A stretch of 64,000 nt of DNA from Methylobacterium sp. 77 (GTDB lineage: Bacteria; Pseudomonadota; Alphaproteobacteria; Rhizobiales; Beijerinckiaceae): assembly GCF_000372825.1 (NCBI RefSeq), contig NZ_KB910516.1:1210011-1274010 (forward strand), read 5' to 3'. The notes below the pieces were generated by a model, which was not told where the DNA came from, searched no databases, and was given only the letters and a program-made list of their open reading frames with translations. The position numbers and the translations under genes were made by a program. Below are positions 1 to 64,000 of the stretch, piece by piece. The first letter of the stretch is position 1. Each line of letters opens with the position of its first letter.

Positions 1-268
1 CGAGGGTGTTGCGGACGAAGCCGGGCCCTTGGGTCAGCCAGTAATAGCGGACCTTGACCTTCAGCTCATCGGCGATGATCGCGGCGATCTTGTTCTCGAA
101 CCCGTCTTCCTTGCGCTCGGAGAACGGCATGTTGCCGGGATCTCCGCAGACGCGCAGGACGTCCGTGGTGACGAGATCGGGGAGCGATTGCGACAAAGCG
201 GGGCGCGCCCCTGCCGAGATCAGCAGGAGCGCGCACAGCGTCGTGGTGAAGGAACCGGAGCGAGCCAT
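1..268 (-). CDS. xoxJ: XoxJ periplasmic binding-like protein (5' part)
   Basis: This is the first 89 or so residues of a periplasmic solute-binding-like protein; the rest lies beyond the window edge. A signal peptide (hydrophobic stretch at about residues 8-22) is followed by the opening typical of MxaJ/XoxJ, with VCGDPGNMPFSE and then a DGFENKIAAIIADEL segment. XoxJ is thought to help mature or activate the XoxF dehydrogenase in the periplasm. Its ATG overlaps the xoxG stop as TGATG, so the two are translationally coupled. Identity rests on the gene order xoxF-xoxG-xoxJ plus the N-terminal sequence. Confidence 0.88.
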   Translation of the reverse strand, partial: MARSGSFTTTLCALLLISAGARPALSQSLPDLVTTDVLRVCGDPGNMPFSERKEDGFENKIAAIIADELKVKVRYYWLTQGPGFVRNTL

Positions 269-876
269 CAGCCGCCCAGGCATTCCTTCTCGGACTTCTT
301 GGCCCCTTCGGGCTTCTCTTCCTTGTCGGTCGGGCGCACGCGCGGCATCGCACCGGAGGCACGGGCCTTCAGATAGGTGTAGAGATCGTCGGCGTAGCAC
401 ATGACGTTCTTGTTATCGCCGAAGGCGGGCATCACGTTGGTGCCGCTCGAGCTGATGTCCTGCTTGCCGCCGGCGATGATGCCGATGAACTCCTCGTAGG
501 AGATGCGCTTGAGCGAGTCCTTGAGAGCGGGCGCGTAGGTCGATCCCATGGCGTCGGGGCCGTGGCAGACGTGGCATTCGGCGTGATAGCGGCGGTAGCC
601 GGAATAGGCATACCAGTCGAACTTCTTCCCGTCATTGGTGATGTGGTAGGTCGGGGCGCCATCCTTGTCGAAATACTTGCCGTCTTCGACCTTCACCGCC
701 TGATACTTGTCGATCAGCTTGGCGTCCTTTTCAGGAGCATTCGGGTCGAGCTGATTGGCCACTGCAGGATCGGCAGCAGGCTTGGCGTCTTCCGCCCGGA
801 CGGCAACGGTGGAGGCAAGGGCCAAGACGAGGGCGGCCACAAGCGGACGGATGGCGGCTTTGCTTTCGTACTGCAA
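268..876 (-). CDS. xoxG: XoxG cytochrome c, electron acceptor of XoxF
   Basis: This is a 202-residue periplasmic c-type cytochrome. A signal peptide (about residues 1-28, ending AVRA) precedes one heme site, CHVCH (Cys101, Cys104, His105). Met149 in NVMPAFG is the likely distal heme ligand. A Lys/Glu-rich tail ends ECLGG. It should accept electrons from the PQQ of XoxF. The start is TTG, supported by a GGGAGA ribosome-binding site seven bases upstream and by an N-terminus that makes a proper signal peptide; there is no better ATG. It follows xoxF after a 135-bp gap containing a hairpin and overlaps xoxJ. Confidence 0.93.
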   Translation of the reverse strand: MQYESKAAIRPLVAALVLALASTVAVRAEDAKPAADPAVANQLDPNAPEKDAKLIDKYQAVKVEDGKYFDKDGAPTYHITNDGKKFDWYAYSGYRRYHAECHVCHGPDAMGSTYAPALKDSLKRISYEEFIGIIAGGKQDISSSGTNVMPAFGDNKNVMCYADDLYTYLKARASGAMPRVRPTDKEEKPEGAKKSEKECLGG

Positions 877-956
877 CGACGTTTCTCCCTGGAGCGATCG
901 TCGACCTCATGCGGGCAACGGTCGAAGTGTTCTTAATAACGATCTAATCATAAAGA

Positions 957-982
957 TGCCGGCGCGGAAACCCGCGCCGGCA
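957..982 (-). terminator. Strong hairpin between xoxF and xoxG
   Basis: Bases 957-967 pair perfectly with 972-982 (11 bp, almost all G/C) around a 4-base loop. The hairpin lies 30 bases past the xoxF stop and about 80 bases before the xoxG start. On the transcribed strand it is followed by a weak ATCTTTA stretch, not a clean U-run. It could be a leaky terminator or a 3'-end stabiliser of the xoxF message, making more XoxF than XoxG. Confidence 0.6.
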
Positions 983-1011
983 CCCTAACTACCTAGGCTT
1001 CGTGCGACCGA

Positions 1012-2814
1012 TTAGTTCGGCAGAGCGAAGACGGTCAGCTGACCACCGAGGTTGGTGTAGTTCGAGAGGGCAGCGTAACCACCCACCGCGCCGAGACCGG
1101 CGTTCGGGTCGGTCAGGCCGGCCGCGAGGCCGATGCCGGCCCAGCCACCGACACCCGACAGGATGCCGACGAACTGCTTGCCCTTGTGGCTGTAGGTCAT
1201 CACGTTACCGATGATGCCCGACGGGGTCTTGAACTTGTAGAGTTCCTTACCCGACTTGGCATCGACAGCCTTCAGGTAGCCCTCGAGGGTACCGTAGAAG
1301 ACCACGTCACCGGCGGTGGCGAGAGCGCCCGACCAGACCGAGAACTGCTCGGCGTTCGACCACTTGATCTTACCTGCGACGCCGTCCCAAGCGATGAAGT
1401 TACCCATGCCGCCATGGCTGTTCGGAGCGGGGTACATCGCGAGGGTCGCACCGACGTAGGGCTGACCCGGGGTGTAGGACACCCGGAACGGCTCGTAGTC
1501 CATGCAGACGTGGTTGGTGGGCACGTAGAACAGGTTGGTCTTCGGCGAGAACGCAGCAGGCTGCTGGTCCTTGGTGCCGAGGGCCGCGGGGCAGATACCC
1601 TTGGAGTTGGTATCTTCACCGTTCTGCTCGGTGGAGTACTTGGCCTGGACCAGCGGGCGACCGTAGTTCTTGGAGCCCTTGTCCATGTCGACCTTGGAGG
1701 CCCAGTTCACCACCGGATCGAACTTCTCGGCGACCAGGAGCTCGCCGGTGGCGCGATCGAGGGTGTAGCCGAAGCCGTTACGGTCGAAGTGGGTGAGGAG
1801 CGGACGATCCTTGCCGTCAACCTTCTGATCCGTGAGGATCATCTCGTTGATGCCGTCGTAATCCCACTCGTCGTGCGGGGTCATCTGGTAGACCCACTTG
1901 GCCGCACCCGTGTCGGGGTTACGCGCCCAGATGGTCATCGACCACTTGTTGTCGCCCGGACGCTGCTTGGGGTTCCAGGTCGAGGGGTTGCCCGAACCGT
2001 AATACATCAGGTCGAGCTTGGGATCGTAGGAGAACCAGCCCCAGGTGCAGCCGCCGCCCGTCTTCCACTGATCGCCTTCCCAGGTCTTCAGCGAGGAGTC
2101 CTTGCCGACCGGCTTGCCGAGAGACGTCGTCTTCTCGCCATCCATGATCATCTGCTCGTCGGTGCCGATGGAGTAGCCGCGCCACACCTTCTTGCCCGAC
2201 TTGGCGTCGTAGGCGGTGACGTGGCACTGCACGCCGAACTCGCCGCCCGAGATGCCGACGATGATCTTGTCCTTCACCGGAAGAACCGTCGCGGTGTTGG
2301 TCTCGCCCTTCTTGGGGTCGCCGTTCACCACGGACCAGTTCACCTTGCCCGACTTCGCGTCGAGCGAGACGACGGTCGTGTCGGCCTGGTGCAGGATGAT
2401 CGCGCCGTCGGCATAGGCCAGGCCACGGTTCACCGTGTCACAGCACATCACCGGGATCACCGACGGGTCCTGCTTGGGCTCGTACTTCCAGACGATCACG
2501 CCGTCCTTGTCGAGGTCGAGGGCGTAGACGATGTTCGGGAAGGGGGTGTGGACGTACATCATGTTGCCGACGACGAGAGGCGAACCCTCGTGGCCGCGAA
2601 GAACGCCCGTCGAGAACGTCCAGGCAACCTGCAGCTGCTTCACGTTGCTGGCGTTGATCTGGTCGAGCTTCGAATAGCGCGTGTTGGCGTAGTCGACCGT
2701 CTGAAGAACCTGCTGGGCCGGATCGGCCGTGCGCTTCAGGACGTCGTCATTGGCGAAGGCGGGGGCCGAAGCCACCAGACCAGCGCCGAGTGCGAGAAGA
2801 TGGACCGCTCTCAT
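1012..2814 (-). CDS. xoxF: Lanthanide-dependent PQQ methanol dehydrogenase XoxF
   Basis: This periplasmic quinoprotein oxidises methanol (and often formaldehyde) using PQQ and a lanthanide ion. It is 600 residues, the usual XoxF length. A signal peptide ends at about residue 21 (APAFA). The vicinal disulfide Cys124-Cys125 of the PQQ site is in [15 protein letters not shown] places the catalytic Asp318 two residues before Asp320. Asp320 is the extra metal ligand that marks XoxF; calcium-type MxaF has Ala there. Beta-propeller repeats run through the protein. The start is chosen at residue MRAVHLL because GGAGGAATGC precedes it and it opens the signal peptide; a longer reading upstream has neither. 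xoxG and xoxJ follow. Confidence 0.97.
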
Positions 2815-3516
2815 GCATTCCTCCGACAAGTCTTTACACAGCTGGAAAGCAGTATGACCTGCGCCCTTTGTGCGACCTGTTGTTTGCGACAGGGATAGAT
2901 CACTTCGATAGGGTCTCGTCGGCAGTTGTTCTCGCGATATTCTCGCCCAAACCACCGCCTCCTATCCCGGTCGCCGCTACCCCTTTGCGGCGCCCCTCGG
3001 AACCGAAGCTTGAATGAACTCTAAGAAAAATCGCGGCTGCGTCAACTCGATTGAGCAGGCTTGAGACCGGGGTCCATCAAGTCCTGGTGAACGAATGTCT
3101 TCGCCGGCCCATTTCGTTAGCGGTCGCACATAGAAATGTTGCGCTGCAAAATTCAAAATTCCGAAGACAAAAGCTTTTGGAACTCTCAAGCCTTTCTATG
3201 CGCGCCACGCATGCGAGCGCCTTGATATGCCAGACCCTCTACGAATAGGCAGGCGACGTTCGAAAGAACGATCAATCCGTCCGGTTCAGCGACAAATTGG
3301 AGCCGCCCAACACAGCATTATAATGCAATCTTGCATCATAAGTATTACGCCGTCGGAACGGGCCGGCGGCTTCGATTGGGCACGATTCGATCAAGCGCTG
3401 CGTTGTCTCGCCGCACGGCTACGCAGTGGTCCGCTGTCGGAACATGGGCCTCGTACCCATGTGCATAATGTCGCGTCCGCGAAATTATGCCCTTTGCCGC
3501 TGCCGGAGGGGGCTTT
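2815..3516. promoter_or_regulatory. Long xoxF upstream region
   Basis: These 702 bases lie between the start of xoxF and the stop of the upstream ABC ATPase gene, which is on the same strand. I see no convincing gene. The base composition is lower in GC than the flanks, as expected for a regulated promoter. It holds the palindrome at 3318-3341 and shorter inverted repeats (3442-3448 with 3456-3462; 3463-3469 with 3484-3490) near the ABC gene end. xox/mxa switching by lanthanides is known in methylotrophs, so control sites are expected here; none is proven. Confidence 0.5.
3318..3341. repeat. Near-perfect palindrome upstream of xoxF
   Basis: Two 11-base arms (TTATAATGCAA and TTGCATCATAA) match with one mismatch around a 2-base spacer, a classic dimeric-regulator operator shape. 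It lies about 500 bases upstream of the xoxF start and 175 bases beyond the ABC ATPase stop. Confidence 0.5.
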
Positions 3517-4266
3517 TCAGGCGGCGATCACGCCCGGAAAGCGATTCGCGAGATCCTTTCGGGTCGCCTCGGCCCAGGCCCGGTCTCGTCCCCCCCTCGG
3601 CCGGTCGAGCGCAACATCGGCGAGCAGGCTCGCCGGACGCGCCGAGACGAGCAGCAGACGATCCGCGATCTCGATGGCCTCGGCGACGTTGTGGGTCACC
3701 ATGAGCACGCCCATCCCCTCGCGTCCCACGGCCTCCACCACGATCTCTCGCAGGGCGGCGGCGGCGGTGTCGTCGAGGGAAACGAAGGGCTCGTCGAGGA
3801 CGAGGATGCGGGGGCGAAGGGCGAGCGCGCGGGCCAGGGCCACGCGACGCGCCATGCCTAGGGAGAGCTTGCCCGGGTAGCGGCCGCGCCACGGCGTCAG
3901 CCCGAGGGACTCGAACAGGGCGTCGAGGTCGCGCCCCCGCTCGGGGCGGGGCAGGCCGAGACGGACATTCTGCTCGACCGTGCGCCAGGGCAGGAGGCGA
4001 GGCTCCTGGAAGACCATGGCGATCCCGGCCTCGCCCGGATCCGGCGAGACCGTACCGTCAAAGGCGGCGTCGAGTCCCAGCAGGATGCGCAGGGTGGTGG
4101 TCTTGCCGGCGCCCGAAGGGCCGATGAGGCAGGCGATCTCCGAGCGGCGGACGGCGAAGGAGAGGTCGCGCACCGCCTCCACCGGCTCCGGGCCGCCGGC
4201 CCCGTAGACCTTGCTGCGGATGGAGACGGACAATGCGTCGGTCATCTCAGCGCCAGCGTCGGACAT
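3517..4266 (-). CDS. ABC importer ATPase, sulfonate/nitrate type
   Basis: This 249-residue ATPase has Walker A GPSGAGKT (49-56), a variant signature LSLGMA (134-139) in place of LSGG, and Walker B ILVLDEP (154-160). It resembles the SsuB/TauB/NrtD family that energises uptake of sulfonates, taurine, nitrate or related small molecules. It is the last gene of a binding protein-permease-ATPase operon. The first ATG overlaps the permease gene by 20 bases; the ATG at 4245, one base after the permease stop, is an equally good start. The substrate cannot be read from the sequence. Confidence 0.87.
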   Translation of the reverse strand: MSDAGAEMTDALSVSIRSKVYGAGGPEPVEAVRDLSFAVRRSEIACLIGPSGAGKTTTLRILLGLDAAFDGTVSPDPGEAGIAMVFQEPRLLPWRTVEQNVRLGLPRPERGRDLDALFESLGLTPWRGRYPGKLSLGMARRVALARALALRPRILVLDEPFVSLDDTAAAALREIVVEAVGREGMGVLMVTHNVAEAIEIADRLLLVSARPASLLADVALDRPRGGRDRAWAEATRKDLANRFPGVIAA

Positions 4267-5008
4267 GGGCTTCGAGACGCTGGAGGATCAGGATGTCGAT
4301 GGCGATCATCACACTCATGAAGACGACGCTGTAGCCGATGATGGCCGCGACGTTCAGGCTCTGGACGAAGTAGAAGTTGATGGCGAACCCGACGCCGTTC
4401 GGCCGTCCGAGCAGCTCGATCACCAGCACGATCTTCCAGGCCAGCGAGAGGCCGGACCGGGCCGCGGCCACCACGAAGGGTTGGAGCTGCGGCACCAGCA
4501 CGTGGGCGATCCAGGTGCGGCGGTCGAACCGGTAGGTGCGCGCCATCTCTTCCAGGCCCGGATCGAGGCCGCGCGCGCCCTCGCGCACGATCACCGCCAC
4601 GTTGGGCAGCTTGTTGAGCACCACCGCCAGCACCGCGGCCCCTTCGTTGAGGCCGACCCAGATGTAGGCCAGCACCGTGATGACGAGGGCGGGCGTGTTG
4701 AGCAGGATGAGGAGCGGCGTGTCGAGGGCGAGGTTCAGGCCCTTCAGCCGCCCCAGCGCGATGCCGAGCAGCACGCCGAGTCCCATGGCGATGAAGAAGG
4801 ACACGCCCACCCGCGTGAGGGTGATGCCGACATTGCGCCAGAGGTCGCCGCTGGCGGATTCGCTGACGATGAAGTCGAGGATCGCCAGCGGGGCCGGCAG
4901 CAGCCGCGATCCCGCCAGGCCCGCCGCCACCTGCCAGGCCGCCAGCAGCAGCAGCACGGAGACGAGCCGGGTCGCCAATCCCATGGCGTTGGAGCCGCGC
5001 CGGATCAC
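4247..5008 (-). CDS. ABC importer permease, SsuC/TauC type
   Basis: This 253-residue inner-membrane permease has about six hydrophobic segments and an EAA-like loop near residues 140-165 (GLEEMARTYRFDRRTW). The family moves sulfonates, taurine, nitrate or bicarbonate. It sits between the ATPase gene (overlapping) and the binding-protein gene (34-base gap), forming one operon. An alternative start is the ATG eight codons in. Confidence 0.88.
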   Translation of the reverse strand: MIRRGSNAMGLATRLVSVLLLLAAWQVAAGLAGSRLLPAPLAILDFIVSESASGDLWRNVGITLTRVGVSFFIAMGLGVLLGIALGRLKGLNLALDTPLLILLNTPALVITVLAYIWVGLNEGAAVLAVVLNKLPNVAVIVREGARGLDPGLEEMARTYRFDRRTWIAHVLVPQLQPFVVAAARSGLSLAWKIVLVIELLGRPNGVGFAINFYFVQSLNVAAIIGYSVVFMSVMIAIDILILQRLEAHVRRWR

Positions 5009-5042
5009 CGGTCGCCGTGCCGATGGGAGACGCGGGCGAGGC

Positions 5043-6047
5043 TCAACCGTTTCCGGCCCCGTCGAAATACAGGCCGGCGGGCAGAGTCGTTCCCACTCCC
5101 ACCAGGCGCTCGCCGCCGAGCTTGGCCAGCACGCCGAACAGGCGCTCGCCGTCTCCGCGTTCCGTGGCGATCGCCCGGCGCGGGATGCCGGCGAGGAAAT
5201 CGCGCTTCAGGGCGTCGAAGGTCGCCTCGTCCTCGGCCGACATCAGCGGCCGCACCACGTCCCAGGCTGTGGGGTCGGTGGCGAGCAGCTCCTTGGCGGT
5301 CCGCGAGGCACGGGCGAAGCCGGCGATCGCCTCGGCCTTGCCCGAGACCGTGCTGCCCTCGAACAGGTAGCCGAGGAGGGCGATGGAGCCGGTGGCCCCG
5401 AAGGCCCGCATGATGTCGTCGGAGCCGATGAGGCGGCGGAAGCCCTTGGGCTCGAGCCGGGCGCAGTAGGTCCAGTAGAGCAAGGCGGCGTCGAGCTCGC
5501 CCTGTTCCAGCTTGAGCGCCAGGAGCGGCGGCGCGCCGTAGGCGATCTGGGCCTGCGATTCGAGATCGATCCCGGCGGCATCCTTGGCCTGGGCCTTGAG
5601 CAGGAGCCAGTTCTTGTCGAGGGGGCCGCCGGCGATGCCGAGGCGCTTGCCGACGAGATCCTTGAGGCCGCCGATGGCGCTGCCGGGCGGCACCATCAGT
5701 GAGCCTTCGGTGGTGGAATAGGGGATGAATCGCATCGCCCTGCCCTCGTTGCCGAGGCGCGCCGCCCAGATCAGGTCGCCGAGGATGGTATCGACCTGAC
5801 CGCCGAGGAAGGCGATCCGCGCGGCATCGTTGCCGGCGAGCTTGACCACGTCGAGGGTGAAGCCGTTGGCGGTGTCGAGGCCGCGCGCCTTGATGACGGC
5901 CGCCTCCCAGGACACGGTGCCGAAGGGCAGGCTGCCGACGCGCACGGTCGCCGCTGCGGCCGCGGCCGGCACGACCGCGCCGGCCATGACCGTACCCGCC
6001 ATCGGCCAGAGCGCCGCCGTCGCGAGCAATCCGCGCCGTGACAGCAT
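5043..6047 (-). CDS. ABC importer substrate-binding protein
   Basis: This 334-residue periplasmic binding protein is of the SsuA/TauA/NMT1-like type. The N-terminus MLSRRGLLATAALWPMAG looks like a twin-arginine signal, followed by an Ala-rich cleavage region. The mature start, TVRVGSLPFGTVSWE, has the usual 'feature + partner' pattern of this family. The second of two close ATGs is chosen because GGGAG lies nine bases ahead of it; the first (6053) is only three bases from that site. The substrate is unknown. Its closeness to xoxFGJ on the same strand is suggestive only. Confidence 0.85.
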   Translation of the reverse strand: MLSRRGLLATAALWPMAGTVMAGAVVPAAAAAATVRVGSLPFGTVSWEAAVIKARGLDTANGFTLDVVKLAGNDAARIAFLGGQVDTILGDLIWAARLGNEGRAMRFIPYSTTEGSLMVPPGSAIGGLKDLVGKRLGIAGGPLDKNWLLLKAQAKDAAGIDLESQAQIAYGAPPLLALKLEQGELDAALLYWTYCARLEPKGFRRLIGSDDIMRAFGATGSIALLGYLFEGSTVSGKAEAIAGFARASRTAKELLATDPTAWDVVRPLMSAEDEATFDALKRDFLAGIPRRAIATERGDGERLFGVLAKLGGERLVGVGTTLPAGLYFDGAGNG

Positions 6048-6327
6048 GAGCATCGTCTCCCTGGGACCGGATATGGGGCCGGATCGAGCCGCTTTCCGGC
6101 CCCATGGCTGGGACCGTTCGGCCATTATTCTTATTTCATAGGGTCTCCCATCCCTGCCGTCCACCGATCGCCCCTGCGGTCCAGTGCCCGCCGGGCGCGG
6201 ATTCACGCGACGACGGGAAACCTGCCCGCGCGATCTTGCCCGGACCCGCCGCTCGGGGCAGGGTCCGATGCAGGGGCGCCCCATATCGCCACCACGACAT
6301 CATCACCATTGAACGGGAGTGCAGGCC

Positions 6328-6705
6328 ATGGCCGGATCGCGCGAAGACGTCATCGACGACGCCACCATCGCGGAGCGCCTGGCCGCCGAGCTGCCGGCCT
6401 GGACCTACGAGGGGGGCTGGATCCGGCGGACCTACAAGACGGCGAGCTGGAAGAGCACGCTGATGGTCATCAACACGGTGGGCCACCTCGCGGAAGCCGC
6501 CTGGCACCATCCGGACCTCACCGCCTCCTATGCCTGGGTCGAGGTGCGGCTGATGAACCACGCCGCCAAGGGCATCACCGACAAGGATTTCGCGCTGGCC
6601 AGGAAGATCGAGGAGGTCGTCGGCTGGCAGCCGGGCACGGAAGGGCAGGGCCTCGAAGGCACGCCCACAGACGCGCGCTTCGCCTACATCAAATACGACA
6701 AGTAG
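6328..6705 (+). CDS. phhB: 4a-hydroxytetrahydrobiopterin dehydratase
   Basis: This 125-residue pterin-4a-carbinolamine dehydratase (PCD/DCoH fold) dehydrates 4a-hydroxytetrahydropterins, regenerating the pterin cofactor of aromatic amino acid hydroxylases. The family signature E-x3-H-H-P is present as E56-AAW-H60-H61-P62. Length is typical. The ATG is chosen over an upstream GTG because GGAG lies eight bases ahead. No phenylalanine hydroxylase gene is nearby, so the physiological pterin is not clear. Confidence 0.9.
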   Translation: MAGSREDVIDDATIAERLAAELPAWTYEGGWIRRTYKTASWKSTLMVINTVGHLAEAAWHHPDLTASYAWVEVRLMNHAAKGITDKDFALARKIEEVVGWQPGTEGQGLEGTPTDARFAYIKYDK

Positions 6706-6708
6706 GAA

Positions 6709-6930
6709 TCACTGCGGCTCCTTCACCCTCCGGCACTCGGTCTTGAGATAGGCGGTCTTGCCGATCTCCTCGCTCAGATCGGTGCGGGAGATGATCTCCT
6801 GCCAGCCGTTGGTGCAGCCGAGCTCGTTCGAGACGCGGACCTTGCGCACCTCGCTCGCCTTGTCGTCCGAGCAGGATTCGATCGGGATCGCGTTGGCGCA
6901 GACGAGCACGACGGCGATGAAGGTGTTCAT
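6709..6930 (-). CDS. Tiny exported Cys-containing protein, copy 1
   Basis: This 73-residue unknown has a short hydrophobic N-terminus (MNTFIAVVLVCANAI) and three later cysteines (SCSDD, LGCTN, TECRR) plus a YLKTECRR end. A GGAG site six bases before the ATG supports the start. It is clearly paralogous to the protein at 49734-49940 (same MNT opening, same spacing of cysteines, same Y-x-KT-x-C-x-RR end). It is probably secreted or lipid-anchored in the envelope. It converges with phhB, leaving only three bases between the stops. Confidence 0.72.
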   Translation of the reverse strand: MNTFIAVVLVCANAIPIESCSDDKASEVRKVRVSNELGCTNGWQEIISRTDLSEEIGKTAYLKTECRRVKEPQ

Positions 6931-7108
6931 GAAGGGCTCCAATGCGAGGCGGGGCCGCGCCCCTCGGCCCTTACGTAGGGCGGAGGCGTTCGGTTTCGCG
7001 GGAGCGCTTCCGTCTCGTGCGCGAAAACGGCCCTGTTTCACGGACGGCGGCGGAGCCTCGCTTCCGAAGCGCCGACCGTGGATGCGGGTCTGCGATGCCA
7101 CCGAACCC

Positions 7109-7960
7109 TCATCCCAGCTCGACGAACCGCTCGGCCGAATAGGTCGCGCCCTCCACCGGGTTGGCGATCCAGCGGGTGCGGCCGACCCGCAGGTCGTGGC
7201 CGGCGTGGAAATGGCCGGAGATCCAGAGTTCGGGGCGGCTCGCCTCGGGGAGGTCGTCGAGGGCGGTGGTGGCGTAGAAGGCCGGCACCCACCAGGGCAC
7301 GCCGGGCACGGTTCGGAAGGCGTCGGCCGCCAGCGGGCTCGCCGGATGATGGGTCACCACCACCGTGGCGCCGGGATGCGGCACCGCCAGGGCGGCGGCG
7401 AGCTCGGCCTTCTGCGCCAGATGCGCCGCCATCGCATCGGCCGGCGACCAGACCGTGCCGTCGCCGTTGCGGATCGAGCCGCGGAACTCGCGCGACCCGG
7501 TCACCGGGTCGGTCATCCGCGCGGCGGCGAAGGCGACGGGATCGTCCGGGCGGTCGGCGACGGTCTCGTCGAGCCAGCGGCCGGCGAGCGACCAGTCGCT
7601 CCACAGGGTCGTGCCGACGAAGCGGATGCCGTCGAGGACGACGCTTTGCCCATGGTTGAGGAGGTGGACCGGGCCGCACTCCCCCGAGGAATTGACCCGC
7701 GCCACCTCGGCCTCCAGCGCGGCGATCAGTTCGGGCGCGGTGCGGGCATCGCCGGTCGGCGCATAATGCTCGTGGTTCCCCGGCACGAGCACGATGGGGC
7801 GGCCCTGCGCGATCTCCCGCAGGGCGGCGAGGCCGAGTTCGGGCCGGCCTTCGTAGAGGTCGCCGGGACAGACCAGCACGTCGAACGCCGCGGCCGGCCG
7901 CGCGATCGTCTCCGGACGCCGGCGCTCGAGATGCAGGTCGGAGATCGGGAACAGGCGCAT
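7109..7960 (-). CDS. Metallophosphoesterase
   Basis: This 283-residue calcineurin-type phosphoesterase has the metal-binding motifs in order: SDLHLE (Asp8, His10), CPGDL, PGNHEHY, a VVTHHPAS block and WISGHFHAGHD near the C-terminus. It should hydrolyse a phosphodiester or phosphomonoester in the cytoplasm; the substrate is unknown. The start is set at the Met that opens MRLFPISDLHL, as is usual for this family; an in-frame ATG lies five codons upstream. Confidence 0.87.
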   Translation of the reverse strand: MRLFPISDLHLERRRPETIARPAAAFDVLVCPGDLYEGRPELGLAALREIAQGRPIVLVPGNHEHYAPTGDARTAPELIAALEAEVARVNSSGECGPVHLLNHGQSVVLDGIRFVGTTLWSDWSLAGRWLDETVADRPDDPVAFAAARMTDPVTGSREFRGSIRNGDGTVWSPADAMAAHLAQKAELAAALAVPHPGATVVVTHHPASPLAADAFRTVPGVPWWVPAFYATTALDDLPEASRPELWISGHFHAGHDLRVGRTRWIANPVEGATYSAERFVELG

Positions 7961-8045
7961 CGTTGAGGGTCTCATCGTGTTGGCGATGCCGCGCCCCGGC
8001 ACGGTCGCGCTCCGGCAAGCGGCGAAATCGTCGGATGGCGGGTCA

Positions 8046-8657
8046 TCATGAAGCGGGATGGGCCGCGCGCCATTCGGCGCGGGCGGCCTTGAGGATGTCC
8101 ACCGCCGAATCGGCGTTGAGCACGGCGATACCGGCCGCCACCACGAGATCGGGCCAGGGCGAGAGCGTCAGCGCGGTGACGAGGCCGGCGCCGATGATGG
8201 CGAGGTTGGCGAAGGCGTCGTTGCGGGCCGAGAGGTAGGCCGCGCGGGTCAGGCTTCCCCCGCCCTCGCGGTGGCGCGCCAGCATGGTGGCGCAGAGGAG
8301 GTTCACGGCGAGGGCGCCGAGGCCGGCCAGCGTCAGCGGCAGGGGGGCGGGGGGCGCCATGTCCGAGAGCTTCTCCCAGGCGGCATAGGCGGTGGCCAAA
8401 GCGGGCAGCAGCAGGATGCCGGCCAGCGCCATGCCGAGCCGGGCCCGGTTGCGCAGGCTCCAGCCGATCCCGGCGAAGATCAGCAGGTTGAGGGCCGCAT
8501 CCTCCAGGAAATCCAGGCTGTCGGCGATGAGCGCGAGGGAGCCGATCGACACCGCCACGGCGATCTCGACGGTGAAATAGGCGAGGTTCAGCCCCGCCAC
8601 CCGGAGGACGACCGGGCGCAGGGTGGTGGGAATCGCCGGTGCGGACGCGTCGTTCAT
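8046..8657 (-). CDS. Short CDF-type cation efflux protein
   Basis: This 203-residue membrane protein has about six hydrophobic segments and resembles the membrane half of cation diffusion facilitators. TM2 carries D49-x3-D53 (ADSLDFLED), as in Fe/Zn exporters such as FieF. In TM5 the usual H-x3-D reads S143-x3-D147 (YLSARNDAFANL). The C-terminal cytoplasmic dimerisation domain is absent. It may use a different metal or have lost transport. The start at 8657 opens a normal protein; longer readings upstream make no sense. Confidence 0.75.
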   Translation of the reverse strand: MNDASAPAIPTTLRPVVLRVAGLNLAYFTVEIAVAVSIGSLALIADSLDFLEDAALNLLIFAGIGWSLRNRARLGMALAGILLLPALATAYAAWEKLSDMAPPAPLPLTLAGLGALAVNLLCATMLARHREGGGSLTRAAYLSARNDAFANLAIIGAGLVTALTLSPWPDLVVAAGIAVLNADSAVDILKAARAEWRAAHPAS

Positions 8658-8837
8658 CGGCTCTCGGGATCGGCTCTCGAAACAGTCTTTGCCTCTTGGA
8701 CCGACGACGACAGGCCTGTCGAGCCACGATTTTCGGTGTCCTTGCGCTGGATTTGCAGCAGCGCTTGTGCGACGCGACACGTCGGATGCGGGACCATGTC
8801 CCGCGAGTACGACGTGAGACCGGGGGGAGACCGACCG

Positions 8838-9317
8838 ATGATGCCAGAGCTGCGCGTCCTGTATTTCGAGGATCTCGAAGTCGGGCTGTCCGAAACCTTG
8901 AACAAGGTCATCGCCTCCTCCGACGTGGTCGGCTTCGCCGAGATCACCGGCGACCGCAATCCGATCCACCTGTCCGAGCACTTCGCGGCGCGCACCCCCT
9001 TCGGCACCCGCATCGCCCATGGCCTCTACACCGCCGGGCTGATCTCGGCCGTGCTAGGCACCCGGCTGCCCGGCCCCGGCGCCATCTACATCAGCCAGAC
9101 CCTGAACTTTCGCGCGCCCGTGCGCATCGGCGACACCGTCCAGGTGACCGTGGAAGTGGCCGAGCTCGTCCCCGAGCGCCGCCGCGCCCGACTGAAATGC
9201 ACCTGCTCGGTGGCGGGAGAAGTCGTCCTCGACGGCGAAGCCCTGGTCAAGGTGCCGACCAAGGAAGAGGCCGACCCGCTGGCGGTGCGCATGGGCGGGC
9301 GTCCCACGGGGGCGTGA
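8838..9317 (+). CDS. MaoC-family enoyl-CoA hydratase
   Basis: This 159-residue single hot-dog domain has the catalytic D-x4-H pair as Asp39 and His44 in TGDRNPIHLSEHFA. It is typical of (R)-specific enoyl-CoA hydratases, which act in polyhydroxybutyrate or crotonyl-CoA metabolism. GGGAGA precedes the first ATG by seven bases. The gene lies just before a SpoU methylase gene on the same strand but 38 bases apart, so a functional link is not implied. Whether it is phaJ- or croR-like cannot be decided here. Confidence 0.85.
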   Translation: MMPELRVLYFEDLEVGLSETLNKVIASSDVVGFAEITGDRNPIHLSEHFAARTPFGTRIAHGLYTAGLISAVLGTRLPGPGAIYISQTLNFRAPVRIGDTVQVTVEVAELVPERRRARLKCTCSVAGEVVLDGEALVKVPTKEEADPLAVRMGGRPTGA

Positions 9318-9355
9318 GCGGCGATCACGCCCTCTCTCCATCAGCGAGAGAGGCC

Positions 9356-10231
9356 ATGCCCGCGTCCCGCGATTCCCTGCCTTCCGTCCGCATGCCGCCC
9401 ATCCCCATCGACGACCCCTCCGATTCCCGCATCGCGGCCTATGCCGCCATGCGGGAGCGCGACCTGATCGGGCGCGAGGGCCGCTTCATCGTGGAGGGGG
9501 AGGTGACCCTGCGGGTGCTGCTCTCGGAGATGGCGCGGTTCCGTCCGGAATCGCTGCTTCTCAGTCATGAGCGCGTGGCGCCCCTCGCCGACGCGATCGC
9601 CGCCCTGCCCGCCTCGGTGCCGGTCTACACGGCCTCGAAGGCGGTGATGAGCGCCATCGCCGGCTTCCCGATCCACCGGGGCGTAATGGCGGTGGGCTTG
9701 CGCGGAGCGCAGGTCCCCTTCGCCCTTCCGCCGTCCCCGGCCCCCGCCCTGGTGGTCGGCCTCGTCGGCCTGACCAACCACGACAATGTCGGAGGCCTGT
9801 TCCGCAACGCCGCCGCGTTCGGCGCCGACGGCGTGCTCCTCGACCCGGCCACCTGCGACCCGCTCTACCGCAAGGCGATCCGCGTCTCGGCCGGCGCGGC
9901 GCTGATCGTGCCGTTCGCGCGGATGGAGGCGGAGGCCATGCTGCATTGTGCCCGGGCGAACGACCTCGTTCCCCTCGCCTTCAGCCCGCGCGGGGAGGAA
10001 GTGCTCGCCGACCTGCCGCCCCTGCCGCGCACGCTGCTGCTGCTCGGCACCGAGGGGCCGGGCCTGTCGCACGGCCTGATGGCGCGGACGCGCACCGTGC
10101 GGATCCCCATGGCACCGGGATTCGATTCGCTGAACGTGGCCACGGCGGGGGCCCTGGCGCTGCACCACTTGGCGATGCACCACCTGGCGATGCAGGCACG
10201 CGACAATCCGCACCCATTGTCCCGTCCGTGA
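9356..10231 (+). CDS. SpoU-family RNA 2'-O-methyltransferase
   Basis: This 291-residue TrmH/SpoU-type enzyme methylates a ribose 2'-OH in rRNA or tRNA using SAM. The three family motifs are present: LTNHDNVGGLFRNAAAFG, LLLLGTEGPGLS and RIPMAPGFDSLNVATAGALA, which form the knotted SAM site. The N-terminal part (RDLIGREGRFIVEGEVTL) resembles a substrate-binding domain. The tail contains a short duplicated HHLAM. An ATG twelve codons in is a possible later start. Target RNA unknown. Confidence 0.88.
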   Translation: MPASRDSLPSVRMPPIPIDDPSDSRIAAYAAMRERDLIGREGRFIVEGEVTLRVLLSEMARFRPESLLLSHERVAPLADAIAALPASVPVYTASKAVMSAIAGFPIHRGVMAVGLRGAQVPFALPPSPAPALVVGLVGLTNHDNVGGLFRNAAAFGADGVLLDPATCDPLYRKAIRVSAGAALIVPFARMEAEAMLHCARANDLVPLAFSPRGEEVLADLPPLPRTLLLLGTEGPGLSHGLMARTRTVRIPMAPGFDSLNVATAGALALHHLAMHHLAMQARDNPHPLSRP

Positions 10232-10412
10232 TGCCGGTCGAGATTAGGCGGCAAGCTAGGCCGGTGCGGAGGAGATTTTCGACGCGGCGACCTTGAGCTT
10301 GGAGTGAATATCGATACCCCTTGCGGCAGGCGCCCTCCTTTCGGAGGGACCCCCCTTCGCACGGGGCCTGTCGCCGAGGGAGTTGAACGCGTTGCTTCAG
10401 TCACGGGATGGC

Positions 10413-11999
10413 ATGCGGACCTTGTCCGGACGCCGCGTCATCGTCGTCGGCGCCGGTCCCGGAGGATTGGCCACGGCGCTGCTCCTCGCTCGCGCCGGCA
10501 TCCACGTCACGATCGTCGAGAAGGACCCGGCCGTCGGCGGCCGGACCAAGACGGTGGAGGCGCCCGGCGGCTACCGCTTCGACATCGGCCCGACCTTCTT
10601 CCTCTATCCGCAGATCCTCGCCGACATCTTCGAGACATGCGGCGAGAGACTCGAGGATCACGTCAAGCTGGAGCGGCTCGACCCGCAATACCATCTCGTC
10701 TTCGAGGGCAAGGACGCGGAGGGCCGGAACGGGGTCTCGGGCGAGATCCGCGCCACCGGCGACATGGACCGCCTCGAGGCGGAGATCGCCCGCATCGCCC
10801 CGGATGACGCCAAGAACGTCAGGAAGTTCTTCGCCGACAATCGGGTCAAGCTGAAATTCTTCAAGCCGGTTTTGGAACAGGCCTTCCACACCCTGCGGGC
10901 CATGGCCTCGCCGGCGATGCTCGCGGCCCTGCCCTATCTCCATCCCGGCCGCAGCGTCGACAAGGACCTTCAGCGCTACTTCAAGGACCCGCGGGTCCGC
11001 CTCGCCTTCGCGTTCCAGACCAAATACCTCGGCATGTCGCCGTTCCGGTGCCCGAGCCTGTTCACGATCCTGTCGTTCCTCGAATACGAGCACGGGGTCT
11101 ACCATCCCGTCGGCGGCTGCGGCGCGGTGTCGGAGGCGATGGCCGGCCTCGCCCGCCGCATGGGCGTGGACATCCGCCTCGACACGTCGGTCGACCGGGT
11201 GATCTTCGAGGGCAAGAAGGCCACCGGCGTGGTCTGCGGGGCCGAGACCCTGAAGGCCGACGCCGTGGTCATCAACGGCGATTTCGCCAAGGTCATCCAG
11301 GATCTGGTGCCGCAGAGTCATCGCCCGCGCTGGCGCGACGCCAAGATCGACAAGGCCCGCCTCTCCTGCTCGACCTTCATGATGTATCTCGGCATCGAAG
11401 GGACGGTGCCGGCGGCTCTGGGCCACCACACCATCTTCCTGTCGGAGGAATACGCCCGCAACATCCGCGAGATCACCGAGGGCACTCTGCCGATGCAGCC
11501 CTCGCTCTACGTCCAGCACGCGGGCTACACCGATGGCGGCATGGCGCCGGCCGGCCATACCAGTCTCTACGTCCTGGTGCCGGTGCCGAACCTGAGATCC
11601 GGGATCGACTGGCCCGCCACCCGCGAGAGCTACCGCCGCCTCGTCCTCGACCGGCTGAAGCTGCTCGGGCTCGACGATATCGAGGACCGCATCCGCTACG
11701 AGCGCATCGTCGACCCGACGCAGTGGCGCGACGATTTCTTCGTGCACGAGGGCGCCACCTTCAACCTCGCCCACGACCTGATGCAGATGCTGTATTTCCG
11801 CCCGCACAACCGCTTCGGGCCGGGGCTCTACCTCGTCGGCGGCGGCACCCATCCGGGTTCGGGCCTGCCGGTGATCTACGAGGGCGCGCGCATCACCGCC
11901 CGCCTGCTGATCGAGGAGCTCTCCGCCGGGCGCGTGAATGCGGAGGCCGCCGGCATCCCCACCACCCAGCCGCTCGCCACGTCGGGCGAGGCTTCGTGA
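10413..11999 (+). CDS. Carotenoid desaturase/oxidase, CrtN/CrtI type (1)
   Basis: This 528-residue FAD enzyme has the dinucleotide-binding motif VVGAGPGGLA (G13, G15, G18), the downstream GGRTKTVEAPGGYRFDIGPTF of phytoene-type desaturases and the C-terminal FAD motif LVGGGTHPGSGLP. It should dehydrogenate or oxidise an acyclic carotenoid, probably a C30 (diapo) one in this type of organism. The ATG at 10413 is used; a TTG ten codons upstream is possible but its ribosome site lies too close. It is the first gene of the pigment cluster and overlaps the DUF2141 gene by GTGA. Confidence 0.88.
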   Translation: MRTLSGRRVIVVGAGPGGLATALLLARAGIHVTIVEKDPAVGGRTKTVEAPGGYRFDIGPTFFLYPQILADIFETCGERLEDHVKLERLDPQYHLVFEGKDAEGRNGVSGEIRATGDMDRLEAEIARIAPDDAKNVRKFFADNRVKLKFFKPVLEQAFHTLRAMASPAMLAALPYLHPGRSVDKDLQRYFKDPRVRLAFAFQTKYLGMSPFRCPSLFTILSFLEYEHGVYHPVGGCGAVSEAMAGLARRMGVDIRLDTSVDRVIFEGKKATGVVCGAETLKADAVVINGDFAKVIQDLVPQSHRPRWRDAKIDKARLSCSTFMMYLGIEGTVPAALGHHTIFLSEEYARNIREITEGTLPMQPSLYVQHAGYTDGGMAPAGHTSLYVLVPVPNLRSGIDWPATRESYRRLVLDRLKLLGLDDIEDRIRYERIVDPTQWRDDFFVHEGATFNLAHDLMQMLYFRPHNRFGPGLYLVGGGTHPGSGLPVIYEGARITARLLIEELSAGRVNAEAAGIPTTQPLATSGEAS

Positions 12000-12424
12000 G
12001 GCGTTTTTTCGCGACCGGCCTGGCGCTGATCCTCGGCCTGGGCCTCGGCCCCGCGCGGGCGGCCACCGTCGAGGTGGTGGTGGACGGGATCGAGCCGGGC
12101 GCCGGCACGGTCTACGTCGCCCTGTGCCAGGGCGGCCTGTCGGAGGCCGAGTGCCGCAACGGCCAGGACGTTCCCGCCACAGGCCGGAGCCAGCGGGTGG
12201 TCCTCACCGGGATCGAACCCGGTGCCTATGCGGTGGCGGCCTACCAGGATCTCAACGGCAACCGCCGCCTCGACCGTACCGGCCTCGGCCTGCCGCTCGA
12301 ACCCTATGGCTTTTCCGGCGAGATGGGACGCGCCCGGCCGGATTTCGCGCGCGCGCGGTTCGTCCTGCGCGAGCCCGGCATCGCCTTGCGGGTGCGCCTC
12401 ACCCGCGCCCTGCCACCCCGCTGA
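11996..12424 (+). CDS. DUF2141 exported protein
   Basis: This 142-residue protein has a signal peptide (VRRFFATGLALILGLGLG, then ARA). The mature part carries the DUF2141 pattern, including YVALCQGGLSEAEC, a GAYAVAAYQDLNGNRRLD segment and an EPYGFSGEMG block. Start is GTG overlapping the stop of the upstream desaturase (GTGA). DUF2141 genes recur in carotenoid clusters of various bacteria, but I know of no proven function. Its placement between a desaturase and an ABC exporter suggests an envelope role in pigment handling. Confidence 0.85.
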   Translation: MRRFFATGLALILGLGLGPARAATVEVVVDGIEPGAGTVYVALCQGGLSEAECRNGQDVPATGRSQRVVLTGIEPGAYAVAAYQDLNGNRRLDRTGLGLPLEPYGFSGEMGRARPDFARARFVLREPGIALRVRLTRALPPR

Positions 12425-12435
12425 CGCCGCCGCCG

Positions 12436-13416
12436 ATGAATCCGGGACGCGAGCCCCTGGTCGCGATCCGGGGCGCCACCCTCGCCTATCGCGGGCATCG
12501 CGTGCTCCGAGGCATCGATTGCCGGATCGAGGCGGGCGAGACCCTGGCGCTGCTCGGGCCCAACGGCGCCGGCAAGAGCTCGCTCATGCGCCTCGTGGCC
12601 GGACGCTTGCCGCCGGAGAGCGGCACCGTGCGGATCGCCGGCGCCGACCCGTTCCGCGAGCGCGAGGCGCGGCGCGCCATCGGCTGGGTGCCGCAGGAGA
12701 TCGCCCTCTATCCCCGCCTCACCGTGGCCGAGAACCTCTCGGTCTTCGCCCAGCTCTCGGGAATCGGCCGGCGCGAGCGCAAGGCGGCGGTGCAGGCCGC
12801 CCTGGATCTGGCCGATCTCGGCGAGGTGGCGCGGCGCCCGGTCGGCCATCTGTCCGGCGGCTACCAGCGCCGGGCCAACATCGCCGCGAGCCTGATGGCG
12901 CGGCCGCGCCTCGTCCTCCTCGACGAGCCGACGCAAGGGGTGGACCTGCACGCCCGCGCCGCGATCCATGCGGTGCTCGCGCGGCTGCGGGCGCAAGGGG
13001 CCGCCATCCTCATCGCCACCCACGATTTCGCCGAGGCCGAGCGCCTCGCCGACCGGGTCGCCATCCTGGCGGATGGGCGGCTCGTCCATGAAGGCCGCCT
13101 CGCCGCCCTGCTGGAACGCATCCGCGCGGAGGTGCCCGAGCACGAGGTGGCGCTGGCGAGCCCCGCCGATCCCGCGGCCGAGGCGGCCCTGCGCCGGGCG
13201 GGGTTCTCGCCGGTCGATACCGGCCTGACCTGGCGTGCCACGCACAGGGCGGGGCTCGACGGAACCGCGCTCCTCGGCACCCTGAGGATGGAGGGCGTGC
13301 CGGTGGCCGAGATCCGCATCCGCGCGCCGGGCCTGGAGGCGATCTACCGCGAGGCCCTGGACCGCGCCGAGCCGGACCGGCCGATCGACCTCCGCCGGAT
13401 CGGGGCCATGCCATGA
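12436..13416 (+). CDS. ABC exporter ATPase in carotenoid cluster
   Basis: This 326-residue ATPase has Walker A GPNGAGKS (41-48), signature LSGGYQRR (139-146) and Walker B LVLLDEP (159-165). It has a C-terminal extension of about 90 residues seen in ABC-2 export ATPases (drug, polysaccharide or lipid exporters of the CcmA/DrrA class). It overlaps the next gene, the permease, by ATGA, so the two form one exporter. Location inside the pigment cluster suggests a hydrophobic pigment or glycolipid cargo; that is inference. Confidence 0.87.
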
Positions 13417-14618
13417 TCGCCGCCGCCTTCCGGGTGATGCTGATCAGCCTGCGGCGCGACCGTGCCGCCCTGGTCATGGCCTTCGTCCTGCCGACCGTGA
13501 TCTTCATGATCTTCGCCGCGATCTTCTCCGGCGCCATCGGCGACCGCATCCGCATCCATCTGGGCCTTGCGGATCTCGCCCGCACCGCGACCACCGAGCG
13601 GCTGATGGCGGCCCTGGAGGCCGACCCGTCCCTGCGCATCGAGCGCCTGAGCGCGACCGACCTCGCCGGGGCGACGAGCGCGGTCCGCCGCGGCGAGGTC
13701 GACGTCGCCCTGGTCCTGCGCGGCGATCTCGACGCGCCGGCCACCGGAGCCCCGCCGGAGGCCGGCCAGCCGGTGGTGCTGATCGAGAACCCGGCGAGGG
13801 CGCTCGCCACCCCGATCGCCCTCGGCCAGTTGCAGCGCGTCCTCAACGAGGCCCTGCCCGACGTGGTGCTCGCCCGGATCGTCGCCGACGTCGAGCGCTC
13901 GGGCAAGATCGGGCCGGACGAGCGCGCCTTCCTCACCTCGGCCTTCGCCGAGCAGCGCGCCCGAAAGGAGCCGTTCTCCTTCGCCTCCCTGGTGGAGCGC
14001 CGGAGCACCGCCTCGGGCCGCACCAACGAGCGGGTGAGCTATTACGCCGGCGCCATCACCGCCGTGTTCCTGCTGTTCGCCGCCATGCAGGGGGCGATGT
14101 CTCTCGTCGAGGAGCGGCAATCCGGCCTCGCCGACCGGCTCATGGCCGGCCCCGGCGGGCTGGCCGTGGTGGTGCTGGGCAAATTCCTGTTCCTGGTGAT
14201 CCAGGGCATCGTCCAGGCCGGCCTGATCTTCGCCGCCGCCGCCCTGATCTACGGAGTGGAGATCGGCCCGCACTGGCCGGCCTGGATCGTGACCTCGCTC
14301 CTCGTCTCGGCCATGGCCGCGGGGCTGGCGCTCGCGGCCTGCGCCGCCGCCAACACCCGCCAGCAGGCGCATCTCGCCTCCACCTTCGGCGTGCTCCTGC
14401 TCTCGGCCGTGGGCGGCAGCATGGTGCCCCGCTTCCTGATGCCGCCCTGGCTGCAGCAGGCCGGCTGGCTCACCCCCAACGCCTGGGCGATCGAGGCCTA
14501 TCAGACCGCTCTGGGCGAAGGCTGGGCGGCGGCCCTGCCGGCCTGGGGCGTGATGATCACGATCGCGGCCCTGGGGCTGGTGGCGGCGGTGGGGCTGGTG
14601 GCGCGCCGGGTGGTGTGA
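13413..14618 (+). CDS. ABC-2 type export permease in carotenoid cluster
   Basis: This 401-residue membrane protein has one N-terminal transmembrane segment (about residues 18-40), a large extracytoplasmic domain of roughly 170 residues, then five more segments (from about 210 to the end). This is the layout of ABC-2 exporters of the YhhJ/DrrB kind. ATGA overlap couples it to the ATPase gene. A 269-bp gap follows before the second desaturase. Confidence 0.87.
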
Positions 14619-14887
14619 GCGGACCCGCTTCGCGACCGCCGCATGATGGTCCGGCCATCCCCGCCCCCGATCCGATCGTTTCGCACGGGCGCTCGATCGC
14701 CTCGAAACGCTGCCCGACCCGACCGACCGCGTTCTCGGCATCGACCCGGAGGGAACCATCGCGGTCTCCCCGTTTCCTAAAACCGGGAAGAACTGTGCCG
14801 GCGCGACCGGTTAGCGCGTTGACCCCCGGGCGATCCGGTCTAGCTTCACCTCCGAGGCGCGGCATCGGCCGTGCCCGGGGAGTGACG

Positions 14888-16438
14888 ATGAACATGCGGG
14901 TCGGGTCTTCGGTCGCCGTGGTCGGTGCAGGGTTGGGCGGTCTCGCGGCGGCCTGCGTCAGCGCGGCGCGCGGCCACGCGGTGACGGTCTACGACAAGAA
15001 CGACTGGCTCGGCGGCAAGGCGGCGGTGTTGCACGAGGGCGGTTTCCGCTTCGACATGGGTCCGACCATCCTCACCGTGCCGAAGGTGCTGGAGCGGATC
15101 TTCCAGGAGGCCGGGCGCGACATCCACGACTACCTCGACCTTCGCCGCCTCGACCCGCAATGGCGCTGCTTCTTCGACGACGACACCCGTCTCGACCTGA
15201 TGGCCGACGTGCCGACCATGGCCGCCGATATGGAGCGCTTCGCGCCCAATACCGGGGCCGGCGAAGGCTACAAGAAATTCCTCGAGATTTCCGAGCACCT
15301 GCACGACGTCTCGAACAAGTTCTTCTTCTGGAAGCCGGTGGAGGACCTGTTCGACACGATCAACATCCGCGCCAACATGAATCCCGGCACCCTGCGGGAC
15401 GTGCTGTCCCTGCGCATGGGGACCTCGGTGGCCGGCACCATCCGCTCGAAGGTGAAGGATGCCCGCCTCGCGCAGATGCTCGACCATTTCGTGCAATATG
15501 TCGGCTCGTCCCCCTACGGCGCGCCGGCCGTGCTCTGCGCCATCGCCCATATGCAGACGGCCGAGGGGGTCTGGTACCCGATGGGCGGCACCCGCGCCGT
15601 GGCGGAGGCGCTGACGAAACTCGCCGGCGAGCTCGGCGCGACCCTGCGACCGAACGAGGAGGTCACCGGCCTCGCCATCGAGAAGGGCACGGTCAAGGGC
15701 GTGCGGACCGTGTCCGGCATCACCCCGTTCGACGCGGTGATCTCGAATATGGATTCGGTGCGGACCTACCGCGAACTCGTCGGCGGGGATGTCGGCAAGG
15801 CCTACGAGAAGAAGAGCTTCGAGCCGGCCTGTTCGGGCGTGGTGCTCTATCTCGGTCTGAACAAGCGCTACGAGCACCTGAACCACCACGATTTCGTCTT
15901 CTCGCGCGATCCCGAGGAGGAGTTCGACTACATCTACCACAAGGGCGAGCCCGCCCCGGACCCGACCGCCTATCTCGCCGCCCCCTCCTCCACCGACCCG
16001 TCGGTGGCGCCCGAGGGGGGCGAGGCGCTCTACGTCCTCGTCCACACACCCTATCTCCGGCCGCACCACGACTGGCGGACGATGTTCCCGGCCTACCGCC
16101 AGGTCATCCTCGACAAGCTCAAGCGCACCGGCCACATGCCCGATCTCGAAGAGCGCATCGTCGTCGAGCGTCACCTCACCCCGCAGGACATCCACGACCG
16201 CTACAAGGTCCTGAACGGCGCGATCTACGGCCTCGCCTCGCACGGCAAGTTCATGGGCGCGTTCAAGCCGGGCAACCGCTCGCGGCAGGTGCGCGGGCTG
16301 TACCTGGCCGGCGGCGCGGCCCATCCCGGCCCCGGCATGCCGATGGTGATGATGTCCGGCTGGATCGCCGCCGACGCCCACGATTCCGACACCCGGCAGG
16401 GCGGGGACACCCGTGGCGAGGTGCGGCAGAGCGCGTGA
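14888..16438 (+). CDS. Carotenoid desaturase/oxidase, CrtN/CrtI type (2)
   Basis: This 516-residue FAD enzyme is related to but clearly distinct from the one at 10413. It has VVGAGLGGLA (residues 11-20), GGKAAVLHEGGFRFDMGPTI, and the C-terminal LAGGAAHPGPGMPMVMMSG motif. Having two such enzymes fits a pathway with a desaturation step and an oxidation step, as CrtN and CrtP do for C30 pigments; which is which cannot be told from sequence alone. The GGGGAG site five bases before the ATG supports the start. The stop overlaps the acyltransferase start (GTGA). Confidence 0.88.
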   Translation: MNMRVGSSVAVVGAGLGGLAAACVSAARGHAVTVYDKNDWLGGKAAVLHEGGFRFDMGPTILTVPKVLERIFQEAGRDIHDYLDLRRLDPQWRCFFDDDTRLDLMADVPTMAADMERFAPNTGAGEGYKKFLEISEHLHDVSNKFFFWKPVEDLFDTINIRANMNPGTLRDVLSLRMGTSVAGTIRSKVKDARLAQMLDHFVQYVGSSPYGAPAVLCAIAHMQTAEGVWYPMGGTRAVAEALTKLAGELGATLRPNEEVTGLAIEKGTVKGVRTVSGITPFDAVISNMDSVRTYRELVGGDVGKAYEKKSFEPACSGVVLYLGLNKRYEHLNHHDFVFSRDPEEEFDYIYHKGEPAPDPTAYLAAPSSTDPSVAPEGGEALYVLVHTPYLRPHHDWRTMFPAYRQVILDKLKRTGHMPDLEERIVVERHLTPQDIHDRYKVLNGAIYGLASHGKFMGAFKPGNRSRQVRGLYLAGGAAHPGPGMPMVMMSGWIAADAHDSDTRQGGDTRGEVRQSA

Positions 16439-17241
16439 GCCCGCCGGCTTCCCCGGCCCCGCGCCATTCGCCGCTGATCTGGCGGTTCATGGTCGCGTAT
16501 TTCGACCGCTTCCTGCGTCGGCACATGAACGCGCTCCGGCTCGCCCGCTGGGGCGTTCCGGACGTCGCCGGGCATTCCGGCCCCATCGTCGTCACGCTCA
16601 ACCACCCGGCCTGGTGGGATGCGGCGGTGGTGATCCTGCTGGCCGGCCGCCTGTTTCCCGACCGGACGAGCCACGCCCCGTTCGAGGCGGAGGCCCTCGC
16701 GAAATACGCGGTGTTCTCGCGCATCGGCGCGTTTGCCGTGGACCTCGCCTCGGCCCGCGGCGCGGCGCAGTTCCTCAGGCAGTCCCGCGCCATCCTCGGC
16801 GCGCCCGGACAGATGCTCTGGATCACGGCGCAGGGGCGCTTCGTCGACGTCCGTACCCGGCCGCTCGACCTGCGCGGGGGCGTCGCGCGGCTGCCCGAGA
16901 TCGCGCCCGACGCCCTGTTCGTGCCGCTGGCCCTGGATTACGCCTTCTGGGAGGAGCGCGGCGCCGAGGCCTTCGCCGCGTTCGGCACGCCGGTGCGGGG
17001 CGCCGATCTCCTCGCCCTGCCCCGGCCCGAACGGTTGGCGCGGATGGAGGCCGACCTGACCGCGACCCTCGACCGGCTCTCCGCCGACGTGATCGCCCGC
17101 GAGCCCGGGCGCTTCACCATTCTGACCGCCGGCGGCAAGGGTGTCGGCGGGATCTACGACGGCTGGCGCCGGATGCGGGCCGTCCTCACCGGCCGCCGCT
17201 TCGACCCGGCCCATCGCTCCGAGGGAGACAGGACACCGTGA
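16435..17241 (+). CDS. Lysophospholipid acyltransferase-like protein
   Basis: This 268-residue protein has the acyltransferase H-x4-D motif as NHPAWWD near residue 58 and a later TAQGRFVD block where the glycerol-phosphate-binding motif normally lies. It should transfer a fatty acyl group to a hydroxyl, perhaps to the sugar of a glycosylated carotenoid, as CrtO does in staphyloxanthin synthesis. The start is GTG, overlapping the desaturase stop, and its end overlaps the glycosyltransferase start (GTGA). The first ATG would remove 18 residues. Confidence 0.82.
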   Translation: MSPPASPAPRHSPLIWRFMVAYFDRFLRRHMNALRLARWGVPDVAGHSGPIVVTLNHPAWWDAAVVILLAGRLFPDRTSHAPFEAEALAKYAVFSRIGAFAVDLASARGAAQFLRQSRAILGAPGQMLWITAQGRFVDVRTRPLDLRGGVARLPEIAPDALFVPLALDYAFWEERGAEAFAAFGTPVRGADLLALPRPERLARMEADLTATLDRLSADVIAREPGRFTILTAGGKGVGGIYDGWRRMRAVLTGRRFDPAHRSEGDRTP

Positions 17242-18371
17242 CCCTCGCCCTGGCGCTCGTCGCCCTCGCCTTCGCCCTCCTTCCCGCCTTCCTGGCCTGC
17301 GCGAACCTCATTGCCCTGCGCACGCCCGAGCCGGAGGCCGCGCAGGACGGATTGGTCTCGATCCTGATCCCCGCCCGCAACGAGGAGGGCAGCATCGCGG
17401 CCACGGTCCGAGCGGCGCTGGCGAGCACCGGCATCGCCGTGGAGGTGCTGGTGGGCGACGACCATTCCACCGACGCCACGGCCGCCATCGTCCGCGCCCT
17501 GGCGGAGGCCGATCCACGGGTCCGCCTCGTCTCCGTGCCCGCCCTGCCCGAGGGCTGGACGGGGAAGAACCATGCCTGCGCCGCCCTCGCCGGGGAGGCG
17601 AGGGGCGGCCATCTCCTCTTCCTCGACGCCGACGTCACCCTCTCGCCCGGCACGGCGTCCGGGCTCGTCGCCCATGCCCGCGCCTCGGGGGCCGCCCTGG
17701 TGAGCGCGGTGCCGCGCCAGATCATGGGTAGCGTCGGCGAGCGGCTCACCGTGCCGATGATCAACTTCCTCCTCGTCGGCTACCTGCCCGTGCCGATGAT
17801 GCGCGCCTCGCTCCGCCCCGCCCTCGGCGCCGCCTGCGGCCAGCTCGTCCTCGTCGATCGCTCCGTCTATGGCCGGACCGGCGGACACGGCGCCATCCGG
17901 GGACGCCTGCATGACGGCGTGTTCCTGCCGCGCATCCTGCGCCATGCCGGACATCGCACCGACCTCGTGGCCGGGCACGCGCTCGCCACCTGCCGGATGT
18001 ACACGAGCTTCGCCGAATCCTGGGCCGGGTTCTCGAAGAACGCCCATGAGGGCATGGCGACGCCGCGCGCCCTCCCCGTCTGGACGCTGCTGCTGCTCGC
18101 CGGCCACGTCCTGCCGCTGCTCCTCGTCCTCGCCGCCGCGTTCGGCCTCGCGACACCCAGCGCGGGGTTGGTGGCCCTCGCCGCCCTCGTCGTGTCGCTC
18201 GGCACCCGCGCCGCGATCACCCTCGTCACCGACGAGCCGGCCATCACCATCCTCCTCCACCCGCTCGGCGTGGCGGTGGCGCTGGCGATCCAGTGGAACG
18301 TCCTGCTGGCGCCGAGGCGCGCAGGCGCGGCGGTGTGGAAGGGGCGCAGCTATCCGGTCAAGGGCATGTGA
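17238..18371 (+). CDS. CrtQ-like family 2 glycosyltransferase
   Basis: This 377-residue membrane-bound GT2 enzyme has an N-terminal transmembrane segment, the nucleotide-sugar site (SILIPARNEEGSIAAT, VGDDHSTD), GWTGKNHACAALAGEA, and the metal-binding FLDADVTL. Three hydrophobic segments close the protein. The GWTGKNHA block is characteristic of CrtQ and hopanoid/carotenoid glycosyltransferases. It probably glycosylates an apocarotenoid acid or alcohol. GTG start overlaps the acyltransferase stop. Last gene of the cluster. Confidence 0.87.
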   Translation: MTLALALVALAFALLPAFLACANLIALRTPEPEAAQDGLVSILIPARNEEGSIAATVRAALASTGIAVEVLVGDDHSTDATAAIVRALAEADPRVRLVSVPALPEGWTGKNHACAALAGEARGGHLLFLDADVTLSPGTASGLVAHARASGAALVSAVPRQIMGSVGERLTVPMINFLLVGYLPVPMMRASLRPALGAACGQLVLVDRSVYGRTGGHGAIRGRLHDGVFLPRILRHAGHRTDLVAGHALATCRMYTSFAESWAGFSKNAHEGMATPRALPVWTLLLLAGHVLPLLLVLAAAFGLATPSAGLVALAALVVSLGTRAAITLVTDEPAITILLHPLGVAVALAIQWNVLLAPRRAGAAVWKGRSYPVKGM

Positions 18372-19040
18372 CCCGGTAGAGCGAAGGCCCGCCAGCCCCC
18401 CGCAGTTACCGGCGAACGGGAATCGGGGAGCCCCGGCGCGCGCACCGCCGCCGTCGGAAGCCGGGGTGAAGACGAGGCAATCCGTCCGACCGTCTCGCAC
18501 GAATTCTTCGAAATACGGGTCGGCGAGGCAGATGCCTTCGCCGGCTCCGCGCGTCGGATGGCGAAGACCGGCCAAGTGTTTGTTTTTTTTGACGTAAAGA
18601 TCAAAAACTCTTGATTTTATAATTTATGCAGATCGAATACTCGGGTCTGCGCAGCAAGATCATGCCTGCCCCTACGGGGATCTGGCCATTGCCTGACCGT
18701 GCCAGTCGACGACATCCCGGACATTCGATGACTTCCCCCCCTCGACCCGCGCGCCGGATCATCGGCCGACGCCGAAAGACGAATTTTTGCGATCGTGTGG
18801 GATGAAAAATTCTGCTCATACGTAGGCTAATATGAAGCAGAATCTCGCGAGTTACTGCAGATTTCCGTACAATACATGCACTATGGTGCTTGCCAGCGCA
18901 TTTGATATGCCAAATACTAAATACCAGGCCGCTGCCACGGAGTGCGACGATCATGCGTCGCAATCGCCGGGGCCGATGCGCCGGGATTCGTTCCCCACCA
19001 CGCCTTCAAGTATCCATGTCCATGATCAGGGAGAAAGCTC
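18372..19040. promoter_or_regulatory. Intergenic region before oxlT
   Basis: These 669 bases separate the carotenoid cluster from oxlT. I find no credible gene; the short open frames here have no ribosome site or family look. The stretch from about 18570 to 18930 is notably A/T-rich and includes a run of eight T. It probably holds the oxlT promoter and a long leader. The element TTGATATGCCA at 18902-18912 is also present upstream of xoxF (3222-3232). AGGGAGAAAGCTC directly before the ATG is the ribosome site. Confidence 0.45.
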
Positions 19041-20336
19041 ATGGCAACGCCCGTGACCGCGCCCATAGCGGCGCAAACTTCGAACCGATGGCTCCAACTG
19101 ATCCTCGGCGTGGCCTGCATGGTCGCGGCGGCGAATATCCAATACGCCTGGACGCTGTTCGTCCCTGAAATCCAGAAGACCTTCGGCTGGGATCGCGCCG
19201 CGATCCAGGTCGCCTTCACCATCTTCGTCGTGGTGCAGACCTGGCTGACCCCGATCGAAGGCTACTTCATCGACAAGTACGGCCCGAGCCGCGTGGTGAT
19301 GTTCGGCGGCCTGATGACCGGCCTCGCCTGGGTCATCAACTCCTACGCCACCTCGCTCAGCGGCTTCTATCTCGGCTCCGTGGCCGGCGGCATCGGCGTG
19401 GGCTGCGTCTACGCCACCTGCATCAACAACGCCCTGAAATGGTTCCCGGACAAGCGCGGTCTCGCGGTCGGCCTGACGGCGGGCGGCTACGGTGCCGGCT
19501 CGGCGCTCACGATCCTGCCGATCGCCAGCATGATCTCGCAGGGCAGCTACGCCCAGGCCTTCTTCATCTTCGGCCTGATCCAGGGCGCGATCATCATGCT
19601 GGCCTCGATCGGCCTGCGTGGCCCGGCCAAGGGCGAGGTCACCTACTCGACCAAGGTCCTGCAGACCCGGCGCGACTACACCCTTCGCGAAGCGCTGCGC
19701 ACCCCGGTCTTCTACGTCATGCTGCTGATGTTCACCTGCACGGTGACCGGCGGCCTGATGGCGGTGGCCCAGCTCGGCGTCATCGCGCAGGATCTCGGGG
19801 TCAAGGAGTTCCAGGTCAACCTGTACTTCTTCGCCATGGCGGCCCTGCCCTTCGCGCTGATGCTCGACCGGATCATGAACGGCATCTCGCGGCCGCTCTT
19901 CGGCTACGTCTCCGACCGGATCGGGCGCGAGAAGACGATGTTCATCGCCTTCACGATGGAGGGAATCGGCATCGTGGCCCTGGGCTATTTCGGCTCGAAC
20001 CCCTGGGCCTTCGTCATCCTCTCGGGCATCGTGTTCCTGGCCTGGGGCGAAGTCTACTCGCTGTTCAGCGCCACGGCCGCCGACACCTTCGGCTCCAAGC
20101 ACATCGGCAAGATCTACGGCGTGCTCTACTGCGCCAAGGGTTTCGCCGCCCTGTTCGTCCCGGTGGGCAACCTGATCATGCAGGCCACGGGCACCTGGGC
20201 GACGGTGCTGTACACGGTGGCGATCATGGATCTCGTGGCCGCCTTCCTGGCCATCGTCGTCCTCCGGCCGATGCTCAAGCGCCACCACCTCGCCAACGCC
20301 GCGGTGGCCCCCGCCGGCGCCCTGGCCCACGCCTGA
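19041..20336 (+). CDS. oxlT: Oxalate/formate antiporter, MFS
   Basis: This 431-residue, twelve-segment major facilitator is of the OxlT type. Family features are AANIQYAWTLFVPEIQ in the first segment, the RGLAVGLTAGGYGAGSAL loop and helix, and LFGYVSDRIGREKTM between segments 8 and 9. It exchanges oxalate for formate, or imports oxalate; many Methylobacterium grow on oxalate. A strong ribosome site precedes the ATG and a strong hairpin follows the stop, so it appears to be transcribed on its own. Confidence 0.88.
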   Translation: MATPVTAPIAAQTSNRWLQLILGVACMVAAANIQYAWTLFVPEIQKTFGWDRAAIQVAFTIFVVVQTWLTPIEGYFIDKYGPSRVVMFGGLMTGLAWVINSYATSLSGFYLGSVAGGIGVGCVYATCINNALKWFPDKRGLAVGLTAGGYGAGSALTILPIASMISQGSYAQAFFIFGLIQGAIIMLASIGLRGPAKGEVTYSTKVLQTRRDYTLREALRTPVFYVMLLMFTCTVTGGLMAVAQLGVIAQDLGVKEFQVNLYFFAMAALPFALMLDRIMNGISRPLFGYVSDRIGREKTMFIAFTMEGIGIVALGYFGSNPWAFVILSGIVFLAWGEVYSLFSATAADTFGSKHIGKIYGVLYCAKGFAALFVPVGNLIMQATGTWATVLYTVAIMDLVAAFLAIVVLRPMLKRHHLANAAVAPAGALAHA

Positions 20337-20342
20337 TCCCCC

Positions 20343-20373
20343 GGCTCGCCCCGCCCGAAAGGCGGGGCGAGCC
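20343..20373 (+). terminator. Strong hairpin after oxlT
   Basis: Thirteen perfectly paired bases (GGCTCGCCCCGCC with its complement) surround a CGAAA loop, seven bases past the oxlT stop. No U-run follows, only AATTCG. Likely a factor-dependent terminator or a 3'-end stabiliser. Confidence 0.75.
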
Positions 20374-20469
20374 AATTCGACGAACGGCGCGCCATCGCGC
20401 CCCGCCGTCCCGTCCTGCCCCGTCTGCCGTCATCTCCAACTCTGCTCGGCGATCGCCGGAGTGACCGTG

Positions 20470-20667
20470 ATGAACCTCGCAGCCATTATCGCCCTGCAGA
20501 GCATTCCGTTCGCGGCCCTCGTCCTCGCCACGGCCGGCGCCAACCGCGATCTCTTCGCCGTGCTGTACGTCGCGGCCCTGGGCCTGACCCTGTCCGTCAT
20601 CATCTTCGGCGACGGCCATCACCCGCTCCCGATGATGCCCGGCATGGCCGGCGGCAACCATCGCTGA
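20470..20667 (+). CDS. Tiny two-segment membrane protein with His/Met tail
   Basis: This 65-residue unknown has two hydrophobic segments (about residues 2-23 and 28-48) and a short tail, GDGHHPLPMMPGMAGGNHR, rich in His and Met. GGAG eight bases before the ATG supports translation; a GTG three codons upstream is less well placed. The tail could bind copper or another soft metal. It lies 133 bases past oxlT, behind a terminator-like hairpin. No family recognised. Confidence 0.6.
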   Translation: MNLAAIIALQSIPFAALVLATAGANRDLFAVLYVAALGLTLSVIIFGDGHHPLPMMPGMAGGNHR

Positions 20668-20721
20668 CACACCCTCCCGCGACCCGGTTGCCTCACGGGG
20701 AACGGCGAGACGACCGGGCAC

Positions 20722-21042
20722 CTAGACGCCGGTCTCCCCGAGGATCCAGGCCGCCGTGTCGGCATCCGCCCCGCAGGTCGGCAGATGCAGGAGGATCGGC
20801 GTCTCGTAGGGATGGCGCCGCTTCAGCGCTTCGGTGAGCGCCTCGGCCACCCCCTCCCGCGTCTTGAGGATGGCGACGACCTCCTCGCCCCGCTCCACCG
20901 CGCCCTTCCAGGCATAGACCGAGCGCATTCCCGGCAGCACGTTGACGCAGGCGGCGAGTCGCGCGCGCACCAGTTCCTCACCGATGGCGAGCGCCGTCTC
21001 GGCGTCGGGAAAGGTGGTGTAGACGAGGAGCGGACGCTCCAT
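20722..21042 (-). CDS. cutA: Divalent cation tolerance protein CutA
   Basis: This 106-residue cytoplasmic trimeric protein is of the CutA1/PII-like fold. Recognisable parts are YTTFPDAETALAIGEELV, LAACVNVLPGMRSVYAWKGAVE, EVVAILKTREG and HPYETPILLHLP. CutA was linked to copper tolerance in E. coli; its real role is uncertain. It converges with the tiny membrane protein gene. Confidence 0.93.
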   Translation of the reverse strand: MERPLLVYTTFPDAETALAIGEELVRARLAACVNVLPGMRSVYAWKGAVERGEEVVAILKTREGVAEALTEALKRRHPYETPILLHLPTCGADADTAAWILGETGV

Positions 21043-21128
21043 GCTATGGGTCTCCGGGTCTGCGGCCTGTTCCGACCGGAATGAGGCGCGCGGCGAGGCC
21101 CGGCGTCAACACGAGCGGACGATCATCC

Positions 21129-21899
21129 ATGGCGCGGCGCTTCAACCGGATCGCCTTCATCGCGAGCCCCACCAGCGATGCACGGGGTGCCGCGGATACG
21201 CTGATGCGGCGCTACGACAGCGTCGCCCCCGAAGAGGCCGACGTGATCGTGGCCCTCGGCGGCGACGGGCTGATGCTGCAAGCGCTCCACCGCTTCATGC
21301 TGGCGGGCACGCCGATCTACGGCATGAACCGCGGCACCGTCGGCTTCCTCATGAACGAGTACCGCGAGGACAACCTCCTCGACCGGCTCGAGAGCACCAA
21401 GCGCAGCACCATCCACCCGCTGCTCATGGAGGCGGTGGACGTGGAGGGGCGCCGGCACACGGCGCGCGCCATCAACGAAGTCTACATGCTGCGCCAGACG
21501 CACCAGACCGCCAAGCTCAAGATCTCCGTGGACGGGCATGTGCGCCTGCCGGAACTCATCGCCGACGGCGTGCTCTGCGCGACGCCCGCCGGCTCCACCG
21601 CCTACAATCTCTCGGTGGGCGGGCCGATCCTGCCGCTCAATTCGCGGCTCCTGGCCCTGACCCCGATCTCGGCCTTCCGCCCCCGGCGCTGGCACGGCGC
21701 CCTGCTGCCGGACCATGCCCGGATTCATATCGAAGTGCTCGACGCGGCGCACCGGCCGGTGGCGGCGGTGGCAGACCACACCGAGTTCCGCCGGGTCTGC
21801 ACCGTGGAGACCTGGCTCGACCTCGCCACCAACCTCACCCTCCTCCACGATCCCGGCCACAGCCTCGACGAGCGGATACTTCGCGAACAGTTCGGCTGA
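21129..21899 (+). CDS. nadK: NAD kinase
   Basis: This 256-residue ATP-NAD kinase makes NADP from NAD. The diagnostic GGDG is at residues 44-47 (VALGGDGLMLQ), followed by YGMNRGTVGFLMN, an INEVYMLR segment and the TPAGSTAYNLSVGGPILP active-site block. Length is normal for alphaproteobacteria. The Met opening MARRFNRIAF is taken as the start; an ATG 16 codons upstream is possible. Confidence 0.92.
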   Translation: MARRFNRIAFIASPTSDARGAADTLMRRYDSVAPEEADVIVALGGDGLMLQALHRFMLAGTPIYGMNRGTVGFLMNEYREDNLLDRLESTKRSTIHPLLMEAVDVEGRRHTARAINEVYMLRQTHQTAKLKISVDGHVRLPELIADGVLCATPAGSTAYNLSVGGPILPLNSRLLALTPISAFRPRRWHGALLPDHARIHIEVLDAAHRPVAAVADHTEFRRVCTVETWLDLATNLTLLHDPGHSLDERILREQFG

Positions 21900-21969
21900 T
21901 ACCAAGTCTCGATGAGCGTGACTCAGGCCGATCATGCATCGCCTGAACCAACGGCCGCAAACCTTTATT

Positions 21970-22875
21970 TTACAGCGACTTTTCGCATTCTATCCGAAGA
22001 ATATTCCGCTTCGCCCGGTAGGCCCCGATCGTGCTGCCGATGGACGCCGCCATGATGCAGGCGATGGCACCACCTTGCAGCGGGGTGAGCCGCTCGCCGA
22101 GGATCAGGAACCCGGCGAGCGCGCCGCAGACCGGCTCGAGGCTCAGCAGGATGCCGAAGGTGTGGCGCGGCAGGCCGCGCAAGGCCACCATCTCCAGGGA
22201 ATAGGGGATCGCGCTCGACAGGATCGCGACGGCGAGCCCGGCCACGACGATGGAGGGCGAGAGCAGCGCCATGCCCGCCCCGGCGATGCCGAAGGGCAGG
22301 ATCACCAGGGCCGCCACGCTCATGCCGAGCGCCACGGCCTGTCCGCCGGGCAGATGCCCCGCCTTCTGGCCGACGAGGATGTAGAGCGCCCAGCACAGGG
22401 CGGCGCCGAGGGCGCAGGCGACCCCGGTGGGATCGAGCCCGGCGCTCGCCCGGTCCAGCGGCAGCAGCAGGCCGAGCCCGAGAATGGCCAGCGCCACCCA
22501 GACGAGATCGATGGCGCGCCGGGATGAGGCCACCGCCACGGTGAGCGGGCCGACGAACTCGATGGCGATGGCGAGCCCCAGCGGGATCGTCCGCAGGGCG
22601 AGGTAGAACAGCAGGTTCATGCAGCCGAGCACGAGCCCGTAGAGCAGCACCACGCCGGCATCGCGACGGCCGAGCGGCCGGCGCCAGGGCCGCCACACGG
22701 CCAGCAGCAGGAGCGCCGCCAGGGTGACGCGATAGGCCGAGGTGCCTTCCGCGCCGATGACCGGGAACAACTGCTTGGCGAAGGAGGTGCCGATCACGAG
22801 GGAGAGGATCGAGCCCACCAGAGCGGCCACGGGGGCGAGGCCGGCGAAGAATGTCCTGGTGTCGGTTCCCTGCAT
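21970..22875 (-). CDS. EamA-family exporter, RhtA-like
   Basis: This 301-residue DMT-superfamily transporter has ten hydrophobic segments in two EamA repeats. EFVGPLTVAV in the first repeat and SSAIPYSLEMVALRGLP plus LEPVCGALAGFLILGE in the second are like the threonine/homoserine exporter RhtA. It probably exports an amino acid or similar metabolite. Converges with nadK. Confidence 0.82.
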   Translation of the reverse strand: MQGTDTRTFFAGLAPVAALVGSILSLVIGTSFAKQLFPVIGAEGTSAYRVTLAALLLLAVWRPWRRPLGRRDAGVVLLYGLVLGCMNLLFYLALRTIPLGLAIAIEFVGPLTVAVASSRRAIDLVWVALAILGLGLLLPLDRASAGLDPTGVACALGAALCWALYILVGQKAGHLPGGQAVALGMSVAALVILPFGIAGAGMALLSPSIVVAGLAVAILSSAIPYSLEMVALRGLPRHTFGILLSLEPVCGALAGFLILGERLTPLQGGAIACIMAASIGSTIGAYRAKRNILRIECEKSL

Positions 22876-22971
22876 GCCGCCCTCTTAGCCGTATCGGGCC
22901 GAAGGCGGGAGGGAGCGTCGGGACGAATGGAGCCGCGAACGATCGACGACGATCGATCCGCGCCGTTGCCC

Positions 22972-24639
22972 CTATGCCGCCAGCCGCATCCGGGCGCGGT
23001 CGGCGCGGTAGCTGGCGATGAGGGCGTCGGGGATCGTGTCCAGAACCGCATCGGCCTCGCTGGCCGCGGACTCGCTGATCATGGATCTGCCGGCCATCGC
23101 CTTGGCCATGTCGATCTCCATCGGGTCCGGCAGGGTGCCGGCGCAGAATTCCGGCTGGGAGACGGCGATGGGCTGCACGTCGATCGTCACGAGGTCGTGG
23201 CCGGTCAAGTCGATCGGCGCGGCGTCGAGGGGGCGGATCTCCGCCCGCGCCGCGCGGAAACTCGCCATCAGCCCGTCGGACAGCGAATCGAGCACGGCCT
23301 CCACCGTTCCGGCCTCGACCGGCTCGGCCTCGATCCGTTCGACCGCACCGGCCGATATCCCGACATCTCGGATTTCGATGGTCTCGATCTCGACAGACCG
23401 GATCTCGATCGCGGCAGGCCGCGCCGACTGGTGGACGACGAGGAGCTGCGCCACGCGCCATTCGGCATCGAGGATCTGCATCCGCGTCCGGGTCTGCTGG
23501 CGGGCTTCCTCGTCCCTGGCCTTGGCCGCGACGCGGGCCTCCTCGCGGGCGGCCTCGGCCTCGTAGCGGGCGAGAAGGGCCATGACGCTCTGCGCCTCGG
23601 CGAGCGGCATGCCCTCGCAGGCGGTGAGCGCGCGCTCGATCATCCGGCGCGACAGGGTGGCGTCGCCGGGCTCGGCGCTGCTTCCGGCCTCGCGCCAGGC
23701 CGACAGAGCAGCGGTGAAGGCGGGCAGCAGGACGGGCGGCAGCCCGGCGCGGCGGTGAAGGGCGGCGAAGCCCGAGGCGGAGGCGTCGTGCATCAGCCCG
23801 GCCACGCGGTCGCCTTTCAGCCCGGTAAGATCGGCGAGCGCCGCTTCGGCGAAGGCCATCCGGCCCGACAGGATCGCCCGCAGGATCAGGCCGGCATTGA
23901 GCTGGCCCTGGATCCGGAGATGGCTCACGAGGCGCGCGAGATCCTTCGCGCCGGCGCCGGCGCTCACTTCGAGGGTGCTGCGCTCCATGGCCTCGCGGCT
24001 CGCCCGCTCGCCACGGGCCGGTGTGAGCCAGCCCGAGGCGATGGCGAAGGCCGAGAGCGACGCCGCCACGCGGGCGGTGATGACCTGGCGCACTTCGAGG
24101 GGCAGGTCGGCCCGTGCCAGCAGCGCGTCCCGCAGGCCGGAATCGTCGCCGTGCCGCTCCACCATGCGCATCAGGCTGCCGGTGGTGATGTGGGCGCCGC
24201 GGTTGCGCACCAGGGCGGTGAGGGAGACGACGCCGCCGATCTCGGCCATGGCGCCGGCCACCGCGTGGGAGAGGCCGAGCCGGCCGGCAATGGCGGTGCG
24301 GGTGATCTCGCAGCCGATGGCGATGCCGTCGACGAGGTCCGCATCGGTGAGGACGGACGAGCGCCGCAGCACCAAGGCGGCGATGTCGGGCTGATCGCCG
24401 GCCAGCGCCACCACCAGGGGCCGGGGCGCCGTGGCGCAGCCGGCGCAGGCCTGGGCCAGGGCGCGGCGCACGGCGGCGGCCGGATCGTCGAGGAGCGCCA
24501 GGATCGCCGATCGCGCATCGCGCGCGGCCTCGGCGTCGAGCCCGCCATAGAGGTAGGCCTGCGTCAGCGCCGCGGCGGCTTCCGCACGGCGGTCGATGGA
24601 GGCGTCGCGGGTCCAGGACAGGAATTGGCGGATGATCAT
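22972..24639 (-). CDS. DUF2336 protein with C-terminal duplicated motif
   Basis: This 555-residue cytoplasmic protein is almost entirely alpha-helical. The first 360 or so residues are the DUF2336 region with HEAT-like pairs (for example AILALLDDPAAAVRRALAQA and LVRNRGAHITTGSLMRMVE). An Ala/Arg/Glu-rich coiled stretch follows (near 365-400). The C-terminus carries two related copies of a short motif, AVLDSLSDGLMASFRAARAE and AVLDTIPDALIASYRADRAR. Function unknown; some DUF2336 proteins are tied to cell-cycle or motility control in alphaproteobacteria. The start overlaps the transglycosylase stop (ATGA), so both are made together. Confidence 0.85.
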   Translation of the reverse strand: MIIRQFLSWTRDASIDRRAEAAAALTQAYLYGGLDAEAARDARSAILALLDDPAAAVRRALAQACAGCATAPRPLVVALAGDQPDIAALVLRRSSVLTDADLVDGIAIGCEITRTAIAGRLGLSHAVAGAMAEIGGVVSLTALVRNRGAHITTGSLMRMVERHGDDSGLRDALLARADLPLEVRQVITARVAASLSAFAIASGWLTPARGERASREAMERSTLEVSAGAGAKDLARLVSHLRIQGQLNAGLILRAILSGRMAFAEAALADLTGLKGDRVAGLMHDASASGFAALHRRAGLPPVLLPAFTAALSAWREAGSSAEPGDATLSRRMIERALTACEGMPLAEAQSVMALLARYEAEAAREEARVAAKARDEEARQQTRTRMQILDAEWRVAQLLVVHQSARPAAIEIRSVEIETIEIRDVGISAGAVERIEAEPVEAGTVEAVLDSLSDGLMASFRAARAEIRPLDAAPIDLTGHDLVTIDVQPIAVSQPEFCAGTLPDPMEIDMAKAMAGRSMISESAASEADAVLDTIPDALIASYRADRARMRLAA

Positions 24640-25817
24640 TGACCGCTCCGGGTCGTGAAGAGTGAGAGATCGAGGGGTTTGGCGTCGGCCGACCTGGCCA
24701 GCCGGGTGGCGGCGGTGAACTCGGCGGGCCGGCGCGGAGGCAGCGGCACGTTGAGGAGGGCGGCGGACGTATGGGATGGCGTGGACACGCTCGTCGCGAC
24801 CTTCGCCGGTTCCGTCGGAGCGGCGGCCGTGACCGACGCCGTCTCTCCCGTCCCGTCCGAGCGCGGGAAGTAGGTCGGCGCGCTCCGCACGCGCTCCGGC
24901 GCGCCCGACGACATGGCCGAAGTCGAGGTGGCGGTCGTGGCCCTGCCCTGCCACAGGCGGGCGACTCCCTCGGACATCGCGCCCTGGCGCTTGTCGGTCT
25001 GGAACAGCGCCCGCAGGCCGCCGCCATCGATGGCGGCATAGGCGGAGACGGTCTCGGTCGTGGAGGCCGGGTCGATGGCGGCCCCAGCCAGGGCCGTCGG
25101 TGCGGGCCGGGACGCGGATTGGCTGGCGGAGAGGAGCGCGTAGAGTTCGGCCGCGCCGCGGGGCCGGCCGGTCTTGTCGTAGAACAGGTTCCGGTTGGAG
25201 GCGGCCGCTTCCGGCATGTCGAGGGCGGCGGCGCGGGCCGGGCTCGCCTGCGCGGTATTGATCAGCGTCGCCGCTCCGCGCGCGCCGAGCACATGGGCGG
25301 CGTAGAGGTCGCCACCGGTGGGCTCGCGCCCGAGCGCGGCGCTCAGGGACTCGCCGTTGCGCTGGGTCAGGGCGCCGGCCATGGTGGCGGCCACCGTGGG
25401 ATCCCGGCGCAGGTCGAGAATGGTCTGGCGGGCGGAGGCATCCTGCACCGTGTAGGTGCCGTCGGGCTTGGCCGTGATCGCGTCGGCATAGGTCGAGAGG
25501 CCGAGCTTGGGCCCCGCATTCTTCATCGTCCCGAGCCAGGTCTGCTCGATGAACTGGAACAGCCCGGTGGCCGAGGAGGTGGCGGCCTTGGCCGACGGGT
25601 CGAGGGAGGATTCGCGCTTGGCCGTGGCGAGGAGATAGTCGAATTCGGTGCCGGTGCTGCGTGCGCCGCTGCGGATCGCGTCGACCACGCCCGTCGAGGC
25701 CGATCCGGCCGCCGTCCCCGAACTCGCCGCCCCTGTCGCGACTCCGCCGCGCGTGGCCGCGTCCCGGCCGAGGCCGGTCTCGCGGGTGCTGGCGGGGGGC
25801 GTGGTGAACAGGAACAT
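24636..25817 (-). CDS. Lytic transglycosylase (SLT domain)
   Basis: This 393-residue protein has an SLT lysozyme-like domain at about residues 55-205. Glu69 in AKRESSLDP is the catalytic acid, with ATGLFQFIEQTWLGT and LYAAHVLGARGAATLI as the other core motifs. It should cleave peptidoglycan glycan strands. No signal peptide is visible; the first 50 residues are Gly/Ala/Ser/Thr-rich and disordered. It might therefore leave by a flagellar or other dedicated route. A Pro/Ser-rich tail follows the domain. Overlaps the DUF2336 gene. Confidence 0.87.
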   Translation of the reverse strand: MFLFTTPPASTRETGLGRDAATRGGVATGAASSGTAAGSASTGVVDAIRSGARSTGTEFDYLLATAKRESSLDPSAKAATSSATGLFQFIEQTWLGTMKNAGPKLGLSTYADAITAKPDGTYTVQDASARQTILDLRRDPTVAATMAGALTQRNGESLSAALGREPTGGDLYAAHVLGARGAATLINTAQASPARAAALDMPEAAASNRNLFYDKTGRPRGAAELYALLSASQSASRPAPTALAGAAIDPASTTETVSAYAAIDGGGLRALFQTDKRQGAMSEGVARLWQGRATTATSTSAMSSGAPERVRSAPTYFPRSDGTGETASVTAAAPTEPAKVATSVSTPSHTSAALLNVPLPPRRPAEFTAATRLARSADAKPLDLSLFTTRSGQ

Positions 25818-25987
25818 GGCCGTCCGGCTGCAGGCGGACCCGGAGGTGTCGGCCTGAGCGTCAACCTGTTCCAGTCATGGTAAATAAAGACTGAAGGACG
25901 GAGCATGAACACCGTCTCGAAGCTGGAGAAACGCCCGATCCCGGAGAACTGCCCGACCCCGGAGAATTGCCCGACCCCGAAGGACCG

Positions 25988-27154
25988 TCAGCACGAGACG
26001 GCGGCGGCGGCGTGGCGTCCCCGGCGCAGGGCCGCCAGCATCACGAGCCCGGCGCCGGCCATGGCGGAGCCCGCGAGGGGAACGGCCGGATAGCCGAGGC
26101 CGGCATCGATTACGCCCCCGCCGACGGCGGCACCGATGGCGTTGCCGAGGTTGAACGCGCCGATATTCATGGCCGAGGCGAGGTTGGGCGCGCCCTGCGC
26201 CGTCTCCATCACCCGCATCTGCAGCGGCGGCACCAGCGCGAAGCTCGCGATGCCCCAGAGGACGATCAAGGCCGCCGCCGGCACCTCCCAGCGCATGCCC
26301 CAGGCGAACAGGGCCAGCACCACGACGAGCCCGCCGAGCGAGGCGAACAGCGTGCCGTCGACCGAGCGGTCGGCGAAGCGCCCGCCGACCCAGTTGCCCA
26401 GGGTCAGGCCGATTCCGTAGAGCACCAGCATCGCCGTCACGAACGGCGTCGCCGCCCCGGTCTCGACCCGCAGGATCGGCACGATGTAGGTGAACACCGT
26501 GAACATCGCGCTCGCCCCGAGCACGGTGAGCGCGAGGGCGGCGAGCACCGGACCGCGCGCGAGCACGCGCAATTCGGCCCGCATGTCGCCGCCGCCCTCG
26601 ACCGCGAGCGGCGGCAGGGCGAGGCGCAGCGCCAGCATGGCCACGGCCCCGATTCCGGCGATGCCCCAGAAGGCCGCGCGCCAGCCGAGCATCTCGCCGA
26701 TCCAGGCCGCCAGCGGCACGCCGCCGATGGTGGCGATGGTGAGACCGGAGAACATCGCCGCCACGGCGGCGGCGCGGCGCTCGGGCGGCACGATGCCGGC
26801 CGCCACCACCGCGCCGATTCCGAAAAACGCGCCGTGGTTCAGCGAGGTGACGAGGCGGGCGGCCATCAGCATCGCGTAGCTGTCGGCCATCGCCGAGAGC
26901 AGGTTGCCGAGGGTGAAGATGCCCATCAGGCCGACCAGCAGCCGGCGGCGCGGCATCCGGGCGAAGGCCAGCGTCATCAGCGGCGCGCCGATGAGCACAC
27001 ACATCGCGTAGGCGCTGACGAGGAGGCCCGCCGCCGGAATCGAGACATGCAGGTCGGTCGCGATCAGGGGCAGCATGCCCATCGGCGTGAACTCGGTGAC
27101 GCCGATGCCGAAGGCACCGGCCGCCAGCGCCAGCAAGGGAAGGTTGATCGTCAT
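25988..27154 (-). CDS. MFS efflux transporter, AraJ/PbuE type
   Basis: This 388-residue, twelve-segment major facilitator belongs to the DHA1 group (AraJ, NepI, YdhP). It opens with GAFGIGVTEFTPMGMLPLIA and has the LVTSLNHGAFFGIGAVVA helix of that group. It may export a sugar, nucleoside or drug. It is divergent from the LysR regulator at 27253 with a 98-base control region between them, so it is the likely target of that regulator. Confidence 0.86.
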   Translation of the reverse strand: MTINLPLLALAAGAFGIGVTEFTPMGMLPLIATDLHVSIPAAGLLVSAYAMCVLIGAPLMTLAFARMPRRRLLVGLMGIFTLGNLLSAMADSYAMLMAARLVTSLNHGAFFGIGAVVAAGIVPPERRAAAVAAMFSGLTIATIGGVPLAAWIGEMLGWRAAFWGIAGIGAVAMLALRLALPPLAVEGGGDMRAELRVLARGPVLAALALTVLGASAMFTVFTYIVPILRVETGAATPFVTAMLVLYGIGLTLGNWVGGRFADRSVDGTLFASLGGLVVVLALFAWGMRWEVPAAALIVLWGIASFALVPPLQMRVMETAQGAPNLASAMNIGAFNLGNAIGAAVGGGVIDAGLGYPAVPLAGSAMAGAGLVMLAALRRGRHAAAAVSC

Positions 27155-27169
27155 GCGCGTGCTTTCCGT

Positions 27170-27182
27170 CTGTTCCGAACAG
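27170..27182. promoter_or_regulatory. Perfect palindrome, likely LysR operator
   Basis: CTGTTC-C-GAACAG is a perfect 13-base palindrome centred 22 bases before the MFS start codon and 77 bases before the LysR start, in the shared divergent promoter. It has the dyad shape LysR regulators bind. Confidence 0.55.
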
Positions 27183-27252
27183 GCACATGGCGGAAACCGC
27201 ATCATCGCAGTAGTGTCGCGACGGGACCAACATCCGTGCGCCGGAGGCATCA

Positions 27253-28170
27253 ATGCTGCGCGACAGGGTCGACCGGGCCGGCGACATGGCCATCTTCGTC
27301 GCCGTGGCGCAGGAGGGGAGCCTGTCGGCCGCCGCGCGCCGGTTCGGCCTGACGCCCTCCGCCGTGAGCCGGGTGGTGGCGCGGATCGAAGCCCGGCTCG
27401 GCGTCCGGCTCCTCGTTCGCACCACGCGCAGCCTGCGCCTCACCGCCGAGGGCGAGACCTACGGCCGGGCGGCGCGACGCATCCTCGCCGATCTCGACGA
27501 GACCGAAGCGCAGATCGCCGACCGGGGCTGTCCGCGCGGCCGGGTCCGCATCAGCGCCTCGATGGCCCATGGACGGCGGGTGGTGGTTCCCCTCATCGGC
27601 GATTTCGTCGCCCGCCATCCGGGGATCGTGGTGGAGATCGACCTCAGCGACGAGGTCGCCGACCTGCTCGGCGGCCGGGCCGACATCGCGATCCGGTTCG
27701 GCCCTTTGCCCGACAGCCCGCTCACCGCCCGGCGCCTCGGCGAGACCGGGCGGATGGTGGTGGCCGCGCCCGCCTATCTCGCCCGCGCCGGCATGCCGCG
27801 CGTGCCGGCCGACCTTGCCGGCCACAATTGCCTCGACTTCGACTTCCGCCGGATCGAGCCGGGCTGGCCGTTCCGCGAGGAGGGACGCGACCATCTCCTG
27901 GCGGTGCGGGGCAACGTCGCCGCCAACAATGGCGAGACCCTGGTGCAGCTCGCCGTTCAGGGCGTCGGCATCACCCGCGTCGGCACCTTCCACATCGCCG
28001 AGGATCTCGCCGCCGGCCGGCTCGTGCCGCTCCTGGAGGCGTATAATCCCCAGGACCGCGAGGCGATCCATGCGGTGTTCGTCGGCGGACCGGCCATGCC
28101 GGCCCGCATCCGCGTGCTGGTGGATTTCCTCGCCGAGCGAATGGGCCGAGACCCGGGAGCGGTGCCATGA
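27253..28170 (+). CDS. LysR-family transcriptional regulator
   Basis: This 305-residue regulator has an N-terminal winged helix (AVAQEGSLSAAARRFGLTPSAVSRVVARIEARLG, about residues 15-50; shown here as two joined halves of the usual LysR motif), followed by RTTRSLRLTAEG and a ligand-binding domain. It belongs to the DsdA/AaeR-like branch with a VRISASMAHGRRVVVP hinge. GGAGGC precedes the ATG. Divergent to the MFS exporter, and its stop overlaps the start of the CitE-like gene (ATGA), so it may serve both. Confidence 0.9.
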   Translation: MLRDRVDRAGDMAIFVAVAQEGSLSAAARRFGLTPSAVSRVVARIEARLGVRLLVRTTRSLRLTAEGETYGRAARRILADLDETEAQIADRGCPRGRVRISASMAHGRRVVVPLIGDFVARHPGIVVEIDLSDEVADLLGGRADIAIRFGPLPDSPLTARRLGETGRMVVAAPAYLARAGMPRVPADLAGHNCLDFDFRRIEPGWPFREEGRDHLLAVRGNVAANNGETLVQLAVQGVGITRVGTFHIAEDLAAGRLVPLLEAYNPQDREAIHAVFVGGPAMPARIRVLVDFLAERMGRDPGAVP

Positions 28171-28913
28171 GAGAATGGGCCGGTCCGGCTTTCCGCATCG
28201 GAGCATCGGAAAAGGCTGGCATGCGCGCGATCCTGATCGTTCCCGGAGAGGCGCGGGCCGTCGCGGCGGCCATGGCGAGCGGCGCGCAGGCGCTGATCGT
28301 GGATGTGACGGATCTCGCCCCCCCTGGTCTCCCCGCCAAGGGGCAGGAGGGTGCCCCCCTGCTCTACCTGCGCTCGCGCGATGTCGAGCGCGACCTTCCG
28401 GCGATGATGGAGGCGGCCCCGCACGGCATCGTCCTAACCCGTTGCGAGGGGGCCCGCGACGTCATGCGGCTCGGCGCACGGCTCGCCGTCGAGGAGGCGA
28501 TGCGGGGAATTCCCGATGGTGCGACCCGGATTCTCGCCCTCATCGAGACGGCGAAGGGTGCGCTCGCTTTGCCGACCCTCGTCGGATCGAGCGACCGTCT
28601 CGCCGGCATCGCCTGGGACGCCGAGGCGGCGAGGGCCGAGATCGCAGCGCCCGCCATTTATGGTCCTGACGGAGGACTGATCCCTCCCCTCGCCCAGATC
28701 CGCTCCCTGGTCCGGCTCACGGCGGCGGCGGCGGGAATCGACGCCATCGACACGGCATGCCCGCTCGGGGGCCCATCCGGGAGCCACCTCGCACGCGAGA
28801 TCGAGGCGGCGCGGAGGGACGGGTTCGCGGGAAAGCTCGTCCGCGACGCGGATCAGGTACGATCGGTCATGACAGGCGACGACCGCTCCCCGGCCTCGCT
28901 CACGGACGCCTGA
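28167..28913 (+). CDS. CitE-like aldolase/lyase family protein, degenerate
   Basis: This 248-residue protein resembles the HpcH/HpaI (CitE) TIM barrel. It opens ILIVPGEARAV and has ILALIETAKGALALP, which contains the metal-site Glu, and GIDAIDTACPLGG near the end. The usual FG-x-E-D metal-ligand block is replaced by IAWDAEAARAEI, so the canonical second acidic ligand seems lost. It may be inactive or act on a different substrate. The first ATG overlaps the LysR stop; an ATG 18 codons in (28221) starts nearer the family core. Confidence 0.65.
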   Translation: MREWAGPAFRIGASEKAGMRAILIVPGEARAVAAAMASGAQALIVDVTDLAPPGLPAKGQEGAPLLYLRSRDVERDLPAMMEAAPHGIVLTRCEGARDVMRLGARLAVEEAMRGIPDGATRILALIETAKGALALPTLVGSSDRLAGIAWDAEAARAEIAAPAIYGPDGGLIPPLAQIRSLVRLTAAAAGIDAIDTACPLGGPSGSHLAREIEAARRDGFAGKLVRDADQVRSVMTGDDRSPASLTDA

Positions 28914-28958
28914 CGCGTCGGCGGACGAGGTCGGGAGACGGGCGCGTCGAGGCTGGGC

Positions 28959-29441
28959 TCAGTCGGATTCGTCGCCATCCTCGTCCGCCGGCACGGAAGG
29001 AGCCTCGACGGGCGCAGGGGACCAGCGCTGCGTCTCGGGCGAGGCGACGTCGTGACTGACGGGGGTCGCCGTCGGGGCAGGAGCAACGGCGGGAGCGGCG
29101 CTCGCACCCCGATCCGCCATCATCATCGAGGCTCCCACCGAGATCAGGCCGGCGAGCGAGCGGAGTTCGTCGGGCTGGTGCGGATCGCGCGAGACCAGAG
29201 CGGCCTCGCGCTGGAGGCGCAGGTTGCAGGCCTTGGTCGGCAATCCGCCATCCGGGGTGCAGGCATCGTGACGGGCACAGGCCGCGTCGAGAGCGTCGAT
29301 GGGCGGAAGCGGGGCGTTGTTGCCGGGTCCGCAGTAATTGCCATGGATCAGCATGGTCGGCGGACGGGTCGTCGATTGTGCCAGGGCGGGGGTCGCGAGG
29401 CCGGCGACGAGCAGGAGCGGTGCGGCGAGTTTGAGCATCAT
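28959..29441 (-). CDS. Secreted phospholipase A2-like protein
   Basis: This 160-residue exported protein has a clear signal peptide (residues 1-21, ending ALAQ). The mature part carries YCGPGN (36-41) and DALDAACARHDACT (49-62). That is the phospholipase A2 pattern, with the His58-Asp59 catalytic pair between Cys55 and Cys61, and a further Cys72. The last 60 residues are Pro/Ala-rich and end acidic (DEDGDESD). It may hydrolyse phospholipids outside the cytoplasm. Family call is by motif only. Confidence 0.72.
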   Translation of the reverse strand: MMLKLAAPLLLVAGLATPALAQSTTRPPTMLIHGNYCGPGNNAPLPPIDALDAACARHDACTPDGGLPTKACNLRLQREAALVSRDPHQPDELRSLAGLISVGASMMMADRGASAAPAVAPAPTATPVSHDVASPETQRWSPAPVEAPSVPADEDGDESD

Positions 29442-29622
29442 GATGACTTGACCTGTGCGATCGCCCCCTCAGGCGGTACGCAGAAAGGGGCCTCCAAACG
29501 GCGGCTCGGGCCATTAAGGTTTCGGGCGCTGTCTTGGTTCCCTCTTTGGCACAGGCCAAGCCTCCACCACGTCTCCCCAAGGCCAAGCTTGGACCGCTCT
29601 CGGGATGCTCCCCGAGCCGAGG

Positions 29623-30234
29623 CTACTGACCAGCGCCGGACGGGCGCTTCAACTCGAAACGAGCCTCGTCGGTGACGCTGAAATAATCGAAATAGCCTCC
29701 GCGCAGGAGCGGATGCATGGCGCCGGTATCGACACGGCCATCCTTGATGAAGGCATCGTCGATATAGATCGACACGACCTGGCCGATCACCAGGAAGTGA
29801 CTAGCCTCGCTGCCGTCCAGCGGCGTCAGCGGCACGGTCTGGAGCCATCGGCATTCCAGCGCGGCGGGCGCCTCGGCCACGCGCGGCGGGCGGACCATGC
29901 GCGACGGCACCGGTGTCAGCCCGGCCGCCACGAACTCGCTGTCGCCGCGGGCCAGGGGCGCCGAGGTGGCGTTCATCGCGTCGCGCAGGCCGAACGTGGC
30001 GATGTTGCAGACGAACTCTCCGCCCTCCTCCGCGAAGGTCATCGCGTCCTTGCGGCCGGAGGAGGAGAACATCACCATGTCGGGGCCGCTGGCGACGGCG
30101 TTGAAGTACGAATAGGGGGAGAGGTTGACCTGGCCCGCCGTGTTCATCGCGCTGATCCAGCCGATGGGCCGCGGCGCCACCAGGGCCTTCAGCGGGTTGT
30201 GCGGCAGGGTGCGGTTCTCGGAATCGTAATGCAT
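29623..30234 (-). CDS. Flavin reductase-like FMN-binding protein
   Basis: This 203-residue protein of the flavin reductase/DIM6 split-barrel family has ALVAPRPIGWISAMNTAGQVNLSPYSYFNAV, the FMN-binding opening (given here as consecutive motif parts), then KDAMTFAEEGGEFVCNIAT. It probably binds FMN and acts as a reductase or oxygenase partner. It lies eight bases after the nitroreductase gene stop, on the same strand, so the two flavoproteins form a small operon. Confidence 0.85.
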   Translation of the reverse strand: MHYDSENRTLPHNPLKALVAPRPIGWISAMNTAGQVNLSPYSYFNAVASGPDMVMFSSSGRKDAMTFAEEGGEFVCNIATFGLRDAMNATSAPLARGDSEFVAAGLTPVPSRMVRPPRVAEAPAALECRWLQTVPLTPLDGSEASHFLVIGQVVSIYIDDAFIKDGRVDTGAMHPLLRGGYFDYFSVTDEARFELKRPSGAGQ

Positions 30235-30242
30235 GGCGCCGC

Positions 30243-30830
30243 TCAGATCCGTGTGACGATGTCGGAGAGGGTCGGTCTCGGGCGGTCGCTCGGAACCTCG
30301 CGAGCACGGCCGAGATGGATGAAGCCGGCCAGTTTCTCGCGCGGGTCGAGGCCGAGCGCGTCGAGGATGCGGCGGTCATAGGCGAACCACTCGGTCAGCC
30401 ACGCGGTCGCAAAGCCGGCGGCATTGGCCGCGACGACGAGATTCATGCACACGGCGCCGGCCGAGAGCATCTGCTCCCATTCCGGAATCTTGACATGCGG
30501 CCCGGCGCTCGAGACCACGGCCACCACCAGGGGAGCGTGGGCGAGGCGGTGGCGCTCCAGGTCGAGACGCTTGGCGTCGGCCTCCGGATTGTCGGCGGCA
30601 TAGGCCTCGGCGATGGTGTCGCCGACGCGGAGGCGAGCATCGCCTTCGATCACCAGGAAACGCCAGGGGCTGAGCTTGCCGTGGTCGGGCACGCGGGAGG
30701 CGATGGTGAGGATCGCCTCGAGCTCCTCGGCGCTCGGGCCGGGCCCGTCGAGGTTGATCGGCGGGACGGAACGGCGGACGCGCAGGAGTTCGAGGGTGTC
30801 GTTCCGGGATATGTCGGATGTGCTGTCCAT
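30243..30830 (-). CDS. Nitroreductase, YdjA type
   Basis: This 195-residue FMN nitroreductase carries the LRVRRSVPPINLDGPGP opening, SRVPDHGKLSPWRFLVIEG and GAVCMNLVVAANAAGFATAW, matching the YdjA subgroup. It should reduce nitro or enone compounds with NAD(P)H. It does not look like RutE, whose N-terminus is quite different, so it is unlikely to fill the missing rutE role. Followed closely by a flavin reductase-like gene. Confidence 0.87.
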   Translation of the reverse strand: MDSTSDISRNDTLELLRVRRSVPPINLDGPGPSAEELEAILTIASRVPDHGKLSPWRFLVIEGDARLRVGDTIAEAYAADNPEADAKRLDLERHRLAHAPLVVAVVSSAGPHVKIPEWEQMLSAGAVCMNLVVAANAAGFATAWLTEWFAYDRRILDALGLDPREKLAGFIHLGRAREVPSDRPRPTLSDIVTRI

Positions 30831-31078
30831 GGAACCTGTTCGGCGCGAATGAGGGAATGAGGGAGTCGCCGCCCGGCCAGCGAGCGGCTATTCCGATGCA
30901 AAGGGCTTCGAGCTCGGAGGGTGTCGGCCTTGGAGCCGCCACGGTCCGGCGCCAAAGCGGGAAGCAGCTTTCGGCAGGGGCCTGTCGATCACGAAGACAT
31001 GGCGTGCGGTCCGCACCTTGGCAATCGCCGACGTGCATGACGGACCCGCGCATGACGGACCCGCGAAGGAGACGGCGG

Positions 31079-31996
31079 ATGAGACCGGTGATGCGCACGC
31101 TCGCGGTGACGGGAGCCGTGCTGGTGGCGGCGTTGCCGGCGCGGGCACAGGACCGCGATCCGTTCGGCGGCCGCAACGGGCCGGGCCTGCCGACCCCGTC
31201 GATCGTCGGGCCGCAATTGCCGAGCCCGCCCATCGAGGGCGAGGCCCCGCTCGCCCTCACCGCCCTGTTCGCGGGCAGCGACCAGCCGGTGCGATCGGGC
31301 CTCGCCTGGCGCATCTACGAGGACCGGTCCGACGGGGTGCGGCCGAACATCGTCGCCCGCTCCGACGCGGCGGACCCGCGCTTCACCCTGGCGCCGGGCG
31401 CCTATGTCGCCACGGTGACCTATGGGTTCGCCAGTGCCTCGAAGCGCATCACAATGGCCGGGACGGCGCTGAGCGAGCGCCTGACGATCACAGCAGGGGC
31501 GCTCAAGCTCTCGGGCGCCATCGGTGACATGAAGATCGCCCCGGCCGACCTCGCCTTCTCGGTCTTCGTGCCCATCGGCACCAATTCGGAGGGGCGTCTC
31601 GTCCGCAGCGGCGTCAAGGCGGGCGAGCTGATCCGCCTGCCGGAGGGGACCTATCACGTAGTCTCGACCTACGGGGAATCGAACGCGATCCAGCGCGCGG
31701 ACCTGAAGGTGGAGAACGGCAAGGTCACCGACGCGACCCTCAACCACCGGGCCGCCACCGTGACGCTCAAGCTCGTGGCCGCGCCCGGCGCCGAGGCCTT
31801 CGCCGGCACCGCCTTCAGCGTGCTGACGCCGGGCGGCGACACCATCCGAGAGGCGATCGGCGCCTTTCCACAGGTGACCCTGGCGGAGGGCGACTACGTC
31901 CTCATCGCCCGCCATGACGGGCAGGTCTACACCCGCGAGTTTAAGGTGGAGAGCGGGATGGACCGCGACATCGAGGTGGTGGCGAAAGCCTCGTGA
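31079..31996 (+). CDS. Exported protein of unknown function
   Basis: This 305-residue protein has a signal peptide (MRPVMRTLAVTGAVLVAALPARA). The mature part is beta-rich with repeated units that each contain a glycine-bounded YVATVTYG or YHVVSTYG or YVLIARHDG strand, at about residues 105, 200 and 275. This suggests three related Ig/carboxypeptidase-regulatory-like modules. AAGGAG lies seven bases before the ATG. It overlaps the next gene by GTGA. Function unknown; probably periplasmic. Confidence 0.78.
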   Translation: MRPVMRTLAVTGAVLVAALPARAQDRDPFGGRNGPGLPTPSIVGPQLPSPPIEGEAPLALTALFAGSDQPVRSGLAWRIYEDRSDGVRPNIVARSDAADPRFTLAPGAYVATVTYGFASASKRITMAGTALSERLTITAGALKLSGAIGDMKIAPADLAFSVFVPIGTNSEGRLVRSGVKAGELIRLPEGTYHVVSTYGESNAIQRADLKVENGKVTDATLNHRAATVTLKLVAAPGAEAFAGTAFSVLTPGGDTIREAIGAFPQVTLAEGDYVLIARHDGQVYTREFKVESGMDRDIEVVAKAS

Positions 31997-32376
31997 TCCG
32001 AGCCGCCTGCCTCGCCCTCGCCGTTCTCGCCGCCCTCCCCGCCATGGCGCAGACGGTCACCGACGGGTCCGACGCCGCGATCGGACCTGAGGTCTCCGTC
32101 GCGGTGACGGCGTTGGTGGGCAAAGGGCTCAAGAGCCCGGCCGACGCGCGCTATTCCCGGCTGCGGCGGGGCAAGGCGGGTGCCGTCTGCGGCGAGGTCG
32201 ACGTCACCAACCGGATGGGCGCCCATGTCGGTCCGCGCGCCTTCGTCGCCGATCCGGGATCGGGTTTCTCCGGGATCATGCCGGATGCGGCCGAAATCCG
32301 GCACCCGTCGAGCATGGCGCAGTATCAGGGTTTCCAGCGGACCCTGGCGCTCCTCGCGGCCAATTGCGACGGGTGA
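31993..32376 (+). CDS. Small exported protein of unknown function
   Basis: This 127-residue protein has a signal peptide (VIRAACLALAVLAALPAMAQ). The mature sequence includes a KSPADARYSRLRRGKAGAVC segment and a CGEVDVTNRMGAHVGPR segment, a pattern I have seen in short alphaproteobacterial periplasmic proteins without a known function. Two cysteines could form a disulfide. Start is GTG, coupled to the preceding exported protein. Confidence 0.7.
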   Translation: MIRAACLALAVLAALPAMAQTVTDGSDAAIGPEVSVAVTALVGKGLKSPADARYSRLRRGKAGAVCGEVDVTNRMGAHVGPRAFVADPGSGFSGIMPDAAEIRHPSSMAQYQGFQRTLALLAANCDG

Positions 32377-32467
32377 GCCTCGTATCCCCCCTCCCTGCCC
32401 CCGGCTCGTCGCCAGCGTCAGGGAGGTCCGTCGGACCACGATGCATCGCCCCGATCGCGGTCCGGCA

Positions 32468-33682
32468 TCAGCCCCCGAGAACCGCGAAGCCCGCTCCGGC
32501 GGCGGCCATGATCGTGACGACGATCCAGGGCGGGACCGCCCCGATCGTCAGGAGCAGGAACGCACCGGCGGCGAGGGCGAAGTCGCGCGGGCCGGACACC
32601 GCGCCGGTCCAGAGCGGATCGTAGAGCGCGGCGGCGAGAATCCCGACCACCGCCGCGTTGGCCCCCCGCATGGCCGCCTGCGCCACGGGTTTCGCGCGGA
32701 ACGCCTCCCAGAACGGCAGCGCTCCGTAGACCAGGAGCAAGCCCGGCAGGAAGATCGCGACGAGGGCGATGGTGGCCCCCGCGACGCCGTTCGGCTCCGG
32801 CCCGAGCACGGCGCCGAGATAGGCGGCAAAGGTGAAGAGCGGCCCCGGCACGGCCTGGGCCGCACCGTAGCCGGCGAGGAACGCATCCGCCCCGACCCAG
32901 CCGGTCTCGACGATGGCGGCGCGCAGGAGCGGCAGGACCACGTGTCCCCCGCCGAAGACGAGGGCGCCCGCGCGGTAGAACGCATCGAACACGGCGAGTC
33001 CCGGCGAAGCCAGGACCCCGGTCAGGAGCGGCGGCAGGATCAGGAGCAGGCCGAACAGGAGGAGAGCGGCACGTCCGGCACGGCGCGAGACCGGAATGTG
33101 CATCGGCACGCCCGCCGTCCCGGCCGCTCCCCGGCACAGGACGAGACCGGCCAAGGCTCCGACCGCGATGGCGGCGACCTGCCCCAGCGATCCGGCGAGC
33201 GCCGTGACGAGGCAGAGGGCGGAAAAGGCGATGGACGCGCGCACGGCATCGGGGGCGAGGCTGCGGCCCATGCCCCAGACCGCCTGCGCCACCACCGCCA
33301 CGGCGACGAGTTTCAGGCCGTGGAGGATGCCGACGCCCAAGCTCCCGCCGAGGGCGCCGGCGCTGCCCGCGAAGGCGAGGAGCAGGAGCGCCGAGGGCAG
33401 GGTGAAGCCGGCCCAGGCCGTCAGCCCCCCGGCCAATCCCCCTCCCCGCATCAGGCCGAGGGAGAACCCGACCTGGCTCGAGGCCGGCCCCGGCAGGAAC
33501 TGGCACAGGGCCACCAGATCGGCATAGGCCGCCTCGTCGAGCCAGCGCCGGCGATGCACGAACTCATCGCGAAAATAGCCGAGATGGGCGATCGGGCCGC
33601 CGAAGGCGGTGAGCCCGAGCTTGAGGAAGGCGAGGAAGATCTCCGAGAGGGAACCCTCGCGGGCGGACGGGGGTGTCGTCAC
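32468..33682 (-). CDS. chrA: Chromate transporter ChrA
   Basis: This 404-residue two-domain CHR-family membrane protein has FLKLGLTAFGGPIAHLGYFRDEF in the first half (consecutive family motif) and GALVFGGGHVVLPLLR in the second, each followed by a QFLPGPASSQ or AAQAVPGPLFTF motif. It pumps chromate out of the cell, probably as a sulfate mimic. It stands alone between the exported proteins and the urease operon. Confidence 0.93.
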   Translation of the reverse strand: MTTPPSAREGSLSEIFLAFLKLGLTAFGGPIAHLGYFRDEFVHRRRWLDEAAYADLVALCQFLPGPASSQVGFSLGLMRGGGLAGGLTAWAGFTLPSALLLLAFAGSAGALGGSLGVGILHGLKLVAVAVVAQAVWGMGRSLAPDAVRASIAFSALCLVTALAGSLGQVAAIAVGALAGLVLCRGAAGTAGVPMHIPVSRRAGRAALLLFGLLLILPPLLTGVLASPGLAVFDAFYRAGALVFGGGHVVLPLLRAAIVETGWVGADAFLAGYGAAQAVPGPLFTFAAYLGAVLGPEPNGVAGATIALVAIFLPGLLLVYGALPFWEAFRAKPVAQAAMRGANAAVVGILAAALYDPLWTGAVSGPRDFALAAGAFLLLTIGAVPPWIVVTIMAAAGAGFAVLGG

Positions 33683-33743
33683 GGTGGAGGACCTCGAGGG
33701 GACGGACGCGGATTCGCTCTCGCCACGTCCTCCTAGCCGAATT

Positions 33744-33781
33744 CCTCATCCCGAGCTGCGCTCCGGCGCTTCGGGACGAGG
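33744..33781. repeat. Inverted repeat, REP-like
   Basis: CCTCATCCCGAGC and GCTTCGGGACGAGG are nearly complementary around an 11-base G/C-rich spacer. It lies between the ureG stop and chrA start. The sequence style matches the outer arms of the larger repeat at 43996-44109. It may also end the urease transcript. Confidence 0.55.
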
Positions 33782-33805
33782 GTGAACGGAATAGGAGGTG
33801 GCGCC

Positions 33806-34420
33806 CTACCCCAGCCCGCCGGCCTCGACGATGAAGCGGGCGACCGTGTCCGCGCCGTGTCCCTCGCGCAGGGACGAGAACACGTAGGGCCGCGTGCCCC
33901 GCATGCGCCGGGTATCCGCTTCCATCACCCCGAGATCGGCGCCGACCATGGGGGCGAGGTCGGTCTTGTTGACGATGAGGAGATCGGAGCGGGTGATGCC
34001 GGGGCCGCCCTTGCGCGGGATCTTCTCGCCGCCGGCGACGTCGATGACGTAGAGGGTGAGGTCGGCGAGCTCCGGCGAGAAGGTCGCGGCGAGGTTGTCG
34101 CCGCCGGATTCGATCAGGATCAGGTCGAGCTTCGGGAAGCGGCGCCGCATCTCGGCCACCGCCGCGAGGTTGATCGAGGCATCCTCGCGGATCGCCGTAT
34201 GCGGGCAGCCCCCGGTCTCGACGCCCATGATCCGCTCCTCGGGCAGCGCCCCGGCCACGGTGAGGATGCGGGCATCCTCCTTGGTGTAGATGTCGTTGGT
34301 GATGGCGCAGATCTCGTAGGTGTCGCGAAACCGCTTGCACAGCTGCTCCATCAGGGCGGTCTTGCCGGAGCCGACCGGGCCGCCGATGCCGACGCGAAGC
34401 GGGCCGTTGGGTGAGGTCAT
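33806..34420 (-). CDS. ureG: Urease accessory GTPase UreG
   Basis: This 204-residue GTPase delivers nickel to the urease active site. P-loop GPVGSGKT is at 14-21, followed by [12 protein letters not shown] and the nickel-binding CPH in [18 protein letters not shown]. It is the last gene of the urease operon, eleven bases after ureF. Length normal. Confidence 0.97.
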
Positions 34421-34431
34421 AACGGGGTCTT

Positions 34432-35106
34432 TCACGAGCGGAAGATGCGGGAATACTGGGTCTCGTGCCGGGCCGAGCCGAGGTCGAGGCGCAACGTCGC
34501 GCTGCCGATATCCTCGAGGCTCGAGCCCGGGATGGTCGCGGCGAGAGCCGCCACATGCGGGGTGAGCGCCGCGATCACCCGCGTGCCGGCGCTCTGGCCG
34601 ATCGGCGCGCAGCGCAGGGCCGCCGAGACGAGGTTCTGCAGGAAGGCGAGGCCGAACCCGGCCAGCACCGGGGGCAGCGCCATCCGATGCGCACCGGCCG
34701 AGAGCCCGACCGCCACCGGATAGGCGACGGCGCCGGGGAGTGCCTCGCTCAACCGGTCGAGTTCCGGCACTCCCCAGGCGGCGCGGGTGGCGTCGAGGAA
34801 GCTGCGGCCCTGCTGGGTCGTCTCGAGATGGAGTTCGCGGGTGGGCGCCAGGGCGACGGCGAGGTCGTTGATCGCGGCCAATCCCGGCGCATCGCCCTCT
34901 ATGGCAGCCCAGTGGGCATGGGCTGCGAGGATCAGGTCGTTGCGGAGAGCACCCCGTTCGAGCACGTCGCCGAGCCAATCCGTCAGGGATTCCTCGTTCG
35001 CGACATCGCCGCATTCCACCGCCCATTCGAGCCCGTGCGAATAGGCATAGGCCCCGACCGGATAGCCCGGCGAGAGCCAGGCCATGAGACGGACGGTCTC
35101 GATCAT
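34432..35106 (-). CDS. ureF: Urease accessory protein UreF
   Basis: This 224-residue helical protein is part of the UreD-UreF-UreG complex that assembles the nickel centre of urease. [21 protein letters not shown] is the family opening (its run is split by variable residues in other species), and [17 protein letters not shown] lies near the end. The start at MIETVRL is 46 bases after ureE. Confidence 0.95.
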
Positions 35107-35152
35107 CGAGGGGTCGCCCCCCGGCGAATGAGCCCAGCTGAGAGGAGCGGCC

Positions 35153-35659
35153 TCATCCGGCGGCCGCGTCGTGGGTATGCGGATGCGCGTGATCGTGGGC
35201 ATGCCCATGATGGTGGTGCCCGGCGGCATCGCCGGCATAGGCGCCGCCCTCGGGGCGGAACGGGCGCTCCACCGGTTCGGCGCTGCCGCCCAAGCCGCGC
35301 ACCATCTCGGCGAGCACGTGGTCGTCGGCGATGAAGACCGCATCCACGCCGATCTCGGCCGGGATGTGCCGGTTGCCGATGTGCCAGATCAGCCGTTTGA
35401 GGGCGAGGTCGTCGGCGGCGCGGATCTCCAGCAGGCGCTCCGGCGCGGCCTCGACCCAGACGAGGCGTCCGTCCTGCAGCACCAAAGCATCGCCGTCGTC
35501 GAGCACCGTCGGCTCGGGGAGGTCGAGCAGGAAGGCCAGGCCGCCGACCCCGCGCATGGCCATGCGCCGGCGGTGCCGGTCGCCATGGTCGAGGACGATG
35601 CGGTCGACGATGTCGCCGGACAGGCTATCGCGGCGCAGGATTCGGGTGGCGCGGATCAT
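35153..35659 (-). CDS. ureE: Urease accessory nickel chaperone UreE
   Basis: This 168-residue protein binds nickel and passes it to urease. The N-terminal peptide-binding domain is followed by a metal domain with an [13 protein letters not shown] motif (conserved His near residue 98). The C-terminus has a metal-rich tail with ten His within residues 148-163 ([18 protein letters not shown]), longer than average. Sits between ureC and ureF. Confidence 0.96.
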
Positions 35660-35716
35660 GAGGTCAGGAGCGGTCCAGCAGGTCGGGTTCCGAGGGCATG
35701 AAGCCGGGATCCTACC

Positions 35717-37444
35717 TCAAAACAGGAAGTACCGCTGCGCCATGGGCAGCACCTCGGCCGGCTCGCAGACCAGCAACTCGCCGTCGGCGCGCACGTCGTA
35801 GGTCTCCGCGTCGATCTCGATATGGGGGGTGGCGTCGTTGAGGATCATGCTCTTCTTGGAAATTCCGCCGCGCACGTTCTCGACGGCGACGAGTCTCTTC
35901 TGGACCGCGAGCCTGTCGCCCAACCCGTCCTCGATGGCGGCCTTCGAGACAAAGGTGAGCGCGGTGGCAAAGGGAGACCGCCCGATCGCTCCGAACATCG
36001 GGCGGTAATGCACCGGCTGGGGCGTCGGGATCGAGGCGTTGGGGTCGCCCATGGGAGCGGTGGCGATCATGCCGCCCTTGATCACGAGATCCGGCTTCAC
36101 CCCGAAGAAGGCCGGCGTCCACAGGACGAGATCGGCGAGCTTGCCCGGTTCCACCGAGCCGACATGGGCGGAGACGCCGTGGGCGATGGCGGGGTTGATC
36201 GTGTACTTCGCGATGTAGCGGCGGGCGCGCAGGTTGTCGTTGCCGGTCGCGTCACCGGGAAGGGCGCCCCGCTGGCGCTTCATCTTGTCCGCCGTCTGCC
36301 AGGTGCGGATGACGACCTCGCCGACCCGGCCCATGGCCTGGCTGTCCGACGACATCATCGAGAGCGCGCCGATATCGTGCAGGATGTCCTCCGCCGCGAT
36401 GGTCTCCTTGCGGATGCGGCTCTCGGCGAAGGCGAGATCCTCGGGTATCGACGGCGACAGGTGGTGGCAGACCATGAGCATGTCGAGATGCTCGTCGATC
36501 GTGTTCTTCGTATAGGGCCGCGTCGGGTTGGTGGAGGAGGGCAGCACGTTCAGCAGCCCCGCCACCTTCATGATGTCCGGGGCGTGCCCGCCCCCCGCCC
36601 CTTCGGTGTGGAAGGCGTGGATGGTCCGGCCCGCGAAGGCGCGGATCGTGTCCTCGACGAAGCCGGATTCGTTGAGCGTGTCGGAATGGATCATCACCTG
36701 CACGTCGTGCAGGTCGGCCACGGTGAGGCAGGTGTCGATGGCCTGGGGCGTCGTGCCCCAATCCTCGTGGAGCTTCAGGGCGCAGGCCCCGGCGCGGACC
36801 ATCTCGACGAGGCTCTCGGGCCGGGAGGCGTTGCCCTTGCCGGCGAAGGCGAGGTTCATCGGGAAGCTGTCCGCCGCCTCGATCATCCGGGCGAGATGCC
36901 AGGGGCCGGGGGTGCAGGTGGTGGCGAAGGTGCCGTGCGCCGGGCCGGTGCCGCCGCCGAGCATGGTGGTGACGCCCGAACACAGGGCTTCCTCGATCTG
37001 CTGCGGGCAGATGTAGTGGATGTGGCTGTCGAACCCGCCGGCGGTGAGGATCTTGCCCTCGCCCGCGACGACTTCCGTACCCGGACCGACGACGATGTCG
37101 ACGCCCGGCTGGATGTCCGGGTTGCCGGCCTTGCCCAGCCTGGCGATGCGGCCCTTGACGATGCCGACGTCGCATTTCACCACGCCCCAATGGTCGAGGA
37201 CCACGGCGTTGGTGATGACGGTATCGACCGCACCATCCCGGTTCGTCACCTGGGATTGCCCCATCCCGTCGCGGATGACCTTGCCGCCACCGAACTTCAC
37301 CTCCTCGCCATAGGTGGTGTGGTCGCGCTCGACCTCGATCACCAGGGAGGTGTCGGCGAGACGGATCCTATCGCCCGTAGTGGGGCCGAACATGTCGGCA
37401 TAGGCCGAGCGGGGGAGAGAGGCGGGGCGGGGCGTGTTGGACAT
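35717..37444 (-). CDS. ureC: Urease alpha subunit
   Basis: This 575-residue catalytic subunit hydrolyses urea to ammonia and carbamate in the cytoplasm. Nickel-site residues are His141 and His143 (SHIHY), carbamylated Lys224 (ALKLHEDWG), His253 and His279, and Asp367 ([10 protein letters not shown]). The mobile flap is MVCHHLSP with Cys326 and His327. The ATG overlaps the stop of the preceding HD-domain gene as TGATG, so it is translated from the same message. Confidence 0.98.
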
Positions 37445-38004
37445 CAGGCGGCCTCTCGTGCCTCTGCGACGGCGCGGTCGAAAAGAGCGTCCAGCGCTGC
37501 GTTGACGCCGCGACAGCCGGCGACCACCTCTTTCGCCCAATCGATGTAGCGCGCCACGCGCTCGGCATCCCAATCCTCCGGAGGGCTGGTGACGAGCGAA
37601 TGCAGGTTGCTGATCTTGTCCGCGATCTTGATGGCGCGGGCGCCGGCGGACTTCTGCGGCGCCCGTTCGACCTGCAGACGCTTGCGCTCGGCCTTGGGCA
37701 GCGACTTGTCGTTGGTGACCTCCGCCACAAGTCCGGCGACGCGGCGACCGAACAACTGCTCGATCTCCTCGTTGCTGGTCCCGGTATCCTCCACCGTGTC
37801 GTGGAGCCAGCCCGCCGCCACCAGATCGGAATCCGGCGTCTCGGCGGTGGCGGCCAGCAGCGAGGCCACCTCGGCGAGATGGTTCACGTAAGGCTCGCGC
37901 GCCGCTCCTTTCCGGGTCTGTCCGACGTGACGCCGCGCGGCGAACTCGGCGGCGCGGGTCACGAGAAGGATGTGATCGCGCAAGCGGGACTCGTCGTCCG
38001 TCAT
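37444..38004 (-). CDS. HD-domain hydrolase inside the urease operon
   Basis: This 186-residue HD-superfamily protein resembles the (p)ppGpp hydrolase half of RelA/SpoT (MESH1-like). It has a [13 protein letters not shown] opening, [21 protein letters not shown] with the His-Asp pair, and [12 protein letters not shown]. It starts within ureAB's stop (ATGA) and ends within ureC's start (TGATG), so it is fixed inside the urease operon. It may hydrolyse an alarmone or another nucleotide; the link to urea use is unproven. Confidence 0.88.
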
Positions 38005-38624
38005 AGAGGCCCCATCACGTCGCCGCGAAATCCATACACCGTCCGCGCGCCGAGCAACGGCACGAGCGAGACTTCCCGCGTGGCTCCCGGCTCGAACCGC
38101 ACCGCCGTGCCCGGCGCGATGTCGAGGCGCTGCCCCCTCGCCTTCTCGCGCTCGAAGGTCAGGCCGGGATTCACCTCGTAGAAATGGTAGTGCGAGCCGA
38201 CCTGGATCGGCCGGTCGCCGACATTGGCCACCGTGAGCAGGATGCGCGGGGCGCCCTCGTTGAAGACGATCTCGCCCGGCAGCGTCGTGACCGTGCCCGG
38301 CACGTCGACCGAGGGCGCGCCGCGGATCGGGTGGTGGACGGTGACGAGCTTGGTCCCGTCGGGGAACGTCGCCTCCACCTGGATGTCGTGGATCATCTCG
38401 GCGATGCCCTCCATCACCTGATCGGCGGTGAGGACATGGGCGCCGGCCTGCATCAGTTCGGAGACCGAGCGGCCGTCCCGCGCGCCCTCCACAACCGCAT
38501 CGGTGATGAGGGCGATCGCTTCGGGATAGTTCAGCTTGACGCCTCGGGCGAGCCGGTTGCGGGCGACCTGGGCGGCCATGGCGACGAGGAGCTTGTCCTT
38601 TTCGCGCGGGGTCAGGAGCACGGG
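38001..38624 (-). CDS. ureAB: Fused urease gamma-beta subunit
   Basis: This 207-residue fusion has UreA (gamma, residues 1 to about 100: [36 protein letters not shown]) joined to UreB (beta: [28 protein letters not shown], and [16 protein letters not shown] end). The start is GTG with GAGG five bases ahead; there is no ATG near the true N-terminus. Such a fusion is known in some alphaproteobacteria. It opens the visible urease operon; ureD is not found upstream. Confidence 0.95.
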
Positions 38625-38766
38625 AAACCTCGGGATGTGTTCGCGGGCGATGCAGACCGCAGGCAAGGACCGTGCGCGGGCAGCGACGTTCTCGCATCCG
38701 GTAGACGAGCGATAGGCGCACCCAACCGCATCGCCGATCCGTCCGCAAGTGCTGCCTCTCGGAGGC

Positions 38767-39183
38767 TCATTCCAGCGCCTTGCCCTCGATGCGGGACCGC
38801 GCAAGAGCATCCAGTAAAGTCTCGCTACGTGGACGCGTCAGTTCGGACCAACAGACAGCAGGAGAATAATACCCATCGGCTGTCGCGGCAGCAATTCGTT
38901 GTACAGCCCCGATCTCAGGAGGAGAGTCATCGCAGGAAACACCTTCTGCGTATCCTACGAGAATGATGCGCCCCTTCTTCTCACCCTTCCAACTCTTGAT
39001 GATCTTTGCCTTAGCTATGCATTCGAACTGACACTTTCGCTTCATACCGATGATCTTCACGTCGGCGACGAGTTTGGCACGTTCGAATGCATCTTCCGGA
39101 GAGATGCGCGAGCAATCGCAGGCCGCCGCGGGAGCTCCTCCTACCAAGACCAGGAAAACGATGGCCGTCAGTGGCTGCTTCAT
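38767..39183 (-). CDS. Exported TIMP/NTR-like cysteine protein
   Basis: This 138-residue exported protein has a signal peptide ending APAAA and a mature start at C22-D-C24 ([13 protein letters not shown]). That C-x-C followed by an A-x6-V-x-V-x-IIG strand resembles the TIMP/NTR fold. Other cysteines at CQFEC, SCDD and VCW suggest several disulfides. Base composition is well below the 70 percent GC of its neighbours, a sign of transfer. It stands just upstream of the urease operon but has its own start and is not clearly part of it. Confidence 0.68.
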
Positions 39184-39421
39184 GCTCGGTCCCTAGCTCG
39201 TGATGAGCTTCATCGATGGCGGGATAAGCTGCCTGCCTGTATCGTCGCCAGCCAAATCGCCCGAGACGCGCTGCAGTCCAGCCCTGAAAAGGGCATCGGC
39301 CAAGCCGGCCTGCCTCGCGCGAGAGCAAGGCGCCGCCAGTTCGATTTGACTGGACTGCGCCGGACCGAAGACAGCATGGATGCTAGACCCTGCGGCGCTT
39401 TCGAACTCCCGTCCAGAACCC
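39184..39421. other. Divergent intergenic region before puuE
   Basis: About 240 bases of moderate GC separate the exported protein and puuE, transcribed in opposite directions. No gene or clear repeat seen; it should hold both promoters. Confidence 0.35.
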
Positions 39422-40336
39422 ATGACAGGCCCCGTGACCTATCCCCGCGACCTCGTCGGCTACGGCCGCAACCCGCCGCATCCGCATTGGCCGAACGGCG
39501 CGCGGATCGCGGTGCAGATCGTGCTCAACTACGAGGAGGGCGGCGAGAACTGCATCCTGCACGGGGACGCCGCCTCCGAGGCGTTCCTGTCGGAGATCGT
39601 CGGCGCGCAGGCCTGGCCGGGCCAGCGCCACATGAACATGGAATCGATGTTCGAATACGGCTCGCGGGCGGGCTTCTGGCGGATCCAGCGGCTGCTCGAG
39701 GCGCGCGGCATCCCCGTCACGGTGTTCGGCGTCGCCACCGCCCTGGCCCGGCATCCCGACATCGCCGCCGCCATGAAACAGGCCGGCTGGGAGATCGCCT
39801 GCCACGGGCTGAAATGGATCGATTACCGCGACTTCACCCGCGCCGAGGAGAAGGCGCATATGGACGAGGCGATCCGCATCCATACCGAGATCACCGGGGA
39901 GCGGCCGCGCGGCTGGTACACGGGGCGCTCCTCTGTCCACACCCTCGATCTTGGGGTCGAGGCCGGATTCACCTGGCTCGCCGATTCCTACGCCGACGAC
40001 CTGCCCTACTGGATCGAGGAGCCGAGCGGGCGCGGGCTCGTGGTGCCCTATACGCTGGACGCCAACGACATGCGGTGCGTCGCCCTCCAGGGCTTCAACA
40101 CCGGCGACCACTTCTTCACCTACCTGCGCGACACGTTCGATGCGCTCTACGAAGAGGGCGAGACCGCGCCGAAGATGATGTCGGTCGGCCTGCATTGCCG
40201 CCTCGTCGGAAGGCCGGGCCGGATCGGCGCGCTCGCCCGCTTCCTCGACCATATCGCCGCGCACGAGCGGGTCTGGGTGGCGCGGCGGATCGACATCGCC
40301 GAGCATTGGATGAAGACTCACCCGGGGGAAGCATGA
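39422..40336 (+). CDS. puuE: PuuE-type allantoinase
   Basis: This 304-residue metal-independent allantoinase is of the polysaccharide-deacetylase fold. Signature parts are YPRDLVGYGRNPPHPHWPNG, LNYEEGGENCILHGD, WEIACHGLKWIDYRDF and RPRGWYTGRSSVHTL. It opens allantoin to allantoate in purine breakdown, a source of urea. It lies between the urease and rut genes, fitting a nitrogen-scavenging island. Confidence 0.9.
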   Translation: MTGPVTYPRDLVGYGRNPPHPHWPNGARIAVQIVLNYEEGGENCILHGDAASEAFLSEIVGAQAWPGQRHMNMESMFEYGSRAGFWRIQRLLEARGIPVTVFGVATALARHPDIAAAMKQAGWEIACHGLKWIDYRDFTRAEEKAHMDEAIRIHTEITGERPRGWYTGRSSVHTLDLGVEAGFTWLADSYADDLPYWIEEPSGRGLVVPYTLDANDMRCVALQGFNTGDHFFTYLRDTFDALYEEGETAPKMMSVGLHCRLVGRPGRIGALARFLDHIAAHERVWVARRIDIAEHWMKTHPGEA

Positions 40337-40627
40337 CGATGTGCGGTCGATACGCTTGTGCGTTGGTGCCGATCCTGGCTCCCGTTCGACCTGCAGCCGC
40401 GAAGAAGACGATACTCGAACGGTGTACCTGTTCCTTCGGCACGGGCGCCGAGACGATGAACATGAGCGACTGCAGCCTCATGGGCGAGTGGACGCGGACG
40501 TGTCGGAGGGTTTCAGCCGATCTGTCCTGCGCTCCTTGAATGTGACGTTGCCGGACGGACAGGCGCTTTCGAGATCGACGCGCATCGCGACGAGGTCGGC
40601 TCGTTCGACGCATGAGGAGACGACCAC
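40337..40627. other. Gap between puuE and rutR
   Basis: 290 bases with lower GC. An open frame starts in the puuE stop (ATGA) and begins MTMCGRYA, recalling the opening of SRAP/YedK proteins, but the rest shows no likeness and ends after 68 residues. I treat it as non-coding or a relic. It should contain the rutR promoter. Confidence 0.4.
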
Positions 40628-41284
40628 GTGCCGCTGATCGCCGAGAAGCCGCCCCAGCGCCGCCGCCGCAAGGACGGCGAGGCGCGGCGCGAGGCGATCC
40701 TCGATGCCGGGCTGGAGGTGTTCTCTGGCCTCGGCCTGCACGGGGCGAGCGTGGACCGGCTCGCCGAGCGGGCCGGGCTGTCGAAGGCCAACCTGCTCTA
40801 CTACTTCCCCTCGAAGGAAGAACTCTACTTGGCAGTGCTGCGCCGCGTCCTCGACGTCTGGCTCGATCCCCTGCAGGAACTCGACGCCGAGAGCGAGCCG
40901 GCCCAGGCGATCCGGTCCTATATCCGCACCAAGCTCGTGCTCTCGCGCGATGCGCCTCAGGCCTCGCGGCTGTTCTGCCTGGAGATCGTCCAGGGTGCGC
41001 CGCTGCTGAAGGCGGAACTGGAAGGGCCGCTCCGCAGCCTGGTGGAGAGCAAGGCGGCGATCCTGCGCGGCTGGATCGAGGCGGGCCGCATCGGGCACCA
41101 CGACCCGCATCACCTGATCTTCTCGATCTGGGCCATCACCCAGCATTATGCGGATTTTTCCGTGCAGGTGAGCGCCATCACCGGGCGCGGCCTCGACGAT
41201 CCCGACTTTTTCGAGCGAACGGTGGCCAGCACGCAGGCGCTGATCCTGGCCGGGCTCGGCCTGAAAGAGACAGGCGCGGCGTGA
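40628..41284 (+). CDS. rutR: RutR, TetR-family regulator of pyrimidine use
   Basis: This 218-residue TetR-type regulator has the N-terminal helix-turn-helix (ILDAGLEVFSGLGLHGASVD, LAERAGLSKANLLYYFPSKEE). The C-terminal part matches RutR (RLFCLEIVQGAPLLKAEL, IWAITQHYADFSVQV). RutR is released by uracil or thymine and controls rut and purine/pyrimidine genes. Start is GTG with GGAGA ahead. It precedes the rut operon and a RutR-like box lies before rutA. Confidence 0.92.
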   Translation: MPLIAEKPPQRRRRKDGEARREAILDAGLEVFSGLGLHGASVDRLAERAGLSKANLLYYFPSKEELYLAVLRRVLDVWLDPLQELDAESEPAQAIRSYIRTKLVLSRDAPQASRLFCLEIVQGAPLLKAELEGPLRSLVESKAAILRGWIEAGRIGHHDPHHLIFSIWAITQHYADFSVQVSAITGRGLDDPDFFERTVASTQALILAGLGLKETGAA

Positions 41285-41372
41285 CGACCGGGTCCCGGCG
41301 CAATCCCGCCGACAGGCATCGGATGCCGTCGGCGGGGCCGCGATCCGTGAGATCCCGGCTCGAGACGGGCGC

Positions 41373-41732
41373 CTACTTCTTGGTGGAGAGATAAGCGATC
41401 ACGTCATCGATCTTCTTGTCGTCCGGGTAGCCGGGGAACACCATCTTGGTTCCGGCCACCTTGGCCTTCGGGTTCTTCAGCCACTCGTGCAGGTTCGCCT
41501 CGTCCCAGGTGATGCCCGATGCCTTGAGCGGCGCCGAGTAGGAATAGCCCTCCAGAGAGGCCGCCTTGCGCCCGACCACCCCCGTGAGGTCGGGGCCGAC
41601 GCCGCTCTTGCCGAACGCATGACAGGCCTTGCAGGGCGCGAACGCCTTCTCGCCCGCGGCGGCATCACCCTCCGCATGGGCGGCGGCCGGGAGCAGGAGG
41701 GCGACGAGGGCACCGAGCACGGAATATCGCAT
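41373..41732 (-). CDS. Small class I cytochrome c
   Basis: This 119-residue periplasmic cytochrome has a signal peptide (1-20, ending AHAE), one heme site CKACH and a Met ligand in KMVFPGYP. GVGPDLTGVVGRKA is the usual loop of cytochrome c2/c550 proteins. AGAGGAAAT precedes the ATG. It stands between rutR and rutA, on the opposite strand. It probably carries electrons in respiration or to a periplasmic dehydrogenase; a role in pyrimidine use is not expected. Confidence 0.9.
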   Translation of the reverse strand: MRYSVLGALVALLLPAAAHAEGDAAAGEKAFAPCKACHAFGKSGVGPDLTGVVGRKAASLEGYSYSAPLKASGITWDEANLHEWLKNPKAKVAGTKMVFPGYPDDKKIDDVIAYLSTKK

Positions 41733-42090
41733 GGCATTTCCTCTCTGTGGTTGTTTTGAATACCTCCAGGTTAGGTAAAGCCCAGGCTGAGAAGGCAATG
41801 GATCGAGGCGCACGATCACGAAAAGTTGTCGCGACGCATGGAAGCGCGCGCCTCTCGATTCGCCGCACGAGCCCCTCTTCCCGCACCCTGTTTCGGCAAA
41901 CTCCGCCTCCCCCGGAGGCAGAACGAAGAGAGTTTGTGCAAACGGTCCCATTCACCGATTCAGAGTTTGACCATTCGGTCTAAACAGCTACCGTTCACCA
42001 TAGGGCGGATCGGCGAATACAATCTCCGGCCTCATCCTTGACCGGCCCCGGCCCTGCCCATCCAATCTTCGCCAGCATAGCGAGGTGGCC
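41733..42090. promoter_or_regulatory. Divergent promoter region, cytochrome c / rutA
   Basis: 358 bases between the start codons of the cytochrome (minus) and rutA (plus). It holds the RutR-like box at 41967-41982. GAGG five bases before the rutA ATG is its ribosome site. No gene seen. Confidence 0.6.
41967..41982. promoter_or_regulatory. Candidate RutR operator
   Basis: TTGACCA-TT-CGGTCTA fits the E. coli RutR consensus TTGACCA-NN-TGGTCAA with two mismatches in sixteen positions. It is 109 bases upstream of the rutA start codon. Established RutR binding represses rut genes until uracil or thymine is present. Confidence 0.7.
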
Positions 42091-43202
<1,112 letters not shown>

Positions 43203-43203
<1 letters not shown>

Positions 43204-43934
43204 TGGTCGCCGGCTATCACGATGCGAGGGGGCGCCATGGCCGCGTCACCCTCCCCGCCCGGCCGGAGCCCATCGCCTTCGATGCGGAGGCCACGGCCCT
43301 CATCGTCGTCGACATGCAGAACGCCTACGCCACCAAGGGCGGCTATCTCGATCTCGCCGGGTTCGACGTCTCGTCCACCGGCCCGGTGATCGACCGGATC
43401 GCGCAGGCGGTGGCCGCCGCGCGTCGGGCCGGGATCAGGATCGTCTGGTTCCAGAACGGCTGGGATCCGGATTACGTCGAGGCGGGCGGCCCCGGCTCGC
43501 CGAACTGGCACAAGTCGAACGCCCTCAAGACCATGCGCGCCAAGCCCGGCATGAACGAGCGATTGCTCGCCAAGGGCACCTGGGACTACGCCCTGGTGGA
43601 TGCGCTGAGCCCCGAGCCCGGCGACATCGTGCTGGGCAAGCCGCGATACAGCGGCTTCTTCAACACCCAGCTCGACAGCCTGCTGCGCTCGGCCGGCATC
43701 CGCACCCTGGTCTTCACCGGCATCGCCACCAATGTCTGCGTGGAATCGACCCTGCGCGACGGATTCTTCCTCGAATATTTCGGCATCGTCCTGGCCGATG
43801 CGACGCATCAGGCCGGGCCGGACAGCCTGCAGGCGGGGGCGCTGTCCAATATCGAGACCTTCTTCGGCTGGGTCTCGGATGTCGCGAGCTTCGCGGCGGC
43901 TTTGGCCAAGCGGGACGCCGCGGCGGCGGAGTGA
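43203..43934 (+). CDS. rutB: Ureidoacrylate amidohydrolase RutB
   Basis: This 243-residue isochorismatase-fold cysteine hydrolase releases carbamate (then CO2 and ammonia) and aminoacrylate peracid from RutA's product. The catalytic Cys is in [18 protein letters not shown]; Asp is in IVVDMQNAY. Start is in the rutA stop (TGATG; a GTG one codon earlier is possible). A 234-bp gap with a palindromic repeat follows, then rutC. Confidence 0.95.
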
Positions 43935-43995
43935 CATCCCTCCTCCCACCGTTGCCTACTAGACTTGCATTCTAGACTTGCCTTCCACCCTCTCA

Positions 43996-44110
43996 CCTCA
44001 TCCTGAGGTGCCCGCGTCAGCGGGCCTCGAAGGAGGCTTCCAGGACCCTGTGAGCGAGCTGGAGACCTCCTTCGAGGCCTTCGCTACGCTGCGGCACCTC
44101 AGGATGAGGT
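43996..44110. repeat. Large palindromic repeat (BIME/RIME-like) in rut operon
   Basis: ACCTCATCCTGAGGTGC at the left end is perfectly complementary to the right end; further in, CCTCGAAGGAGG pairs with CCTCCTTCGAGG and TTCCAG with CTGGAG. Each outer arm can itself fold as CCTCA-TCC-TGAGG. This style is common in Rhizobiales intergenic repeats. It lies between rutB and rutC and may affect RNA stability or expression ratio. Confidence 0.85.
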
Positions 44111-44168
44111 CACGGGCGGGAAACAAGGGACCAGATCGACGATCGAACCAACGGGAGCACCACCGACC

Positions 44169-44558
44169 ATGCCCAAGACCGTCATCATCCCACCCGGCAC
44201 CGGCAAGCCGCTGGCGCCCTACGTTCCGGGAACGCTCGCCGACGGCGTGCTCTACGTCTCGGGAACCCTGCCGCTCGATGCGGAGGCCAACGTCGTCCAT
44301 GTGGGCGATGCCGGCGCGCAGACGCAGCATGTGCTGGAGACGATCAAGGGCGTCGTCACCGCCGCCGGCGGCACCATGGACGACGTCACCTTCAACCACA
44401 TCTTCCTGAAGGACTGGGCGGATTACGGCGCGATCAATGCCGTCTATGCCACCTACTTCCCCGGCGAGAAGCCGGCGCGCTACTGCATCCAGTGCGGGCT
44501 GGTGAAACCCGACGCCCTGGTGGAGATTGCGTCCATCGCGCATGTGGGCAAGCCGTGA
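44169..44558 (+). CDS. rutC: Aminoacrylate peracid reductase RutC (Rid family)
   Basis: This 129-residue YjgF/Rid-fold trimer acts in the uracil pathway, working on the aminoacrylate intermediate. It carries [22 protein letters not shown] and the family end [19 protein letters not shown], with the conserved Arg and Cys. Its stop overlaps the rutD start (GTGA). Confidence 0.94.
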
Positions 44559-45334
44559 GCGCGGCGATCCATCACGAGATCCACGGGGACGGCGCGCGGA
44601 CCGTTCTGCTCTCGCCGGGGCTCGGCGGATCGTGCGGCTATTTCGCGCCGCAGATCCCGGCTCTGGCCGAGCGGTTCCGGGTGGTCGGCTACGACCATCG
44701 CGGCACCGGGCGCTCGCCCGACAGGCTGGAGGAGGGCCACAGCATCGCGTCGATGGCGGCCGACGCGCTGACGGTGATGGACGATCTCGGCATCGCCACA
44801 GCCGACATTGTCGGGCACGCGCTCGGCGGACTGATCGGCCTCGAACTCGCCCGCACCCATCCCGACCGGGTCGGGCGTCTCGTCGTCGTCAACGGCTGGG
44901 CCAGGGTCGATTCCGCGACGAAACGGTGCTTTGCCGCCCGCAAGGCCCTCCTCGCCCATGCCGGCCCGGAAGCCTACGTGGCGGCGCAGGCGATCTTCCT
45001 CTATCCGGCGCCCTGGCTGTCGCTCAATGCCGAACGGGTCGCGGCGGACGAGGCCCATGCCCTGGCGCATTTTCCGGGTGTGGAGAACACGGTCCGGCGG
45101 ATCGCGGCGCTGGAAGCCTTCGACCTCGGCGATCGTCTCGGCGGCATCCCGCACGAGATTCTGGTCATGGCCGCGGCCGACGACGTGCTCGTGCCTTACC
45201 TCCGCTCGGAACGACTCGCGGCGGATCTGCCCAACGCCACGCTGGATCTGGCCAAGAGCGGCGGCCACGCCCATAGCGTGACGCAGGCGGAGGCGTTCAA
45301 CCGCGCCCTCCTCGCCTTTCTCGACCGCCCCTGA
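44555..45334 (+). CDS. rutD: RutD alpha/beta hydrolase
   Basis: This 259-residue alpha/beta hydrolase-fold protein hastens aminoacrylate hydrolysis to malonate semialdehyde. [19 protein letters not shown] and [14 protein letters not shown] mark the fold. The nucleophile elbow reads GHALGG, with Ala in place of Ser; RutD of E. coli also has GHALG, so this is a family trait and not a mutation. VVNGWARVD and SGGHAHSV complete the match. GTG start in the rutC stop. Confidence 0.93.
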
Positions 45335-45351
45335 AATTGAAAGCGCCGGCC

Positions 45352-45882
45352 ATGACCGAGACGACGACGCCCCCGGTCGAGGCCGGGGCTTTTCGCGAGG
45401 CGATGGCCCATCTCGCCAGCGCCGTGCACCTCGTCACCACCGATGGGCCGGGCGGACGGGCGGGCTTCACCGCCTCCTCCGTCTGCAGCGTCAGCGACGC
45501 GCCGCCGACGCTCCTCGTCTGCATCAACCGCACCTCCTCGGCCTATGCGGCGGTGAGCGCCAACGCCGTCCTGTGCGTGAACACGCTGTCCGGCGAACAG
45601 GCCGGCATCGCCGGCGCCTTCGGCGGCCGCACTCCCATGGACGAGCGCTTCGCCGCGGCCTCCTGGGGCCGGCTCGCCACCGGGGCTCCGGTGCTGGAGG
45701 GGGCGCTCACCGCCTTCGATTGCCGCATCGTCGCGCGCCATGCGGTCGGCAGCCACGACGTGCTGTTCTGCGAGGTGGTGGATCTCGCCGAGCCCGGCGG
45801 CGGCCACGGCCTCGTCTATGCCGGCCGGCGCTACCATACCCTGCCCGTGACGACCGCTGCGGCCCGCGACGCGGCCGCCTGA
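45352..45882 (+). CDS. rutF: FMN reductase RutF
   Basis: This 176-residue flavin reductase supplies reduced FMN to Rut[45 protein letters not shown] and [10 protein letters not shown] are the split-barrel motifs. The ATG is taken; a TTG five codons upstream lies nearer the rutD stop. Follows rutD by 17 bases. Confidence 0.93.
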
Positions 45883-45952
45883 CGGTCCGGTTCGGACCCG
45901 ACTGCCACGCTCCTTGCATCACGCGATCCCACCGCCCGGAGACGACGAGACC

Positions 45953-47299
45953 ATGGCAGCCGATTCCTATTTCCCCACCTGGCGCGCCAAGGATGTGCAC
46001 GCCCGGGACGTGATGGGCGAGACCACGGACGTGATGCCCGACGAGCGGCTGCCGGCGGGGCAGACGGTGCTGCTCGGCTTCCAGCACGTGGTGGCGATGT
46101 TCGGCGCCACCGCTTTGATGCCGATCCTGATGGGGTTCGACCCCAACCTCGCGATCTTCTTCTCCGGCATCGGCACGCTGATCTTCTTCGTCGCCACCGG
46201 GGGCCGGGTGCCGAGCTATCTCGGCTCGTCGGCGGCCTTCGTCGGGGTGGTGATCGCGGCCACCGGCTATGCCGGGTCGGGGGCGAACCCCAACATGGCG
46301 ATCGCGCTCGGCGGCATCATCGCGGCGGGCCTGCTCTACAGCCTCGTCGGCGCCGTCATCGGCCTCGTAGGCTATGCCTGGGTCGACCGGCTGATGCCCC
46401 CGGTGGTGACCGGCGCGGTGGTGGCCGCCATCGGCCTCAACCTCGCGCCGATCGCGACGCGGATCATCTCGGGCAGCGCCTTCGACACCTGGTTCGGCCT
46501 GATGACGGTGGTGATCGTCAGCGTCATCACCATCTACGCGCCCGGCCTCGCCCGGCGCCTGCCGATCCTCATCGGGGCGGCGCTCGCCTATCTCCTCTAT
46601 CTGCTGCTCGCCAACGGGCTCGGGCTCGCCAAGCCGATCGACTTTTCCGCCGTCATGGCCGCTCCCTGGATCGGCGTGCCCGGCTTCGTCACCCCGGTCT
46701 TCGACGGCCGGGCGATCGCCCTGATCGCGCCGGTCTTCGTGGTCCTGATCGCGGAGAATCTCGGCCATATCAAAGCCATCGGCGCGATGACGAGCCGCAA
46801 CCTCGACCCCTACATCTCCCGCGCCTTTCTCGGTGACGGCATCGCCACCATGCTGTCGGGCTCGCTCGGCGGCACCGGGGTGACGACCTATGCGGAGAAT
46901 ATGGGCGTGATGGCCATGACCCGGATCTACTCGACCCTGGTCTTCGTGGTCGCCGGCATCACCGCGATCCTGTTCGGGTTGTGTCCGAAATTCGGAGCCC
47001 TGATCCTGACCCTGCCGGTGCCGGTGATCGGCGGACTCTCGGTGGTGGTGTTCGGGCTGATCGCGGCCACCGCCGGGCGGATCTGGGTGGAGAACCGGGT
47101 CGATTTCGCCAGCGCCCGCAACCTCCTCACCGTCGGCGTCGCGGTGGTGCTGGGAGCGGGCGACCTGACCCTGAAATTCGGCTCCTTCGCCTTCGGCGGC
47201 ATCGGCACCGCCACGTTCGGGGCGATCCTGATCTACCACCTGCTCGGGTTGACGAGGCTCGCAGGCGCACCGGCACGGGTGGGCGGCGCGCGGGCCTGA
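45953..47299 (+). CDS. rutG: Uracil/pyrimidine permease RutG
   Basis: This 448-residue NAT/NCS2 nucleobase transporter has about fourteen hydrophobic segments. LLGFQHVVAMFGATALMPILMG and VVLIAENLGHIKAIGAMT with the substrate-binding Glu, and GDGIATMLSGSLGGTGVTTYAENMG, are the family markers. It brings pyrimidines into the cell. It ends the rut operon, seventy bases after rutF. Confidence 0.94.
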   Translation: MAADSYFPTWRAKDVHARDVMGETTDVMPDERLPAGQTVLLGFQHVVAMFGATALMPILMGFDPNLAIFFSGIGTLIFFVATGGRVPSYLGSSAAFVGVVIAATGYAGSGANPNMAIALGGIIAAGLLYSLVGAVIGLVGYAWVDRLMPPVVTGAVVAAIGLNLAPIATRIISGSAFDTWFGLMTVVIVSVITIYAPGLARRLPILIGAALAYLLYLLLANGLGLAKPIDFSAVMAAPWIGVPGFVTPVFDGRAIALIAPVFVVLIAENLGHIKAIGAMTSRNLDPYISRAFLGDGIATMLSGSLGGTGVTTYAENMGVMAMTRIYSTLVFVVAGITAILFGLCPKFGALILTLPVPVIGGLSVVVFGLIAATAGRIWVENRVDFASARNLLTVGVAVVLGAGDLTLKFGSFAFGGIGTATFGAILIYHLLGLTRLAGAPARVGGARA

Positions 47300-47343
47300 C
47301 CGCACGCCGTTCTGGTTCGGACCCCTCCGACGGAAGGAGCGCC

Positions 47344-47385
47344 GCCGAGCCGTATCGCCTGTCTCGAAGCGGAGACCGCCTCGGC
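47344..47385. terminator. Nested hairpin after rutG
   Basis: GCCGAG and CTCGGC frame a 30-base loop that itself holds GTCTC-GAAGCG-GAGAC. It lies between the convergent rutG and the small exported-protein gene, so it may end both messages. No U-run; support is modest. Confidence 0.35.
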
Positions 47386-47637
47386 TCAGCGGGTGCCGCG
47401 CTCGCCGCGACGCGCGGAGCCCGTGGTGAGTTCGCCCTGGTCGCCGCGACGGGGCGCGGCGGCGGCGCGGCCGTCACGGAAATCCATGGCGTTCGACACC
47501 GCGGCGCGGCCTTCGAGGCCGCCGGGCGCCACGGCAGCCGGGATGCCGGCCGGCGCGGTGTAGCTCTGGGCGGATGCGGCGGAGGCCGCCATGCCGATGG
47601 CGAGCGCAAGGATGCGGGTGGCGATACGTGCGGTCAT
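47386..47637 (-). CDS. Small exported protein of unknown function
   Basis: This 83-residue protein has a signal peptide (TARIATRILALAIGMAASAASAQ, cleavable after residue 23) and a short Arg/Gly/Ala-rich mature part containing RGDQGELTTGSARRGERGTR. No family recognised. It converges with rutG. Confidence 0.6.
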   Translation of the reverse strand: MTARIATRILALAIGMAASAASAQSYTAPAGIPAAVAPGGLEGRAAVSNAMDFRDGRAAAAPRRGDQGELTTGSARRGERGTR

Positions 47638-47930
47638 GGCTGTCGTCCTGGTCGTCGAGTCCGGTGCCGATCAAGCGGCATCGTCGATTCGAGTTCCCAA
47701 GAATTGAGCAGGACTGCCTTATCGAGCAACAGAAATTGCCGCCTTGCTGTGCAGCGTACCGCCGGACGATGGCTTCCGATCAGCCCGAACCGAGCGACAT
47801 TCGCACCGAGCCGCAGCTGTTATGATGCTCGTTCAAAGGCTTGGCGGGGCGAATCCGGACAATCGCGGCGCACCATCGGATCTGGCACGGATCTTTCGCC
47901 ACGGGTGCGGTTCGGCACCGTCCACCAGAT
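47638..47930. other. Intergenic region
   Basis: 293 bases between the small exported protein start and the HerA-like ATPase stop, both on the minus strand. I see only a probable promoter for the exported protein (moderate GC); no gene or repeat. Confidence 0.35.
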
Positions 47931-49469
47931 CTATTCGGCCGCGAACAGGCCCGGCATGTCGGGCGCGGCCTGTCCCGGCAGGCTCGCCTTCGGGTCGCCC
48001 GGCCCGGTCTCGCAGCCCAGCGACGGCAGGGCGATGACGCGGTTTCCGCGAAAATCCATGCGACAGACGATGGTGCCGCGCGTCTCGACATAGGCGAGCA
48101 GGCGCCGCGCCCGGCCCGGCGACCGGCTGCCGATGGCGCGGGCCAGCGCCTCGTCGCCGGGGCAGGGCTCTCCGGCCAGAGCCGCGCGGGCGAGGAGCAG
48201 GAACAGGCCCTGGACCTCGTCGGGCAGAGTGGCGGCCGCGCTCTGCGCCTCCTCCCAGCGCCCGCCGCCGTCGGTGGGCGCGCCCTCCCCGTCGATTCCC
48301 GCGCGGGCGACGCCGAGGCGGCGGCGGAAGGCGGCGAGGCTGAGGGATTCGCCGTCGAGACCGCGCATGCGGCAGCGGACGAGGAAGTCCTGGTAAATGA
48401 CCGCCACGGGCTGGCGCCCGGCATCGGGATCGGCGGCGATCCCGCGCAGGATCTCGTCGAGGCCGGCGCGCAGGTCCTCCTCGCTCAACGGCTCGGGCGC
48501 CTCGGCGGGTTCGGGCCGATAGGCGCTGAGTTCGCGCAGGAGATCGGCCGGGCTGGCGCGCGGCACCGGCGGCGTGCGCGGTGCCGGTGCCCAGGAGCCC
48601 GGCCCGTCCTCGGCCGAGCGGGTGAGGATCAGGGCGCGCAGATCCGCATCGGCGGGGGCGGGGAGCGGCACCAGTTTGGGCGAGCCGGACCGCGCCGAGG
48701 TCGAGACCGGGCCAATGCGCAGGGCCAGCGGCCTCCGGCTCAGCGCGGGCCCGAGGGCGACGAACTCGCCGCGCGAGAGATCGCGGAAACGCTCGGCGCC
48801 ACGGCGGTCGAGGCCGAGAAGGTCGGCGGCGCGGGCCATGTCGATATCGAGGAAGGTGCGGCCCATCAGGAAGTTGGTGGCTTCCGCCGCCACGTTCTTG
48901 GCGAGCTTGGCGAGGCGCTGCGTCGCGATGATGCCGGCCAGCCCACGCTTGCGGCCGCGGCACATCAGGTTGGTCATGGCGCCGAGGGAGGCCTTGCGCG
49001 CCTCGTCGGAAACGTCGCCGGCCGCGGCCGGCGCGAAGATCTGCGCCTCGTCGACGACGACGAGGACAGGGTGCCAGTGGCTGCGCTCGGCCTCGAACAA
49101 CCCGCCGAGGAAGGCGGCCGCGGCGCGCATCTGCGCCTCCATGTCGAGGCTCTCCAGGGTGAGGACCACGGAGACCCGGTGGGCGCGCACCCGCGCCGCG
49201 ATGGCCTGGAGGTCGCCCTCGCCATGCGCGCCGTCCACGACCACATGGCCGTAAGCCTCGGCCAAAGTGACGAAATCGCCCTCGGGGTCGATGATCACCT
49301 GCTGGACCGAGCCGGCGCTCTGCTCGAGCAGGCGGCGCAGCAGGTGCGACTTGCCGGAGCCGGAATTGCCCTGGACCAGGAGACGGGTGGCCAGCAACTC
49401 CTCGAGATCGAGCCGGGCGGGCTCTTCGCCCGGGCCCATGCTCAGGCCCATCTCGATCCCAACCGTCAT
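47931..49469 (-). CDS. HerA-like ATPase with DUF87-type domain
   Basis: This 512-residue ATPase has Walker A GNSGSGKS (34-41), a DPEGDF motif (61-66), and Walker B VLVVVDEA (135-142), followed by GRKRGLAGIIATQRLAKL, the arginine-finger-like block of HerA/FtsK ATPases. The core spans residues 20-260; the rest is linker and a helical tail (from about 330) likely to bind a partner or DNA. Role may be DNA or protein translocation. The start has GGAGCGGGA ahead. No nurA neighbour is seen, so its partner nuclease, if any, lies elsewhere. Confidence 0.82.
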   Translation of the reverse strand: MTVGIEMGLSMGPGEEPARLDLEELLATRLLVQGNSGSGKSHLLRRLLEQSAGSVQQVIIDPEGDFVTLAEAYGHVVVDGAHGEGDLQAIAARVRAHRVSVVLTLESLDMEAQMRAAAAFLGGLFEAERSHWHPVLVVVDEAQIFAPAAAGDVSDEARKASLGAMTNLMCRGRKRGLAGIIATQRLAKLAKNVAAEATNFLMGRTFLDIDMARAADLLGLDRRGAERFRDLSRGEFVALGPALSRRPLALRIGPVSTSARSGSPKLVPLPAPADADLRALILTRSAEDGPGSWAPAPRTPPVPRASPADLLRELSAYRPEPAEAPEPLSEEDLRAGLDEILRGIAADPDAGRQPVAVIYQDFLVRCRMRGLDGESLSLAAFRRRLGVARAGIDGEGAPTDGGGRWEEAQSAAATLPDEVQGLFLLLARAALAGEPCPGDEALARAIGSRSPGRARRLLAYVETRGTIVCRMDFRGNRVIALPSLGCETGPGDPKASLPGQAAPDMPGLFAAE

Positions 49470-49589
49470 TCCCGCTCCGCTGTCCCGCATCCCGTCCGCG
49501 ATGCAGCCGACCCTAGCACGGATGAGCCCGCGCCGATGAGCATGAGGGAGGCGCATCCACAGGAGCGGCACCGCCGACACCTGGGACAG

Positions 49590-49617
49590 AGAGCCTATGA
49601 TTATTGTCATAGGCTCT
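49590..49617. repeat. Perfect 11-bp-arm palindrome
   Basis: AGAGCCTATGA pairs perfectly with TCATAGGCTCT across a TTATTG spacer. It sits between the divergent HerA-like ATPase gene and the tiny protein gene at 49734. It fits a regulator operator or an RNA hairpin. Confidence 0.6.
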
Positions 49618-49733
49618 TGTTCCTGGGCCAACGATCCTATCGATCCGTTTGGCATGCGGCCATCCGACCCGGCGCTGCATTTTCCTGCAGGCCGCTCTTG
49701 CCGGCTCGGGCGGTGCGTCTAGGTTCGAACCTC

Positions 49734-49940
49734 ATGAACACGATCCTCGTCGTCGCCCTCATCTGCGCCTCCACCGTCCAGGCTCCGGACTGCAACCGCG
49801 AGACCGCCCTCGACGTGATCACGGGGCCGGCGCATACCCTGCAGGAATGCCTGATCCAGGGGCCGGTCCTCGCCGCCAATGCGGGGCGCGGCTCCGACAG
49901 CGACACCTACGTGAAGACCCGCTGCGAGCAGCGGCGCTGA
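49734..49940 (+). CDS. Tiny exported Cys-containing protein, copy 2
   Basis: This 68-residue unknown opens MNTILVVALICASTV and has Cys at PDCNRE, QECLI and TRCEQ, ending YVKTRCEQRR. It aligns end to end with the protein at 6709-6930, including the DTYVKT/TAYLKT stretch. The ribosome site is weak (AGG ten bases ahead). Probably secreted. A perfect AGGTTCGAACCT palindrome lies just before its start. Confidence 0.68.
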   Translation: MNTILVVALICASTVQAPDCNRETALDVITGPAHTLQECLIQGPVLAANAGRGSDSDTYVKTRCEQRR

Positions 49941-49964
49941 GGCGGCGACGGGAGCGATCACACC

Positions 49965-50243
49965 ATGAGCGACGATAGCGTCAGCCCCGACCGGGCGGTG
50001 ATGATCCGCCTGCGCGCCCGCCTCGCGGTGGTGGAGCGCGCGGCCTGGTTCGGCTTCGCAGAGGCGATGCGGCGCCAGCCGGAGGAGACCGAGGCCTATA
50101 TCGCGGCCGAACGGGCCAAATGCGTCGCCGGGTTCGCCGGCCCGAAATGGGCTCGCGACCTCACCGACGCGGAGCGGGCGATGCTCGGCGCCGAGGTCGA
50201 TGCGGGACTGGCGCAGCTGGTCGAGGACGCCAAGGCGGAGTGA
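49965..50243 (+). CDS. Small cytoplasmic protein of unknown function
   Basis: This 92-residue mostly helical protein is rich in Ala, Glu and Arg (VERAAWFGFAEAMRRQPEE). It has no signal peptide or known motif. It lies 24 bases after the tiny exported protein and shares its strand, so they may be co-transcribed. Followed by a strong hairpin. Confidence 0.65.
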   Translation: MSDDSVSPDRAVMIRLRARLAVVERAAWFGFAEAMRRQPEETEAYIAAERAKCVAGFAGPKWARDLTDAERAMLGAEVDAGLAQLVEDAKAE

Positions 50244-50249
50244 GCCGCG

Positions 50250-50267
50250 CCGCCCCGACCGGGGCGG
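50250..50267. terminator. Bidirectional hairpin
   Basis: CCGCCCCG and CGGGGCGG form an 8-bp stem between the convergent small gene (stop at 50243) and the P1 peptidase gene (stop at 50292). Likely ends both messages. Confidence 0.6.
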
Positions 50268-50291
50268 TCAGACGGGCGGAATAAAGTCCGG

Positions 50292-51281
50292 TCAGCCCCA
50301 CAGGTCCCGCCATGCCGGCGGCATCGCCAGGCCCGGCAGGCCGGTCGCCGCGTGGATGCCGATGGCGACGGCGCGGGCCAGCGTATCGGCCGCCGCCGCG
50401 CCGATGCGGGCGAGGTCCGCGATCGGGTCGGCGAGCGGCACCCGCCCGGTGGAGACCGCGAAGACCACGTCGCCGTCGAGGGGGGTGTGGACGGGGTGGA
50501 TCGCCCGCGACAGCCCGTCCTGGGCCATCACCGCGAGGCGGCGGGCCTGGGCCTTGGTCAGCACGGCATCGGTGGCGACGATGGCCAGGGTGGTGTTGGC
50601 GCCGGGCGGCGCCTCGCGCGGCCAGGTGAAGGCGTCCGCCGGCATCGAGGCCGGGAAGCCGAGGCCGCCGAACTCCCCGTCCCGCTCGAACGGCGCCGCC
50701 CAGAAGTGCCGCCCCTCCCCCACCGTCACCCGGCCGAAGGCGTTGACCGCCACGAGGGCACCGATGCGGGCATGGGTTCCGGCCACCCCAGCGGAGGCCG
50801 AGCCGAGACCGCCCTTGAGATTGGCCGTGCGCGCGCCGTAGCCCGCGCCGACGGTGCCGAGGGCGAAATCCCCGGAGGCCGCCGCCGCCGCCGCGTAGCC
50901 GAGGTCGCGATAGGGCGAGAACCGGCCCCAATCCTTGTCGCCGCCGTTGAGGAGGTCGAACAGGATCGCGCCGGGCACGATGGGGACGCGGATGGCGCCG
51001 ATGGGAAACCCCCTCCCCGCCTCGGCGAGATGGGCGACGACGCCCGCTGCCGCGTCGAGACCGAAGGTCGAGCCGCCGGACAGGACCAGCGCGTCGATGC
51101 GCTCCACCGTGCGCTCGGAATCGAGGAGGTCGGTCTCGCGGGTGCCCGGCCCGCCGCCGCGCACGTCGACGCCCGCCACGACGGCGGTATCGAACAGGAT
51201 CGCGGTGGTGCCGCTCGCCACGCGCGCATCCTCTGCGTGGCCGACCCTGATGCCGGCGATGTCGGTGATGAGGCTGCGCAT
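50292..51281 (-). CDS. P1-family aminopeptidase (DmpA-like)
   Basis: This 329-residue N-terminal-nucleophile hydrolase of the DmpA/BapA group has the GIRVGHAEDARVASGTTAIL opening, a GGGPGTRETDLLD segment, LSGGSTFGLDAAAGVV, and GANTTLAIVATDA, where self-cleavage and the nucleophile are expected. It may act as a beta-peptidyl or L-aminopeptidase. Length slightly shorter than DmpA. Single gene. Confidence 0.87.
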   Translation of the reverse strand: MRSLITDIAGIRVGHAEDARVASGTTAILFDTAVVAGVDVRGGGPGTRETDLLDSERTVERIDALVLSGGSTFGLDAAAGVVAHLAEAGRGFPIGAIRVPIVPGAILFDLLNGGDKDWGRFSPYRDLGYAAAAAASGDFALGTVGAGYGARTANLKGGLGSASAGVAGTHARIGALVAVNAFGRVTVGEGRHFWAAPFERDGEFGGLGFPASMPADAFTWPREAPPGANTTLAIVATDAVLTKAQARRLAVMAQDGLSRAIHPVHTPLDGDVVFAVSTGRVPLADPIADLARIGAAAADTLARAVAIGIHAATGLPGLAMPPAWRDLWG

Positions 51282-51311
51282 TCGGCCGACCTTGAGAACG
51301 ATCCCGTGTTG

Positions 51312-52229
51312 TCAGAACGATCGCATGCCCGGCCGGCCCGAGCCGAGTCCGTTGTCGCCGGTGGCGGGCTCGGGCGGCGCCTTCGCCTTGCGCGCCGCGC
51401 GCAGGGCATCGGCGGCGTAGAGCGCGAGCGCCAGCCAGATCAGGACGAACAGCACCGCCCGGTGCGGCTCCAGACGCTCGCCATAGACGAGGACGCTGAG
51501 GCCGAGGAGGCAGGAGGGGGCGAGGTATTGCATCAGCCCGAGGGTCGAGAGCGTCAGGCGCTGGGCGGCGGCGGCGAACCAGATCAGCGGCAGGGCGGTG
51601 GTGGCGCCGGTGAGGACGAGGAGCGCGAGGCGGGCGGGATCGCCGTTCACCACGGGCTCCGCGAGGAAGGCGAGGTAGAAGCCGGCGACGGGCAGGAGCA
51701 GGAAGGTCTCGGCGGCAAACCCCACCATGGCGTCGACGCCGACGACCTTGCGCACCAGCCCGTAGAGCGAGAAGCTCGCGGCGAGACTCAAGGACAGCCA
51801 GGGCAGGTGCCCGGCCAGCGCCACCGCCAGCATCACGGCGGCGGCGGCGAGCCCCACCGCCACGGCCTGGACCGGCCGCAGCCGCTCACCGAGCACGACG
51901 GCGCCGAGCGCCACGCTCATCAGCGGGTTGATGAAGTAGCCGAGGCTCGCATCGAGCATGTGCCCGGATTGGACCGCCACGAGATAGAGCAGCCAGTTGA
52001 CGGCGATGAGCCCGGCCGAGGCGATGAGGAGCGCGTGGCGCCGCCTCAGGGGGAAGGGGTTGCGCACGCGCCTGCGCAGGATCGCCAGCAGGCCGACCAC
52101 GAGCACGCTCGACCAGACGATGCGGTGGGCGAGGATGCTGCCGGCCGGCACGGAATCGAGCAGCCGGAAATGCACCGGGACGACGATGCCCCAGCTCAGA
52201 TAGGCACCGAGCGCGTAGATGAACCCCAC
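51312..52229 (-). CDS. rarD: RarD-type permease
   Basis: This 305-residue EamA/DMT transporter has ten hydrophobic segments. It opens GFIYALGAYLSWGIVVPVHF, has AHRIVWSSVLVV, LGYFINPLMSVALGAVVLGERL, then FAAAAQRLTLSTLGLMQYLAPSC in the second half, all as in RarD. Start is GTG with GGGAGGAT ahead; no ATG fits. Substrate uncertain (chloramphenicol sensitivity in the type member). Confidence 0.92.
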   Translation of the reverse strand: MGFIYALGAYLSWGIVVPVHFRLLDSVPAGSILAHRIVWSSVLVVGLLAILRRRVRNPFPLRRRHALLIASAGLIAVNWLLYLVAVQSGHMLDASLGYFINPLMSVALGAVVLGERLRPVQAVAVGLAAAAVMLAVALAGHLPWLSLSLAASFSLYGLVRKVVGVDAMVGFAAETFLLLPVAGFYLAFLAEPVVNGDPARLALLVLTGATTALPLIWFAAAAQRLTLSTLGLMQYLAPSCLLGLSVLVYGERLEPHRAVLFVLIWLALALYAADALRAARKAKAPPEPATGDNGLGSGRPGMRSF

Positions 52230-52360
52230 GACGATCCTCCCGTCCCCTGTCGGGGACCGGAGGGCATCTAGGGCATCGTCCCCAAAAGTGAGAACCGGTT
52301 TTCGGACACGACGAGGCACCGGCGTGATTCGGCCCTCGCGCCCATGGCGCGGGCGGCGGA

Positions 52361-52762
52361 TCAGCGGCGCGGCGGAGTGATCGGGTCGCCGCGCAGGAGC
52401 GCGTTCAGGCGTTCGGTGTCGAACCCGTCCATGCCCTTGGCCTTGGCCGGCGCGGGCTTCAGGGCGGCCGTCTTCGTCATGGACGGTTTGGCGGCGGACG
52501 AGGGCGACGGCTTCGCTCCGGTGGGCCTCGCTCCGGTCGGCCGGGGCGCCACGGGGCCGGTGGTCGAGAGCTCGGCCGGCACATTCTGGAGCAGGGACGG
52601 GATCGAGCCCGTGTCCTGCGGTTCGCTGGGGACGGGCGCCCGCACCAGCTGCGGCACCGGGGCGGTGGGGAGATGGGCCAGCCGGTCGGCGCTGACGAAG
52701 CCGATCGCCAGGACGCTCAGGCCGAAGACGCCACCGACGACGAGGAAGCGCAAGATACGCAC
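52361..52762 (-). CDS. Pro/Ala-rich membrane-anchored unknown
   Basis: This 133-residue protein has one N-terminal transmembrane segment (residues 5-25, FLVVGGVFGLSVLAIGF) and a long Pro/Ala/Lys-rich region, ending FDTERLNALLRGDPITPPRR. Probably a periplasmic linker protein. No family recognised. Confidence 0.6.
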   Translation of the reverse strand: MRILRFLVVGGVFGLSVLAIGFVSADRLAHLPTAPVPQLVRAPVPSEPQDTGSIPSLLQNVPAELSTTGPVAPRPTGARPTGAKPSPSSAAKPSMTKTAALKPAPAKAKGMDGFDTERLNALLRGDPITPPRR

Positions 52763-52898
52763 GCGATACGCTTTCTGAAGATACTCAACACCTTGAATAC
52801 CTGTTTTAAACCAAGGCCATTAACGAAACCGATCCGCCAGCCCCGGCCGGACCGTGCCATTTTCTCGCCCTTGCTCCCGTCGCGAGGGACCGGGCGGA

Positions 52899-53674
<776 letters not shown>

Positions 53675-53678
<4 letters not shown>

Positions 53679-54808
53679 CGTCTCTCCCCCGCCGCGAGGC
53701 GCCGCTCGATGAAGCCGGCATAGCGCGCCATGCCGAAGCACACCGTGAAATAGACGAGCGCGGCGAAGGCGTAGGCCGTGGCCGGGATGGTGGGAGCCGA
53801 CCAGCGCGGATCGGCGCGGGAGGCTTCCAGCACGCGGATGAAATCGGCGATCCCGACGATGGAGACCAGCGTCGTGTCCTTGAACAGGCCGATGATCGTG
53901 TTGACGATGCCGGGCAGGGCCACTTTCAGCGCCTGGGGCAGCACCACGAGGCGCAGGGACTGGGCATGGCCGAGGCCGAGCGCCGCCGCCGCCTCGGCCT
54001 GTCCCTTCGGCACGGTCTGCAGACCGCCGCGCACCACCTCCGCCATGTAGGCGGAGGCGAAGAGCGCGATGCCGACGAGGGGCCGCAGCAGGCGGTCCAC
54101 GGTGATGTCGCCGGGCAGGAACAGCGGCAGCATCACGTTGGCCATGAACAGGACCGTGATCAGCGGCACCCCGCGCCAGAACTCGATGAAGGCGGTGGAG
54201 AGCACGCGCACCACCGGCATGGTCGAGCGGCGCCCGAGCGCCAGCAGGATGCCGAGCGGCAGGGAGACGACGATCCCCACCGTGGCCACCACGATCGTGA
54301 CGAGGAAGCCGCCCCACAACCCCGTCGCCACCGATGCGAGGCCGAGCGCGGGCGCACCGGCGAGCAGCAGGTAGGCGGAGACGGGAAAGGCGACGAAGGC
54401 GAAGAGCGCGCCGAGGTCCCGGCGCGGCGCCCCGAGGCAGAGCATCCATCCGGTGGCGAGCCCGAGAAGCGCGAAGGCGAGGTTCGGGCGCCAGCGTTCG
54501 GCGGCGGGGTAGGAGCCGTAGGCGAGGTAGTTGATCTTGTCGGCGATGAAGGCCCAGCAGGCCCCGACCGGGCGCCCCGCCACTTCCGGCCGGCAGGCCT
54601 CGCCGGACGTGCCGGTCCAGACCGCGTCGAGGACGAGGAAACGCAGGGCGGCGGGGACGGCCCAGGCGAGGAATCCGAGGATCGCCAGCGTCGTCAGGGT
54701 GTTGCCGAACCCCGAGAACAGGTTGCGGCGCAGCCATGCCAGGGGACCGCCGACGGCGCGCGGCGGGCCCCGCGAGGGGACGAGTTCGGCGCGGACGAAC
54801 GGCTCCAT
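53675..54808 (-). CDS. aapM: General L-amino acid ABC importer permease M
   Basis: This 377-residue permease has an N-terminal extension with several segments, then the HisMQ-type permease core ([35 protein letters not shown], and [23 protein letters not shown] with the EAA loop). Subunit of the AapJQMP importer. Between aapQ and aapP. Confidence 0.94.
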
Positions 54809-54810
54809 CG

Positions 54811-55977
54811 TCAGCGCTCCACCATCGTGACGCGGCGGTTGTAGAGATTCATCAGGAACGCCGTGGCGAGGCTGAGCGTGAGGTAGACCGCCATGGTGAT
54901 CGCCACCACCTCCACCGCCTGGTTGGTCTGGTTGAGCACGGTGCCCATGAAGACGTGGACGAGGTCGGGATAGCCGATCAGCACAGCGAGCGACGAGTTC
55001 TTGGTGACGTTGAGATACTGGCTGGTGAGCGGCGGCACGATCGCCCGCATCGCCTGGGGGATCACCACGAGGCGCAGGGCCTGCCCCCGGCTCAACCCCA
55101 GGGCGGCGGCCGCCTCCCCCTGCCCGCGCGCGACGCTGGACAGGCCGGCCCGGACGATCTCGGCGATGAAGGCGGCGGTATAGGTTGAGAGCCCCAGGAC
55201 CAGGGCGGCGAATTCCGGCAGGATCGGCAGCCCGCCCTCGACGTCGTAGGGGCCGCGCACCGGAAAGGCGAGCACGACCGGATGGCCGGCGAGCGCGAGC
55301 CCGATCCAGGCGAGGCCCGGCAGGACGAGAACGAGGCCGATACCCGGCAGCCAGACCCGGACCGGCGGCAGGCCGGTCTCCGCGGCGAGGCGCGCCCGTC
55401 TTCGCAGGCTGAGCAGGGCCACGATGCCGGCGAGGAACGCCAGGGGCACCAGCCAGGCGAACCCCGAAAAATCCGGTCGCGGCAGGACGAGGCCGCGCTG
55501 CGAGACGAAGGCCGCCCCGAAGAGGCTCGCGGGCGCCTCGGCCTGAGGCAGGGCCACCCGCACCGCCACGTACCAGACCAGGAGCTGCAGCAGCAGCGGC
55601 ACGTTGCGCAGGGCCTCGACATAGGACGCGGCAAGCCCGCGCGCGAGGAGGTTCGGCGACAGCCGGGCGATGCCGACGACGAAGCCGATCAGCGTGGCGA
55701 GCACGATGCCGAGGGCGGCGGCCAGCAGCGTATTGAAGAGGCCGACGAGAAACGCGTCGAGATAGGTCGAGGTCGCGGCCTGATACGGGATCAGACGCTG
55801 GCTGATGTCGAACCCGGCATTGCGCGACAGGAAGCCGAACCCGGCGACGATGCCCTGTTTGGCGAGCTTCTGCGCGGCATTGGTGGAGGCGCCGTAGATC
55901 AGGGCGGCCACCGCGACGACGAGGACGACCTGGAGCGCGAGGGCGCGAATTCCGATGGAGCGGCGGGATTCAGCCAT
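54811..55977 (-). CDS. aapQ: General L-amino acid ABC importer permease Q
   Basis: This 388-residue permease is paralogous to aapM. It has an N-terminal segment, a core with [19 protein letters not shown], a long middle insert, and [29 protein letters not shown] as the EAA loop. Partner of AapM in the membrane. It is two bases from aapM. Confidence 0.94.
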
Positions 55978-56019
55978 GCCGACGCCCTCGTGGAAGAGGG
56001 GTCCGTACCGGGAGGCCCT

Positions 56020-57051
56020 TCACCGGATCGGAGGCCCGTATTGCAGGCCGCCCTGGGTCCACAGGGCGTTGAGGCCGCGCGGGATCTTCAGGGGCGTGCC
56101 CTCGCCGACATTGCGCTCGAACACGTCACCGTAATTGCCGACATGGCGGACGATCCGGTAGGCCCAGTCGGTGGTGAGGCCGAGGCCCTCGCCGTATCTG
56201 CCCTCGACGCCGAGGATGCGCCGCACGTCCGGGCTCAGGGTGGAAGTGCGCAACGCCTCGACATTGCCCTGGGAGATCCCCGCCTCCTCGGCATCGATCA
56301 TAGCGTAGTGGGTCCAGGCGACGAGGTCGCGCCACTGGTCGTCGCCCTGGCGCACGCCGGGCGCGAACGGCTCCTTGGAGATCGCCTCGTCGAGGATGAC
56401 GTGCTCGTCCGGATGCGCCGTCTTCAGGCGCTCGCCGTAGAGGGAGGACTTGTCGGTGGAATAGGCGTCGCAACGGCCGGATTCGTAGGCGCCGAGGGTC
56501 TGCTCGCTATTGGCGAAGGTGACCACCTGGTAGGTCAGGCCGCGCGTGCGGAACCAGTCGGCGAGGTTGAGCTCCGTCGTGGTGCCCTGCTGCAGGCAGA
56601 TCGTCGCCCGGTCGAGCTGCTTCACCGACCCGATGTTCAGGCTCCTGCGCACCAGGAACCCCTGCCCGTCATAGAAGGTGATGACGGGAAAGTTCATGGC
56701 CGCTGTGTCCCGCGACAGGGTCCAGGTGGTGTTGCGGGAGAGGACGTCGATCTCGCCCGATTGCAGCGCGGTGAAGCGCGCGGCCGAGGATTGCGGAATG
56801 AACCGCACCTTGGCCGGATCGTCGAAGATCGCCGCGGCGAGCGCCCGGCAGAAATCCACGTCGAGCCCGCGCCACTGGCCCTGGCTGTCGGGAATGCTGA
56901 ACCCGGCGACCCCGCCGCTGACGCCGCAGACGAGATGCCCGCGGGCCTTCACCTGGGCGAGGGTATTCTGCCCCTGCTGAATCTGGGCGAAGGCCGGCGA
57001 GGCCGCGAGGAAGAGGGCAGCGCCGAGGAAGGGGGCGAGGGTCATGCGCAT
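56020..57051 (-). CDS. aapJ: General L-amino acid binding protein
   Basis: This 343-residue periplasmic binding protein has a signal peptide (1-22, ending AFA) and the family patterns LVCGVSGGVAGFSIPDSQGQ, GLDVDFCRALAAAIF, LSRNTTWTLSRD and YSTDKSSLYGERL. It captures amino acids for AapQMP. First gene of the operon; 42 bases precede aapQ. Confidence 0.95.
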   Translation of the reverse strand: MRMTLAPFLGAALFLAASPAFAQIQQGQNTLAQVKARGHLVCGVSGGVAGFSIPDSQGQWRGLDVDFCRALAAAIFDDPAKVRFIPQSSAARFTALQSGEIDVLSRNTTWTLSRDTAAMNFPVITFYDGQGFLVRRSLNIGSVKQLDRATICLQQGTTTELNLADWFRTRGLTYQVVTFANSEQTLGAYESGRCDAYSTDKSSLYGERLKTAHPDEHVILDEAISKEPFAPGVRQGDDQWRDLVAWTHYAMIDAEEAGISQGNVEALRTSTLSPDVRRILGVEGRYGEGLGLTTDWAYRIVRHVGNYGDVFERNVGEGTPLKIPRGLNALWTQGGLQYGPPIR

Positions 57052-57187
57052 GGGCGCATTGCAAAGGATCGGGCGCCGCGGTCAAGCCGACCACGCCGTG
57101 ATTTCGGGGGCGGGGGACGGGGTTGACGCTGCCACGCTCGCCGGGCTGAGGTTGCAGCGCAACCGACCTCCCCCCATACCGGATTCC

Positions 57188-58375
57188 ATGTCGAACACCC
57201 CTCCCCGCGATCCGTCCCGCTTCGGCCCGGCCACCCGCCTCGTCCATGCGGGCCGCGATCCATCCGCCCAGCACGGTTTCGTCAACACGCCGATCTATCG
57301 CGGCTCGACCGTGCTGTTCCCGACCTATGACGACCTCCAGCACCGGCGCGGGCGCTACGATTACGGCACCAGCGGCTCCCCGACGATGGATTCGCTCACC
57401 GAGGCCTGGAGCGAACTCGCCGGGGCGAAGGGCACGGTGCTGACGCCGTCGGGCCTCGCCGCCCTCACCGTCGCCCTGATGAGCGTGGTGAGCGCCGGTG
57501 ACCACCTCCTCGTCACCGACAGCGCCTACCGCCCCACCCGCATCTTCTGCGACGGGGTGCTGAAACGCTTCGGGGTGGAGGTGACCTATTACGATCCCCT
57601 CGTCGGCGCCGGGATCGGCGACCTGATGCAGGCGAACACCAAGGCGGTGCTGGTGGAGGCGCCGGGCTCGCAGAGTTTCGAGATGCAGGACGTGCCCGCC
57701 ATCGCGGAGGTCGCCCATGCGCGCGGCGCCGCCGTGATCATGGACAATACCTGGGCGACGCCGCTGTTCTTCCCGCCCCATGCGCGCGGGGTCGACATCG
57801 CGGTGGAGGCGGGCACCAAGTATCTCAGCGGCGGCTCGGACCTGCTGCTCGGCCTCACCTCGGCCAATGCCGCGTACTGGCCGGCGCTCCACCGCACGTT
57901 CGAGCATTTCGCCATGTGCGCCGGGCCGGAGGATGCGTTCCTGGCCCTGCGCGGCCTGCGCACCATGAACTTGCGCCTGCGCGAGCACGAGCGCCAGGGA
58001 CTCGCCATGGCGCGCTGGCTCCAGGCGCGGCCGGAGGTGCTGCGGGTGCTCCACCCCGCTTTGCCGGAGGATCCCGGCCACGCCATCTGGAAGCGCGATT
58101 TTTCGGGGTCGTCCGGCCTGTTCGGGGTGGTGCTGCGGCCGGCCCCGGCGAAGGCCGTAGCGGCCATGCTCGATGGGCTCGAACTGTTCGGGATGGGGTT
58201 TTCCTGGGGCGGCTTCGAGAGCCTCGTCATCCCGTTCGATTGCAGGACCTACCGCACCGCCACCCGCTGGGAGCCGGGCGGGCCGGGCCTGCGCTTCCAT
58301 ATCGGACTCGAGGAGGTGGCGGACCTGCAGGCGGATCTCGATGCCGGATTTTCGAGGTTGCGGGCGGCGATGTGA
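57188..58375 (+). CDS. metC: Cystathionine beta-lyase
   Basis: This 395-residue PLP enzyme of the Cys/Met metabolism family splits cystathionine to homocysteine in methionine synthesis. PLP is bound by Lys211 in EAGTKYLSGGSDLL, with Asp186 in VIMDNTWATP. YDYGTSGSPT and LTPSGLAALTVAL are other active-site parts. Divergent from aapJ. Start at MSNTPPRDPSRF opens the family core. Confidence 0.93.
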   Translation: MSNTPPRDPSRFGPATRLVHAGRDPSAQHGFVNTPIYRGSTVLFPTYDDLQHRRGRYDYGTSGSPTMDSLTEAWSELAGAKGTVLTPSGLAALTVALMSVVSAGDHLLVTDSAYRPTRIFCDGVLKRFGVEVTYYDPLVGAGIGDLMQANTKAVLVEAPGSQSFEMQDVPAIAEVAHARGAAVIMDNTWATPLFFPPHARGVDIAVEAGTKYLSGGSDLLLGLTSANAAYWPALHRTFEHFAMCAGPEDAFLALRGLRTMNLRLREHERQGLAMARWLQARPEVLRVLHPALPEDPGHAIWKRDFSGSSGLFGVVLRPAPAKAVAAMLDGLELFGMGFSWGGFESLVIPFDCRTYRTATRWEPGGPGLRFHIGLEEVADLQADLDAGFSRLRAAM

Positions 58376-58388
58376 CGGGTCCTCCCTC

Positions 58389-58408
58389 TCCTCCCCCAGC
58401 GGAGGAGC
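58389..58408. terminator. Short hairpin between convergent genes
   Basis: CTCCTCC pairs with GGAGGAG (7 bp) around a 6-base loop, between metC and the oppositely oriented flavin oxidase-like gene. Weak by itself, but well placed. Confidence 0.4.
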
Positions 58409-58418
58409 AGGGTGTCTC

Positions 58419-59015
58419 TCACGGCGCCAGCCACGTCCCCGTCCAGACCGCCCCGTCCCGCCGCCAGGCGGCGCGGCGGTGTCCGCGCCGGTCGAGGAAC
58501 AGGAACTCGATGGCGTCGGCACTCACGACCGCCGCGCAGAAATTCGGCCGGCCGGCAGCGATGGCCTCATCGGTCTCCGGCAGGGTGTAGGCCTCGCCCG
58601 AGGCGAGCTCGGATCCGGGGCCGGGTTCAACCCCGTAGCAGACCCGGCTCATCGCCAGAGATCCGGCCCAGGCCGCCTCCGCCAGGGCATCGTCGGTGTG
58701 GAGGGCGGCCGGGCCCGAAATCCGGATCTGGACCTTGCCGGGCGTATCGTAGCCGTGCAGGGCGGCCCGGCCGGTGGCGGCGATCTCGGCGGCCTTGCGC
58801 GAGCGGCGGTCGCAATGGAAGCGCAGCGTTCCGGTCCGGGAATCCGCCTCGCGCAGGACGATGGTCCGGACCTGCGGCCGGCCTCGCGCATCCACCGTGG
58901 CGAGGGTCGGCATGTGGAAGGCGTTGTGGCGCAGCCGCGGCCCGTCTTCGAGGAGCCGCCAGACATGGCCGAGGCTGGCGTCGAGATCGTCGTAGAAATC
59001 CGGCAGCGGGGTCAC
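58419..59015 (-). CDS. Pyridoxamine-phosphate oxidase-like flavoprotein
   Basis: This 198-residue split-barrel flavoprotein has the N-terminal NAFHMPTLATVDARGRPQVR, TIVLREADSRTGTLRFHCD and RSRKAAEI patterns of the PNPOx-like family, and a C-terminal EFLFLDRRGHRRAAWRRDG resembling that of PdxH. It lacks the exact PdxH ends, so its substrate is open. GTG start overlaps the LABN gene stop (GTGA), tying it to the lipid glycosylation operon upstream. Confidence 0.83.
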   Translation of the reverse strand: MTPLPDFYDDLDASLGHVWRLLEDGPRLRHNAFHMPTLATVDARGRPQVRTIVLREADSRTGTLRFHCDRRSRKAAEIAATGRAALHGYDTPGKVQIRISGPAALHTDDALAEAAWAGSLAMSRVCYGVEPGPGSELASGEAYTLPETDEAIAAGRPNFCAAVVSADAIEFLFLDRRGHRRAAWRRDGAVWTGTWLAP

Positions 59016-59365
59016 GAGACCACGTCTGTCCCAGGGTCCGACTCGGGCTTGCGCCGCTTCTCCTTCAGGATCAGCGAGACGTTGCGCAGATAGATGCCGG
59101 TCGAGAGGGCCTGCCCGAAGATGAGCACCGGCTCCCGCCGCACCAGCCCGTAGACCAGGGTCATGAGGCCTCCGGCGATGGAGAGGAACCAGAACGACAG
59201 GGGGATGACGCTGCGTCCCGCTTTCTCGCTTTCCAGCCATTGCAGGATGAAGCGGGCGCCGAACACCAGCTGCGCCAGGATGCCGAAGACGAGCCAGCCG
59301 TCGAACTTGGTGACGAAGATCTCGTAGGCGTAGCCGCGCAGGTCTTCGGAAAGATGCATCAGCAT
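59012..59365 (-). CDS. LABN-domain membrane protein
   Basis: This 117-residue protein has three or four hydrophobic segments and the lipid-A-disaccharide synthase N-terminal domain pattern: WLVFGILAQLVFGARFILQWLESEKAGRSVIPLSFWFLS (shown as one continuous family motif but variable between species) and LSTGIYLRNVSLIL. These proteins accompany ArnT/GT2 systems, often called GtrA-like or SMR-like flippase partners. GGAGG near the end of the upstream gene serves as its ribosome site. Confidence 0.85.
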   Translation of the reverse strand: MLMHLSEDLRGYAYEIFVTKFDGWLVFGILAQLVFGARFILQWLESEKAGRSVIPLSFWFLSIAGGLMTLVYGLVRREPVLIFGQALSTGIYLRNVSLILKEKRRKPESDPGTDVVS

Positions 59366-59369
59366 GGGG

Positions 59370-60137
59370 TCAGACCTCCCCACCGGACGCGGGCGCGATC
59401 TCCACCGCCTCGGGCGAGGGCCGCTTGCGGCGGATCAGCCACCACACGCCGGCGAGATCGAGGAGGCCGACCCAGAGCCGGTCGAACAGCCCGTAATTGG
59501 AGCGCCCGGTGAAGCGCGGCCGGTCGACCACGTCGGCATGGACCACGCGGTAGCCCTCGCGGGCGACGAGGGCCGGCATGAAGCGATGGAGCGCATCGAA
59601 ATACGGCAAGGCCCGGTAGACCTCGCGGCGGAACACCTTCATGCCGCAGCCGGTATCGCGGGTGGCATCCTTGAGGATGCGGCCGCGCACGCCGTTGGCG
59701 ATGCGCGATTGCAGGGTCTTCAGCCGCCCGTCCTTGCGGCCGACGCGCTGGCCCTGGGCGAGACCCGTGCGCTGGCCGCCCTCCTCCAGGGCCGCCACCA
59801 GGGCGGGAATGAAGGCGGGATCGTTCTGGCCGTCGCCGTCGAGGGTGGCGACGATGGGGCCGCGGGCCGCGGCGACGCCGCTGCGGATCGCGGCCGATTG
59901 CCCGCCGCTGCGGGCGTGCCGAACCACGCGGAGCCAGGGCCGGGTGCGGCGCAGATCGGCCAGGACCGCGCCCGTGGCGTCGGTGGACCCGTCATCGACG
60001 TAGATCGCCTCGAACGGGGTCAGGCCCGAACAGGCGCGCGCGATCTCGGTGACGAGGCTCTCGACGTTGCCGGCCTCGTTCTTCACCGGGACGATGATGG
60101 AGAGGCGCGGGGATGGATCTGGATCGGTGTGGGTCAC
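59370..60137 (-). CDS. Family 2 glycosyltransferase, dolichol-P/ArnC type
   Basis: This 255-residue GT2 enzyme has SIIVPVKNEAGNVESLV, YVDDGSTDAT, ATLDGDGQNDPAFIP (metal-binding DGD) and DTGCGMKVFRRE. A hydrophobic stretch near the C-terminus anchors it. It should move a sugar from a nucleotide to polyprenyl phosphate for the ArnT-like enzyme. GTG start overlaps that gene's stop (GTGA). Confidence 0.9.
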   Translation of the reverse strand: MTHTDPDPSPRLSIIVPVKNEAGNVESLVTEIARACSGLTPFEAIYVDDGSTDATGAVLADLRRTRPWLRVVRHARSGGQSAAIRSGVAAARGPIVATLDGDGQNDPAFIPALVAALEEGGQRTGLAQGQRVGRKDGRLKTLQSRIANGVRGRILKDATRDTGCGMKVFRREVYRALPYFDALHRFMPALVAREGYRVVHADVVDRPRFTGRSNYGLFDRLWVGLLDLAGVWWLIRRKRPSPEAVEIAPASGGEV

Positions 60138-61846
60138 GGGATCACCGCATGGGCCGAGAGGTCGATCCGCCGGCCGCTGTTGATGTTGAAGCCGGAGACC
60201 CGGCCGACCGGGACGATAGCCCGATCGCTGGCCACAGCCCGGCCGAACTCGGCCATGAGGGGCTCGGTGACGAAGACGAGGCGGCAGCCGCCTCCGGCAA
60301 GAAACTCCGCTGCCTCGGCGCCGGTATTCAGCATGGCGAGATCCGTCCCGATGAGGAAGACGAGGCTCGGCTCGCGGTAGCCGAGGCTGGCGACCTTCGG
60401 CGCGGCGCAGGGCAGCGCGTCGCGGATGGCGGCGAGGCGCGGCGACACCTTCAAGGCGGCGAGCGCCGGCTGGGTCAGGCCGAACACCGCCGGCGAGAGC
60501 AGGGCCGAGGCGAGGATGGCGCAGGCCAGGGCCCGTTCGGGCAGGCGCCGCGTGAACAGGATGAAGGCGAGGATCGCGGCGGCGCAGGCCGCCAGAAGCA
60601 GCGGCAGCCCGGCCACGGGAATCACGTGGTCGAAGTTCCAGGCGACGGCGACGAGGCCGATCGTGAGCCCGACCGGGATCAGCACCACCAGGGAGGCCAT
60701 GGCCTTCGCTCCCCACCTGTCCGGGTCGAGGGCGCCGCGCGCCAGGGCGAGAAGGGTGAGGATCGCCACCGCCGGCATCAGCGGCAGGACGTAATGCGGC
60801 AGCTTCGTCGGGACCGCCTCGAGCAGGATCCAGGCGGGGACGATCCAGGCGATGAGGAACGCGACGGCATCGTCGCGCCGGTTGGCGAAGGCGAAGGGCG
60901 CGGCGAGCGCCGCGAAGGCCGCTCCCGGCCAGAACGTCGCGAAGAACACAACGAGATAGGTGCCGGGCGGCGCGCCGTGCTTCTCGGCGGCTCCGCCGAC
61001 CTTGCCGAGCATGTCGTGCCCCACCGCCTCGCCGAAGAACGCGCCGCCGCTCTTCCAGGCGATGGCGACGAACCAGGGGGCGACGAGGACGAGGATGAGG
61101 CACAGGCCGAGCCCCGGCCGCAGCCCCATCAGCCAGCGGCCCGAGCGCAGCTTGATCGAGAGGGTGACGGCGGCCAGGCCGAGGAAGAGCGGCACCATCG
61201 GCCCCTTCACCAGGATGCCGACGGCACAGGCGAACCAGAAGATCAGCACCGTCGCGAGATCGGGCCGGCCACGGTCGCGCCCGAGCCAGGTCCGTGCGAG
61301 CGCTCCCATCGCGGCGACGGAACAGGCGGTGAGCAGGGCATCGGTCTTGGCGAGCCGCGCCTCGGCGGAGATCATGATGCAGGCGGAGAACAGGGCGGCG
61401 GCGAGCAGCGCGCCCCGGCGCGGCAGGAAAGCGAGGGCCGCCCAGTAGGTCAGGAGGCCGGCGAGCACCGCACCGATCAGCGAGGGCACGCGGTAGAGGG
61501 CGATGGTGGTGCGGGCGTGGTCGAGCCCGAGCGCCTCGGCACCCTTCACCACCGCGCTCTGCGCCCAGTAGATGCCGACCGGTTTCTTGTGCCGCGCCTC
61601 GCCCTGGAAGCGGATGTCGACGATGTCGCCGGTCTCGATCATCTGCTTCGAGGCCTGGGCGAAACGGGGCTCGTCCCGGTCCATCGGCTGGAGCGAGACG
61701 AAGCCCGGCAGGAAGCAGACGAGGCACAGGGCCACGAGCAGGGCGCAGGCGCGGGCGTGGCTCGCCGAGGCGACCTCGATCAGCCTGTCGAGGACGCCGG
61801 CGGCGTCACCGCGCGGAACGGCATGTCCGGCATCGGCAGTTCTCAT
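60134..61846 (-). CDS. ArnT-like family 39/83 glycosyltransferase
   Basis: This 570-residue integral membrane protein has about twelve hydrophobic segments. PMDRDEPRFAQASKQMIE holds the catalytic acidic pair, ARHKKPVGIYWAQS and ARLAKTDALLTA are PMT-family loops. It should move a sugar from a polyprenyl-phosphate donor to lipid A or another periplasmic acceptor. First gene of the glycosylation operon. Confidence 0.9.
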   Translation of the reverse strand: MRTADAGHAVPRGDAAGVLDRLIEVASASHARACALLVALCLVCFLPGFVSLQPMDRDEPRFAQASKQMIETGDIVDIRFQGEARHKKPVGIYWAQSAVVKGAEALGLDHARTTIALYRVPSLIGAVLAGLLTYWAALAFLPRRGALLAAALFSACIMISAEARLAKTDALLTACSVAAMGALARTWLGRDRGRPDLATVLIFWFACAVGILVKGPMVPLFLGLAAVTLSIKLRSGRWLMGLRPGLGLCLILVLVAPWFVAIAWKSGGAFFGEAVGHDMLGKVGGAAEKHGAPPGTYLVVFFATFWPGAAFAALAAPFAFANRRDDAVAFLIAWIVPAWILLEAVPTKLPHYVLPLMPAVAILTLLALARGALDPDRWGAKAMASLVVLIPVGLTIGLVAVAWNFDHVIPVAGLPLLLAACAAAILAFILFTRRLPERALACAILASALLSPAVFGLTQPALAALKVSPRLAAIRDALPCAAPKVASLGYREPSLVFLIGTDLAMLNTGAEAAEFLAGGGCRLVFVTEPLMAEFGRAVASDRAIVPVGRVSGFNINSGRRIDLSAHAVIP

Positions 61847-62005
61847 GAGACGGAACGGGTTGGGGCGGACATGAGGCGGCTCCGAGCCGGCGGTCAGCCC
61901 ATGACGATCGACCAGTGACGATCGGTCGATGCCGCGACCGGCGGCGGTGTCGATGATGCGGGCGGGAAAGTCAAATTCGCCCGCGTCGGACGAGTGCTGC
62001 CAGGA

Positions 62006-63034
62006 TCACGCAAAAGCAGCGAAACGACGGCGGTAATCGCCGGGCGTGGTCAGGATCCGGCGCAGGAAGACGCGGCGCAGGGTCTCCTCGGCGCCAAAGC
62101 CACAGCGTTCGGCGATGCGTTTTGCCGGCAGGCCGGTCTCCTCCAGGAGACGGCGGGCGGCCTCGAAACGGATACCCTCGATCGCCTCGGCCGGACTGCG
62201 GCCCGTGTCGGCGCGGTAATGCCGCGCAAAGCTGCGGGGACTCATTCCGGCCCGGTCCGCGAGGGCGGGGATCGTCAGGTCGGCGGAGAGGTTCTCGGCG
62301 ATCCAGGCGTGGAGGCGACCGAACCGGGCATCGCCGCCCTGAAGCGAGAGCGCGGCACTGAACTGCGCCTGCCCGCCGGGACGCTTGAGGAACACGACGA
62401 GGTGGCGCGCCACGGCCAGGGACATCTCCCGCCCGAGATCGTCCTCCACCAGCGCCAGCGCGAGATCGATGCCGGCCGTGACCCCGGCCGAAGTCCAGAG
62501 GTCGCCGTCGCGGATGAAGATCGGATCGGCCTCGACCAGAGCCGCGGGATAGCGCGCGCGGAGCGCGTCGCAGCGGGTCCAATGGGTGGCGACGCGGCGT
62601 CCGTCGAGGAGCCCGGTGGAGCCGAGAAGGAAGGCGCCGGTACAGACCGAGGCGACGCGACGGGATTTCGCGCACCGGTTCACGAGCCAGGACAGGATGG
62701 CGGAATGACCGAATTGGGCTTGATCGAGGAGAGCTTGGACCCCTCGCCCGCCCGCGACGATCAGCGTGTCGACGGGATCGGATTCCGCGATCAGCCCTTC
62801 GGCCACCAGCGCGAGACCGGAAGAGGTGGTGACGGCGCCGGCCCGCTCGGCCACAATTCTGACGCGATAAGGAGCCGGCCGGCCGGCATCGGCAGAGAGG
62901 TCGTTGGCAGTGGCGAAGACCTGGAGCGGGCCGGCGACATCGAGGAGCTGCACGGCCGGATAGGCCAAGATCACCACGTCGAGCGGGGGATGCGAGGGCC
63001 TAGGATTTGGCAGGATGCGAGGGTTTTCAGGCAT
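62006..63034 (-). CDS. GlxA-type AraC family regulator
   Basis: This 342-residue regulator has an N-terminal DJ-1/PfpI-like domain (VVILAYPAVQLLDVAGPLQVF; ASVCTGAFLLGSTGLLDGRR with its nucleophile-elbow Cys) and a C-terminal AraC DNA-binding domain (LTIPALADRAGMSPRSFARHY, IAERCGFGAEETLRRVFLR). It senses an unknown small molecule. Divergent from the isonitrile-hydratase-like gene with 61 bases between starts, the likely target. Confidence 0.92.
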   Translation of the reverse strand: MPENPRILPNPRPSHPPLDVVILAYPAVQLLDVAGPLQVFATANDLSADAGRPAPYRVRIVAERAGAVTTSSGLALVAEGLIAESDPVDTLIVAGGRGVQALLDQAQFGHSAILSWLVNRCAKSRRVASVCTGAFLLGSTGLLDGRRVATHWTRCDALRARYPAALVEADPIFIRDGDLWTSAGVTAGIDLALALVEDDLGREMSLAVARHLVVFLKRPGGQAQFSAALSLQGGDARFGRLHAWIAENLSADLTIPALADRAGMSPRSFARHYRADTGRSPAEAIEGIRFEAARRLLEETGLPAKRIAERCGFGAEETLRRVFLRRILTTPGDYRRRFAAFA

Positions 63035-63095
63035 GTCGGCCACGACCCTGCGCCGATATCCTCCACCCTGTCCAGACCCGGTTGTCGAGGAGACG

Positions 63096-63794
63096 ATGCC
63101 CATGCCCCAGCCAGAGACCCGCTTCGAGATCGGCCTCCTGACATTCGAGGGCGTGCAGCAGCTCGACCTGACCGCGCCCTACGAGGTCTTCGCCTCGATG
63201 CGGCACGCGCGCGTCCATCTCGTCGGGCTCAACCGCGCCACCGTCACCAGCGCCACGGGATTGCCGCTGACACCGACCACGGATCTGGCCGACTGCCCCG
63301 ATCTCGACCTGCTCTGCGTTCCGGGTGGGATCGGCGTGAATGCGCTGATGACGAACGTGGCCGTGCTCGACTTCATACGACGCCAGGCGGAACGGCCGAT
63401 CCTCGTCACCTCGGTCTGTACCGGCGCCCTGGTCCTCGGCGCGGCCGGCCTGCTGAAGGACAAGCGGGCGACGACCCATTGGGGCGCCCTCGACCTGCTC
63501 GCCGCCTTCGGCGCGATTCCCGTCGATGCCCGCATCGTGCGCGACGGGCGGATCATCACCGGCGGCGGGGTCACGGCAGGCCTCGATTTCGCCCTCGCCG
63601 TCGTGGCGGATCTCGCCGGCCGGATGGAAGCCGAGACCATTCAGCTGGCGCTCGAATACGCGCCGGCACCGCCCTTCTCGGCGGGACATCCCGACACCGC
63701 CTCGCCGGAGGTGGTCGCCGCCGCCCGCCTGCGGTTCGCGGCCTCCCGGGCCGCGCGCGAGGAGATCATCGCGAGTCTCACGGAGACGAAGTAA
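63096..63794 (+). CDS. Isonitrile hydratase-like DJ-1/PfpI protein
   Basis: This 232-residue DJ-1 family enzyme has FEIGLLTFEGVQQLDLTAPYEVF and the active-site SVCTGALVLGAAGLL with Cys, followed by ATTHWGALDLLAAFGA. These match isonitrile hydratase (InhA) and related proteins. Two ATGs lie close together; GAGGAG suits either (three or nine bases). Divergent from the GlxA-like regulator. Confidence 0.87.
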   Translation: MPMPQPETRFEIGLLTFEGVQQLDLTAPYEVFASMRHARVHLVGLNRATVTSATGLPLTPTTDLADCPDLDLLCVPGGIGVNALMTNVAVLDFIRRQAERPILVTSVCTGALVLGAAGLLKDKRATTHWGALDLLAAFGAIPVDARIVRDGRIITGGGVTAGLDFALAVVADLAGRMEAETIQLALEYAPAPPFSAGHPDTASPEVVAAARLRFAASRAAREEIIASLTETK

Positions 63795-63803
63795 TTTCAG
63801 CGA

Positions 63804-64000
63804 TCACTCGTCGTCGGGATCGGGCCCGGCGGAGAGGGCATAGACGGCGTCGCCCAGGCGCTGGAACGGGCCGTCCGGACCCGAGCGCTTCCACAGCCGG
63901 GTGTTGAGGGCGGCCACCGGATCGATACCGGGAACCGACAGGCCGCGCAGGGTCAGGCCCTCGAGGATCGCCGCGGCGTGAAGCGGACGACCGGCATCGC
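63804..64000 (-). CDS. C-terminal part of a small unknown, HARE-HTH-like
   Basis: Only the last 65 or so residues are inside the window. The sequence runs DAGRPLHAAAILEGLTLRGL, then SVPGIDPVAALNTRLWKR, ending FQRLGDAVYALSAGPDPDDE. The AAILEGLTLRGL, LNTRLWK and VYALS pattern recalls the HARE-HTH/winged-helix fold. It converges with the isonitrile-hydratase-like gene. Family call is tentative. Confidence 0.6.
   Translation of the reverse strand, partial: DAGRPLHAAAILEGLTLRGLSVPGIDPVAALNTRLWKRSGPDGPFQRLGDAVYALSAGPDPDDE

Follow-up and report, generated by a model that had tools for sequence, protein, structure and literature searches.

We propose, with a probability of roughly 0.6, that the ABC ATPase and permease encoded at 12436-14618 of the window (the whole 64-kb stretch of Methylobacterium sp. 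77 DNA that was analysed) form an ABC-2 exporter of the NosY/ABCA/ABCG/ABCH-like kind that is dedicated to carotenoids, that this exporter is accessory and used with C30 and C40 pigments, and that the neighbouring DUF2141 protein is an independent periplasmic partner of the pigments. The pump pair lies inside a pink-pigment cluster and, in other genomes, beside different sets of carotenoid genes, and this makes it a promising candidate for a transporter that serves carotenoids alone. We know of no settled answer to the question of how rigid bipolar carotenoids, made at the cytoplasmic face, span the membrane or reach the outer membrane. A gene pair that recurs across C30 and C40 pathways makes this question directly testable in easily handled laboratory strains, pink Methylobacterium and relatives of Caulobacter, and, if the proposal is true, the exporter would offer biotechnology a way to control the secretion of pigments. 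The analysis also marks out DUF2141, whose function is unknown, as a family associated with carotenoids in several lineages.

The pigment cluster and its expected product

The seven-gene cluster at 10413-18371 is as first described, with all genes on the + strand in the order crtN, DUF2141, ABC ATPase, ABC-2 permease, crtP, acyltransferase and glycosyltransferase (Table 1). The placement of DUF2141 and the exporter between the two desaturases, given in the initial annotation, agrees with our coordinates, and the overlap that it noted between ATPase and permease is 4 nt. Overlaps of the same length join crtN to DUF2141, crtP to the acyltransferase and the acyltransferase to the family-2 glycosyltransferase (GT2), and 11 nt separate DUF2141 from the ATPase. 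The gap upstream of crtP means that two transcription units are possible; a sigma-70 scan recognised no promoter in it. The single promoter-like site of that scan was at 18890 (0.4 on average in shuffled sequences), a terminator scan gave two terminator-like sites (2.6 on average in shuffles), Rfam had no match over 9000-20000, and a repeat search returned imperfect GC-rich matches. Among the best 80 of 202 relatives, which were selected by their permease, crtN, DUF2141, ATPase and permease are collinear in 72 named loci and the complete seven-gene order recurs in 56; for loci so selected, the gene order is thus not due to chance.

Table 1. Features of the pigment cluster, in window coordinates; start codons are our choice.
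Feature	Position	Strand	Basis
crtN-type C30 (diapo)carotenoid desaturase	10413..11999	+	TIGR02734, 482 bits; first gene in conserved order
DUF2141 protein	11996..12424	+	PF09912, E 9e-20
ABC exporter ATPase (nucleotide-binding subunit)	12436..13416	+	PF00005
ABC-2 permease	13413..14618	+	PF12698
269-nt gap before crtP, room for second promoter	14619..14887	.	coordinates
crtP-type oxidase/desaturase (terminal oxidation)	14888..16438	+	TIGR02734, 414 bits
Lysophospholipid-acyltransferase-like glucoside acyltransferase, META1p3664 type by position	16435..17241	+	M. rhodinum counterpart
Family-2 glycosyltransferase (GT2), CrtQ-like, META1p3663 type by position	17238..18371	+	PF00535

Both crtN and crtP score above the cut-off of TIGR02734 (phytoene desaturase family), and crtP orthologues, 69-100% identical, occur in 19 of 149 Beijerinckiaceae genomes, our own genome counted. 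The acyltransferase matches no Pfam family at E 1e-3, and a PDB sequence search with it gave nothing usable; it shares 67% identity over 259 residues with its positional counterpart in Methylorubrum rhodinum DSM 2163. The top NCBIfam matches of the GT2 are HpnB and CruG, both below cut-off, and its homologue (517 bits) stands at the same place in the M. rhodinum locus (L069). According to the available part of PMC10448405, the C30 carotenoid that these four enzyme types produce in M. extorquens AM1 is both glucosylated and acylated; in M. extorquens the function of the glycosyltransferase and acyltransferase types has been shown, and a mutant in the crtN counterpart is colourless, as reported in earlier work cited there. 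From this follows that the pigment part of the present cluster is already known. The four genes occur here together in the M. extorquens-type order, as judged against Methylorubrum and Methylobacterium loci and not AM1 itself, and the cluster is, by its genes, one for a glycosylated and acylated C30 carotenoid of the M. extorquens type, with the product predicted from gene content. The staphyloxanthin-like C30 glycolipid cluster seen in the initial annotation is thereby borne out.

The squalene synthesis genes are located elsewhere in the same genome, as an SQS_PSY pair at C1:1936805-1938483 (genes at 1936805 and 1937725) with an amine-oxidase-domain gene beside it at 1938567. The three are putatively HpnC, HpnD and HpnE, names that come from family and gene order and not from a subfamily model.

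Exporter and DUF2141 among carotenoid loci

The ATPase has Walker A, an LSGGY signature, Walker B and an H-loop candidate, and these nucleotide-binding motifs, together with the cognate ABC2_membrane permease, identify the pair by sequence as an ABC-2 type exporter. In the AlphaFold2 model of the permease (mean pLDDT 88.5), a long first helix is followed by a domain of about 165 residues, taken to lie outside, and then by the remaining transmembrane helices. The nearest structures in a fold search are ABCH, NosY, ABCA and ABCG exporters; a sequence search of the PDB gave no relative at E 0.01. The predicted fold is that of type V (ABCA/ABCG/ABCH-like) lipid exporters, and transport of a lipid is a prediction; NosY, which is not known to be a lipid exporter, matches the permease equally well.

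The initial annotation named absence of the exporter from most homologous clusters as evidence against its reading, and such absence is what we find. The pair is missing from 11 of the 19 crtP-bearing Beijerinckiaceae genomes, from all five further full C30 clusters of the class sample and from 10 of 11 plasmid C30 clusters (three of these 11 crtP records are from A. brasilense), which rules it out as a constant part of C30 clusters. When a close permease homologue is present, defined as one of over about 170 bits, it is found with carotenoid genes: in all 10 cases in Beijerinckiaceae, in all 18 of the Caulobacteraceae sample (the family to which the genome with locus L100 belongs) and in both of the 2 on plasmids. 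Near weak homologues of 101 bits or less (G431, G509, G234 and G263) no crt genes were seen within 3.5-3.9 kb, and near a second copy of 82 bits in G582 none were seen over 19 kb. The order of G268, with four genomes, gave two matches, both already known. Since only the best candidates were scored per genome (3-4 in class-wide and 10-15 in family searches), these absences are softer than the presences.

DUF2141 scores 71.1 bits against a Pfam gathering score of 24.4 (PF09912) and is the sole match to this family at E 1e-3 in its own 4.66-Mb genome. The protein is probably secreted, as read by eye from a signal-like N terminus. An alignment of 43 sequences has two invariant cysteines and a DxNxN-type loop, and the AlphaFold2 model (mean pLDDT 88.8) is a beta-sandwich; a fold search with it returned pilotins, fibronectin-like and other beta-sandwiches and no informative family, and a PDB sequence search nothing usable. 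Among the 19 Beijerinckiaceae clusters, seven have DUF2141 and exporter, eight DUF2141 only, one the exporter only and three neither, so that the two cannot be one obligatory unit. DUF2141 tracks C30 clusters independently of the exporter. With a profile built on the DUF2141s of 12 clusters, no DUF2141 was found next to the exporter in the examined DNA of C40 clusters (L019, L020, L100, L108, L109, L143-L159). On plasmids, tblastn with DUF2141 gave six records, two of them in crtN/crtP loci (Microvirga and Gluconobacter); this search is insensitive, since the DUF2141s in the clusters of A. brasilense and Palleronia escaped it.

Proposed function and its alternatives

Gene content, the linkage seen in several families, the fold class and the ATPase motifs are computed results; from them we infer the substrate, direction, destination and dimer arrangement of the exporter, as well as the role of DUF2141. 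Consider CrtN, CrtP and the tailoring enzymes, which are thought to act at the inner leaflet of the cytoplasmic membrane. From this leaflet the exporter would take the finished, polar-ended carotenoid and bring either one of its polar ends or all of it across to the periplasmic side. The outcome would be a bipolar pigment that spans the bilayer, or a first step toward the outer membrane. The exporter would not be essential for biosynthesis, and would serve C30 dioic-acid pigments and C40 xanthophylls alike. On the far side, DUF2141, as a periplasmic beta-sandwich protein, may handle, place or protect the same pigments and work without need of the exporter. Judged by its gene neighbours, the pair is most plausibly an exporter or flippase devoted to carotenoids, and its cargo probably includes any carotenoid with polar ends. 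A bolder version, held at a little under even odds, is that it belongs to a dedicated bacterial family of exporters or flippases whose cargo includes C40 xanthophylls as well as C30 dioic acids. Such a transporter would move one polar end of a bipolar carotenoid across the inner membrane for bilayer spanning or outer-membrane delivery, with DUF2141 as periplasmic partner of the C30 pigments.

It is distinctly less probable that the exporter belongs to carotenoid loci and moves other cargo: a by-product of isoprenoid or apocarotenoid nature, a membrane lipid that rigid pigments have displaced, or products of oxidation. It would then be a pump for efflux or membrane homeostasis that shares its regulation with pigment synthesis. 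This would fit with the top NCBIfam profiles of the ATPase, the drug-type DrrA subfamily (best) and NodI, both below cut-off, with a permease fold class that handles many substrates, with clusters that exist without the exporter, and with the Caulobacteraceae sample, where the exporter is tied most closely to crtE, an isoprenoid-precursor gene. The linkage extends, however, to crtZ- and crtW-like genes of late xanthophyll steps, and to crtN/crtP without a crtE-like match in the examined DNA.

The proposal in the initial annotation, that the exporter moves the acylated glucosyl carotenoid specifically, appears improbable. The exporter does lie inside the cluster type that makes this glycolipid in Methylobacterium, and in a permease tree drawn from its midpoint the C30-linked permeases, with two unlinked ones from crtN/crtP genomes, fall on one side of a branch (15 rows, support 100/98); a C30-specialised version of the exporter is therefore possible. 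The C40 rows of this tree lack resolution and the weak homologues sit on very long branches, for which reasons it gives no direction of transfer. However, most clusters in which this GT2 and acyltransferase occur have no exporter, and many exporter-bearing loci are C40 clusters, with the order crtE-ATPase-permease-crtZ, in which the examined DNA has no homologue of the acyltransferase or GT2 (other glycosyltransferase families lay outside the search). The glycolipid part is therefore unlikely to be the feature that is recognised. The earlier picture thus holds in part: the tie between exporter and carotenoid genes is genuine, and specificity for the glycolipid is not supported.

Accidental neighbourhood, or co-mobilisation of an unrelated transporter, is very improbable and already disfavoured, for although such clusters sit on large plasmids, so that passenger genes are expected, and many lack the exporter, its linkage to carotenoid genes recurs in six or more gene orders, in clusters for C30 as well as C40 pigments and in four families of Alphaproteobacteria, and none of the genomes shown to lack carotenoid genes was found to have a close homologue.

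Relation to known systems

The C30 cluster of M. extorquens AM1 (META1p3663-3665 and 3670; PMC10448405) shares the crtN, crtP, acyltransferase and glycosyltransferase types, by position and type, the AM1 sequences themselves being outside the comparison, and its squalene genes are likewise away from the carotenoid cluster. In the part of that study available, enzymes alone are tested, and the genes between 3665 and 3670, an exporter and DUF2141 go unmentioned. Staphyloxanthin of Staphylococcus aureus (crtMNPQO, aldH) is, by the same source, also a glycosylated, acylated C30 acid made through CrtN, CrtP, a CrtQ-like glycosyltransferase and an acyltransferase; a CrtO homologue is stated there to be absent from M. 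extorquens. The present cluster differs in that the exporter and DUF2141 are added, while no linked CrtM-type synthase or cluster aldehyde dehydrogenase was found: none of the genome's five SQS_PSY matches falls inside the window, which thus has no squalene/phytoene-synthase gene, and two cluster aldehyde dehydrogenase queries gave no ALDH-like match in it at E 1e-6.

By titles and abstract starts, the open-access literature gave no work that deals with an ABC transporter from a cluster of this kind. The carotenoid operon of Corynebacterium glutamicum likewise contains a transporter gene, an MmpL-like one, of RND/MmpL and not ABC type; no paper on this gene was found in the open-access literature. 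The passages of PMC13274349 on isoprenoid efflux in Azospirillum have no ABC transporter.

In Sphingomonadales, the same Pfam family DUF2141 adjoins the carotenoid gene crtG of a C40 pathway, with unknown function in the accessible text (PMC5989583), whereas here it accompanies crtN/crtP, often with a 4-nt overlap. The predicted permease fold is shared with ABCH-9C with ceramide (8yzp), where the match is nearly full length, and with ABCA4 with N-ret-PE (7m1q). Compared with these ABCH/ABCA/ABCG-type lipid exporters, the present system has a separate ATPase gene and 11-18% identity.

Carotenoid clusters with and without the exporter

The cluster proved to have the make-up claimed for it, with two desaturase-type genes, a glycosyltransferase, an acyltransferase and, between the desaturases, DUF2141 and an ABC-2 exporter: all seven genes are found, on the plus strand, in the order crtN, DUF2141, ABC ATPase, ABC-2 permease, crtP, acyltransferase and GT2 (family-2 glycosyltransferase). 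At four of the six junctions the genes overlap by 4 nt; the other two are gaps, of 11 nt and, upstream of crtP, of 269 nt. The genome, one contig of 4.66 Mb, also carries a squalene-type gene set; distinct squalene/phytoene-synthase-family and crtI-type genes outside the cluster are probably a second, C40-type set. Among the best 80 of 202 named relatives, the nearest by permease (94-95% identity) are Methylobacterium sp. E-045, M. bullatum, sp. Leaf91 and sp. 10.

When crtP orthologues (69-100% identity) are taken as the starting point, 19 of 149 Beijerinckiaceae genomes have one, the window genome counted and 36 more with crtP matches of at most 37% left out. In the 19 clusters, all inspected, exporter and DUF2141 occur together in 7, the exporter only in 1, DUF2141 only in 8 and neither in 3, so that exporter and DUF2141 are not bound to each other in these C30 (crtN/crtP-type) clusters. 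No permease match at E 1e-30 was found anywhere in the 11 genomes without a cluster exporter; within the genus Methylobacterium, the exporter occurs in 5 of the 7 genomes sampled. Eight of 385 alphaproteobacterial genomes have a crtP match at E 1e-120: the exporter is present in the window genome and in G008, it was not found in five further full crtN-crtP-acyltransferase-GT2 clusters (L101-L105, the L104 contig being only 7.9 kb), and G294 has just a 54% crtP-like gene. Among the 11 plasmid records that carry crtP, one, from Microvirga ossetica, has the exporter. Rather than a regular part of homologous clusters, the exporter is thus missing from most of them (11 of 19 in the family, 5 further in the class, 10 of 11 on plasmids), the very outcome named beforehand as speaking against the proposal that it moves a staphyloxanthin-like pigment, or a glycolipid part of it, across the membrane.

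Neighbours of the permease gene

When genomes are instead picked by the permease alone and the neighbouring genes then inspected, carotenoid genes adjoin it in all 10 of the 149 Beijerinckiaceae genomes that have it (crtN/crtP in 8, crtY/crtW-like in 2). In the class sample, 4 of 385 genomes have a permease above 170 bits, all with carotenoid genes; two belong to a C40 cluster, crtE-ATPase-permease-crtW-crtZ, opposite crtY-crtI-crtB. Among 119 Caulobacteraceae genomes, 18 have the permease at 198 bits or more, and at all 18 loci a crtE-like gene adjoins the ATPase with a crtZ-like gene close by; crtB/crtI lie in the surrounding DNA inspected at 12, and the other 6 genomes have crtI elsewhere. 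There crtI occurs in 35 genomes, including all 18 with the exporter and 17 without. Both permease matches in 72,556 plasmid records are in carotenoid loci, and for the best 80 of 202 named relatives the linkage holds in 77; two of the remaining genomes (L094, L095) have crtN/crtP elsewhere, and the L081 locus lies where its contig ends.

At the C40 loci L108 and L100, the names crtE, crtB and crtW come from top-scoring NCBIfam models that fall short of the cut-off, those of crtY and crtI from models that exceed it, and crtZ is named from Pfam FA_hydroxylase, protein size and a histidine pattern that we take to be crtZ-type; the remaining C40 loci were labelled by phmmer similarity to these proteins. 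At four Methylobacterium loci (L083, L085, L087, L097) crtN-DUF2141-ATPase-permease is intact, crtP-acyltransferase-GT2 was not found in 10 kb downstream, and the exporter stays with crtN.

DUF2141 and further cluster genes

With or without the exporter, DUF2141 is found in C30 clusters in 15 of 19 cases in the family, 2 of 5 in the class and 6 of 11 on plasmids (three of Azospirillum brasilense, and Gluconobacter, Palleronia and Microvirga), its gene at times sharing 4 nt with GT2 or crtN; it is found outside such clusters too (Caulobacter vibrioides rings). Its predicted structure is a confident beta-sandwich (pLDDT 88.8) with unspecific fold matches, its N terminus is by eye Sec-signal-like, and two cysteines are invariant among 43 aligned sequences. 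In Sphingomonadales it stands beside crtG, with no function assigned in the accessible part of PMC5989583.

Coordinates of the window cluster and of further genes in carotenoid clusters
Feature	Locus	Positions	Remark
Seven-gene cluster	window	10413-18371	plus strand
Squalene/phytoene-synthase-family and crtI-type genes	window genome, G000:C1	855966-862507	outside cluster
C30 island, Microvirga ossetica megaplasmid NZ_CP016619.1 (977 kb)	L164	8599-21101
SAM-dependent methyltransferase	L007	9651-10742	between crtP and crtN
SAM-dependent methyltransferase	L122	9750-10835	between crtP and crtN
SAM-dependent methyltransferase	L164	18864-19946	between crtP and crtN
AAA_21 ATPase	L004	10613-11839	between permease and crtP; Pfam
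AAA_21 ATPase	L044	11301-12515	between permease and crtP; by eye
Glutamine-amidotransferase-like	L047	11142-12155	between permease and crtP; Pfam
Glutamine-amidotransferase-like	L044	13085-14056	between permease and crtP; by eye

The Microvirga island holds DUF2141, the exporter, ispH, an oxidoreductase of amine-oxidase type (HpnE-like), a squalene/phytoene synthase of 552 aa that is double, with two SQS_PSY stretches, and the genes for GT2, acyltransferase, crtP, methyltransferase and crtN; the methyltransferase of such Microvirga-type clusters is a candidate for carotenoid carboxyl methylation. The AAA_21 ATPases resemble ATPases of defence type. Three Azospirillum clusters and that of Palleronia (L169, L170, L172, L173) have a sulfotransferase-like gene immediately 3' of GT2, which suggests sulfated pigment variants. 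Nine of the 11 plasmid clusters (L166-L170, L172-L175) and several chromosomal ones (L017, L018, L096, L098, L101, L103, L104, L123) have an aldehyde dehydrogenase gene close to crtN/crtP, but neither the window nor the Methylobacterium loci gave a match; these enzymes provide a query for the aldehyde dehydrogenase of the M. extorquens pathway, which the authors of PMC10448405 were unable to find.

Proposed role of the exporter and the known pigment pathway

The permease model (pLDDT 88.5) has a long helix first, then a domain of about 165 residues and the remaining membrane part. Its structural matches are ceramide-bound ABCH-9C, NosY, ABCA4/1/7 and ABCG exporters, and since the first three kinds fall within 2 Z units, the predicted fold indicates an exporter, not a lipid substrate. 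What the C30 and C40 companions have in common is a polar-ended carotenoid, and no acyltransferase or GT2 homologue was seen in the C40 DNA inspected, where the search among glycosyltransferases covered GT2. From this follows our preferred reading, with a probability of about 0.6, that the pair flips or exports carotenoids as an accessory to their biosynthesis. That it pumps some other compound linked with pigment synthesis is possible, at considerably lower odds. Specificity for a glycolipid, which the GT2 and acyltransferase of the C30 clusters might suggest, is improbable in view of the C40 loci. Coincidental neighbourhood is least credible of all: the samples share members of Methylobacterium and genomes of one family are not independent, which weakens the linkage counts, but at least six gene orders count the other way, with the exporter set between crtN and crtP, placed upstream of crtN where DUF2141 is reversed, running divergently from crtN, on the far side of GT2, next to crtY/crtW, or between crtE and crtZ.

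That a carotenoid operon should include a transporter gene has a precedent in the MmpL-like gene of Corynebacterium. No description of an exporter of the present type in carotenoid clusters was found in titles and abstract openings of the open-access literature, and earlier mention outside it is possible. According to work cited in PMC5358736, the outer membrane holds most of the Methylobacterium hopanoids, and the accessible part of that paper holds no statement that we found on carotenoid location.

According to PMC10448405, the glycosyltransferase (META1p3663), acyltransferase (3664), CrtP (3665) and CrtN (3670) of M. extorquens AM1 make 4-[2-O-octadecenoyl-glucosyl]-diapolycopenedioic acid from squalene supplied by HpnCDE; the study itself deleted 3663 and 3664 and cites previous work for the colourless mutants in crtN and crtP; its accessible part does not take up the genes numbered from 3665 to 3670 that lie between these two, and Methylorubrum rhodinum is named among producers of glycosylated C30 carotenoid. 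The likeness of the window cluster to that of AM1 is one of gene types, and the sequence comparison is with the Methylorubrum rhodinum DSM 2163 locus (L069), which has the same gene set. Because the AM1 enzymes and product are reported, this gene set recurs and the window genome has squalene-type genes, the pigment cluster itself is of an already known kind.
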